A DNA stretch of 39,023 bases from an uncultured Desulfocapsa sp. (GTDB lineage Bacteria; Desulfobacterota; Desulfobulbia; Desulfobulbales; Desulfocapsaceae). The stretch spans positions 1 to 39,023 of the forward strand of contig CAMZKT010000077.1 of the NCBI GenBank assembly GCA_947311435.1, written 5' to 3'. Numbering within the stretch: position 1 is the stretch's first letter; every line of letters starts with the position of its first letter. Both the position numbers and the translations under genes were made by a program. Shown here in pieces: positions 1 to 39,023 of this stretch. The notes beneath the pieces were generated by a model that made no database searches, was not told the DNA's origin, and saw nothing but the letters and a program-made list of their open reading frames with translations.

Positions 1-79
1 AAGCCGCAGTGGTTTACGAAAGTAAGTCGCTCACCCCGTGAGTAGTTACCCGATAAGTACCTAAAAAGAGCAGAGAAAG

Positions 80-955
80 ATGTTTCCAATAGAAAAATAT
101 CATTATGCAAAGAGTGTGGCCGATGCGATTCAGGCACTTGCCGCCGATGAAGAAGCAAAAATCATTGCGGGTGGTACCGATGTTCTGGTTCGCCTTCATG
201 GCGGTAACAGCGATTATGGAAGACTGGTTGATATAAATGGTCTTAGTGAGCTAAAGAAGATCAGTATCGATGAGAATGGAATTGTTGATATAGGGTCACT
301 TGCCACATTTACTGAAATAATGGAACATCCCATTGTCCGTGAACATTTACCGCTTATCGTTGATTCTCTTGGCACCATAGGCGGGCCGCAGGTAAGGAAC
401 ACGGGTACCATGGGAGGCAATATCTGTAATGGCGCAGTAAGTGCCGACAGTGCCTGTGCTGCCCTTATCCATGAGTTTGAGCTTGTGATAGAGGGGGTTG
501 CGGGTGAGCGAACCCAATCGATTAACGGTTTTTATACTGGGCCTGGTCGAACGGTGTTGCAGAAGGGGGATGTTCTGAAATGTTTTCGGATTCATCCAGA
601 AAACTACAGGGAATTCAGTGCCTCATATTACAAGTATGCCATGCGTGGTGCCATGGATATTGCAACCATTGGCTGTGGTGCCGCTGTTAAAATGAATGGT
701 GACATAATCGAGACACTCAAACTTGCCTTCACCGTTGCAGCACCGACCCCGATTCGCTGTCGGAATGCAGAAATAGTTATGAAGAACAGGGGTGTTACTC
801 AAGAGAACCTTGCGGCATTGGCCAATGCTGTTGTGGAGGATGTGAAACCTCGCAGCTCCTGGCGGGCAGGCAGGGACTTTCGCTTACATATTATTAAAAC
901 TCTGGCTAAAAGAGTAACCTGTCAGGCAGTGGAAAACCATGGAGGAGGCTTTTAA
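80..955 (+). CDS. xdhB: Xanthine dehydrogenase FAD-binding subunit
   Basis: 291-aa FAD subunit of the three-subunit molybdenum xanthine dehydrogenase, passing electrons from the Mo/Fe-S subunits to FAD and then NAD+. Visible hallmarks are the FAD-binding stretch IIAGGTDVLVRLH near residues 29-41, and GTIGGPQVRNTGTMGGNICN near residues 98-117, which is typical of CO-dehydrogenase/xanthine-dehydrogenase flavoprotein subunits. Length and sequence track E. coli XdhB (about 292 aa) from end to end, including the AAPTPIRC and PRSSWRA segments. The ATG at 80 follows an AGAGAAAG ribosome-binding stretch. Its stop overlaps the next start by one base (TAATG), so it is cotranslated with xdhC. In E. coli the Mo subunit gene xdhA precedes xdhB; only 79 bases lie upstream here, so xdhA presence cannot be judged. 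Confidence 0.93.
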   Translation: MFPIEKYHYAKSVADAIQALAADEEAKIIAGGTDVLVRLHGGNSDYGRLVDINGLSELKKISIDENGIVDIGSLATFTEIMEHPIVREHLPLIVDSLGTIGGPQVRNTGTMGGNICNGAVSADSACAALIHEFELVIEGVAGERTQSINGFYTGPGRTVLQKGDVLKCFRIHPENYREFSASYYKYAMRGAMDIATIGCGAAVKMNGDIIETLKLAFTVAAPTPIRCRNAEIVMKNRGVTQENLAALANAVVEDVKPRSSWRAGRDFRLHIIKTLAKRVTCQAVENHGGGF

Positions 956-1434
956 TGTTCACCGTAGAGCTCACGTTCAGCATCAATGGGAAAAGCTACG
1001 AGATGGAAGTGGATGTACGGAAATCTCTGATGGAATTATTGCGTGAAATTGGCTACACCAGCGTAAAACATGGGTGTGGTGTCGGGGAGTGCGGAGCTTG
1101 TACAGTGCTGGTGAATGACGTCCCCGTGGACTCATGTCTTTATCTTGCCACCTGGGTGAACGGGGCAGCGGTGCGTACTACGGAAGGTGAATGCAGAGAT
1201 GGGAAACTCTCACCTGTGCAGGATGCTTATGTTCAAGAAGGGGCCGTCCAGTGTGGTTTTTGTACTCCAGGTCTTATCATGAACACCACTGCATTTCTCG
1301 AAAAAAACAGAGGAAAAGAAGAGCTTTCTCGCGAAGAGATTAAAAAAGGTCATGCAGGGAATCTTTGCCGGTGTACAGGGTATCAGACGATTATAAATGC
1401 GGTTGAAGCAGCCAGGAAAAAAGATGTCTGTTGA
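955..1434 (+). CDS. xdhC: Xanthine dehydrogenase iron-sulfur subunit
   Basis: 159-aa small subunit carrying two [2Fe-2S] clusters that relay electrons between the molybdenum centre and the FAD subunit. The plant-ferredoxin-type ligands are in CGVGECGACTVL (about residues 41-52) with a further Cys in SCLYL. The second cluster is in CGFCTPGLIM (about 98-107) and CRCTGYQ (about 140-146). Length equals E. coli XdhC. The ATG shares a base with the xdhB stop, and GGAGGAGG just upstream is a strong Shine-Dalgarno. The 3' end overlaps guaD by 11 bases. The purine context (guanine deaminase, nucleoside-type ABC importer) favours xanthine/hypoxanthine over other substrates of this superfamily such as CO or nicotinate. 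Confidence 0.93.
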   Translation: MFTVELTFSINGKSYEMEVDVRKSLMELLREIGYTSVKHGCGVGECGACTVLVNDVPVDSCLYLATWVNGAAVRTTEGECRDGKLSPVQDAYVQEGAVQCGFCTPGLIMNTTAFLEKNRGKEELSREEIKKGHAGNLCRCTGYQTIINAVEAARKKDVC

Positions 1435-2749
1435 TGCAGGTTTTTCTGCCTTCAGAGGACAGTTCCTTGATATTGCAGAGGGTGCCGGCTGCCTGGCAGA
1501 GACTAAGGAAAAGGTTCGGTTCCTTGACGATGGCCTGCTGTTGGTGCGTAATGGGCATATAGAGTATTTTGGCAGTTGGGAAGAGGGCAAACATACAGTC
1601 CCGGCAAACTGCTCCCTCAAGAGCCATTCGGACAAACTGATTATACCGGGCTTTGTGGATACTCATATCCATTTTCCGCAGGCTGAAATTATAGGAGCCT
1701 ACGGCGAGCAGTTGTTGGAGTGGCTTGACAATTATGCCTTCCCCGCTGAAAAACAGTATAAAGACAGGGAATATGCCGATATAATGGCAGACTTCTTTGT
1801 GGATCAGCTTTTGCGGAACGGAACAACCACTGCAATGGCATTTTGTACTGTCCATTCCGAATCGGTGGAAGCTCTATTTACTGCGGCGGCAGGAATGAAT
1901 ATGCGACTCATTACCGGAAAGGTACTCATGGACAGGAATGCTCCGGCGTACCTGCTTGACAGTCCGGAGAGCAGCTACACCGAAAGCAAAAGACTCATCG
2001 AAAAGTGGCATAAACAAGACCGTTTGTTGTATGCTGTTACTCCCCGCTTTGCGCCAACTTCGACACCCGCACAGCTTGCAATAGCCGCCAGTTTGAAAAA
2101 GGAGTTCCCAGATACCTATCTGCAAACCCATCTTTCTGAAAACATTGATGAAGTAGAGTGGGTGAAGGAACTTTTTCCAGAGCGATCCAGCTATCTTGAC
2201 GTCTATCATCATTACGGGCTCACCGGGAAACGCAGTGTCTTCGCCCACTGTATACACCTGGAAGATGAGGAATGGGACTGTCTGCGGGATACCGGCTCTG
2301 CCATCGCCTTTTGTCCGACGTCCAACCTTTTTCTTGGAAGTGGTTTGTTCAGGCTGCACCATGCCCGGAAAAAGAATGTGCGCGTTGGCATGGCTACTGA
2401 TGTGGGGGGCGGCACATCTTTTAATATGTTTCAGACCTTAAGCGAGGCCTACAAAGTACTGCAACTGCAAAAGGAAACGCTGTCAGCCTATGAGGCTTTT
2501 TACCTGGCGACGCTGGGTGGAGCCGAAACACTTTCTCTCGATCATCTGATTGGTAATTTTACCGTAGGTAAGGAGGCGGATTTCGTGGTACTGAATCCAA
2601 GGGCCACAGTCCTCCAGAAAAAACGGGTGGAACAGATGGAAAGTATAGAGGAATTGTTTTTTAATCTCATCATTCTTGGTGATGATAGAGCTGTTTCCCG
2701 TACCTACGTTTATGGAAAAAGTGTGTATGTCAGAAAAAATAATGAGTAA
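1424..2749 (+). CDS. guaD: Guanine deaminase
   Basis: 441-aa cytosolic amidohydrolase converting guanine to xanthine and ammonia, which feeds the xanthine dehydrogenase encoded just upstream. Metal-binding His pair DTHIH is at residues 81-83, a further metal His lies in FAHCIH near residue 275, and the catalytic Asp is in ATDVGGG near residue 326. The sequence follows E. coli GuaD (439 aa) throughout, including GAYGEQLLEWLDNYAFPAE and ITGKVLMDRNAPAYLLD. The frame is open back to 1397, but the ATG at 1424 is chosen because the preceding codons lie inside xdhC and AGGAAAAAAG sits just upstream. It overlaps xdhC by 11 bases and the following ATPase gene by about 23, indicating translational coupling. 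Confidence 0.93.
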   Translation: MSVDAGFSAFRGQFLDIAEGAGCLAETKEKVRFLDDGLLLVRNGHIEYFGSWEEGKHTVPANCSLKSHSDKLIIPGFVDTHIHFPQAEIIGAYGEQLLEWLDNYAFPAEKQYKDREYADIMADFFVDQLLRNGTTTAMAFCTVHSESVEALFTAAAGMNMRLITGKVLMDRNAPAYLLDSPESSYTESKRLIEKWHKQDRLLYAVTPRFAPTSTPAQLAIAASLKKEFPDTYLQTHLSENIDEVEWVKELFPERSSYLDVYHHYGLTGKRSVFAHCIHLEDEEWDCLRDTGSAIAFCPTSNLFLGSGLFRLHHARKKNVRVGMATDVGGGTSFNMFQTLSEAYKVLQLQKETLSAYEAFYLATLGGAETLSLDHLIGNFTVGKEADFVVLNPRATVLQKKRVEQMESIEELFFNLIILGDDRAVSRTYVYGKSVYVRKNNE

Positions 2750-4313
2750 ACCTCCACGTCTTCAGTTAAAGGGGATGACGAAAATCTACCCTTCGGTCAT
2801 CGCCAATGATTCCATCGATATGACCATCGCTCCGGGAGAGATTCATGCAGTTCTTGGTGAAAACGGTGCCGGAAAAAGTACTTTGATGAAGGCCATTTAT
2901 GGTGTGGTGAAACCGGATAACGGGCAAATTGTATGGGACGGAGAGGTGGTTCGTATCCAGAGTCCTGCCCATGCAAGAAAACTTGGTATTGGTATGGTCT
3001 TTCAACATTTTTCCCTCTTTGAGACCTTGACAGTGACCGAAAATATTGCTCTTGCCATAGATGATTATAAAAGCATGGAGACGTTGGCAGCGCGGATAAA
3101 GGAAGTTTCAGAAGAATATGGTTTGCCTCTTGATCCTGGCCGTCAGGTACATTCCTTATCGGTGGGACTGCGCCAGCGGGTTGAAATAATAAGGTGTCTT
3201 CTCCAGAAGCCCACGCTGCTGATAATGGATGAACCAACATCCGTTCTGACACCGCAGGCAGTGCGAAAAATGTTTGAAACCCTGCGTCGTCTTGCAGCCG
3301 AGGGGTGTTCCATTCTCTATATCAGCCATAAACTCGATGAAATCATGGAGCTGTGTCACAGCGCCACAATAATTCGGGCTGGCAGGGTTACGGGAATTGC
3401 GGTTCCCGCCGAAGAAACAGCAGGCAGCCTGGCGAAGATGATGATTGGTAGAGAGCTTCCGGTTTGTGCCCGGGAAAAAGAGAGTATTGATGGTGAGAAA
3501 CGGCTGGTGGTGAAGAATTTATCAAAAGTTTCGTCCAATCAATTCGGCACCGAACTCAAGGAAGTCAGTTTTTCCGTGAGGGGAGGGGAAATTCTTGGGA
3601 TTGCCGGTATTTCCGGAAATGGCCAGCAGGAACTTCTTGTCGCACTCAGTGGCGAGCATATCGTCGCAGATAAAGAGAGTATTCAAATTTGCGGTGAAGC
3701 AGCCGGAAACTTAAATCCCGACGAAAGACGCAACCGGGGGCTGGGCTTTGTTCCCGAGGAACGGTTGGGGAGGGGAGCGGTACCAGGAATGTCACTTACC
3801 GGCAATGCAATTCTTACAGCTCATCGACAGGGGATGGTGAAAAGAGGACTGCTTGACTTTGGTAAAGCGGCGGATTTTGCAAAACAGTGTATCAGGGATT
3901 TCACGGTGAAATGTGGATCAAAAGATGATCCTGTAAACAGTTTGTCCGGCGGAAATATTCAGAAGTATATTGTTGGGCGTGAAATTCAGCAAAATCCGAA
4001 ACTGCTGATTGTCTCACAACCCACCTGGGGAGTTGATGTCGGTGCTGCAAATATGATTCGTCAGGCCATGATTGATCTGCGAAGTAACGGGTCGGCGGTT
4101 CTTGTGGTGTCCGAAGAACTTGACGAACTATTTGAAATATGTGACCGATTGGTTGTTATTGCAGGAGGCCGGGTGTCACCTTCTGTAAATGTGCATGAAA
4201 CCAGTAAGGAAGAGATAGGGATATGGATGAGTGGCATGTTTCCTGGCGGCCCGGCAGAAGTGGAACCCGAAGGGATGGAAGCAGCACAAAATGAGGCCAG
4301 CCATGTTTGTTAA
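2727..4313 (+). CDS. Purine/nucleoside-type ABC importer, double ATP-binding subunit
   Basis: About 528 aa with two fused ABC domains, the architecture of sugar and nucleoside importers such as RbsA/MglA and YufO-type purine nucleoside ATPases. Domain 1 is canonical: Walker A GENGAGKST near residue 44, signature LSVGLRQRVE and Walker B LLIMDEPTSVLTP. Domain 2 has a degenerate Walker A (GISGNGQQELL), signature LSGGNIQKYIVGRE, and Gln where the catalytic acidic residue is expected (LLIVSQPTWGVDVG). Such asymmetry is usual in this family. The start is uncertain between ATG 2727 (GGAAAAAG five bases upstream) and ATG 2742. It overlaps guaD and the downstream permease. Substrate is inferred only from neighbours: guanine deaminase and xanthine dehydrogenase suggest purine bases or nucleosides. 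Confidence 0.88.
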   Translation: MSEKIMSKPPRLQLKGMTKIYPSVIANDSIDMTIAPGEIHAVLGENGAGKSTLMKAIYGVVKPDNGQIVWDGEVVRIQSPAHARKLGIGMVFQHFSLFETLTVTENIALAIDDYKSMETLAARIKEVSEEYGLPLDPGRQVHSLSVGLRQRVEIIRCLLQKPTLLIMDEPTSVLTPQAVRKMFETLRRLAAEGCSILYISHKLDEIMELCHSATIIRAGRVTGIAVPAEETAGSLAKMMIGRELPVCAREKESIDGEKRLVVKNLSKVSSNQFGTELKEVSFSVRGGEILGIAGISGNGQQELLVALSGEHIVADKESIQICGEAAGNLNPDERRNRGLGFVPEERLGRGAVPGMSLTGNAILTAHRQGMVKRGLLDFGKAADFAKQCIRDFTVKCGSKDDPVNSLSGGNIQKYIVGREIQQNPKLLIVSQPTWGVDVGAANMIRQAMIDLRSNGSAVLVVSEELDELFEICDRLVVIAGGRVSPSVNVHETSKEEIGIWMSGMFPGGPAEVEPEGMEAAQNEASHVC

Positions 4314-5379
4314 AATAGAGCCACGTCCGGAACCATCGAAAACAATGCGGTATTTATCGCCACTGATTGCAGCTTTTCTTATGCTTGTCAGCGGGGTTAT
4401 TCTTTTTACTTTCCTTGGTAAGAATCCAATCGCTGCTTTTCATGCGTTCTTTATAGAGCCTGTGAACGATCTTTACGGTATCGGTGAACTCTTTATTAAG
4501 GCCGCACCTCTCATGTTGATTGGTACGGGGCTTTCCATTGGCTTCAGAGCAGGTATCTGGAATATAGGTGCGGAAGGACAGCTTGCCATCGGTGCCCTTT
4601 TTGGTGGCTATATTGCAATTATATTTCATAACAGTACCGGATTTTTTGTGTTGCCGTTGATGGTGCTTGCCGGTGCTTTGGGGGGATGTGTGTGGGCATC
4701 GATCCCGGCATTTTTAAAAACAGTTTTTAACGCCAATGAGACCCTTGTTACTCTTATGCTCAATTATGTGGCAATTTTACTCCTTGCTCTTCTTGTGCAT
4801 GGGCCATTGAAAGATCCGGACGGCTATGGTTTCCCGCAGTCCATCCTTTTTGGCGATTCGGCCATGCTTCCCATTCTCATGGAAGGAACCCGTCTTCACC
4901 TGGGGGTTCTTCTGGTACTGGCAGGTGTTGTTATTGGCTGGATATTCTTAATGAAAAGCTTTGCCGGATATCAGATCCAGGTGGCGGGGCTTGCTCAGAA
5001 GGCAGCCAGCTATGCGGGGTTCCAGTACAAGAAATTAATCTGGACAGGATTACTTGCAGGAGGGGTGACGGCAGGCATTGCAGGTGTTTTTGAAATAGCA
5101 GGGCCCATAGGGCAGCTCCTTCCCTCTGTTTCACCCGGCTATGGATATGCTGCAATCATTGTTGCTTTTGTTGGCAGACTGCATCCGGGAGGGATCATTC
5201 TTTCAAGTCTTCTCATGGCACTTTTGTACCTGGGCGGGGAGTCCGGGCAGATGAATCTTGATTTACCATCTGCTGTAACCGGAGTCTTTCAGGGCTTACT
5301 GCTCTTTTATCTGCTTGCCACGGATTTTCTTATTTACTACCGTTTGCGCATAAATGCTCGACATCGGGAGGTAATATAG
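4303..5379 (+). CDS. Purine/nucleoside-type ABC importer permease 1 (COG4603-like)
   Basis: About 358-aa polytopic inner-membrane permease of the BPD_transp_2 superfamily, pairing with the following permease and the double ATPase. Many hydrophobic segments are visible, beginning at LIAAFLMLVSGVILFTFLG, with the family-typical AGIWNIGAEGQLAIGALFGG segment and a late SPGYGYAAIIVAFVG segment. The ATG at 4303 has GAGG six bases upstream; ATG 4291 is an in-frame alternative. Either start overlaps the ATPase gene. It ends TAG with the next gene's GTG sharing the final G. The exact substrate is not readable from sequence. Confidence 0.87.
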   Translation: MFVKIEPRPEPSKTMRYLSPLIAAFLMLVSGVILFTFLGKNPIAAFHAFFIEPVNDLYGIGELFIKAAPLMLIGTGLSIGFRAGIWNIGAEGQLAIGALFGGYIAIIFHNSTGFFVLPLMVLAGALGGCVWASIPAFLKTVFNANETLVTLMLNYVAILLLALLVHGPLKDPDGYGFPQSILFGDSAMLPILMEGTRLHLGVLLVLAGVVIGWIFLMKSFAGYQIQVAGLAQKAASYAGFQYKKLIWTGLLAGGVTAGIAGVFEIAGPIGQLLPSVSPGYGYAAIIVAFVGRLHPGGIILSSLLMALLYLGGESGQMNLDLPSAVTGVFQGLLLFYLLATDFLIYYRLRINARHREVI

Positions 5380-6305
5380 TGGATTTTGATTTATTCATTC
5401 ACATACTGGTTGCGGCAGTAGCTGCAGGGACACCATTTGTTTTTGCGGCTCTTGGAGAACTTGTCACCGAAAAGTCGGGTGTCTTGAATCTTGGTGTCGA
5501 GGGGATGATGCTGGTTGGCGCCGTATCCGGATTTATTGTTATGGCAAAGACAGGAAGCCTTCTGGCTGCCGCACTGTGCGGGATGGTCGCAGGGGGATTG
5601 ATGGCAGGAATATTTGCTGTTTTAACGCTTACTCTGATGGCAAATCAGGTGGCAAGCGGTCTTGCGTTAACCATCTTCGGCGTGGGACTGAGTGCCTTTA
5701 TGGGGCTTGAGTACACAAGTATTGGCCTGCCTGGTGTTCCTGAAATTCATCTCCCGTTTCTGAGTGATCTTCCCGTTGTCGGCCAGCTTTTCTTTTCCTA
5801 TAACATTCTTGTTTACTGCTCCCTTGTTTTGTTTGGTGGTGTTTCCTGGTTCTTGTACAAGAGTAAAACGGGACTTTTGTTAAGAGGTGTGGGGGAGTCA
5901 CCCAAATCTGCCCACGCACTTGGCTATAATGTGATAGGGATCAGGTATCTGGCAGTGCTGTTTGGCGGAGCCATGGCAGGGCTGGGAGGGACCTATCTTT
6001 CCGTTGCCTATACGCCCATGTGGGTGGAAGGTATGGTTGCCGGACGAGGCTGGGTTTCTCTGGCTCTGGTAGTTTTTGCGACCTGGCGGCCTGCCCGGGT
6101 AATGCTGGGAGCCTATCTTTTTGGTGCCATCACCATAGCCCAGTTTCATGTACAGGGATTTGGTGTTGAAATTCCCGCGCAGTTGTTGTCCATGTTGCCC
6201 TATCTTGCAACAATCGTTGTGCTGGTGTTTATTTCAAGAGATCAAAACATAATACGATTGAACTCCCCGGCGTCACTCGGTATAACCTACCATCCGGATA
6301 TGTAA
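5379..6305 (+). CDS. Purine/nucleoside-type ABC importer permease 2 (COG1079-like)
   Basis: 308-aa second permease of the importer. It contains the characteristic GVLNLGVEGMMLVGAVSGF segment near residues 34-52 and further hydrophobic helices, including one near GEYTSIGLPGVP-type extracytoplasmic loops (here MGLEYTSIGLPGVPEIHLP). It starts with GTG, directly overlapping the TAG stop of permease 1, with GGGAGGT upstream as ribosome-binding site. It is the last gene of the purine operon. The periplasmic BMP/Med-family lipoprotein normally required by this importer class is not found downstream, so it must lie upstream of the window or elsewhere. Confidence 0.88.
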   Translation: MDFDLFIHILVAAVAAGTPFVFAALGELVTEKSGVLNLGVEGMMLVGAVSGFIVMAKTGSLLAAALCGMVAGGLMAGIFAVLTLTLMANQVASGLALTIFGVGLSAFMGLEYTSIGLPGVPEIHLPFLSDLPVVGQLFFSYNILVYCSLVLFGGVSWFLYKSKTGLLLRGVGESPKSAHALGYNVIGIRYLAVLFGGAMAGLGGTYLSVAYTPMWVEGMVAGRGWVSLALVVFATWRPARVMLGAYLFGAITIAQFHVQGFGVEIPAQLLSMLPYLATIVVLVFISRDQNIIRLNSPASLGITYHPDM

Positions 6306-6444
6306 TCCCCAAATCCCGCAAATCCGGAATGTTTTCCGACTTGCCGGGTCAGGTAGTAAGTAAGCTCAGATGGTATAGTTGTTTGAACCATCTCAATTCG
6401 TAATTATTCAGGTGAAATTGCAAAATCAGCAAAAACATCGAACT

Positions 6445-6552
6445 GTAACTGTTCAGCAGTGCTTTATATGTGTTCAAGCAGGCTTGCGAACTAGAGTAGT
6501 CCTCTGTGAGTAAGCCTGATCGAACACAGATGAAGTGCTGCTGAACAGTTAC
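6445..6552. repeat. 108-bp imperfect palindromic element
   Basis: Outer arms GTAACTGTTCAGCAG (6445-6459) and CTGCTGAACAGTTAC (6538-6552) are exact reverse complements. Inside them GTGTTC pairs with GAACAC and AGGCTT with AAGCCT, so most of the element can fold into one long interrupted hairpin. It sits between the last ABC permease and the phosphorylase-like gene, ending 16 bases before the latter's ATG. There is no T-run typical of an intrinsic terminator and no flanking target duplication. It could be a MITE-like or REP-like repeat, or a long 5' UTR structure. Confidence 0.6.
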
Positions 6553-6568
6553 TATTTTAAAGGATACA

Positions 6569-7297
6569 ATGAATTCTGACATCATTATCCATCCAAGTCG
6601 TGCGGTACGCGAAAAAACTATTCCGTCGTCTGGTATTTTATATGTGAACCCTATTGAGGCGAGAATTGCACTTCAGCTACTTCTTGACCGCGGCGGAGAT
6701 CAACGCTTTCTTTTTCATTCTGGCTTGGTGGTCAGTCCTGGCAATGATTTTTTTATTGCAGGTCCTGCAGTTGGGGCTCCAATGGCAGCCATGGTGCTTG
6801 AAAAGCTCATTATTCTTGGTGCAGAAAAGCTTATTATGACTGGGTGGTGTGGAGCTGTTTCGCCGAATTTATGCATTGGCGACATCGTGACCGGTGGCCT
6901 TGGTTTTTCAGGGGAGGGGACATCAAAATACTATACGACTGATACTGTCACGCACCCATCCCAGCGACTACTGACCTCTTTACAGAGTGAGTTAACCTTG
7001 GAAGAAGCTGTAGCATTCTGGTCGACAGATGCGCCTTATAGAGAGTCACGTAAGATGCTTAGGGGATTGGCTAAACGTCACAAAATCAGGTGTGTAGATA
7101 TGGAATACTCTGCGCTTTGTGCGGTTGCAACTTTTCGTGAGGTGGATTTTGCCGCAGTGTTTCTTATTTCTGATGAACTTTGGCAGGATGACTGGCGACC
7201 TGGGTTTAACGGAAAGGTATTTAAAAGGAAAAGCAAAGCACATTGCAAACAATTGCTGCACCGTATTGTTTCTATATGTTCTTTCGAGGAGGGCTAA
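6569..7297 (+). CDS. Nucleoside phosphorylase family protein (PNP/UDP type)
   Basis: 242-aa cytosolic protein of the purine/uridine phosphorylase and MTA/SAH nucleosidase superfamily. Supporting features are the glycine-rich GPAVGAPMAAMVLEKLIILGA segment near residues 65-85 with GWCGAVSP after it, the ribose-binding motif VDMEYSALCAVA near residue 178, and the base-site SDE (residues about 207-209). The exact substrate is not determinable: the protein is divergent from MtnN, DeoD and Udp, and the middle part is short. Only two bases separate its stop from rimO, whose ribosome-binding site GAGGAGGG lies in its last codons, so the two are coupled. A role in purine or methylthioadenosine recycling, the latter released by SAM enzymes, is plausible but inferred. 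Confidence 0.75.
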   Translation: MNSDIIIHPSRAVREKTIPSSGILYVNPIEARIALQLLLDRGGDQRFLFHSGLVVSPGNDFFIAGPAVGAPMAAMVLEKLIILGAEKLIMTGWCGAVSPNLCIGDIVTGGLGFSGEGTSKYYTTDTVTHPSQRLLTSLQSELTLEEAVAFWSTDAPYRESRKMLRGLAKRHKIRCVDMEYSALCAVATFREVDFAAVFLISDELWQDDWRPGFNGKVFKRKSKAHCKQLLHRIVSICSFEEG

Positions 7298-7299
7298 AA

Positions 7300-8649
7300 A
7301 TGGCCAGTTTTAACCTTATCAGTCTTGGGTGTGCTAAAAACCTTGTCGATTCTGAAGTCATGCTAGGCATCCTACTGGCGAATAATTGGGAGCATAAGGA
7401 TGATCCTTCCGAAGCTGATGTCCTTATTGTAAATACCTGTGGTTTTATTCAACCTGCCGTCGAAGAAGCGATAGAGGTTATTCTTGAGATGGCTCGTTAC
7501 AAAGAAGAGTCCTCTGAAGGTACCAAGAGTCTTGTTGTTACAGGATGCCTTGTGCAACGCTACCTGGCTGGGCTCAGCAGAGACATACCTGAGGTAGATC
7601 TTTTTGTTGGTACTGAAGGCGTTGCAGATATAGCCCTCCTTTTGCAAAAGTTGATAGCCGGACAGCAGCAGGAAAAATATCACTGTCCGGAGTCCTTTCT
7701 CATGGATTCGTCGCTCCCAAGGACACTGACAACACCCTTTTTCAGAAGTTCGGTTAAAATCACAGAAGGGTGTAGTAATCACTGTACTTATTGTATGATC
7801 CCCTCCATCAGGGGGAAACTCCGATCAAGAGAGATCTCCGATATTGTTGTGGAGGTGCAGCGCCTTGAGGCCACAGGGGTAAAGGAAATATCCCTTATTG
7901 CTCAGGATTTGACAGCCTATGGGAATGATATGGAGCAGTCTAATAATAATCTCCACGAACTTCTTTTTCGGATCATACACGAGACTGGAATCCCATGGTT
8001 GCGACTTATGTACCTTTATCCCACAGGAGTAACTGACAAGTTGTATGAGTTGGTGCAGAAGGAAGAGCGAATTCTTCCTTATATGGATATCCCTTTCCAG
8101 CATGTTTCAGATTCAGTTCTTCGGCGGATGAATCGTCGCTACGGGTATGCTGATTTATGCACGTTCATTGAAAAAATTCGTCTTGTAGTTCCCGATATTG
8201 CTCTTCGTACCACCATGATGGTAGGATTTCCTGGGGAGACTGAGGCTGACATTCAACAAATGGAAGGTTTTTTGACACGGTACCAAATAGATCATGTTGG
8301 TGTGTTTTCTTACACGAATGAAGAGGGTGCAGGGTCGGAGTTTTTCAATGATCAGTGTTCTAATGAAGTAAAACAGGAGCGGAAGCAGAGGATCTTACAG
8401 CTACAGGAAAGGATTTCCAAGAAGATATTAAAGAAATATATAGGCAAGACCCTTCCGGTGCTGGTGGAAGGCTTGAGTAAAGAAACTGATTTGTTGCTAG
8501 AGGGAAGAACGGTATACCAGGCTCCAGATATAGATGGTTGTGTCTATATAAATGAAGGAATTGCAAACCCCGGTGATATCGTAAATGTACGTATCACCGA
8601 AGCACAAATATATGATCTTGTCGGAGGCATCGTTTCTTCGGCGGAGTAG
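7300..8649 (+). CDS. rimO: Ribosomal protein S12 methylthiotransferase
   Basis: 449-aa radical-SAM methylthiotransferase that adds a methylthio group to the conserved Asp of ribosomal protein S12. The N-terminal domain holds the auxiliary cluster cysteines C11 (SLGCAKNLVDSEVMLG, the RimO-specific start), C47 (NTCGF) and C83 (TGCLVQRY). The radical-SAM CxxxCxxC is CSNHCTYC at C158/C162/C165. A TRAM-type beta domain occupies the C-terminal ~65 residues. ATG 7300 is chosen over upstream in-frame codons because GAGGAGGG lies at the right distance and the RimO N-terminus begins there. It ends in TAG, with only 8 bases to the end of the convergent HU gene. The CAKNLVDSE opening separates it from MiaB. 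Confidence 0.95.
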   Translation: MASFNLISLGCAKNLVDSEVMLGILLANNWEHKDDPSEADVLIVNTCGFIQPAVEEAIEVILEMARYKEESSEGTKSLVVTGCLVQRYLAGLSRDIPEVDLFVGTEGVADIALLLQKLIAGQQQEKYHCPESFLMDSSLPRTLTTPFFRSSVKITEGCSNHCTYCMIPSIRGKLRSREISDIVVEVQRLEATGVKEISLIAQDLTAYGNDMEQSNNNLHELLFRIIHETGIPWLRLMYLYPTGVTDKLYELVQKEERILPYMDIPFQHVSDSVLRRMNRRYGYADLCTFIEKIRLVVPDIALRTTMMVGFPGETEADIQQMEGFLTRYQIDHVGVFSYTNEEGAGSEFFNDQCSNEVKQERKQRILQLQERISKKILKKYIGKTLPVLVEGLSKETDLLLEGRTVYQAPDIDGCVYINEGIANPGDIVNVRITEAQIYDLVGGIVSSAE

Positions 8650-8657
8650 AGAAGGAG

Positions 8658-8939
8658 CTATTTGTTTGCGTTCACCTGTTCCCGGAGATCTTTTCCAACC
8701 TTAAAGAAAGGGAGTTTCTTTGGTTTTACCTTAATTTTCTCACCCGTCTTGGGATTACGCCCTTCGTATGAGCCATATTCCTTAATAACAAAGCTGCCGA
8801 ATCCCCTGATTTCGATACTGTCTCCTTGGGCCAGTGCTTCAGTCATGGTGTCTATGATGGTGTTGGTAATTGCGGCAGCCTCTCTGTGAGGAATATTCAC
8901 ATCCTGGGATAAGGCTTCAATTAATTCAGATTTATTCAT
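8658..8939 (-). CDS. HU/IHF-family nucleoid DNA-binding protein
   Basis: 93-aa histone-like protein. The N-terminal helices (MNKSELIEALSQDV) and the beta-arm signature GRNPKTGEKIKVKPKKLPFFK near residues 60-80 are diagnostic of the HU/IHF family. The tail KVGKDLREQVNANK is close to IHF subunits, but HU and IHF cannot be separated safely here. It bends DNA and organises the nucleoid, and may act in recombination and regulation. It is the last minus-strand gene of its group, 172 bases after rluB, so it may have its own promoter. It ends in TAG, 8 bases from the end of the convergent rimO. Confidence 0.93.
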   Translation of the reverse strand: MNKSELIEALSQDVNIPHREAAAITNTIIDTMTEALAQGDSIEIRGFGSFVIKEYGSYEGRNPKTGEKIKVKPKKLPFFKVGKDLREQVNANK

Positions 8940-9111
8940 GCCTGGCTCCTGTATAGTCTAAGTGAATACTAGGATTGTGTGCAGTATTCAGATAATGAAA
9001 AATGTAAGTAGTAAGTGTCGCCCAACCAACCTTTATTATGGTGGCAGAAACAATAATGAATCTATCGGGCTATTATGATTTAAATCTTATACGATAACTA
9101 GTCAAATTTAA

Positions 9112-9858
9112 TCAGCTATTTTTTTTATTGTAAAGGTTTTTTTTTGAGAAAATCTTTTTTATATCATTTTTGCAAAGAATCCTGAATTTCCCGATGGCTA
9201 GATTGTTTAACTCTAAGTTGCCGTATGCAAGACGTTTGAGGGCCAGGACAGGATGGCCAACTGTCTGGAACATTTTCTTAACCTGACGTTTCCTCCCTTC
9301 ATGGATTCTGATATGTACTACACTGTATCCCTTGTGTCTACGTTTGATCGTAAGTTTTGCAGGGGCTGTTTTTTTCTTTTCCAACAGGATCCCTTGCTCA
9401 AGAGCATTTATAGTTACTTTTGATGGTGTTCCTTTCACTTCTGCTTCATAAGTTTTAAAAACTTCATATTTGGGATGGAGTATACTTTGAGCTAGTTCAC
9501 CATCATTGGTGAGAAGAAGGGCACCTGTTGTGTCGATATCCAGCCTTCCAACAGGGAAAACCCTTTCTTTTATCCCAGGTAAGAGTGTGCTTACAATCGG
9601 GCGCCCCTGTGGGTCTGAAAGTGTGGTTACATATCCCTTTGGTTTATTGAGAAGGAGGTATATGAGCTGTTCTTTTGCCTCCACCTTTTTATTGTCAAAA
9701 AGAACGGTCTGTTTTTCTGGTACGATCAGCTGGCCCATTGCAGTGCTGACTTGTCCATCTACTTGTACACGTCCGGCACTGATATATTCCTCGGCTTTTC
9801 TTCGTGATGCAATGCCCGCCATAGCCAGAAACTTTTGCAATCCAATGGGTTTTTCCAT
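9112..9858 (-). CDS. rluB: RluB/RsuA-family rRNA pseudouridine synthase
   Basis: 248-aa enzyme isomerising a uridine in ribosomal RNA to pseudouridine, with 23S U2605 the usual RluB target. An S4 RNA-binding domain spans about residues 4-60 (LQKFLAMAGIASRRKAEEYI). The catalytic domain includes LLLNKPKGYVTT, then the active-site Asp in GRLDIDTTGALLLTND (D107), and the conserved EGRKRQVKKMFQTVGHPV near residues 190-207. A short Lys/Asn-rich tail with long A-runs follows. It begins two bases after the UbiD-family stop, so they are cotranscribed. RluB rather than RsuA is preferred on general resemblance; RluE/RluF are less likely. Confidence 0.85.
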   Translation of the reverse strand: MEKPIGLQKFLAMAGIASRRKAEEYISAGRVQVDGQVSTAMGQLIVPEKQTVLFDNKKVEAKEQLIYLLLNKPKGYVTTLSDPQGRPIVSTLLPGIKERVFPVGRLDIDTTGALLLTNDGELAQSILHPKYEVFKTYEAEVKGTPSKVTINALEQGILLEKKKTAPAKLTIKRRHKGYSVVHIRIHEGRKRQVKKMFQTVGHPVLALKRLAYGNLELNNLAIGKFRILCKNDIKKIFSKKNLYNKKNS

Positions 9859-9860
9859 AA

Positions 9861-11639
9861 TTAATGCAGATGAGAGGGCAAAAGTTTACTCAGGCGTGAA
9901 TCCACTAGTTTGCGTGTGGCTTCATCAACCTCTAGCACATCTGTATACCAGGGCTTCAAACGGCAATCAAATACTATGGGTGGGGTGAGTCCTACATGGA
10001 ATCGTTGGACATTGGTGTCAGAACCATGAATATCAGCCGCAGGCTCAAATCGTGTGAAGAAAGTCCAGAGGAATTCCTGGACAGAACTTGTTGCTTCAGC
10101 GCAATTGTCAACAAGTAGTATTGCAGGCCAAGTATTTAGATTCGGCTCTTTAGCGATGATTTTCGCGAGCTCTGGAGTGGACTCATAGCCATCACATTCT
10201 ATAACCAGAGTTCCAGGGAGGAAGGCAGCGATCTTTGTACAATGAGGAGGTAGGTTTCCCGAAAATTCAGTTGGGAGTTCTCGTATCTTGTCTTTCCCAA
10301 GTCCCATCATCATTGCTTTTGATCCTTTATTTACTGATGGGCCGGTGTAATCGAGTGTGTCCTGTGAAACATTTGCAAAAACAAAGAGGTCTCTATCCCA
10401 CTGAATACGCTCCATCACATGCGTCCAGAGTTTCGGGAAGTCGGTGATATCTATATCGCCATCGGTGAGTATAAGGAATTTAGTGAGTGAGAGTTGCCCT
10501 TCTCCGAGGACTCTCAGTCCGCAACCAAAGGCCTCCCGAGGGTAGCGGTCTGCAACACGTGCAGCGGCCAGACAGTGAAACCCAGTTTCACCGAAGGTCT
10601 TGAGTTCACGAACGCCCTTCATAACAAGTGGGAACAGCGGTGAGAGAAGATCCTGTAAAAAATCTCCAATAAAAAAGTCCTCCTGTCTGGGACGACCAAC
10701 TATCGTAGCAGGGTAAATGGCATTGTTGCGGTGATAGAGGTGAGAAGCCTGAAAAACCGGGTAGTCGTGCTGGAGGGAGTTGTATCCGTAATGGTCACCA
10801 AACGGACCTTCTGGCTTCCGGAGGTGAGGGGGGACAATGCCTTTAATTGCAAATTCAGCATTGGCAACCAGGTTGTGACCGCCCTTGGGGTCGGTGGTCA
10901 TCTCCAGTTTTTTACCCAGTAACAGTGAGGTCAGCATCAATTCCGGGATATCTTCAGGCAGCGGGGCAATGGCTGCAAGCATGAGCGCAGGTGGCCCGCC
11001 AATATAAAGCGTCATCGGCAAGGGCTGGTTGCGTTTTTCTGCTTCATGGTAGTGGTAACCTCCACCTTTATGGATTTGCCAATGAATACCGGTGGATGTC
11101 CCATTGTGACGCTGGATTCGGTACATGCCGAGGTTGTGTCCTTTTCCACCCGGGTGTTCTGTGTACACAAGTGGAAGTGTTACAAAAGCACCACCGTCAC
11201 TGTGCCATGAAGTGAGCATGGGTAAACTGCCCAGTCGGGTCGGAGACTGGCAGTTTTCAAGAATGGGACCCTGACTATTATTTTTAAGACCGATTTTGAG
11301 TCCGTCCAGCAGCAGGTTTCGGTTGTCCCAGAGTTTTTTTACGTTGAGCGGCATAATTGACTCGGTGAGGTTGACCAGATCCCGAACAAATTTTTGTGGC
11401 TTTGAGCCAAAGGCTAGTTCCAACCTTTTTGCGGTTCCGAATAGATTTGTGACTACTGGAAAAGTACTTCCCTTAACATTGGTAAACAGTAGAGCCGGGC
11501 CCTGGCGTTCAATTACTCTTCGATGGATTTCGGCGATCTCAAGATAAGGGTCTACTTTTTCATTAATAACAAGGAGCTGATTCTCTTGGCGCAGAAGTTC
11601 AATGAAGCTCCGTAAATCATAAAGGATGTCATGTGCCAT
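9861..11639 (-). CDS. UbiD-family (prenylated-FMN) decarboxylase, possibly menaquinone pathway
   Basis: 592-aa aromatic/unsaturated acid decarboxylase of the UbiD family, which uses prenylated FMN made by a UbiX-type partner (not in the window). The catalytic-site motif EGPFGDHYGYNS is clear mid-protein, and IGGPPALMLAAIAPLPEDIPE and a GMYRIQRHNGTSTGIHWQ segment match family blocks. At 592 aa it is longer than E. coli UbiD (about 497) and nearer the long UbiD-like proteins of the futalosine menaquinone route (MqnL type). An anaerobe using menaquinone would fit, but this role is inferred. The ATG at 11639 follows the 85-aa unknown by 4 bases; no strong ribosome-binding site is visible, so coupling is likely. 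Confidence 0.85.
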   Translation of the reverse strand: MAHDILYDLRSFIELLRQENQLLVINEKVDPYLEIAEIHRRVIERQGPALLFTNVKGSTFPVVTNLFGTAKRLELAFGSKPQKFVRDLVNLTESIMPLNVKKLWDNRNLLLDGLKIGLKNNSQGPILENCQSPTRLGSLPMLTSWHSDGGAFVTLPLVYTEHPGGKGHNLGMYRIQRHNGTSTGIHWQIHKGGGYHYHEAEKRNQPLPMTLYIGGPPALMLAAIAPLPEDIPELMLTSLLLGKKLEMTTDPKGGHNLVANAEFAIKGIVPPHLRKPEGPFGDHYGYNSLQHDYPVFQASHLYHRNNAIYPATIVGRPRQEDFFIGDFLQDLLSPLFPLVMKGVRELKTFGETGFHCLAAARVADRYPREAFGCGLRVLGEGQLSLTKFLILTDGDIDITDFPKLWTHVMERIQWDRDLFVFANVSQDTLDYTGPSVNKGSKAMMMGLGKDKIRELPTEFSGNLPPHCTKIAAFLPGTLVIECDGYESTPELAKIIAKEPNLNTWPAILLVDNCAEATSSVQEFLWTFFTRFEPAADIHGSDTNVQRFHVGLTPPIVFDCRLKPWYTDVLEVDEATRKLVDSRLSKLLPSHLH

Positions 11640-11643
11640 ATTT

Positions 11644-11901
11644 TTACATTTTGGTTAAGTGTTTGGATGGGTGAGGAGATTGTTCAAGGAGGAACAGCTT
11701 ATGGTATTCATCTTCGTTTAGGTTGTTCTTGAGAACTCCTGTGAAAAAATGGACAATTTCCTGGATCTCTTCACAGGATAAACGGTTGGCCAGGGTATCG
11801 GTTAGCTCAATATTCCCCATTAGCTGTAAAAAACAGCGGATGGACTCACGATCAAGTTCAAGGTTGAGACCAAAACACATCTGTTGCGGGCTGTTATTCA
11901 T
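11644..11901 (-). CDS. Small hypothetical protein between YjbQ-family and UbiD-family genes
   Basis: 85 aa, not recognised. It is soluble-looking and predominantly helical by composition, with no signal peptide or membrane segment and two Cys (CFGLNLEL near residue 9, CFLQLMG near residue 24, and another in LSCEEIQEIV). The C-terminus is charged (QSPHPSKHLTKM). It lies 21 bases after the YjbQ-family stop and 4 bases before the UbiD-family ATG on the same strand. This tight spacing is the main argument that it is real and translated with the decarboxylase. No function is proposed. Confidence 0.6.
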   Translation of the reverse strand: MNNSPQQMCFGLNLELDRESIRCFLQLMGNIELTDTLANRLSCEEIQEIVHFFTGVLKNNLNEDEYHKLFLLEQSPHPSKHLTKM

Positions 11902-11922
11902 GATTCAGCGGAGAGAGAAAAA

Positions 11923-12327
11923 TTAGTTGATGGACAGAAGCTGCCAGTGAATTTTCCTGGACCTGGGGCCATCAAATTCACAAAAATAGATGCTTTGCCA
12001 GGTGCCTAGTTGCAACATGTTGCTGCTTACAAAAACGGTGAGCGATGCTCCCATTAAAGAGGCCATGAGGTGTGAAGGGGAATTTCCCTCCATGTGCTTG
12101 AATGGATAGTTTAATGGTACTATTTCTTTTAACCCGTTAACGATATCGGCTCGTACATCAGGATCGGCTCCTTCATTTATAGTTAAGCCGGCAGTTGTAT
12201 GTGGATTGAAAAGATAACACACACCTTCTTCCACCCCTGTTTGCGACACCTGGCTTTGCACTTTGCTGGTTATGTCAATAAGCTGCATATGCTGGGTCGT
12301 GGGAAGAGTAAAGATTCCTTTGAGCAT
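11923..12327 (-). CDS. YjbQ/UPF0047 family protein
   Basis: 134 aa in the chosen frame. It carries the full family signature: NPHTTAGLTINEGADPDV, then HMEGNSPSHLMASLMG, then LGTWQSIYFCEFDGPRSRK. Members such as E. coli YjbQ show weak thiamine-phosphate-synthase activity in vivo, and the true physiological reaction is unsettled. The open frame reaches 12399, but those codons lie inside the lipoprotein gene. The ATG at 12327 follows that gene's TAA by a single base and gives the usual family length, whereas 12399 or 12354 would add an atypical 9-24-residue extension. No clear Shine-Dalgarno precedes any of the three, so reinitiation is likely. Confidence 0.85.
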   Translation of the reverse strand: MLKGIFTLPTTQHMQLIDITSKVQSQVSQTGVEEGVCYLFNPHTTAGLTINEGADPDVRADIVNGLKEIVPLNYPFKHMEGNSPSHLMASLMGASLTVFVSSNMLQLGTWQSIYFCEFDGPRSRKIHWQLLSIN

Positions 12328-12328
12328 G

Positions 12329-12787
12329 TTAATTTTTAAGTTGCCAGTTGCCATGTCGGTCACGACATGCTGTGGTATAGGTTCGTTCTGATTTTCCATC
12401 GATCACAGCTACTATTTCAGCCTGTCGGCATGGTCGACTGGTTACTGGATCAGAGTATGCCGGTCGAGGCGTTACCCGATATTGGTTGCCGTTGTCGGGG
12501 TTACGCCAGGAATTGCTTTGGCCGGACACTCCACGCTCATACACATGATTGAGCTGTTCCTTATCGTATTTGTCCATTTCATTGCCAACTATATAACCAA
12601 GCATGGTTCCCACAGCAGCACCAATCAGCGTCGCTTCTGTATTGTGACCAATGGCCTGTCCAATGATTGCTCCTCCAGCTGCACCACTGGCAGCACCCAT
12701 ACCCGCCTTATTGGGCCCCCCGGCACAGGAGGAGAGAAGAAGTGTAAGGCTGAAAATAGCAACAGGGATGGAAAAATGGCTTTTCAT
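12329..12787 (-). CDS. Outer-membrane-type lipoprotein with glycine zipper (17-kDa antigen-like)
   Basis: 152-aa predicted lipoprotein. The signal peptide MKSHFSIPVAIFSLTLLLSSC ends in a lipobox with Cys21 as the lipidated residue. A Gly/Ala-rich zipper (about residues 28-70: AASGAAGGAIIGQAIG and LIGAAVGTMLGYIVG) follows, then an acidic linker, and a C-terminal domain with two Cys (SRPCRQAEI, TTACRDRHGNWQLKN) resembling the rickettsial 17-kDa surface antigen family. It is probably anchored in the outer membrane, with a role in envelope integrity suggested by relatives. GGAGACTA lies upstream of the ATG. It is first in the minus-strand operon that continues into YjbQ, the 85-aa unknown, the decarboxylase and rluB. 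Confidence 0.85.
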   Translation of the reverse strand: MKSHFSIPVAIFSLTLLLSSCAGGPNKAGMGAASGAAGGAIIGQAIGHNTEATLIGAAVGTMLGYIVGNEMDKYDKEQLNHVYERGVSGQSNSWRNPDNGNQYRVTPRPAYSDPVTSRPCRQAEIVAVIDGKSERTYTTACRDRHGNWQLKN

Positions 12788-13089
12788 AGTAGTCTCCTAA
12801 GATACGTTAGTGCGAGTAATAATGGAAGCGTAACAACAGTTGGTTTGCTTCGTATTATTTAGTTTTGTTGTGATAACATTGTGCTAGTGCAAAAATGTTG
12901 GGTGAAATGCACGTTTTGCAGAGGATGATATCGTTGAGCGTTTGGCTTATTACAGTTTTTGCAAAAATAGCAACAATTCTTTGGCAAGAATAGTCACACG
13001 CTCTGTTTTGTCAATTGTTTTAAACAAGGGGCTCCAACCGTTTCACGGGCTTATCTGCAAAGGAGCACGCTAGCGCTGCTGATATAGTA
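12788..13089. other. 302-bp intergenic region, lipoprotein 5' region and cbpM 3' region
   Basis: No open frame with a recognisable product. On the minus strand a sigma-70-like promoter candidate is visible (separate entry), which would give the lipoprotein gene a leader of about 200 bases. No convincing intrinsic terminator for cbpM was found. Confidence 0.5.
12987..13014 (-). promoter_or_regulatory. Candidate sigma-70 promoter for the lipoprotein operon
   Basis: Read on the minus strand, TTGACA (13014-13009) is followed after 16 bases by TATTCT (12992-12987), a perfect -35 and a 4/6 -10. It is about 200 bases upstream of the lipoprotein ATG, so the leader would be long. Pattern match only. 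Confidence 0.4.
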
Positions 13090-13422
13090 CTATTCCCTGT
13101 TGTTCAGGGAATAAAGGCGCTCCAGGTTAGACTTGCTTTGCCGGAGCTGCTCAATTTCATCAAGAAGTTGAAGAGCAAGTGCCGTACCAGGAAGGTTTAT
13201 CCGCAAATCTTCCTGGAGGCGTATGGACACTTGTATTCGTTTGATTTCAATCGCTGCAAACCGCCACTCTACAGGAGTCTTTCCCTGCGGTGATAGTATT
13301 CCTTCGTCGATCAGATCCTGAATGAACTGAGCGTGAACTCTACAAAGCTGGCACAGCTCGTGGAGACTATATTGCCCGTTCTCGTCAAAAGTTGTGTGTT
13401 GGATTTTAGGTATCATTGTCAT
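13090..13422 (-). CDS. cbpM: CbpA modulator, MerR-like
   Basis: 110-aa small protein of the CbpM family, which binds the J-domain of CbpA and restrains both its co-chaperone and DNA-binding activity. The N-terminal part [28 protein letters not shown] is a MerR-like winged-helix fold used for protein contact, and the C-terminal half ([23 protein letters not shown]) is a helical/coiled segment as in known CbpM. Its start overlaps the cbpA stop by four bases (ATGA-type), the classic cbpA-cbpM arrangement, which supports both assignments. Confidence 0.88.
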
Positions 13423-14381
13423 ACTCCCAGGTGGCTACGGGGGTTAAAGGGCATAGCTTTTTTCATGGTGTTGTAGAGTTCTCTATCCTGGTTGTTAGCT
13501 GGAGCGGGAACCATTATGGCAAGGATTACATACTGATCTCCAGACATTTTTGCAGAAGAGAGTCCTCTGCCTTTCAGGCGCAGTTTCTTCCCTGTCTGTG
13601 AATTAGGCGGGATTTTCAGTTCCACGGTTCCACCAAGTGTGGGAACAGCTACTGTGGCACCAAGAGCAGCCTCCCAGGGGGAAATAGGTAGAGTGAGGGT
13701 GATGTCACGGTTTTCAGGGACAAAATAGGGGTGTTTAGCAAATGCTACCTCAAGGAAGAGGTCTCCATTGGTGCCGCCCCCTATTCCTTCAGCACCCTGT
13801 CCGGCCAGTCTGATCTGTTGCCCCTCAGTAATTCCCTTGGGGATAGAAACCTGCAATGTATGGGGACGGGTAAAAACATGGCCGGACTCATTAACGGTGG
13901 GGCGTTGTAAAGTAAGAGACTGCTTTCGTCCGTGATAGCTGTCTTCCAGGGTGATCACAATTTTAGCGTGGAGATCCTGCCCTTTACCGGAATAACGAGT
14001 GTGCTGACCGGTAAATGGTCCTTGAGCCCCTGTTCTCTCACGTGCACCGAAAAGAGATTCAAAAAAGTCACTGAATTGAGAGGAATCAGTTTCGGTGTAA
14101 CCGCCACCATTGAACTCAAAACCGCTATCCCAGTTTGGTGGCGGCTCAAAGTCCTGGCCGGCTTGCCAGTTCTCGCCAAATTTATCGTAGGCAGCACGTT
14201 TTTCAGTGTCTTGGAGTACTTCGTAGGCTTCGCCAATTTCCTTAAACCGTTGTTCTGCATCTTCTTCTTTATTGATGTCAGGATGAAATTTTCGGGCAAG
14301 TTTTCTATATGCCCGCTTTACTTCATCTTGGGTCGCGTTGCGATCAATGCCAAGACTTGTGTAGTAATCTTTAAATTCCAT
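13419..14381 (-). CDS. cbpA: Curved-DNA-binding J-domain co-chaperone
   Basis: 320-aa DnaJ-family co-chaperone. The J-domain occupies residues 1-70 with the HPD motif at H33-D35 ([12 protein letters not shown]). A Gly/Phe-poor linker rich in aromatic residues (residues 75-125) follows, then the two substrate-binding C-terminal beta domains ([13 protein letters not shown] onward) and LRLKGRGL near residue 270. There is no Cys-rich zinc domain, which distinguishes CbpA from DnaJ. It stimulates DnaK and, in E. coli, binds curved DNA in stationary phase. It is divergent from aroK across a 170-base AT-rich region and followed immediately by cbpM. Confidence 0.92.
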
Positions 14382-14477
14382 AGGTTTTCCCGAGTCATTG
14401 TTGGTTATTTTTTTTACACACGAGTTCGATAATTTTGTATATAGTACTAAATGAAAGAAAAATTACAGGATTTTATT

Positions 14478-14493
14478 TCAAGATCGCTCTTGA
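14478..14493. promoter_or_regulatory. Inverted repeat upstream of the aroK promoter
   Basis: TCAAGA-N4-TCTTGA is a perfect dyad ending 7 bases before the aroK -35 hexamer and lying in the divergent cbpA/aroK region. Placement suits an activator or repressor site, but the cognate factor is unknown. Confidence 0.35.
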
Positions 14494-14500
14494 TCTTATT

Positions 14501-14530
14501 TTGACACAGTTTTATCTTAACGCATATTAT
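14501..14530 (+). promoter_or_regulatory. Sigma-70 promoter for aroK-aroC-glgA
   Basis: TTGACA at 14501-14506, an 18-base spacer and TATTAT at 14525-14530, placed about 20 bases before the aroK ATG. Perfect -35 and 5/6 -10. A start of transcription near 14537 would leave a very short leader, so promoter strength and start-codon context are closely linked. Confidence 0.6.
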
Positions 14531-14551
14531 AGTAATTAACGGAATTTTTTT

Positions 14552-15084
14552 ATGAAAAAAATGTATTTCTCATCGGTGGTCGAGCGGTGGGAAAATCCTG
14601 TGTTGGTGTGCAACTGGCACGCAGACTGGGGTATACTTTTTTTGATACAGACTCCCTGGTTGTTGATGCCTGTGGTTGCTCAGTGGCAGAGATTGTCCAT
14701 CATGAAGGTTGGCAGGTATTTAGAGCTTACGAAAGACGAGTACTTCTTCAACTTTCCACAGAGAGATCCTGCGTCGTTGCCACAGGAGGTGGGGCAATCT
14801 TACACCGTGATGTATGGAGTGGGGTGAAACAGCAGGGGGTGGTGGTATGGTTGACGGCAGATGCTGAGACTCTACGCGAGCGTATAAGAACTGATCAGAT
14901 ATCCGCAGAGCAGAGACCGAGTCTCACTGGAAAGGAAATTTGTCAGGAACTTGAAAGTGTCCTGGAAGAACGAGCCCCTTTGTATGGGGAGACAGCAGAT
15001 TGTATTATTGACAGTGCTCAGATGACTGTTGATGAAGCTGTACAAGCTATCGTGCAAATGTGCGATACAACAGGCGGAGAATAA
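14552..15084 (+). CDS. aroK: Shikimate kinase, start disrupted by a one-base shortfall in an A7 run
   Basis: Phosphorylates shikimate for chorismate synthesis. The body frame encodes the P-loop GGRAVGKS, FFDTDSLV (shikimate site Asp), ATGGGAIL (conserved GGG motif), a lid region with Arg residues (RERIRTDQISAEQRP) and the ERAPLYGETAD motif, all typical of AroK. In that frame no ATG/GTG/TTG exists before the P-loop; the first GTG (14587) is inside it. The ATG at 14552 is in another frame, separated from the body by a run of exactly seven A (14555-14561). With eight A the product would begin MKKNVFLIGGRAVGKS and be 177 aa, close to E. coli AroK (173). So either a sequencing error, a true lesion, or A-tract slippage/frameshifting is involved. 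aroC starts 6 bases after the stop. Confidence 0.85.
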
Positions 15085-15090
15085 AAAAAT

Positions 15091-16170
15091 ATGGCAGGGA
15101 ATACCTTCGGCAAGGCCTTTCGGGTAAGTACTTGGGGCGAATCACACGGGACTGGAATCGGTGCGGTTATTGATGGCTGTCCTCCAGGAATTGTGCTTGA
15201 TCCTGAGCTGCTACAGGCTGAGATGGACAAACGTCGGCCAGGGCAGGGGGGAGCTTCCAGTCCTCGAAAAGAGCCGGATAGGCTTGAGATTCTATCCGGT
15301 ACTTTTACTCCTCCCGGAGAAGATTTTCCACGCAGTACCGGTACTCCAATATCTCTTGCGATTTATAACAAGGACGCTCATTCGAAGTCCTACGACAATT
15401 TGCGTGAAGTATTCCGCCCCGGACATGGTGATATTAGTTACCTTGCTAAGTATGGTATCCGGGATCATCGTGGGGGGGGGCGTGCTTCAGCGAGAGAAAC
15501 AGCTGCACGTGTGGCAGCGGGGGCTGTAGCCAAACAGGTTCTTGACCAGGCTGGAATTGATGTATTGGCTTATACTGTTGCACTTGGAGGCGTAGGTATC
15601 CGTGAAAAGAATTTGGAAATGATAGGGGCAAATCGCTTTTTTTGTCCAGATGCGGATGCAGCGGAAAGAATGGAGGAGCGGGTCAGAGAAGTTCGAAGGC
15701 AGGGAGATACTGTTGGTGGTATTGTGGAGATCGTCGCCGATTGCCCTGCTGGCTTGGGTGAGCCGGTCTTTGATAAGCTTGAGGCGGAGCTTGCTCATGG
15801 ATTGATGTCTATTGGAGCAGTCAGGGGAGTTGAATTTGGAGCCGGGTTTAAGGTGGCTGATATGCTTGGGTCTGAGAATAACGATGAAATAACGCCTGTT
15901 GGATTTGCCAGTAATAATGCAGGAGGTATTCTTGCTGGAATATCAAATGGAAATGAGATTGTTATTCGTGTTGCGGTAAAGCCCATACCATCTATTTCAA
16001 AAAAACAGCAGAGTGTTAACCTGGAAAACGAAACTGTGACTATTCAGGTGGGAGGGCGGCATGATATCTCTGCCATACCTCGTATTATTCCTGTCTGTGA
16101 AGCAATGGTACGATTGACCTTGGTTGATCATTTATTGCGGCACATGAGTATCGCTTTTCCCATGGAGTGA
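15091..16170 (+). CDS. aroC: Chorismate synthase
   Basis: 359-aa flavin-dependent enzyme converting EPSP to chorismate, the last step of the common aromatic pathway and the partner of the adjacent shikimate kinase. The three family signatures are present: GESHGTGIGAVIDGCPPG at the N-terminus, HRGGGRASARETAARVAAGA in the middle (encoded through a G9 run that is in frame), and ISNGNEIVIRVAVKPIPSI with RHDISAIPRIIPVCEAM near the C-terminus. Full length compared with family (350-390 aa). GGCGGAG precedes the ATG. It is followed by glgA after 3 bases, so one transcript probably carries aroK, aroC and glgA. Confidence 0.96.
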   Translation: MAGNTFGKAFRVSTWGESHGTGIGAVIDGCPPGIVLDPELLQAEMDKRRPGQGGASSPRKEPDRLEILSGTFTPPGEDFPRSTGTPISLAIYNKDAHSKSYDNLREVFRPGHGDISYLAKYGIRDHRGGGRASARETAARVAAGAVAKQVLDQAGIDVLAYTVALGGVGIREKNLEMIGANRFFCPDADAAERMEERVREVRRQGDTVGGIVEIVADCPAGLGEPVFDKLEAELAHGLMSIGAVRGVEFGAGFKVADMLGSENNDEITPVGFASNNAGGILAGISNGNEIVIRVAVKPIPSISKKQQSVNLENETVTIQVGGRHDISAIPRIIPVCEAMVRLTLVDHLLRHMSIAFPME

Positions 16171-16173
16171 AAA

Positions 16174-17799
16174 ATGGAAAAACAAGAGACATTCATCCAT
16201 GACATTTGGATGCTTAGCCGTGAATACGGAAATCTGGCCGGGGCTGGTGGCGTAAAAGATGTGGTTGCCCAGCTCTCAGTAACCCTGGCTCGCCAGTCAA
16301 AACGAACTGTACATGTTGTGCTGCCCTGTTATGGGTTTATGGATCCGGAACAGTTGGGATTCTCGTATATGGCCGATCCACTGTGGACAGACAAAATACT
16401 TCAGTTCGAGGTTGACCTGGATTACCCTGAAGAGAGACGGCTGGAAGCAGTCACAGTCTGGGTGAAAAAGCAGGGAGGTGTCACTCTGTACCTTATCGAC
16501 TCTTCCCGTTTTCGCGAGAAATTAAACGTATACACATATACCGCAGCGGAGGAGGGTGATGCCATCTGGAAGAAAGCTGGGGAAGGGCATGTCGATTTCT
16601 TTGCCATGAACATTCTCCTGCAAAAGGCTGCCATTGCTTTGATGATACTTCTTAAAGCGCAACCTGATGTCATTCATTGCCACGATGGGCATACTGCTGT
16701 GCTTCCTGCAATGATTGCTGAACAACCCGGATTGCGTCATTATTTCCGTAATACTGGATGTGTCATTACAGTCCATAACGCAGGGCTGGGCTATCATCAG
16801 GAAATCGTTGATTTGACCTTTGCTCAGGCAATTACCGGCCTGTCTCTATCGCTGGTTTACCAGGCACTCTTGGATGGAAAATTTGATCCATTTCTAGCTG
16901 GCGCCAACTATGCTGTGATGAATACGGTGAGCGAAAATTATGCGAGGGAGTTGCGAGAAACTGTTGATGACCATCTCACTGGTTGGCTTGGCCATGAATT
17001 GTTAAATAGACACATAGTGCTTGAGGGGATAACGAACGGTATTGATCCCGAAGCTTTTTCAGCAAAAGATCCTGAAAGAGTACACATCGCGGCAGGTTTT
17101 GACCCAATGGGTGACGAAGCACTCACCGGAAAACAACAGTGTAAAAAAGAGTTACTGGAACGATTGGTGCGAGAAGAACCATTGCCCGGGGTGCTTCAGT
17201 CGGGAGTTTTGGATCCTGACCCTTCCGCACCCCTTGTTACCTTTATCGGACGACTCAGCACTCAAAAAGGGGTCTCTGTTTTGATCTCTGCGTTAAGGAA
17301 ACTCCTGGTCGAACGAACCGATTTTCGTTTTTTGTTGTTGGGAACCGGTGATAAATATGACGAAGAGGCTTTGGTGCAACTGGCAGAACATCCTGTCAAC
17401 AGGGGACGCATCTGTGTCCTTCGCGGGTTTGACACAATCCTTGCGAATAAAGTATATGCAGCAGGTGATTTTTTTGTGATTCCTTCCCAATATGAGCCTT
17501 GTGGTCTGACTGATTTTATGGCACAGCTTTTTGGAAATTTACCCATTGTTCATGCTGTCGGTGGGCTGGTCAAGGTGGTGGATGGCCGAACGGGATTCTC
17601 TTATGAAAGACAGAGTTCTGCGGCTTTATCGGAAACAATTGAACGTGCCCTGCACTTGTATGCTACAAATCCGGAAGCGATACGGGTAATGCAGCGTCAG
17701 GCTGTGGAGATGATCCACGAACATTACACGTGGGACACGGTAAGTAAGGAATATTTAAAGTTATATACACAGGCAAAACAGGAGAAAATTGCAAGATAA
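16174..17799 (+). CDS. glgA: Glycogen/starch synthase family glycosyltransferase (GT5), divergent
   Basis: 541-aa two-Rossmann-domain glucosyltransferase that extends alpha-1,4-glucans from a nucleotide-glucose. The N-terminal GT5 domain contains HCHDGHTAVLPAMI near residues 169-182 and ITVHNAGLGYH near 197. The GT1-like C-terminal domain has FIGRLSTQKGVSVLISAL near 356, and the nucleotide-sugar EPCGLTDFMAQLFGNLPIV near 438 followed by GGLVKVV. The usual N-terminal KxGGLxDVV loop reads GAGGVKDVV, so the Lys that contacts the donor in E. coli GlgA is not present. This appears in a divergent subfamily, and donor preference (ADP- versus UDP-glucose) is open. ATGGAGTG upstream serves as ribosome-binding site. 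Three bases separate it from aroC. Confidence 0.85.
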   Translation: MEKQETFIHDIWMLSREYGNLAGAGGVKDVVAQLSVTLARQSKRTVHVVLPCYGFMDPEQLGFSYMADPLWTDKILQFEVDLDYPEERRLEAVTVWVKKQGGVTLYLIDSSRFREKLNVYTYTAAEEGDAIWKKAGEGHVDFFAMNILLQKAAIALMILLKAQPDVIHCHDGHTAVLPAMIAEQPGLRHYFRNTGCVITVHNAGLGYHQEIVDLTFAQAITGLSLSLVYQALLDGKFDPFLAGANYAVMNTVSENYARELRETVDDHLTGWLGHELLNRHIVLEGITNGIDPEAFSAKDPERVHIAAGFDPMGDEALTGKQQCKKELLERLVREEPLPGVLQSGVLDPDPSAPLVTFIGRLSTQKGVSVLISALRKLLVERTDFRFLLLGTGDKYDEEALVQLAEHPVNRGRICVLRGFDTILANKVYAAGDFFVIPSQYEPCGLTDFMAQLFGNLPIVHAVGGLVKVVDGRTGFSYERQSSAALSETIERALHLYATNPEAIRVMQRQAVEMIHEHYTWDTVSKEYLKLYTQAKQEKIAR

Positions 17800-17825
17800 A
17801 ATAATTTGGCAGGTTGTTGATGGCG

Positions 17826-17843
17826 ATTTTATTACAATAAAAT
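17826..17843. repeat. Perfect AT-only dyad upstream of gapA
   Basis: ATTTTATT-AC-AATAAAAT lies 51 bases before the gapA ATG and just 26 bases after glgA. It could be a regulator site or a weak structure ending the glgA transcript; no factor can be named. Confidence 0.3.
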
Positions 17844-17894
17844 GAATACTGACATGAAGTAAAGAAGTTTAAATTGTTCACATGGAGACAGGGA

Positions 17895-18899
17895 ATGACA
17901 ATTAAAGTAGGAATCAATGGTTTTGGTCGTATCGGCAGAAGTATTTTTAGGGCTTTAATAAAAGATCCCGCGTTTACAGAAGTTGAAATTGCGGCGATCA
18001 ATGATCTGACTGAAAATGCAACCCTTGCCCACCTTTTAAAGTATGACTCTGTAATGGGTATCTATGATCTTGATGTGGAAAGTGATGAACATGGGATTAC
18101 AGTAAATGGAAAGCATATCCCGGTAAGTAGCCATAGAAATCCTGCTGATATCCCGTGGGGTGAACTTGGTGTGGAATATGTTGCAGAATGTACAGGTATC
18201 TTTAGAGATAGAGACGCTGCACAGAAACATATCAGCGCAGGAGCCAGCAAGGTAGTGATTTCTGCTCCGGCCAAAGGAGATATTAAAACGTTTGTGATGG
18301 GGGTAAACGAAGATGAATATGATCCCACGATACATCATATTGTTTCCAACGCTTCCTGTACCACGAATTGCCTGGCTCCATTTGCTAAAGTCATTTTGGA
18401 TAATTTTGGAATTAAACATGGGTTGATGACCACCGTTCATGCTTACACCGGCGATCAGCGATTGCTTGATTTTCCGCATTCTGATCTGCGCAGAGCACGA
18501 GCTGCAGCAATGTCCATGATTCCTACCAGCACTGGCGCTGCAGCCGCTGTTGCACTTGTTATCCCAGGGTTGAAAGGAAAATTCGACGGCCTTGCAGTGC
18601 GGGTACCTACCCCGAATGTCTCACTTGTGGATGCTGTGATGGAAGTTGAACAGGCGACATCTGTTCCTGAGGTGAACGAGGCTCTGAAAGATGCCAGTAA
18701 TCGTTATCTAGGCTATACTGACCTGCCATTGGTATCCGTGGATTTTCAGGGAAACTCACATTCCTCAATTATCGATGGACAATCAACCAAGGTAATCGGA
18801 ACCACAGTAAAAGTGATGAGTTGGTATGATAATGAATGGGGGTATTCAAACCGAATGGTTGATTTGATCCTTCATATGGAGGCGAATAAGAGCTTGTAA
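17895..18899 (+). CDS. gapA: Glyceraldehyde-3-phosphate dehydrogenase, type I
   Basis: 334-aa glycolytic/gluconeogenic dehydrogenase. The NAD-binding start KVGINGFGRIGRSIFRAL and Asp in AINDLT (position expected for NAD+ preference) are clear. The catalytic Cys is C155 in SNASCTTNC, the partner His is in TTVHAYTGDQ, and WYDNEWGYSNRMVDL marks the C-terminus. The frame is open to 17874, but ATG 17895 is chosen because the enzyme begins there and GGAGACAGGGA precedes it. It stands 95 bases after glgA and is followed by a 10-bp stem hairpin, then the dikinase-like gene, suggesting a carbon-storage/glycolysis neighbourhood. Confidence 0.96.
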   Translation: MTIKVGINGFGRIGRSIFRALIKDPAFTEVEIAAINDLTENATLAHLLKYDSVMGIYDLDVESDEHGITVNGKHIPVSSHRNPADIPWGELGVEYVAECTGIFRDRDAAQKHISAGASKVVISAPAKGDIKTFVMGVNEDEYDPTIHHIVSNASCTTNCLAPFAKVILDNFGIKHGLMTTVHAYTGDQRLLDFPHSDLRRARAAAMSMIPTSTGAAAAVALVIPGLKGKFDGLAVRVPTPNVSLVDAVMEVEQATSVPEVNEALKDASNRYLGYTDLPLVSVDFQGNSHSSIIDGQSTKVIGTTVKVMSWYDNEWGYSNRMVDLILHMEANKSL

Positions 18900-18915
18900 A
18901 AGCGACGAGCGATAA

Positions 18916-18948
18916 AACAGCCAGCGAATCTTCAGGTTGCTGGCTGTT
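18916..18948 (+). terminator. Hairpin after gapA (weak or attenuating terminator)
   Basis: AACAGCCAGC (18916-18925) pairs perfectly with GCTGGCTGTT (18939-18948) across a 13-base loop. The sequence after it (GTGCATTATA) lacks a U-run, so complete intrinsic termination is doubtful; partial read-through into the dikinase-like gene or an mRNA-stabilising role is possible. Confidence 0.5.
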
Positions 18949-19020
18949 GTGCATTATACAGAACAATACTTACACTCCAAAACAAAAGAAGCTTCCTCTG
19001 CCTTTATAACCAACTATGGA

Positions 19021-22000
19021 ATGATGACAAAAAAAACATTACCTCTTGAGTCTGATGCATTAGCGGCCAATCTTCTGGAAACAGCAGAAGAAGTAATTAT
19101 TGAAAAGAAGCTTCTTCTCTTGCTCGATGTTGTTATTCGGTATAAAGGCTTGCACAATACCCTTGAGGATCTCCTTTATGAGATTTGTCATCCCTATAGG
19201 AACTGGAGCATTCTGATTCCTCAGCTTCGCAGTTTCGTTTTAAAAAACAGTAGCTACTATAAGCGGCACGAAAAGGGGCCAGAGGCATTTACCCTTTTTG
19301 CAGAGCTTTTCATCGATGCTATGAAAGACTGTGAAAAAAACAGCAAGCTACTTTCCCAAATCATTGAGTCCCAGGTCGCTTGGGTCGCAAAAATGGTCGA
19401 TCTCTTTTCTGTTGAAGACCTTTATCGCTACCAATCGGCACTGAATAATTATTTTGAAAGACTCCTTGAGCTTGATGATGGAGAGAGTCCCATCATGCTG
19501 CGTATTGTCCAGGGACAGCATCCGATGAAGAAGTTGGCCGCTTCTCTGCTTGCTTTTGTGGATAAGGGTGCTACTGCGTTTGAGTATGGCCCGATGGTAA
19601 AACTCATGCAAGCGATCCTTAAGAAAAATTATAGTTATTGGCTGAATGAAGAAGACCCTCTTCTCTGGTTTATCGATCATTGTGGAGTGTTGTGCGAAGG
19701 TTTCCATTCCGGGAAGTTATTCGCGTCGATCTCTCACGAGTCCATGAAAAAGCATGATATTGCAGTAAAATCTATTGATATAGGGAAAGATCCTGTAGCA
19801 GCTTTGCGCGATATTTTGGTTTTGCCGGCCCATGTTGATATTGTTCGGTTCTATAAAGAGATTCCTGCAAGATTAGCTGATGCGGACGGGAATAAACTTG
19901 GAGCATCCAGTGAACAGGGCCTGCCCTTAAATCGATTTGCTGAGAATCAAAAGCTGCTGTTTCTTTTTCGGATCATGGACACCAAGGGTTTATATTTGAT
20001 TCATGAAGAGACTCTGCGTGAAATTAACCGATCTCTGGTTCAGTTGATTCGTCTCCAGAAATTTGAAGAAATTGAGGAGTTTCTTCTTACGGCATTTCAG
20101 TTGCTTCGGGCGAATGTACGAAGGTATCCTCATACGTCGTTACAGTGTATTCAAGTACTTGGAGGGGAAGTTTTTAAGCGTAAGAATGCCAGAATGGTGG
20201 AGACTTTTCTCTGGCAGGCAGTTCGGTTTGGCTTTCAGTATGCTAATGTGATGGGTGTTGATGAAGACTGGCAACCTCTTACCAATCCTGCCCATCTGGC
20301 CAATATCCGGGTTTGGCTCAATCTTATAATGCAGGAACCTAAATGGTGTGGCACTCTTTTTTCTGCACTCATTATTAATATTAAACTCTCTGGTACCTGT
20401 GTTAAGGACACGGATCTTTTTCAGCGGGACATTACCAATCTGCTCAACCATCCTATTGAACCCATATATAACCTGGCAAAACAGTTTACCAAACTCATGC
20501 CTGTTTTTTTTAACGAGATTGGGGCAGAGGGGGACTTGAGGGAAGTCTCAACAGAACTTGATGAAATTCATAAACGGCATGACCTGCTGATTCATTTTCT
20601 TCGTAAACAGAGTCATGTGGAGAGCTCCAACCTGATTGTCGGGTTCATTAAAGCCATTTTTGTCTTCTGGCTGACTAAAAAGAAGGAAGGTCTCCGGTCT
20701 TTTCTCCCTGATGAAGTGTATTCCGAAGTTGAAGCAAAAGGTATTTTTATTGATGATCAGAATATACTGCTAAATCGTATTTACGAACAATTAGAATTTT
20801 CCAGTCCAGACGATCTTTTATCCTGGAGTCGTGACGAACGACGGGAGTATCTCTCTCTTCAATCCGATCTTCCCCCGTCGGAATTGCGACGCTTTGATCT
20901 GTTGGTGCATATGTTCCAATTATTGAACCAGAAATACAACCTGGGGTTCCAGGAACTACGAACAGAACTTGAACAGGCCGCTCAAGAGGGTTTTCCTGAA
21001 ATGGAAGACCTTCTTCAAACTTTAGAGCAATGTGATACAATCGAGTGTATTGAAGCACTGCTTCACGCCTTGGAAGGGTTGAAGGAGACGATCCTTTCCC
21101 CTGAAAAATTTGAAGCGAGGGAGGATATATATTACAAACGTCATATCGCCGTCGATATCCCCTCGGTATACGGAAAATACAGGGAAAAGAAATTTGACAG
21201 TCTTTCTTTGAGTTTTCGTCTGGAAAACCTGACCAATATCTTTCTGGAAAAACTTCCGGAAACAATAAGTTTATCTTTTATCACCCAGGCTACATTCTAT
21301 AGTATCGTCAAGTGTTTGAAGTTGTATTTACGTGCTCTTCAGGTGGATGGTATTACATCCAGACGGCTTGAAACATATATCTCTCTGCTTACAAGTTCCC
21401 TTGATATCAGGAGATTTTCTTATACCCAGTATCTTGATATTTTTCGTGGGCTGTCAGAGGGAGTTAAAGATGTCATTTATTCCTATTACACCAATATTCA
21501 TCAGAATAATCTTAGTATTATCATTCCTCAGATAGGTGCCAGTAATCTCCTTACAAATTATAGATCTCTTTGGAGGGATGAGGACACAACCAACTCCATC
21601 CATAGTCTTTCCGAGGCTTTTTTAAGAGATTTGATTGCCAGCACTTTTGGTTTACAGCATCTTGATAACTTTATCACAAGGATCATAGGTACCCTTGAAA
21701 GCCAAAAGGACATTCTTGAAGAGAAGCGCCTAGATTTACTCATGACTTATAATCCTGAACGTGCCATTTCTTTACTCCACAAGAGCAACCCTTATACCCA
21801 TGATTTGATTCATCTTGGGAACAAAGGCTATAACCTTGTGACACTCTGTGATGACAAGAAAGCAATACCACCTGCATTTATTATCACCACGGAAGTCTTT
21901 CGCTGCCGTGAAGTCGTGTATGGCTTTGACAAGGCGCGTGAAGAGTTTATGCATCGTGTTCGGAAGTCTTTAACCGAGCTTGAGGAGCTTACAGGAAGAA

Positions 22001-23295
22001 ACTTTGCCGATACCAAAGATCCTCTATTGCTTTCTGTCCGAAGTGGTGCCGCAGTTTCCATGCCTGGAATGATGGCTACGATGCATAACGTTGGTACAAA
22101 TGAGGAGTTAATTGAGGAGGCAGCACGAATATATGGTGACTCCTATCTGGCCTGGGATAACTATCGGCGTTTTCTGCAATCGTGGGGCATGACTTCAGGT
22201 GTGACAAGAGATGAGTTTCAGGACCTTATGAATAATGCGAAAGAACGGCACAATGTCAGGTTGAAAGGACAGTTCTCTCCTGAGCAAATGAAGGAACTGG
22301 CACTTGATTACCAGAAGTTAACTCGGAATAAGGGGCTTGGTATTCCTGACGACCCCTGGCTGCAGCTGGTGACGGCGATTGAAATGGTGTTTGATTCCTG
22401 GGAAACGGATAAGGCTTCGGATTACAGGAAAATTATGGATGTGTCAGACTCATGGGGAACGGCGGTAATTGTTCAGGCCATGGTATATGGAAATAAAAGC
22501 CAGTCATCCGGATCTGGCGTACTTTTTACTGCACACCCCTATAGAAAGGTGCAGCGTGTTGCTCTTTGGGGGGATTATGCCTATGGCGATCAGGGAGAAG
22601 ATATAGTATCTGGCTTGGTTACCAGTTATCCGATTTCTGTGGAACAGGCTGAACTTGATGGTCGGGCAGTGGATAGATCCCTTGAAGTGAGGTATCCTGA
22701 TATTTACCAGGAGTTGCTTAGTATTTCAAGGGAACTCGTTTACGAAAAACGTTGGAATCCACAGGAGATTGAGTTTACCTTTGAAGGGCCTGATGCCAGT
22801 CATTTGTATCTGTTGCAAACCCGCGATATGATCACCATTAAACAGCAGGAACGATTTCAAGTTTTCACAGATGCCGAAGCTTTGGCAACAGCATGTCTTG
22901 GTAAGGGAATTGGTGTCTCAGGCTCAGCCCTTTCCGGTCGTGCGGTCTTTACTGAAGAAAATATTCGGGAGTTGAGACGCACTGACCGTGATACTCCATT
23001 GATTCTTATCCGCTCGGACACCGTTCCTGAAGACATCAAAGTGATAGATATGGCCGAGGGCCTGCTTACTTCTAGGGGGGGGCAGACCTCCCATGCCTCT
23101 GTTGTGGCGGTGCGGCTCGACAAAACCTGTATCGTGGGTTGCAAACATTTGAAAGTCTATGAAAACCGTCAGTATTGTGAACTTGGTGCAGCTGTTATCA
23201 AGTTCGGTGATTTTATTTCTGTGGATGGACGTAGTGGACAGGTGCTGAGTGGTATTCATGTAACTCATGAAGAAATACACATATTGCCGATCTAA
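19021..23295 (+). CDS. Dikinase-like protein: long helical N-terminus plus PPDK ATP-grasp and phosphohistidine domains
   Basis: 1,424 aa. The first ~900 residues are unrecognised, largely helical and charged, with no membrane segment. Residues about 925-1265 form a pyruvate,phosphate-dikinase-type nucleotide-binding domain: GNKGYNLVTL, then GAAVSMPGMMATMHNVG near 1010, SGSGVLFTAHP near 1166 and LYLLQTRDM near 1263. Residues about 1290-1380 are the swivelling phosphohistidine domain, with the catalytic His in GGQTSHASVVAVRLDKTCIVG. The protein ends about 45 residues later, so the TIM-barrel PEP/pyruvate domain of PPDK and PpsA is missing. It should autophosphorylate on His from ATP, but the acceptor is unknown. 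The frame opens at TTG 18937 inside the gapA hairpin; ATG 19021 or 19024 is preferred. Neighbours are gapA and glgA. Confidence 0.82.
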   Translation: MMTKKTLPLESDALAANLLETAEEVIIEKKLLLLLDVVIRYKGLHNTLEDLLYEICHPYRNWSILIPQLRSFVLKNSSYYKRHEKGPEAFTLFAELFIDAMKDCEKNSKLLSQIIESQVAWVAKMVDLFSVEDLYRYQSALNNYFERLLELDDGESPIMLRIVQGQHPMKKLAASLLAFVDKGATAFEYGPMVKLMQAILKKNYSYWLNEEDPLLWFIDHCGVLCEGFHSGKLFASISHESMKKHDIAVKSIDIGKDPVAALRDILVLPAHVDIVRFYKEIPARLADADGNKLGASSEQGLPLNRFAENQKLLFLFRIMDTKGLYLIHEETLREINRSLVQLIRLQKFEEIEEFLLTAFQLLRANVRRYPHTSLQCIQVLGGEVFKRKNARMVETFLWQAVRFGFQYANVMGVDEDWQPLTNPAHLANIRVWLNLIMQEPKWCGTLFSALIINIKLSGTCVKDTDLFQRDITNLLNHPIEPIYNLAKQFTKLMPVFFNEIGAEGDLREVSTELDEIHKRHDLLIHFLRKQSHVESSNLIVGFIKAIFVFWLTKKKEGLRSFLPDEVYSEVEAKGIFIDDQNILLNRIYEQLEFSSPDDLLSWSRDERREYLSLQSDLPPSELRRFDLLVHMFQLLNQKYNLGFQELRTELEQAAQEGFPEMEDLLQTLEQCDTIECIEALLHALEGLKETILSPEKFEAREDIYYKRHIAVDIPSVYGKYREKKFDSLSLSFRLENLTNIFLEKLPETISLSFITQATFYSIVKCLKLYLRALQVDGITSRRLETYISLLTSSLDIRRFSYTQYLDIFRGLSEGVKDVIYSYYTNIHQNNLSIIIPQIGASNLLTNYRSLWRDEDTTNSIHSLSEAFLRDLIASTFGLQHLDNFITRIIGTLESQKDILEEKRLDLLMTYNPERAISLLHKSNPYTHDLIHLGNKGYNLVTLCDDKKAIPPAFIITTEVFRCREVVYGFDKAREEFMHRVRKSLTELEELTGRNFADTKDPLLLSVRSGAAVSMPGMMATMHNVGTNEELIEEAARIYGDSYLAWDNYRRFLQSWGMTSGVTRDEFQDLMNNAKERHNVRLKGQFSPEQMKELALDYQKLTRNKGLGIPDDPWLQLVTAIEMVFDSWETDKASDYRKIMDVSDSWGTAVIVQAMVYGNKSQSSGSGVLFTAHPYRKVQRVALWGDYAYGDQGEDIVSGLVTSYPISVEQAELDGRAVDRSLEVRYPDIYQELLSISRELVYEKRWNPQEIEFTFEGPDASHLYLLQTRDMITIKQQERFQVFTDAEALATACLGKGIGVSGSALSGRAVFTEENIRELRRTDRDTPLILIRSDTVPEDIKVIDMAEGLLTSRGGQTSHASVVAVRLDKTCIVGCKHLKVYENRQYCELGAAVIKFGDFISVDGRSGQVLSGIHVTHEEIHILPI

Positions 23296-23454
23296 TACTA
23301 TGTCAGCAATGAGGTGTGGTATGTTGCCTCTCCTTTTGTTACGATTGAATACGATGGTTTTTCAATATGAGGGGACATTGGTGTGAGCCTGTAAGAAAAG
23401 TCGTTTTCCCGTTTTTGAAAAGAAAACTTTTAAAAGCACTACAAGGAGTTAATG

Positions 23455-23682
23455 ATGACTAATGAGGTGAAGAGCATGAAGTTATTGAAGGGACCTTCTC
23501 TGGCCGCGTACGCAAGAAAAAAAGCTGCTGAAATCGGAATTGATGGAAAAGGGATTAAGCTCGTTAAGCTTGTCTGTATGATCCAGGAAAAGGAAGGAAA
23601 CAGAGTCTGTTTCAAGAAAGAAAAAAGTTGCCCACATACTGAATGCTGCTGGCAGTTATCCTGTGGGGCAAAGATGGGGTGA
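23455..23682 (+). CDS. Small Cys-containing SAP-like protein
   Basis: 75 aa (or 76 from ATG 23452). The N-terminal half (SLAAYARKKAAEIGIDGKGIKLVKLVCMIQ) resembles the helix-turn-helix-like SAP/Rho-N fold that appears in small putative nucleic-acid-binding proteins. IQEKEGNRVCF then a run of Cys residues (SCPHTECCWQLSCG) ends it, giving six Cys, enough for metal binding or disulfides. AAGGAG lies 3 bases before ATG 23452 and 6 before ATG 23455, so the second ATG is better spaced. It is separated from the dikinase-like gene by about 155 bases and stands alone. Function unknown; similarity is from fold pattern, so moderate certainty. Confidence 0.65.
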   Translation: MTNEVKSMKLLKGPSLAAYARKKAAEIGIDGKGIKLVKLVCMIQEKEGNRVCFKKEKSCPHTECCWQLSCGAKMG

Positions 23683-23718
23683 TCGAAGAGTACTTGTCCC
23701 GGTTTGACGGCACCTCGG

Positions 23719-23745
23719 CTAGTTCTGGATTTCTTCAGGAACTAG
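23719..23745. repeat. Hairpin downstream of the SAP-like gene
   Basis: CTAGTTC (23719-23725) and GAACTAG (23739-23745) form a 7-bp stem with a 13-base loop, 36 bases after the SAP-like stop. No T-run follows, so it is at best a weak terminator. Confidence 0.35.
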
Positions 23746-23772
23746 GGCTCAGGGGGAACTAATGGTAAGAGT

Positions 23773-23829
23773 GCCACTACCTTGTCAGGTTTTGTTTTTG
23801 TAAGCAATACAATTTTGAAAGGTAGTGGC
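23773..23829. repeat. Long-loop inverted repeat between convergent genes
   Basis: GCCACTACCTT (23773-23783) and AAGGTAGTGGC (23819-23829) are exact 11-base complements around a 35-base loop containing a T-rich stretch. It lies in the 182-base gap between the SAP-like gene and the convergent DUF2892 gene. It may serve transcript 3' ends from both sides; no terminator U-tract is seen. Confidence 0.4.
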
Positions 23830-23864
23830 GCAGAGGATGGAAGCATGTGGTGCGGTTCTAAGTC

Positions 23865-24092
23865 TTAATTGTTGGTGTGCCTACAGACTGGTACTCCGAG
23901 TACTTTCAGTATCATCCCCAGCGGACAGAACTTGGTAATGCCGAACTGAAACAAATTCAGGCCGATAAATGCAGTGCCTAAAAGCCAGTATTGATGAACA
24001 AAAAGTGGGTTGTTTCCGCAGTCGACCCCAAGGGCGATGGTAAGCAGGATGAAAAAACCTGCTATGGTATGAATCCAGTCTGTAACGATCAT
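23865..24092 (-). CDS. DUF2892 (YgaP-type transmembrane) small membrane protein
   Basis: 75-aa inner-membrane protein with two hydrophobic helices (TIAGFFILLTIALGV and LLGTAFIGLNLFQFGI) and the ending FCPLGMILKVLGVPVC. This matches the transmembrane domain that follows the rhodanese domain in E. coli YgaP and also exists alone in many sulfur bacteria. The frame extends up to 24251, but the extra 53 residues are low-complexity. The ATG at 24092 has AGAGGA eight bases upstream and begins the conserved domain. The four Cys (C26, C65 and C72 region, plus C in VDCGNN) may take part in sulfur chemistry. It follows dacA on the same strand, within reach of the SqrR-like regulator. Confidence 0.82.
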   Translation of the reverse strand: MIVTDWIHTIAGFFILLTIALGVDCGNNPLFVHQYWLLGTAFIGLNLFQFGITKFCPLGMILKVLGVPVCRHTNN

Positions 24093-24276
24093 AGGATAGT
24101 CCTCTGAAAATATGGTTATAAAAAAAGGTTGAAATGCATTGTGGTTTTGTTTTCGTATTTTTTGTGAAAGAAACTTGGTGGTGGTACTAATCGGGTTTAG
24201 GCTATTTTTGTTTGACAACCATTTCACGAAATAATAGTGATGCTTGTTCAATCTGGCAAGTCTGGAAATGCTTCAG

Positions 24277-24387
24277 TCATATTTTTCTGTTCTGCCATTT
24301 ATTGCTTTGTCGTGTTCTTTTTCGGAAGAGGCGATGTAATATCGCGTAAAGCAAAAATCCCACAACTATTCCTGCAAAGAATTTCAT
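24277..24387 (-). CDS. Possible 36-aa membrane peptide, or the displaced membrane anchor of the upstream carboxypeptidase
   Basis: ATG at 24387 overlaps the carboxypeptidase stop as ATGA. The product MKFFAGIVVGFLLYAILHRL continues into a strongly basic tail (FRKRTRQSNK), i.e. one membrane helix with positive cytoplasmic end. Two readings fit: a separate coupled small protein, or the true C-terminus of the carboxypeptidase, reached if the C9 tract at 24406-24414 had ten C. The second would give a standard single-helix anchor to an enzyme that otherwise lacks one. Confidence 0.5.
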   Translation of the reverse strand: MKFFAGIVVGFLLYAILHRLFRKRTRQSNKWQNRKI

Positions 24388-25378
24388 CCATCCCGAGTCT
24401 CCAGTGGGGGGGGGCTCTCCCCAGAATTCTGTGTCGTTTCTGAAATTGGAGAAAAAAAGGTGGAGTTAGCTGCTTTCTTCTTGCTTTGGTGAGGGGAATC
24501 CTTCTCTAGTACTGCTTGCGCAGCAAGTTCCTGCTGTGGAGAAATTTTAGCAAAGGCCATGTTCAGCAGTTTTTTTGCTGTTGCATCCCGAACTTTGCGG
24601 CTTTTACTGCCCATGACTACTGTTATTATTCGTACACCATTTCTTTTGGCAGTGGCAGCAATTGAAAACCCTGCCTTGGTGAAATACCCTGTTTTAAATC
24701 CGTCACAACCTGACACTTCTTTGAGGAGGTGATTGTGGGTACGCATGATAAACGCACCGTTTCGGAAGTCTCTGGTTTTGGTTGAAGTATATTTGAACAC
24801 TTCTGGCCGACTACTTAAGTGACGGCAGAGGATTCCAAAATCCCTGGCAGTGCTTACATCAACTTTTTGTCCTTTTGACGGTGGCAGTCCATGAACGGAA
24901 TGAAAACGTGTATTGTTCATGCCCAGCTCTTCAGCCTTTGCATTCATAAGAGTAACGAAAGCTTCTGTACTCCCTGCCACATGGCTGGCAAGGGCAACAG
25001 CTGCATCATTTGCTGACTGGATCATTAGGGCGTAGAGTAATTCGTCGATGGAAAATTGTTCCTTGGGGTCAAGGTACACCTGAGAACCACCCATTTTGTA
25101 TGCTTCCGTAGTGACTTGTACCATTTCGTCAAGTTTCAAGACTCCCTGGTCGACACGGTCAAGGATAACCAGTAAAACCATAAGCTTCAAGGTGCTTGCT
25201 GGATAAACAGGGATGTCAATATTTCGTGAAAAGAGCGTCTCGCCAGTGTCTGCATTAAGAACAAGAGCGGAAGCGTAGGGGGCAGTAGCGACGGCTTTTA
25301 TAGGCGCTCTTCCGGCCCATGCCAATTGTCCAACGAGGGTGGAAATAAGGACGGCAAGAAGTATATTTTTTTGCTCAT
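24384..25378 (-). CDS. dacA: D-alanyl-D-alanine carboxypeptidase (PBP5/6 family), signal peptide disrupted by an A7 run
   Basis: Serine DD-carboxypeptidase trimming peptidoglycan stem peptides in the periplasm. Active-site motifs are PASTLKLM (SxxK), QSANDAAV (SxN) and KTGYFTKAG (KTG). The continuous frame starts only at TTG 25325, but codons before it in the same frame encode KNILLAVLISTLVGQLAWAG, an obvious signal peptide with AWA cleavage site, without an in-frame start. ATG 25378 precedes AGC and a run of exactly seven A in another frame; with eight A the protein would begin MSKKNILLAVLI and be 331 aa. The PBP5 C-terminal domain is absent. A C9 tract near the 3' end precedes a displaced membrane helix (24277-24387). 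Gap to the ArsR gene is 41 bases. Confidence 0.85.
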
Positions 25379-25419
25379 AAGTTTTTTGATTCTGTGAATG
25401 GTCCAGAGAAGTCTTTGTC

Positions 25420-25710
25420 TTATTTCGTTTCCGGGCAGAACAGTGACTGCATCTTTCCCATCAGTTCAACAATACGTGGATCATGGATGCGGTTGTAAAT
25501 GAAATTTGCATCCTTTCTGAAGTTAATAATCCCTTGGCTGCGTAGAATATTCAAGTGTTGAGAAACATTGGCGTTAGTTGTTTTAACTTGTTCCCTGATA
25601 TCACCCACGGACAGTTCCTGATCTCGCAGGAGGCAGAGAATTTTCAAGCGTATTGGATGGGACATTGATTTTAGGAGTTTTGACATGGCGTCAATTTGTT
25701 CGTCTTCCAT
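25420..25710 (-). CDS. ArsR-family regulator with the Cys pair of persulfide sensors (SqrR/BigR/YgaV-like)
   Basis: 96-aa winged-helix repressor. The ArsR core is visible as KSMSHPIRLKILCLLRDQEL, with the DNA-recognition helix in TTNANVSQHLNILRSQGII and a wing with FIYNRIHDPRI. The metal-site CxC box of ArsR/SmtB is replaced by LSVGDI, but Cys26 in the second helix and Cys92 in the last helix (SLFCPETK) lie 66 residues apart. This is the same spacing and local sequence as the two sulfide/persulfide-sensing Cys of SqrR and BigR. GAGGAA seven bases before ATG. It is placed between a membrane protein gene and dacA, upstream of a DUF2892 gene; E. coli pairs YgaV with the DUF2892 protein YgaP. Sensor role is inferred. 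Confidence 0.88.
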   Translation of the reverse strand: MEDEQIDAMSKLLKSMSHPIRLKILCLLRDQELSVGDIREQVKTTNANVSQHLNILRSQGIINFRKDANFIYNRIHDPRIVELMGKMQSLFCPETK

Positions 25711-25741
25711 TGTGATTCCTCGATATGAATAAAATACTTTC

Positions 25742-26221
25742 TTAAAGTGCGGGGAAGTCTATGTCCTGGCTCTTCGGAAAGAGGTACAGATATAGAATTC
25801 CGGAGACTACAGCCATGGTTATATATATGTACATATCCGGGACAACCCTGTTTTCCTGCCGAAATAGTGCCAGCACTGACAATAAAGGCAGTATCTGGTA
25901 GGCCATGCGACGACTGCGTATCAGCGCGCGTATAATATAAATATGAATAATTGGAACTATTGCACCCAAGAGTAAAGAAATAGGCGCAGTCTCATGAAAA
26001 TACATGAAAAAACATTGCTTTATGGTCAAGATCAGAAGAAGAATGGTCAGGAACAGGGTGAATGTAAATGTTCTTCGTTTCCGACGAGACGTTGGCTGAC
26101 AATTGAGTACATTGATTAGCTCGTGTTTGTTTGAGTCGGAAACCAGTGTTTTGTAAATTGTGTTTTTGCTCTGATTATCCAGGAGTAAGGTAGTTACTTT
26201 TTGTTCAAGTGTCTGCTGCAT
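25742..26221 (-). CDS. Unknown membrane protein with cytoplasmic N-terminus
   Basis: 159 aa, not assigned to a known family. Residues 1-50 are hydrophilic and basic at the end (PTSRRKRRTFTFT). Four hydrophobic segments follow: TLFLTILLLILTIK, PISLLLGAIVPIIHIYII, ILPLLSVLALF and YIYITMAVVSGILYLYLF. The C-terminus is short and polar. It lies 31 bases before the ArsR gene on the same strand and is probably the first gene of the operon that includes it. It is divergent from acs. No Shine-Dalgarno is evident before ATG 26221. Confidence 0.65.
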   Translation of the reverse strand: MQQTLEQKVTTLLLDNQSKNTIYKTLVSDSNKHELINVLNCQPTSRRKRRTFTFTLFLTILLLILTIKQCFFMYFHETAPISLLLGAIVPIIHIYIIRALIRSRRMAYQILPLLSVLALFRQENRVVPDMYIYITMAVVSGILYLYLFPKSQDIDFPAL

Positions 26222-26435
26222 TATTTAAAGATATCGCATTGGTGTGTCTGTTTTACGTCTGAGACGTTGTCAGGTGAGCTAGCTAGCATTACGAAAAGAT
26301 AAGAATATCAATACTGGCTTTCAGGGAGAAAGAAAAGGGAAAAAGCAAATGCTAATATAAGTAAGATTGATGGCAAAGCTAACTGGTTCTTATTTTATTG
26401 GTGTCTTAAATTAAGAAGTATGGTAGGACTGATTT

Positions 26436-26457
26436 CGATCAGATAGTTCATTGATCG
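26436..26457. promoter_or_regulatory. Dyad overlapping the acs -35 region
   Basis: CGATCA (26436-26441) and TGATCG (26452-26457) form an exact inverted repeat with centres 16 bases apart. The right arm covers the candidate -35. This is the layout of a repressor operator; the regulator is unknown. Confidence 0.4.
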
Positions 26458-26478
26458 AGAGGTGTGTAAAGCTATTAT
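26451..26478 (+). promoter_or_regulatory. Candidate sigma-70 promoter of acs
   Basis: TTGATC (26451-26456), 16-base spacer and TATTAT (26473-26478), about 90 bases before the acs start. It is the best-scoring pair seen by eye in the region; activity untested. Confidence 0.45.
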
Positions 26479-26568
26479 CAAGTTACGGGAGGGCCTGGTT
26501 TTACGCAGGATTGGTGCCTTGCTTTTCCATGGACCTGAAAATTACGAATTAGACTGGAGAGTATAATT

Positions 26569-28560
26569 ATGAGTTCTAGTGATGACAAAATCATAAGCTT
26601 GTTAGGAGAAGCCAGAGTTTTCGACCCACCAGTCGATGGACGGGAGAGAGCCGCCATCGGAAGTTTTGAGGAATACAAATCGATTTATAAGCGATCCATG
26701 GAAGATCCTGAGGGATATTGGGCGGAACGTGCCGAGGAACTCGTGAGTTGGGACAGGAAATGGGATAGCGTCCTGGAAGCTGATTTTGATACACCTGAGT
26801 TTAGTTGGTTTAAGGGTGGAAAATTAAACGTGTCCTACAATTGTCTGGATCGGCACCTTGAAAACGGTCGTAGAAATAAGGCCGCTATTATCTGGCAGGG
26901 TGAACCTGAGGAAGATGTAAGGGTATATACGTATCAGATGCTCTATACGGAGGTCTGTCGATTTGCCAATGTCTTGAAGAAAAAAGGTGTTAAAAAGGGG
27001 GATCGTGTTTCCATCTATCTCCCCATGATTCCAGAGTTAGCCATTGTTCTTCTTGCCTGTGCTCGTATTGGTGCCATGCATTCTGTGGTTTTTGCCGGGT
27101 TTTCTTCAGTGGCATTACAAAGTCGCATTCAAGATTGCGAAGCCAGGGTTCTTGTAACGGCGGATGCAGTTCTACGGGCGGGGAAAACAATCCCTCTAAA
27201 ACAGAATGCCGATGAAGCTTTGACCGAATGCGATACGATAGAAAACTGTATTGTTGTGAAGCGTGGTGGAAACGATATCTCAATGACCGAAGGACGTGAT
27301 ACCTGGTGGCACGATGAGGTGACGGCGAAAGGTATTGCTTCAACCTGTGAACCTGAGTCCATGGATGCCGAGGATATTCTTTTTATTTTATATACTTCTG
27401 GATCAACAGGTAAGCCATAGGGTGTTGTTCATACCACAGGTGGGTACCTCACCTATGCCATGCATACCTGCCAATATGTTTTTGATCTGAAAGATGATGA
27501 TGTGTACTGGTGTACTGCTGACATAGGTTGGGTTACCGGTCATTCTTACATTCTTTATGGCCCTCTGGGACTTGGTGCAACTTCTATTATGTTTGAAGGC
27601 GTACCAACCTATCCTGGTCCCGATCGTTTCTGGAAAATAGTGGAAAAATTCCAGGTGAATATTTTTTATACCGCTCCCACTGCTATTCGGGCTCTTATGC
27701 GTGATGGAGATGGCCCTACCAGACGTTATGATCTTTCAAGTCTTCGTATCCTTGGATCGGTTGGAGAACCAATTAATCCAGAGGCCTGGATGTGGTATCA
27801 TGTGAACATTGGCAAAGAGAAGCTCCCCATAGTTGATACCTGGTGGCAGACTGAGACAGGAGGGTTGATGATTTCCCCACTTCCTTATGCCACCCCAACC
27901 AAACCGGGTTCTGCGAGTTTCCCCCTTCCTGGAATTGATGCTGCTATTTACAACGAAGAGGGAGAAGAAGCTGGAGTTAATGAGGGTGGACACCTTGTTA
28001 TCCGTAGACCATGGCCCGGTATGTTAAGAGGTGTCTTTGGTGATTCTGCCCGATACAAAAGTGCCTATTTCAATCGCTACGAAAATACATATGACCCTGA
28101 AGACAGTGCAAGAAAAGACGAAGACGGTTACTTCTGGATCATGGGACGTCTTGACGATGTTGTGAATGTTTCCGGGCATCGCCTGGGGACAGCTGAGATC
28201 GAGTCTGCCCTTGTAACTCATCCACAGATTGCAGAAGCTGCTGTTGTAGGTATACCGCACGCGATTAAAGGACAGGCCGTTTATGCCTTTGTTACACCAA
28301 ATACCGGTGTTGAACAAACTGACGAATTGTTGGTAGAGCTGAGAATACATGTGCGTAAAGAGATTGGGCCGATAGCGACCCCGGATGCAATACAATATGC
28401 GCCGGGCCTTCCCAAGACCAGAAGTGGCAAGATCATGCGCCGGGTGCTTCGTAAAATTGCCTCCAATGATTTTGATAACTTTGGAGATACGTCCACCCTT
28501 GCAGATCCTTCAGTTGTTGATGATTTGATCGAGGGTAAAAAAGAATTGGACAACAGCTAA
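26569..28560 (+). CDS. acs: AMP-forming acetyl-CoA synthetase with an in-frame UAG at the conserved P-loop lysine
   Basis: 663 sense-or-recoded codons, the normal Acs length. Converts acetate, ATP and CoA to acetyl-CoA. Both sides of the stop are well conserved: [71 protein letters not shown] and the acetylation-site region [11 protein letters not shown]. Codon 284 (27418-27420) is TAG, placed as [19 protein letters not shown], where homologues have Lys (AAG/AAA; one base from TAG). There is no frameshift and no ribosome-binding site or start directly after it; the next ATG is 13 codons on and would lack the loop. Readings are pyrrolysine recoding, suppression, base-call error or fresh pseudogene. 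Ends TAA. Neighbours form an acetate module. Confidence 0.85.
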
Positions 28561-28649
28561 GAACCCAGGTTTCGGGGGATACTATCCGAATAACGGGCTA
28601 TAGCGAATGGATCCGCTTGCACAAATATTGGGCACCTGTAACACTTATA

Positions 28650-28691
28650 AATCAGAGACTGTAAAAACGTATAGTTATGCAGCCTCTGATT
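28650..28691 (+). terminator. Hairpin between acs and the DUF294 gene
   Basis: AATCAGAG (28650-28657) pairs with CTCTGATT (28684-28691); after one A-C mismatch CTG pairs with CAG, giving an 11-bp interrupted stem and an 18-base loop. The following sequence AGTTATCAAAAAA lacks a T-run, so termination is uncertain. It separates acs from the downstream genes by structure if not by full termination. Confidence 0.4.
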
Positions 28692-28791
28692 AGTTATCAA
28701 AAAACGGGATCTTCTTTTGTGGAAAATTCCGTATTATTGGTTTCTTGTTTTTATTGGACTTACTAAAAATTCAAAATAGTAAGCTAAATGA

Positions 28792-30720
28792 ATGGTACAA
28801 AATAGTAGTGTACATATTGTGGCTCCGGAAATGGCGATCGAATTTTTTAAGGGGATTATGCCTTTTGATTCACTGGATGATGCCACGCTTGATAGGTTGG
28901 CTCGTAATTGTCGTGTAGATTTTTACCCACAGGGAACACGTCTTCTTACAACCGGTGAGACCGATATTACCCATCTGTATCTTATTCAGAGGGGTGGGGT
29001 GAAGGCTTTTATAGAAGACGAATTGGGGGAGGAGACACTTAAAGATTTCCGAGGGGTGGGGGCGTATATTGGAGCTCTTGGGATTATTCGAGGGACTCCT
29101 GCTAATTTAAATATTGAAACGGTGGAAGATACCTTCTGCTTTTTACTTCCCAAAGAGATATTTCTGGAATTGGTTGAGCAGCATCCTTCTTTTGCACATT
29201 ATTATTTGAAAAGCTTTTCCGAAAAAGTGGTGAGCACTGCTTACAATCAGCTTCGCCGACATAAAGTTTCCAAAAGAAGCGGTGATGATCTGTATCTTTT
29301 TTCTGTGCATGTCGGTGAACTGGTTAAAAAGCTTCATACAATTTCCAGCAAAGCTTCAATCCAGCAGGCAGCGTCGAGTATGACAAGGAACTGTGTCGGA
29401 AGTCTTCTGGTTTATGAACCCGATGACCGGGAAAACATAGTGGGTATAATCACCGATACCGATTTTAGAAGGAAGGTGGTTGCTAAAGGTTTGGACTATG
29501 ATCTTCCGGTGAGTGAGATTATGTCGGGACCGGTGGAGCGGGTGCTCTCTCAGTCGCTCTGTTTTGATGCTCTTTTGCAGATGATGTCAGCATCCATTCA
29601 TCATTTGGCAGTTGAACGTCGGGGGCGAATCATCGGAGTGGTGACGTCTCATGATATCATGTTGATTCAGGGACACTCTCCCTATTATTTGTTCAAGGAA
29701 ATTCGTGGCCAGCACGAAGCTGAAGGCCTGTATGCCTTGGCCAAAAAAATTCCCGATGTTATCCGGGGGTTGATAAAAGAAGGAGCAAAAGCGGGTAACA
29801 TAACCCAGATGATAGCGATCCTTAATGATCATATTCTTGAACGTCTGCTTACTCTTCTGGAAGAGGAATTGGGTCCCCCTCCGGTGGCATATTGCTGGTT
29901 GTTTCTAGGGAGTGAAGGGCGACGGGAACAGACCTTTAAAACAGATCAGGATAACGCTATCTTGTATGCTGACCCGGCAAATAGTGAAGAAAAAAAGGCG
30001 GCCGAGGTGTATTTCAGGGAATTTTCAGAAAAGGCCATCGATCATCTGGTAAACTGTGGGTATCCTCTTTGTCCGGGAGAAATCATGGCGACCAACCCCA
30101 GGTGGTGTCAACCCCTTGCGGTCTGGAAAGACTATTTTAGTCGGTGGATTGATTCACCGGATCCCGGTGAATTGTTAAATGCGACCATCTTTTTTGATTT
30201 TCGTTCAGGCTACGGTGATTCGAATTTGGCGCAGTCTCTTCGCAGCCACCTTAATGAGAAAGCCACCAAAAAGGATGTTTTTCTTTTTCACCTTGCTCGC
30301 CAATGTGTTTCTATTCGAATCCCACTGTCATTTTTTAAAAATTTTATTGTTAATAAAGATGGAGAACATAAAAATCGGCTTGATATTAAGCACCAGGGCT
30401 TAACACCTTTTGTTAATTTTGCACGTATTCTTGCTTTGAAACACGGGATTAGTGAAACAAATACTCTTGCCAGATTGAAAGAACTACTTGCATCAGAACT
30501 TATTAGTCATGAAATGTGGAGTACTGCCACTGACGCGTATGAACTACAAATGCAGCAGCGTTTGATCCATCAGTTAAGGCAGATCGAAGAAGGGAAACAG
30601 CCCGATAACCATATAAATCCAGAGGAACTTTCAGATTTGGAGCGGCGTATGCTGAAAGAGGCTTTTGCCGTAATTGAGCGACTGTACACATTTTTGGATC
30701 AGATGTACCCGGTACCTTGA
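28792..30720 (+). CDS. cNMP-binding/CBS/DUF294 nucleotidyltransferase-like regulator
   Basis: 642-aa cytosolic multidomain protein. A cyclic-nucleotide-binding-type beta barrel (about residues 18-140: LLTTGETDITHLYLIQRGGVKAF) is followed by two CBS repeats (about 185-300, with GIITDTDFRRKVV and GVVTSHDIM). Then comes a DUF294 nucleotidyltransferase domain with GSEGRREQTFKTDQDNAIL near residue 372 (the GSxxR...D signature of GlnD-like transferases) and a DUF294 C-terminal domain to the end. Proteins of this architecture recur beside acetate-type sodium symporters and an exonuclease gene, as here, and are thought to sense adenylates and regulate the transporter. ATG 28792 has no strong ribosome-binding site; ATG 28831 is an alternative. 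The exonuclease gene begins 2 bases after the stop. Confidence 0.88.
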   Translation: MVQNSSVHIVAPEMAIEFFKGIMPFDSLDDATLDRLARNCRVDFYPQGTRLLTTGETDITHLYLIQRGGVKAFIEDELGEETLKDFRGVGAYIGALGIIRGTPANLNIETVEDTFCFLLPKEIFLELVEQHPSFAHYYLKSFSEKVVSTAYNQLRRHKVSKRSGDDLYLFSVHVGELVKKLHTISSKASIQQAASSMTRNCVGSLLVYEPDDRENIVGIITDTDFRRKVVAKGLDYDLPVSEIMSGPVERVLSQSLCFDALLQMMSASIHHLAVERRGRIIGVVTSHDIMLIQGHSPYYLFKEIRGQHEAEGLYALAKKIPDVIRGLIKEGAKAGNITQMIAILNDHILERLLTLLEEELGPPPVAYCWLFLGSEGRREQTFKTDQDNAILYADPANSEEKKAAEVYFREFSEKAIDHLVNCGYPLCPGEIMATNPRWCQPLAVWKDYFSRWIDSPDPGELLNATIFFDFRSGYGDSNLAQSLRSHLNEKATKKDVFLFHLARQCVSIRIPLSFFKNFIVNKDGEHKNRLDIKHQGLTPFVNFARILALKHGISETNTLARLKELLASELISHEMWSTATDAYELQMQQRLIHQLRQIEEGKQPDNHINPEELSDLERRMLKEAFAVIERLYTFLDQMYPVP

Positions 30721-30722
30721 CA

Positions 30723-31439
30723 ATGTGGGATTTGTTTTGCCCAGAGAGGTGGTTTGCCAAAACTGATCCTTTGTTACAGACCAATAGGGATTCTTTTGTC
30801 GGTTTTGATCAAACTCGCCCTCTCACTGAATACACTTTCGTGGTATGCGATACAGAACTCACGGGTCTTAACAAAAAGAAAGATGAGTTGATATCCATAG
30901 GTGCTGTAATAATAAGAGATCTACAAATCGATCTCTCGTCCATCTTTCATCGTTTTGTCCGGCCCCAAAATATGGATCCTACCCGGGCAACACTGGTCCA
31001 TCGCATCACCCCGAAACAGCTTGCGTCCGCAGAGCCAATTGAGTCAGTATTGCCTGAGTTTGTGGAGTATATATCTGGGAGTCTGCTTGTAGGGCATCAC
31101 CTGCCATTGGATATGTATTTTCTGAACAAGGCCGCTAGGCAGGTAATGAACGGGACTCTTTCTAACCCGGGAGTGGATACCATGCGCATGGCTCAAGGGT
31201 ATAAGCGAGTCCAACTTGGCTATTATCATGAACATAATCCACGGCAAATCAGTTATTCCCTTGAAGATCTAGCAAGGGAGTACAGCTTGCCCGGGTTTAA
31301 ATCTCACGATGCTATGGAAGATGCGTTGCAGACGGCCTATCTTTTTCTTTTTTTAATCAAAAAGTTTCGAAAAGGGGGGCTTGTCACATTGAAGGATATC
31401 TTTCAGGCAGGAAGGGTTGGTAGTTTTCGTTATCGATGA
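30723..31439 (+). CDS. DEDDh-type 3'-5' exonuclease (DnaQ/PolC epsilon-like)
   Basis: 238 aa. The exonuclease core is intact: VVCDTELTGL (D43, E45) as motif I, LLVGHHLPLDMYFL as motif II, and SHDAMEDALQTAYLFLFL as motif III with His and Asp, the DEDDh pattern of the DnaQ family. Residues 1-38 are a short extension without known role. ATG 30723 lies two bases after the DUF294 stop, and TTG 30717 is an in-frame overlapping alternative. Homologues accompany the DUF294/symporter pair in many Proteobacteria; nucleic-acid or oligonucleotide substrate is assumed from the family, and the link to acetate transport is by association only. Confidence 0.85.
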   Translation: MWDLFCPERWFAKTDPLLQTNRDSFVGFDQTRPLTEYTFVVCDTELTGLNKKKDELISIGAVIIRDLQIDLSSIFHRFVRPQNMDPTRATLVHRITPKQLASAEPIESVLPEFVEYISGSLLVGHHLPLDMYFLNKAARQVMNGTLSNPGVDTMRMAQGYKRVQLGYYHEHNPRQISYSLEDLAREYSLPGFKSHDAMEDALQTAYLFLFLIKKFRKGGLVTLKDIFQAGRVGSFRYR

Positions 31440-31520
31440 CAGCAGCCAAAAGTTTGATGTGAAGTAAGACACTAAAATATAAGGAAAGTGTAAATAAAAT
31501 TCCAACAAGGAGGGGAAATT

Positions 31521-31775
31521 ATGAGTGATGCTCAAAAGTATTGGCAGGCAAACATTCGGCTTGTTATTGGTTGTTTGATTGTCTGGTTTATTGTTTCATT
31601 TGGATTCGGAATTTTGTTGGTTGAGCAGTTGAACAGCATCCGAATTCTTGGTGGGTACCCGCTTGGTTTGTGGTTTTCACAACAGGGGTCGATTTACACT
31701 TTTGTTGTACTCATCTTCTTCTACGCCTGGCGTATGAATAAGCTCGACATTAAATTCAACGTCAGAGAAAATTAG
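31521..31775 (+). CDS. DUF4212 small subunit of a sodium:solute symporter
   Basis: 84-aa membrane protein with two hydrophobic helices (LVIGCLIVWFIVSFGFGILLV and IYTFVVLIFFYAW) and the family pattern YWQANIRL at the start and WFSQQGSIYTFV before helix 2. It lies directly before the symporter gene, 10 bases apart, the arrangement seen for DUF4212 plus VC_2705-type symporters. AAGGAGGGG upstream of the ATG is the strongest ribosome-binding site in this cluster. Ends in TAG. Role as accessory subunit is from neighbourhood and family. Confidence 0.88.
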   Translation: MSDAQKYWQANIRLVIGCLIVWFIVSFGFGILLVEQLNSIRILGGYPLGLWFSQQGSIYTFVVLIFFYAWRMNKLDIKFNVREN

Positions 31776-31785
31776 GGAGGAACAA

Positions 31786-33534
31786 ATGAGTTTAAAATTA
31801 ATGACATATCTTGTTGTTGGAGCAACATTTGCTTTGTATCTTTATATTGCTTTCAAAGCACGTGCTTCCACTACAGGTGAATTCTATGTTGCGGGAAAAG
31901 GGGTTCATCCGGTTTTGAACGGCATGGCGACGGGTGCTGACTGGATGTCGGCCGCATCTTTTATCTCCATGGCCGGCCTCATTGCTTTTAAGGGATATGA
32001 TGCCTCCGTCTATCTAATGGGTTTTTCTGGCGGATATTGCCTGCTGGCCATGTTGCTGGCACCATATCTGCGAAAGTATGGGAAGTTCACGGTTCCAGAA
32101 TTTATCGGTGATCGTTACTATTCAAATTTTGCCAGAGTTGTAGCTGTTATCTGCCTTATTGTGGCCTCACTAACCTATGTTATTGGTCAGATGAAGGGTG
32201 TGGGGGTTGCTTTCTCACGCTTTCTTGAACTTCCCTATGAGGTTGGTCTTGGTGTGGGGATGGTTATCGTCTTTTTTTATGCGGTTATGGGTGGAATGAA
32301 GGGGGTAACATATACCCAGGTCGCACAATATTGCGTAATGATTTTTGCCTATACTGTACCGGTTGTTTTTATCTCTCTTCAATTAACCGGGAATCCCATT
32401 CCTCAGCTGGGAATGGGTGCTCAGATGACAGGGGATGATATGTTCCTCCTGGATAAACTTGATCAGACTCTTGTCGACTTAGGGTTTAACGAGTTCACGG
32501 CTCAAAAGGGGAATACCTTAAATATTTTTCTTTTTACCCTTTCTCTTATGATCGGCACTGCAGGCTTACCCCATGTCATTACACGATTTTTTACTGTTCC
32601 AAAAGTGAGGGACGCACGCTCCTCGGTTGGTTGGTCACTTGTTTTTATCGCCATTCTCTATACTACTGCACCTGCTGTTGGTGCCATGGCGCGGTTAAAT
32701 CTAATGGAGACCATTCACCCGACCTCTGGCGCAAATGCAGGGGAGTGGCTGAAATATGATGAACGACCTCAATGGTTTAAGAATTGGGAGAAAACAGGAC
32801 TCTTGACCTTTGAAGATAAAAACAAGGATGGTTTGATCCAATACGTTGGTGCGAAAAATAAAGAGTTTGAAAACGAGATGGTAAAGGTCGATCGCGACAT
32901 TATGGTGCTCGCCAATCCGGAAATTGCCAAGCTCCCCAATTGGGTAATTGCTCTTGTTGCAGCTGGTGGTATTGCGGCAGCACTATCAACGGCTGCCGGT
33001 CTTTTGCTGGCGATTTCTTCGTCTATTTCCCATGACCTGCTCAAAGGTATTGTCATGCCAAATATGAGTGATAAATCTGAATTACTCGCAGGGCGTATAG
33101 CCATGGCTGGTGCTATTTTGGTGGCTGGTGTTCTGGGACTGAATCCTCCAGGGTTTGCTGCTCAGGTTGTGGCGCTGGCGTTTGGTCTTGCTGCCTCTTC
33201 TATCTTCCCGGCTCTGATGATGGGTGTCTTTGCCAAGAGAGTTAATAATATCGGCGCAGTTTGTGGAATGCTTGTGGGTCTAGGAAGTACGCTTGTGTAT
33301 ATTTTCTGGTTTAAAGGCTGGTTCTTTATTCCCGGTACTGCCATGGCTGCTGATAATGCTTCAAACTGGTTGTTTGGTATAGGTCCAAGTTCCTTTGGGG
33401 CAATTGGTGCTCTACTTAATTTTACTGTTGCTCTTGCTGTGTCAAGTATTACCAAAGCCCCCCCAGAGCATATTCAACATCTTGTTGAGGACATTCGTGT
33501 TCCAATGGGAGCAGGTTCTGCAGTGGAACACTGA
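31786..33534 (+). CDS. Sodium:solute symporter, acetate/carboxylate type (VC_2705 subfamily)
   Basis: 582-aa polytopic SSS-family transporter likely importing acetate or a similar monocarboxylate with a cation. Family features: FYVAGKGVHPVLNGMATGADWMSAASFISM near residues 27-56, GYDASVYLMGFSGGYCLLAMLLAP, FTVPEFIGDRY, and GTAGLPHVITRFF near 260. An extra soluble stretch of about 70 residues (roughly 305-380) contains DKNKDGLIQYVG, like a calcium-binding EF/dockerin loop. GGGAGG precedes the ATG. It is the last gene of the acetate module and is followed by a strong terminator. Substrate inferred from acs and DUF294 neighbours; other short-chain acids are possible. Confidence 0.88.
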   Translation: MSLKLMTYLVVGATFALYLYIAFKARASTTGEFYVAGKGVHPVLNGMATGADWMSAASFISMAGLIAFKGYDASVYLMGFSGGYCLLAMLLAPYLRKYGKFTVPEFIGDRYYSNFARVVAVICLIVASLTYVIGQMKGVGVAFSRFLELPYEVGLGVGMVIVFFYAVMGGMKGVTYTQVAQYCVMIFAYTVPVVFISLQLTGNPIPQLGMGAQMTGDDMFLLDKLDQTLVDLGFNEFTAQKGNTLNIFLFTLSLMIGTAGLPHVITRFFTVPKVRDARSSVGWSLVFIAILYTTAPAVGAMARLNLMETIHPTSGANAGEWLKYDERPQWFKNWEKTGLLTFEDKNKDGLIQYVGAKNKEFENEMVKVDRDIMVLANPEIAKLPNWVIALVAAGGIAAALSTAAGLLLAISSSISHDLLKGIVMPNMSDKSELLAGRIAMAGAILVAGVLGLNPPGFAAQVVALAFGLAASSIFPALMMGVFAKRVNNIGAVCGMLVGLGSTLVYIFWFKGWFFIPGTAMAADNASNWLFGIGPSSFGAIGALLNFTVALAVSSITKAPPEHIQHLVEDIRVPMGAGSAVEH

Positions 33535-33576
33535 GCAGGGCGACTAAGAACAGTGCTCTTTTTGGTTTGAGCAAAG

Positions 33577-33614
33577 AAAACGCATTCGTAATTCTTTACG
33601 AATGCGTTTTTTTG
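33577..33614 (+). terminator. Strong intrinsic terminator after the symporter gene
   Basis: AAAACGCATTCGTAA (33577-33591) pairs perfectly with TTACGAATGCGTTTT (33596-33610) across a TTCT loop, and T-rich bases continue to 33618. The 15-bp stem with U-tract 43 bases past the stop is the clearest Rho-independent terminator in the window. Confidence 0.9.
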
Positions 33615-33680
33615 TTTTAATGAAAGGAGGGTGATGTAAAATGATGAACACCAAATAGTGACTAAAGACGAGATAAATTA

Positions 33681-34238
33681 ATGCAAACAAAATTGCTCAA
33701 ACCTGAAAATTGTTATCTCCACATTATCGACCCTCAAGAACGACTTATGCCCCAAATTCACGAATCGGTGAGGGTGGAAAACACCATCCGGAAGATGGTG
33801 AATTGTGCTGGGATACTGGGTGTGCCGGTTGTGGCAAATACTCAGTACAAAAAAGGACTGGGAGTGTATACAACGGCATTGGAAGAGTTATTTCAAAATG
33901 TTAAAAGACCCGATAAAACAGAATTTAATGCCATGGCCAATGAGGAAACGCTAGGTCTTGTGAAAAACATGCCAGCCGAAGTCAATACCGCGATCCTTGT
34001 AGGCGTTGAGACACACATCTGTATTTATCAGACAGCCCTGGGCTTGCAGGAAGTGGGAATAACTCCATGGATTGTCGCCGATGGTGTTTCATCCCGCACG
34101 GAAGAGAATTCACGTTTGGGCCTGGCACGGCTCCGTGATTGTGGAGCTGCTGTGGGTCCTGCTGAAATGATTATTTATGAATTGCTGGGAAGGGCGGGGA
34201 CGTTACAATTCAAAGAGGTTCTTCCACATATTCTATAA
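33681..34238 (+). CDS. Isochorismatase-family cysteine hydrolase (YcaC/nicotinamidase-like)
   Basis: 185-aa alpha/beta hydrolase of the isochorismatase superfamily. The catalytic triad is readable as D17 (IIDPQERLM), K79 (RPDKTEFNAM) and C114 (GVETHICIYQTAL), with the cis-peptide-type VGVETH stretch before the Cys. The substrate cannot be read: N-terminal and metal-binding features of true nicotinamidases (PncA) are not obvious, and YcaC-like hydrolases are uncharacterised. It has its own position between a terminator and alaS with no close operon partner. No strong ribosome-binding site is visible before ATG 33681 (TAAATTA). Confidence 0.85.
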   Translation: MQTKLLKPENCYLHIIDPQERLMPQIHESVRVENTIRKMVNCAGILGVPVVANTQYKKGLGVYTTALEELFQNVKRPDKTEFNAMANEETLGLVKNMPAEVNTAILVGVETHICIYQTALGLQEVGITPWIVADGVSSRTEENSRLGLARLRDCGAAVGPAEMIIYELLGRAGTLQFKEVLPHIL

Positions 34239-34300
34239 GAAATATTCCGACTTGTCAGGTTAGGTTCAATAATAATACAAAATCAAAAAAGACAAAATCC

Positions 34301-36949
34301 ATGAAAGGCACAGAAATTCGCAAGCGGTTTATAGAGTATTTTATAAAAAAGAATCATTTTCCTGTGGAAAGTTCTTCCCTAGTCCCACAGGATGATCCCA
34401 CTTTGTTGTTTGTTAATGCTGGAATGGTGCAGTTTAAAACTGTTTTTATGGGAGATGAGGTGCGAGGGTATAACCGGGCAGTGAGTAGTCAGCGTTGTGT
34501 CCGTGCAGGAGGTAAGCATAATGATCTGGAAAATGTGGGATATACTGCTCGACACCACACATTTTTTGAAATGCTTGGTAATTTTTCTTTTGGAAATTAT
34601 TTCAAAAAAGATGCCATAAACTATGCATGGGAATTTTTGGTGAAGGAGCTTCATGTTCCGGCTGAACAGCTCTGGGTTTCAGTGTATCAAGACGATGATG
34701 AAGCTTTTAAGCTGTGGGAACAGGTTGAAGGGCTCCCTGAAGGGCGTATTGTAAGGTTGGGCGAGAAAGATAATTTCTGGGCCATGGGCGATACAGGACC
34801 CTGCGGGCCATGTTCTGAAATTCATATTGACCAGGGAAGAGAGGCCGGGTGTAATAGACCGGAATGCGGGGTGGGATGTGATTGCGACCGCTTTCTTGAA
34901 CTCTGGAATCTTGTTTTTATGCAGTTCAACCGTGCAGAAGATGGAACGATGACTCCACTCCCAAGCCCAAGTATCGACACTGGTATGGGGCTTGAGCGTG
35001 TGGCGGCAGTACTTCAGGGAAAACTGAATAATTATGATAGCGATCTCTTTCAACCAGTAATAAAGAAAATCGAAGCACTCTCTGGACGGAAGTATCTCGG
35101 GAGACAGGACGATACCACAGCCATGCGTGTCATTGCAGATCATGCACGGGCGACCACTTTTCTTGTTGCAGATGGCATACTGCCTTCAAATGAAGGACGT
35201 GGATATGTGTTGCGTCGTGTGATGCGGCGTGCAATACGCTACGGTCGTAACCTGGGGCTGAAAAAACCGTTTATGGATGCAGTTACTGCAGCTGTGACTG
35301 CATCCATGAAAGATGCGCATTCTCATCTGGAGGGCTGTGTAGATTTGCTGAGTAAGGTGGTGACCAATGAGGAGTTACGTTTTGGTGAGACCCTTGAGCA
35401 TGGTTTGGCAATGCTGGATGAAGAGATACATCGTTTGGAACATTCCGGCGGAAAGTTGATTGACGGCGAGTTTGTTTTCAAACTTTATGACACGTACGGA
35501 TTTCCGGTTGATATTGTCCGGGATATCTCCTTCGAACGTGGAGTTGATTTTGATAACAAAGGTTTTGTTGAGGCCATGGAACGGCAGCGCTCTCAGTCAC
35601 GTGCCTCCAGAAAAGGCGAGAATGTAAAGCTTCTTGGGAAGGGAGTGAAGGAACTTCTGGATGCAGGGAAGAAAAGTAAATTTGTCGGGTATGATCTTCT
35701 CGAAGTAGAGTCAGAAGTTATTGGACTTCTAGATAATAACGGGAATGTGATTGAACAGCTTGCGGAGGGGGATAGCGGTCTGCTCCTGGTCAGTTTAACG
35801 CCGTTTTATGCAGAGGCCGGTGGTCAGGCTGGGGATTGCGGAGTTCTTATTTGGGAGAAGGGAAAGGGGAAAATTGTCGGCACCAGCAGTGAAGGTGAGC
35901 GATTGATCTTCCACAGTATAGAAATTGTAGTGGGAAGCCTTCAAACCGGGATGACTGTAAAATTACAGGTAACTGCCAGCGAAAGAATCGACACAGCTGC
36001 AAATCATACCGCGACCCATCTTCTTCATGCAGCTCTGAAAGAGCTCTTGGGAGATCATATAAAACAGGCAGGGTCGCAGGTTGACCACAATCGTCTTCGT
36101 TTTGATTTTACCCATTTCTCACCGCTGTCTCAAGAAGAGAAGGAAACCATTGAAAGAAAAGTTAATGAAAAAATACGTGAAAACATTCAGGCAAAGACAG
36201 TTGTTCTTGCGCGTGACTTGGCTGTAAAGCAGGGAGCGACAGCACTCTTTGGTGAAAAGTACGGTGAGCATGTAAGGGTCGTAAGCATCGGTGATTTTTC
36301 TAAGGAACTATGTGGGGGGACTCACGTTGGTGCAACTGGAGAGATCGGTCTTTTTCAGATTGTGTCAGAAGGAGGGATTGCAGCAGGAGTGCGAAGAATT
36401 GAGGCAATAACTGGTCGTGTTGCTCAAGAGCGAGTGCAAAAAATAATTAAGCGTGAGCAGGATATTTGCGAATTCTTAAATGTAGGATCGGAGCATATCC
36501 TTGAGCGCTTGGACAGTATTACGGGAACGACTAAACGACTTGAAAAACAGGTCGCAGAATTAACGACTAAGCTTGCAACATCTGATTTTGGCGAACTTCT
36601 TGCGTCTGCTAAAGATATTGAGGGGATTAAGGTCGTGGCCGCAGTTATTCCTTTGGATAGTGCGAAGACACTGCGTGAAGTTGGTGATAAGCTACGCCAT
36701 GACTTGGGAAGCGGTATCGCTGTACTTGGCGGTGAAATGAATGGAAAGGCAGCACTTTTGGCGATTGTTTCGAAAGATCTTACAAAACGTATTAAAGCTG
36801 GAGATCTGGTGAATCGGGTTGCTGCAATTGTGGGTGGAAAAGGTGGCGGGCGCTCGGATATGGCGCAGGCAGGAGGAACTATGCCGGATAAAATAAAAGA
36901 GGCGATTGCTTCAGTCTATGAAAATGTTCAAATGTTGCTTAACCGGTAA
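34301..36949 (+). CDS. alaS: Alanine-tRNA ligase
   Basis: 882-aa class II aminoacyl-tRNA synthetase. The catalytic core shows motif 2 region RHHTFFEMLGNFSFGNYFK and motif 3 GMGLERVAAVLQ. The editing domain carries zinc ligands HTATHLLH and CGGTHVGATGEIG. Coiled and C-Ala domains follow, ending in GGGRSDMAQAGG, as in E. coli AlaS (876 aa). ATG 34301 begins MKGTEIRKRFIEYF, the usual AlaS start; no strong ribosome-binding site is evident (AAAATCC). It stands alone between the hydrolase and the ATP synthase operon. Confidence 0.97.
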   Translation: MKGTEIRKRFIEYFIKKNHFPVESSSLVPQDDPTLLFVNAGMVQFKTVFMGDEVRGYNRAVSSQRCVRAGGKHNDLENVGYTARHHTFFEMLGNFSFGNYFKKDAINYAWEFLVKELHVPAEQLWVSVYQDDDEAFKLWEQVEGLPEGRIVRLGEKDNFWAMGDTGPCGPCSEIHIDQGREAGCNRPECGVGCDCDRFLELWNLVFMQFNRAEDGTMTPLPSPSIDTGMGLERVAAVLQGKLNNYDSDLFQPVIKKIEALSGRKYLGRQDDTTAMRVIADHARATTFLVADGILPSNEGRGYVLRRVMRRAIRYGRNLGLKKPFMDAVTAAVTASMKDAHSHLEGCVDLLSKVVTNEELRFGETLEHGLAMLDEEIHRLEHSGGKLIDGEFVFKLYDTYGFPVDIVRDISFERGVDFDNKGFVEAMERQRSQSRASRKGENVKLLGKGVKELLDAGKKSKFVGYDLLEVESEVIGLLDNNGNVIEQLAEGDSGLLLVSLTPFYAEAGGQAGDCGVLIWEKGKGKIVGTSSEGERLIFHSIEIVVGSLQTGMTVKLQVTASERIDTAANHTATHLLHAALKELLGDHIKQAGSQVDHNRLRFDFTHFSPLSQEEKETIERKVNEKIRENIQAKTVVLARDLAVKQGATALFGEKYGEHVRVVSIGDFSKELCGGTHVGATGEIGLFQIVSEGGIAAGVRRIEAITGRVAQERVQKIIKREQDICEFLNVGSEHILERLDSITGTTKRLEKQVAELTTKLATSDFGELLASAKDIEGIKVVAAVIPLDSAKTLREVGDKLRHDLGSGIAVLGGEMNGKAALLAIVSKDLTKRIKAGDLVNRVAAIVGGKGGGRSDMAQAGGTMPDKIKEAIASVYENVQMLLNR

Positions 36950-37144
36950 AAAATAATTCTCAGGAAAGGTAAAAATCATAATTGGTTGAACTAAAAAGTT
37001 AAAACCCCTTTGAGAACAGTCTAGTTTGATCGGGAAATAATCAGCCTTGATAAATTATGGGAAACAGTAAAACAAATAGAAGTATTGTGTGCATTAAAGA
37101 GCCACAGAGCAGTCTTTTAGGCCATTGTTTATTATATAAAAAAG

Positions 37145-37173
37145 TTGACAGCTAAGACCATATATTGTACAAC
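37145..37173 (+). promoter_or_regulatory. Candidate sigma-70 promoter of the atp operon
   Basis: TTGACA (37145-37150), 17-base spacer, TACAAC (37168-37173), about 75 bases before atpF'. Perfect -35 with a 4/6 -10. The rest of the 298-base alaS-atp gap shows no other clear feature. Confidence 0.5.
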
Positions 37174-37247
37174 CGTTTTCGTGTGTGAATCACCATTCAT
37201 TTTGGGGAGTTTTTTGAATTATCTTAGCCAATCAGGAGCGGAAAAAA

Positions 37248-37673
37248 ATGGTTACAATTGATATCACCCTGTTTCTCCAGATCATTAACGCTTTAGTGTT
37301 GATGTATCTGCTCAATGGAGTAATTTACAAGCCGGTTCTAAAAATACTGGCGGAAAGGAAAGTTAAGCTGCAAGGCATGCGTGATGATGTGACCAAGTAT
37401 GAAGATAATGCCCGAAGGCGTCAGGAGGCTGTAGATCAAAAGATGCACACAGCTTCAATGAAGGCGAAGAAAGCACTCGATGATGCCCGGTCTGGAGCCA
37501 AGGCTGCTGGCGAAGAAAAAGTCGCTGCTATTAAGGCCGAAGCTGATGCCGCAAGAGAGAAACAGATGGCAGAAATAAAATCTCAGGTAGAGGCCGCACG
37601 AAAAGATCTAGGAGCAGGGGTTGAGGAGTTTGCGTCTGCCATGGCAGGTAAAATTTTGGGAAGGAGTCTGTGA
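37248..37673 (+). CDS. atpF': F-type ATP synthase subunit b' (second b subunit)
   Basis: 141-aa half of the heterodimeric peripheral stalk. A single N-terminal membrane helix (ITLFLQIINALVLMYLLNGVIYKPV) is followed by a long charged coiled coil (residues 30-130) and ends near the delta-binding part AMAGKILGRSL. It is preceded by AGGAGCGG and overlaps atpF by a few bases. First gene of the atp cluster; subunits a and c are absent, as in other Desulfobacterota where atpB-atpE lie in a separate locus. Confidence 0.92.
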   Translation: MVTIDITLFLQIINALVLMYLLNGVIYKPVLKILAERKVKLQGMRDDVTKYEDNARRRQEAVDQKMHTASMKAKKALDDARSGAKAAGEEKVAAIKAEADAAREKQMAEIKSQVEAARKDLGAGVEEFASAMAGKILGRSL

Positions 37674-37675
37674 GG

Positions 37676-38425
37676 ATGATGGGAATGAATCGAACAGTCG
37701 GGAAAAGTGTACTTGTCGCACTGATCTTGTGGTTTGCCCCGGCAGCAGGAAGTGTCTGGGCTTCTAGTCAGGGTGCGGGGGGCCAGGGAATGCCCACGGC
37801 AGACCCCTATGTGGCGGTTGAGCTACCTGGAGAGGCGGATGCGGGACATGCCGTCGTTGAAGGACATGCGGCTGAGGTTGCGGCTGTGCATGGGGAAGCG
37901 GCTAATACCGGGCATGGTGCGGCGACATATAACAGCTTGTCACCTGAAAAACTGAAAGATCTTGCCTTCAGGGTGATGAACTTTCTTGTCCTCCTCATTA
38001 TTCTTGTGAAATTTGGTGCTAAGCCCATTGCCAATAGTCTTGGGGCTCGACGTAGGCAGATTAAGGAAGAGATTGAAGAACTTGAGCTAAAAAAAGTTGA
38101 TGCAGAAACGGCATATAAAGAGTTTTCTGAAAAGCTGGAATCTGTCGAAAAGGACGTGGACAGCATTGTCGAAAAGGCAGTTGCTCAGGCAGAGCTTGAA
38201 AAAATAAGGATCATAGAAGCGGCCGAAAAATCAGCTGCTGATATTAAGCGGTCTGCTGAGTTGGCCATAGCCAATGAGGTTACAGCTGCCAAGAGAAGTC
38301 TCAAGGTTGAAGTCGTAGAGCAGGCTTCCCTCATGGCTGAAGAGCTAATTGTTAAAAATTTAACAGCCGATGATCAGGATAAAATTGTCGAAGATTACTT
38401 AGATAAAGTAGGAGCCGTCCAGTGA
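37676..38425 (+). CDS. atpF: F-type ATP synthase subunit b with N-terminal signal-like segment and His/Ala-rich stretch
   Basis: 249 aa, much longer than a typical b subunit (about 156). Residues 4-30 look like a signal peptide (SVLVALILWFAPAAGSVWA, AxA site). A Gly/His/Ala-rich stretch of about 60 residues follows (GHAVVEGHAAEVAAVHGE), then the true membrane helix FRVMNFLVLLIILVKFGAKP and the coiled coil ending VEDYLDKVGAVQ. Similar leader-bearing b subunits occur in Desulfobacterota, where the N-terminus is presumably processed or periplasmic. Start: the frame opens at GTG 37670 overlapping the b' stop, but ATG 37676 is 9 bases after AAGGAG. The stop overlaps the atpH GTG. Confidence 0.9.
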   Translation: MMGMNRTVGKSVLVALILWFAPAAGSVWASSQGAGGQGMPTADPYVAVELPGEADAGHAVVEGHAAEVAAVHGEAANTGHGAATYNSLSPEKLKDLAFRVMNFLVLLIILVKFGAKPIANSLGARRRQIKEEIEELELKKVDAETAYKEFSEKLESVEKDVDSIVEKAVAQAELEKIRIIEAAEKSAADIKRSAELAIANEVTAAKRSLKVEVVEQASLMAEELIVKNLTADDQDKIVEDYLDKVGAVQ

Positions 38426-38967
38426 AACAAATAATCTTAGCAAGAAGATATGCCAAGGCGCTTTTTGCGGTTGGTAAAGAAGACGGAAAATATGAAGAAT
38501 ATAACGAAGCTCTGCAGGGGTTGAGCGAGGTCTTTGCCTCGGATGTCGGGCTTGCAGATTCTTTGACAAACCCACTTTACCCGCTAGATGTCAGAAGTAA
38601 AGTTATGGAAGGGGTTGTTGCTTCCATGGGTGTCGATAAGATTATGGGCAATTTTCTCAGCCTGCTTGTCGAGAAGAAGCGTGCAGATGTTCTTCCTGAT
38701 ATCGCAGAAGAATTTCAAATTATGGTTGATGAGGAAAAAAATATCAGCCATGGTACCGTGGTGTCCGCAGTAGAGTTGAGTGAAAAATTACAGACCAAGG
38801 TGCAGGCAACATTAGAAAAGCTTACTGGCAAGACCGTGGAGCTAACTACCAGTGTTGATCCTTCAATCATTGGTGGGATTATTGCCAGGGTTGGCGATCT
38901 TGAATTAGACGGAAGTATCAGAACACAACTTGCGAGTTTAAAAGATTCCATTAAGGGGAGAGAGTAG
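38422..38967 (+). CDS. atpH: F-type ATP synthase subunit delta
   Basis: 181-aa F1 subunit that connects F1 to the b/b' stalk (OSCP). N-terminal helical domain with IILARRYAKALFAVGKEDGK; C-terminal SIIGGIIARVGDLELDGSIRTQL segment is diagnostic. It starts with GTG 38422, overlapping the atpF stop by four bases (GTGA). Ends in TAG two bases before atpA. Confidence 0.94.
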   Translation: MKQIILARRYAKALFAVGKEDGKYEEYNEALQGLSEVFASDVGLADSLTNPLYPLDVRSKVMEGVVASMGVDKIMGNFLSLLVEKKRADVLPDIAEEFQIMVDEEKNISHGTVVSAVELSEKLQTKVQATLEKLTGKTVELTTSVDPSIIGGIIARVGDLELDGSIRTQLASLKDSIKGRE

Positions 38968-38969
38968 AA

Positions 38970-39023
38970 ATGCAAATCAAAGCCGAAGAAATCAGTCAGA
39001 TTATAAAAGATCAGATTGGTGAG
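38970..39023 (+). CDS. atpA: F-type ATP synthase subunit alpha, 5' end only
   Basis: 18 codons to the window edge: MQIKAEEISQIIKDQIGE, the conserved start of the alpha subunit. GGGGAGAG lies about 8 bases upstream. The gene is cut by the end of the window. Confidence 0.9.
   Translation, partial: MQIKAEEISQIIKDQIGE

Follow-up and report, generated by a model that had tools for sequence, protein, structure and literature searches.

A putative barrel-less phosphotransferase of the PPDK type is inherited jointly with a divergent GAPDH in the Desulfobacterota

In genomes of the phylum Desulfobacterota, a large PPDK-like protein, hereafter X, is inherited jointly with GapL, a second and divergent GAPDH. 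This joint inheritance is a new finding, and literature searches returned no description of X itself. The protein is encoded at positions 19021..23295 (+ strand) of the window, by which we mean the whole 39,023-nt stretch of DNA from an uncultured Desulfocapsa sp. that was analysed. Its sequence supports the view that it is a phosphotransferase of the PPDK type which lacks the barrel and carries an N-terminal module of no recognised family. We tentatively favour a reading in which X is a PPDK-derived, ATP-driven histidine phosphotransferase that acts with GapL at the GAPDH/1,3-bisphosphoglycerate (triose-phosphate) node, on a metabolite acceptor held at the N-terminal module. This uncharacterised enzyme of ~1400 residues, retained together with a second GAPDH, belongs to the core glycolytic/gluconeogenic gene cluster in many bacteria of this sulphur-cycle phylum, and the pairing suggests that their central metabolism includes an undescribed step or control.

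The reading frame of X is unbroken from the ATG at 19021 to the stop at 23295 (1424 aa). An alternative upstream start is present (TTG at 18937); most orthologs start at about residue 1-11 of the ATG form. X is not a chance ORF, because identity within the window's order is about 60% or more over the full length and full-length orthologs were found in 84 of the 297 genomes of the phylum. Pfam searches matched PPDK_N to residues 974-1216 (E 3e-28) and PEP-utilizers to residues 1327-1406 (E 3e-17) and detected no PEP/pyruvate barrel (PF02896); the chain stops at residue 1424, just past the His domain. Residues 932-1416 aligned with PPDK in the PDB (E 7e-79). On the basis of these matches and of structure superposition, we place an ATP-grasp (PPDK_N-type) domain at residues 932-1269 (21814..22827, + strand) and a phosphohistidine (PEP-utilizers mobile) domain at residues 1285-1411 (22873..23253, + strand). 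When the predicted structure of X 561-1424 was superposed on residues 2-521 of Clostridium symbiosum PPDK (1kbl), 485 residues aligned with 36% identity (Z 42.6, rmsd 2.4 Å); the swivel domain also matched 2fm4 (Z 15.9). Every catalytic residue of the two PPDK domains is kept. The ATP-grasp residues K935, R1007, E1251, Q1266 and R1268, which pair with K22, R92, E323, Q335 and R337 of PPDK in the PDB alignment, are present in 68/68 orthologs, as are the swivel residues T1356, S1357 and H1358, likewise paired with T453, S454 and H455. The codon of the catalytic H1358, in the motif RGGQTSHAS, is at 23092..23094 (+ strand). An earlier note on this DNA had described PPDK ATP-grasp and phosphohistidine domains with key segments intact in a protein ending right after the His domain, and both points were borne out. 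X differs from PPDK in having no barrel and ~930 extra N-terminal residues.

This combination sets X apart from the established families. Although it has the ATP-grasp residues and catalytic His of PPDK, it scored 367 bits against TIGR01828 (cut-off 843). Scores were lower still for the PEP synthase families (82 of 598 and 69 of 740 bits), whose barrel X also lacks, for PTS Enzyme I (TIGR01417; 14.7 of 342 bits, with no PF02896) and for rifampin phosphotransferase (33 of 999 bits, far under the NCBIfam cut-off). The structural match to the last of these was also weaker than that to PPDK (Z 25 over 351 residues). Rifampin phosphotransferase and the two-component HpeHI/PpsAB dikinases are reported to use ATP-grasp and swivel His domains on a non-pyruvate acceptor bound by a separate acceptor domain, which in rifampin phosphotransferase lies between ATP-grasp and His rather than at the N terminus (PMC4844700; PMC12167813). 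In X, the His domain directly follows ATP-grasp. The nearest known parallels to X are PPDK and VadK (Rv1127c), a kinase of ~50 kDa from Mycobacterium tuberculosis that derives from PPDK, has lost the barrel and autophosphorylates. VadK keeps only the ATP-binding and His domains, is encoded beside central-metabolism enzymes and is proposed to tune methylcitrate synthase (PMC13400623). X resembles VadK in its PPDK derivation, loss of the barrel, intact catalytic His and location near central-metabolism genes. It differs in its phylum, in its GAPDH rather than methylcitrate-cycle partner and in not being a stand-alone two-domain protein, since the 930-residue N-terminal module is present in every full-length X ortholog. 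The earlier note had drawn an analogy with glucan, water dikinase and rifampicin phosphotransferase; PPDK and VadK are the nearer precedents.

The N-terminal module (~930 residues), predicted to be helical, gave no convincing family match in Pfam (residues 1-930) and no convincing relative in profile searches of the PDB, in agreement with the previous description of an unrecognised region of ~900 residues. Fold searches with a predicted structure gave weak matches to generic helical repeats only; the matches listed are dominated by residues 35-501, so residues 502-930 were barely probed. The first part, residues 1-400 (19021..20220, + strand), is all helices in model m1be84124ac5a (pLDDT 86, pTM 0.77) and predicted to be alpha-solenoid-like. 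Its sequence is weakly conserved (1.8% near-invariant positions), and it matched generic HEAT/karyopherin-type structures only, with a best Foldseek E of 5e-4 but a TM of 0.10, and VIA Z values up to 11 with large rmsd. A shape of this kind, resembling a protein-binding solenoid, may suit a protein target equally with a metabolite.

Conservation in the N-terminal module is concentrated in two blocks, which we consider candidate acceptor or partner sites. Block 1, residues 401-540 (20221..20640, + strand), has 32 near-invariant positions out of 140 (23%), 13 of which are charged or His (H425, D463, D465, E503, R507, D514, E515, R519, D521, R528, K529, H532 and E534). Block 2, residues 700-736 (21118..21228, + strand), has 16 out of 37 (43%) and is predicted to form a beta-hairpin, EDIYYKRH..IPS.YG.Y.E.KF. 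Elsewhere in the module the proportion is 2-4%. Many of the near-invariant positions of both blocks are R, K, H, D or E, and the two blocks are at least as invariant as the catalytic domains of X, a pattern that would fit the expectation for an acceptor site. The module was always fused to the dikinase: it occurs in 84 of the 297 genomes, the identical set to X, and the search of these genomes found no homologs without the dikinase. No homologs were found in viral contigs. A plasmid search with X gave 0/108 records matching more than 80% of the query, and all of the matches listed begin at about residue 890.

Of the 297 genomes, 83 have both X and GapL and 211 have neither; X occurs by itself in 1 and GapL by itself in 2 (Fisher p 2e-70, a statistic that ignores phylogeny). 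The two are also concordant inside each of the six families with mixed states, the exception being one 76%-complete genome, and both genomes with GapL but without X are incomplete MAGs. The link to the GAPDH genes, which the earlier note had regarded as only positional, is therefore more than that.

GapL is ~420 aa long, with insertions, and forms a clade apart from type I GAPDH. It scored 326.6 bits against TIGR01534, below the cut-off of 367.2. Like type I GAPDH, it has the catalytic residues C149, H176 and R231 as well as T179 and T208, all conserved in 48/48 sequences. Unlike type I GAPDH, it has a changed cofactor site (INDL to GR(E/Q)); other substitutions are N152 to T, D181 to S/T and, mostly, R195 to K. 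Since GapL keeps the catalytic residues and is the sole Gp_dh_C protein in three genomes (G028, G065 and G227), it is probably a working GAPDH.

In the window, aroK, aroC, glgA and gapA were confirmed as neighbours of X. Directly upstream is gapA (17892..18899, + strand), a conserved neighbour that encodes an ordinary 335-aa GAPDH. Of 66 scored neighbourhoods, 40 have gapL immediately beside X and 4 more have it close by. Beyond the window's order X and gapL are usually adjacent, frequently in the order gapA-X-gapL-pgk-tpiA-secG.

We propose that X arose from a PPDK that lost its C-terminal barrel and gained the N-terminal helical module. The ATP-grasp domain would bind Mg-ATP and H1358 of the swivel domain would be phosphorylated, with release of AMP and either Pi or PPi. 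The phosphate would next travel on the swivel domain to an acceptor at residues 401-540 and 700-736. Because X appears to work with a divergent GAPDH, this acceptor would most likely belong to the GAPDH/1,3-bisphosphoglycerate node, and we favour a small metabolite held by the N-terminal module. A specific reaction, which we consider unlikely, is that of a phosphoglycerate dikinase converting 3-phosphoglycerate to 1,3-bisphosphoglycerate while ATP is split into AMP and either Pi or PPi (or the reverse on AMP plus PPi), with the product passed to GapL. If true, X would relate to phosphoglycerate kinase as PEP synthase/PPDK relates to pyruvate kinase, and would provide sulphur-cycle bacteria with a second, energetically different path through a core step of gluconeogenesis/glycolysis. 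Replacement of PGK by X is ruled out by the presence of PGK in 70/70 good-quality X genomes, so that a metabolic role for X is not required by any gap in the pathway.

It is possible, though on balance doubtful, that the acceptor is instead a protein, with X autophosphorylating in response to ATP and binding or phosphorylating GapL (or GapA) through the solenoid, thereby tuning the direction or rate of GAPDH. VadK provides a precedent as an autophosphorylating kinase encoded beside its target pathway (PMC13400623). The adjoining of X and GAPDH genes in variable order and strand, the predicted solenoid-like residues 1-400 and the divergence and insertions of GapL are all consistent with such a regulator. 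The invariance of residues 401-540 and 700-736, however, would be unusual for a mere docking surface. The GAPDH/PGK node would host either an undescribed phosphoryl-transfer reaction or a PPDK turned GAPDH regulator independently of VadK, and either would alter models of central metabolism in these organisms.

The remaining explanations concern other acceptors. Given its PPDK-like ATP-grasp and swivel domains, X could form PEP as a split PPDK or PEP synthase, either with a separate barrel protein or with pyruvate bound at its own N-terminal module. This idea is largely refuted and highly improbable: three genomes (G014, G117 and G171), each 99% complete and each carrying X, have no PF02896 match of any kind, which rules out a barrel partner in trans there, and barrel genes were not among the regular neighbours of X in the 66 neighbourhoods. 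The earlier note had named a barrel partner as universal neighbour, or a known N-terminal fold of established function, as evidence against its reading, and neither emerged from the analysis. The single barrel match in the window's genome is part of a complete 813-aa enzyme. A role for X as the sole PEP-forming enzyme of the three genomes is needless, as they carry GTP-PEPCK; X usually shares its genome with a barrel-type PEP enzyme or with PEPCK. Transfer to EIIA-man or EIIA-Ntr of the PTS is very unlikely. Genes for hpf, ptsN, rapZ and EIIA-man lie upstream of gapA-X or X in up to 20/66 neighbourhoods, but neither in the window nor at most loci does this cluster, the widespread rpoN-linked operon, lie close to X. 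Most X genomes encode PF02896 proteins of Enzyme I size (frames of ~600 aa), so no PTS donor is missing there. We give equally little credence to the split enzyme and to action on glycogen in the manner of glucan, water dikinase, a non-pyruvate dikinase with the same two domain types. In that enzyme the ATP domain is C-terminal and comes after the His domain, an order unlike that of X, and Pfam matched no carbohydrate-binding module in X. The glycogen synthase gene glgA (16174..17799, + strand) does precede gapA-X, both in the window and elsewhere in its order, but it is close to X in the Desulfobulbales only; other lineages have no glgA there and often gapL, pgk and tpiA instead. Consequently glgA is probably outside the X system, and of the glgA/gapA connection suggested earlier only the GAPDH part survives. 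Finally, an acetyltransferase gene lies between gapL and pgk in the window's genome and beside X elsewhere; its product, considered as a third component and rejected, is RimI-like and probably housekeeping.

The 1424-residue protein encoded by the ORF at 19021-23295 of the window (+ strand; here called X) has only two Pfam matches, PPDK_N and the PEP-utilizers mobile domain, both within its final 500 residues. PPDK is the top PDB match for residues 932-1416, the defining residues of both PPDK catalytic domains, including H1358 (the counterpart of the phosphorylated histidine), do not vary across 68 X orthologs, and the protein ends at the point where the PEP/pyruvate barrel (PF02896) would start. 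For residues 561-1424, the structural model (pLDDT 87.7, pTM 0.80) superposed on PPDK residues 2-521 with a Z score of 42.6 and an rmsd of 2.4 Å. Collectively, these data confirm the earlier note's observation that X has PPDK-type ATP-grasp and His domains and is missing the barrel. Since the barrel is absent and family scores fall far under the cut-off, X is neither a PPDK nor a PEP synthase. A separate barrel partner, as in a split PPDK, was also ruled out because three genomes (G014, G117 and G171) keep X without any barrel match; GTP-PEPCK is present in all three. In one genome only (G065, L158:7933-12100), X is represented by two overlapping ORFs with a frameshift-like split near codon 606, which may be a sequencing error or a genuine division of the gene.

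Among the best 80 genome-contig matches listed, the titles point to sources of Desulfobulbales type or to deltaproteobacteria more broadly, the nearest named relatives being Desulfocapsa MAGs (~78-88% identity). Across 297 genomes sampled from the phylum, X with its N-terminal part was found in 84, and matches in the remaining genomes were confined to the PPDK part. A profile of the ~930 N-terminal residues (the N-module) recovered exactly the same 84 genomes and no stand-alone N-module among the 297. GapL, a second, long (~420 aa) and divergent GAPDH scored as present at E below 1e-80, was found in 85 genomes; 83 have both proteins, one has X only (76% complete), two have GapL only (both incomplete MAGs) and 211 have neither (Fisher p 2e-70, a value that ignores phylogeny). 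More telling than this p-value is the agreement within six families (f5, f13, f14, f36, f52 and f57), each of which mixes genomes with and without X and in which GapL tracks X throughout, except in the incomplete G113.

GapL forms a single clade separate from ordinary GapA. Its catalytic Cys and His are retained, as are the principal residues that bind phosphate, with changes at N152 (to T), D181 (to S/T) and the cofactor motif (INDL to GR(E/Q)), the last of which may indicate a different cofactor preference. Three f31 genomes contain no protein with a GAPDH C-domain other than GapL, which therefore probably performs the GAPDH reaction.

The neighbourhoods of 66 X orthologs were compared. In 40 loci gapL was scored as adjoining X, with the two genes on the same strand in 33 and on opposite strands in seven, and in four more it was scored as nearby, though neighbour calling was mechanical and missed a few adjacent genes at contig ends or through ORF selection (for example at L126 and L180; compare the coordinates of X and GapL in G208 and G129). 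Ordinary gapA is adjacent to or near X in 43 of the 66, and many lineages beyond the Desulfobulbales have the order gapA-X-gapL-pgk-tpiA-secG or X-gapL-gapA-pgk-tpiA-secG. The link to glgA proposed earlier is not general, as glgA lies close to X only in the Desulfobulbales. In the window's genome, a 2.45-Mb draft that is 89% complete, gapL is not at the X locus; it lies on contig C20, where a rimI-like gene and then pgk come after it. The published genome of Thermosulfurimonas dismutans has pgk as TDIS_2021 and GAPDHs as TDIS_2022 and TDIS_2024, and its authors concluded that glycolysis probably operates as gluconeogenesis (PMC4911364); judging by the gene numbers, TDIS_2023, not mentioned there, would fit the position of X. 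We also noted a strong hairpin (ACAGCCAGC ... GCTGGCTGT) at 18917-18947 in the 121-base gapA-X gap, not among the entries of a pattern scan, that could be a terminator or attenuator.

An AlphaFold2 model of residues 1-935, built on a 65-sequence alignment, is nearly all-helical (pLDDT 86, pTM 0.77). The earlier note had asked whether this region has a known fold; the matches listed by Foldseek and VIA-align, largely to residues 35-501, were generic helical repeats such as karyopherins, with low TM-scores, and a profile search of PDB sequences gave no convincing match. Conservation is very uneven: near-invariant positions make up 23% of residues 401-540 and 43% of residues 700-736, a predicted beta-hairpin, compared with 2-4% elsewhere in the module. 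Charged residues and His account for many of the invariant positions, and on sequence grounds the two blocks look like a putative binding or catalytic site.

Loss of the PPDK barrel has been described for VadK of M. tuberculosis, a protein that autophosphorylates at His422, has its gene next to those of the methylcitrate cycle and interacts with the enzymes they encode (PMC13400623), and ATP-grasp and swivel domains act on other acceptors in RPH (as described in PMC4844700) and HpeHI (PMC12167813). X can be placed in this loose set of repurposed dikinases, from which it is set apart by an N-module and a partner of its own. The most economical reading is that X would be an ATP-driven His phosphotransferase working with GapL at the triose-phosphate node. 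We lean towards a metabolite bound at the invariant blocks as the putative acceptor, because the conservation of these blocks resembles that of an active site; transfer to GapL itself, as VadK might suggest, is nearly as likely. The boldest form, in which X would be a phosphoglycerate dikinase feeding 1,3-bisphosphoglycerate to GapL, seems improbable. Replacement of PGK by X is ruled out by the presence of PGK in all 70 good-quality X genomes. A link of X to PTS proteins is possible and purely positional, through an rpoN-type cluster upstream of X in some lineages.

Other dikinase-like genes were observed. In the window's genome, the only PF02896 match is an enzyme on contig C1. Contig C75 (L008:1126-3591) encodes another barrel-less dikinase-like protein of 821 aa (PPDK_N 126-406, His domain 450-518), C48 (L009:196-3186) a 996-aa protein with response-regulator and PPDK_N domains and no match to the His domain, and C74 (L004:1-1737) a pyruvate kinase with a C-terminal PEP-utilizers His domain, like Bacillus-type enzymes. 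A complete PPDK of 1333 aa in G056 (L159:7872-11873) has an unmatched ~440-residue N-terminal extension. Finally, the acetyl-CoA synthetase gene at 26569-28560 (+) of the window is present as two ORFs, with an in-frame TAG at 27418-27420 within a conserved motif, reflecting a pseudogene, a misassembly or unusual read-through.
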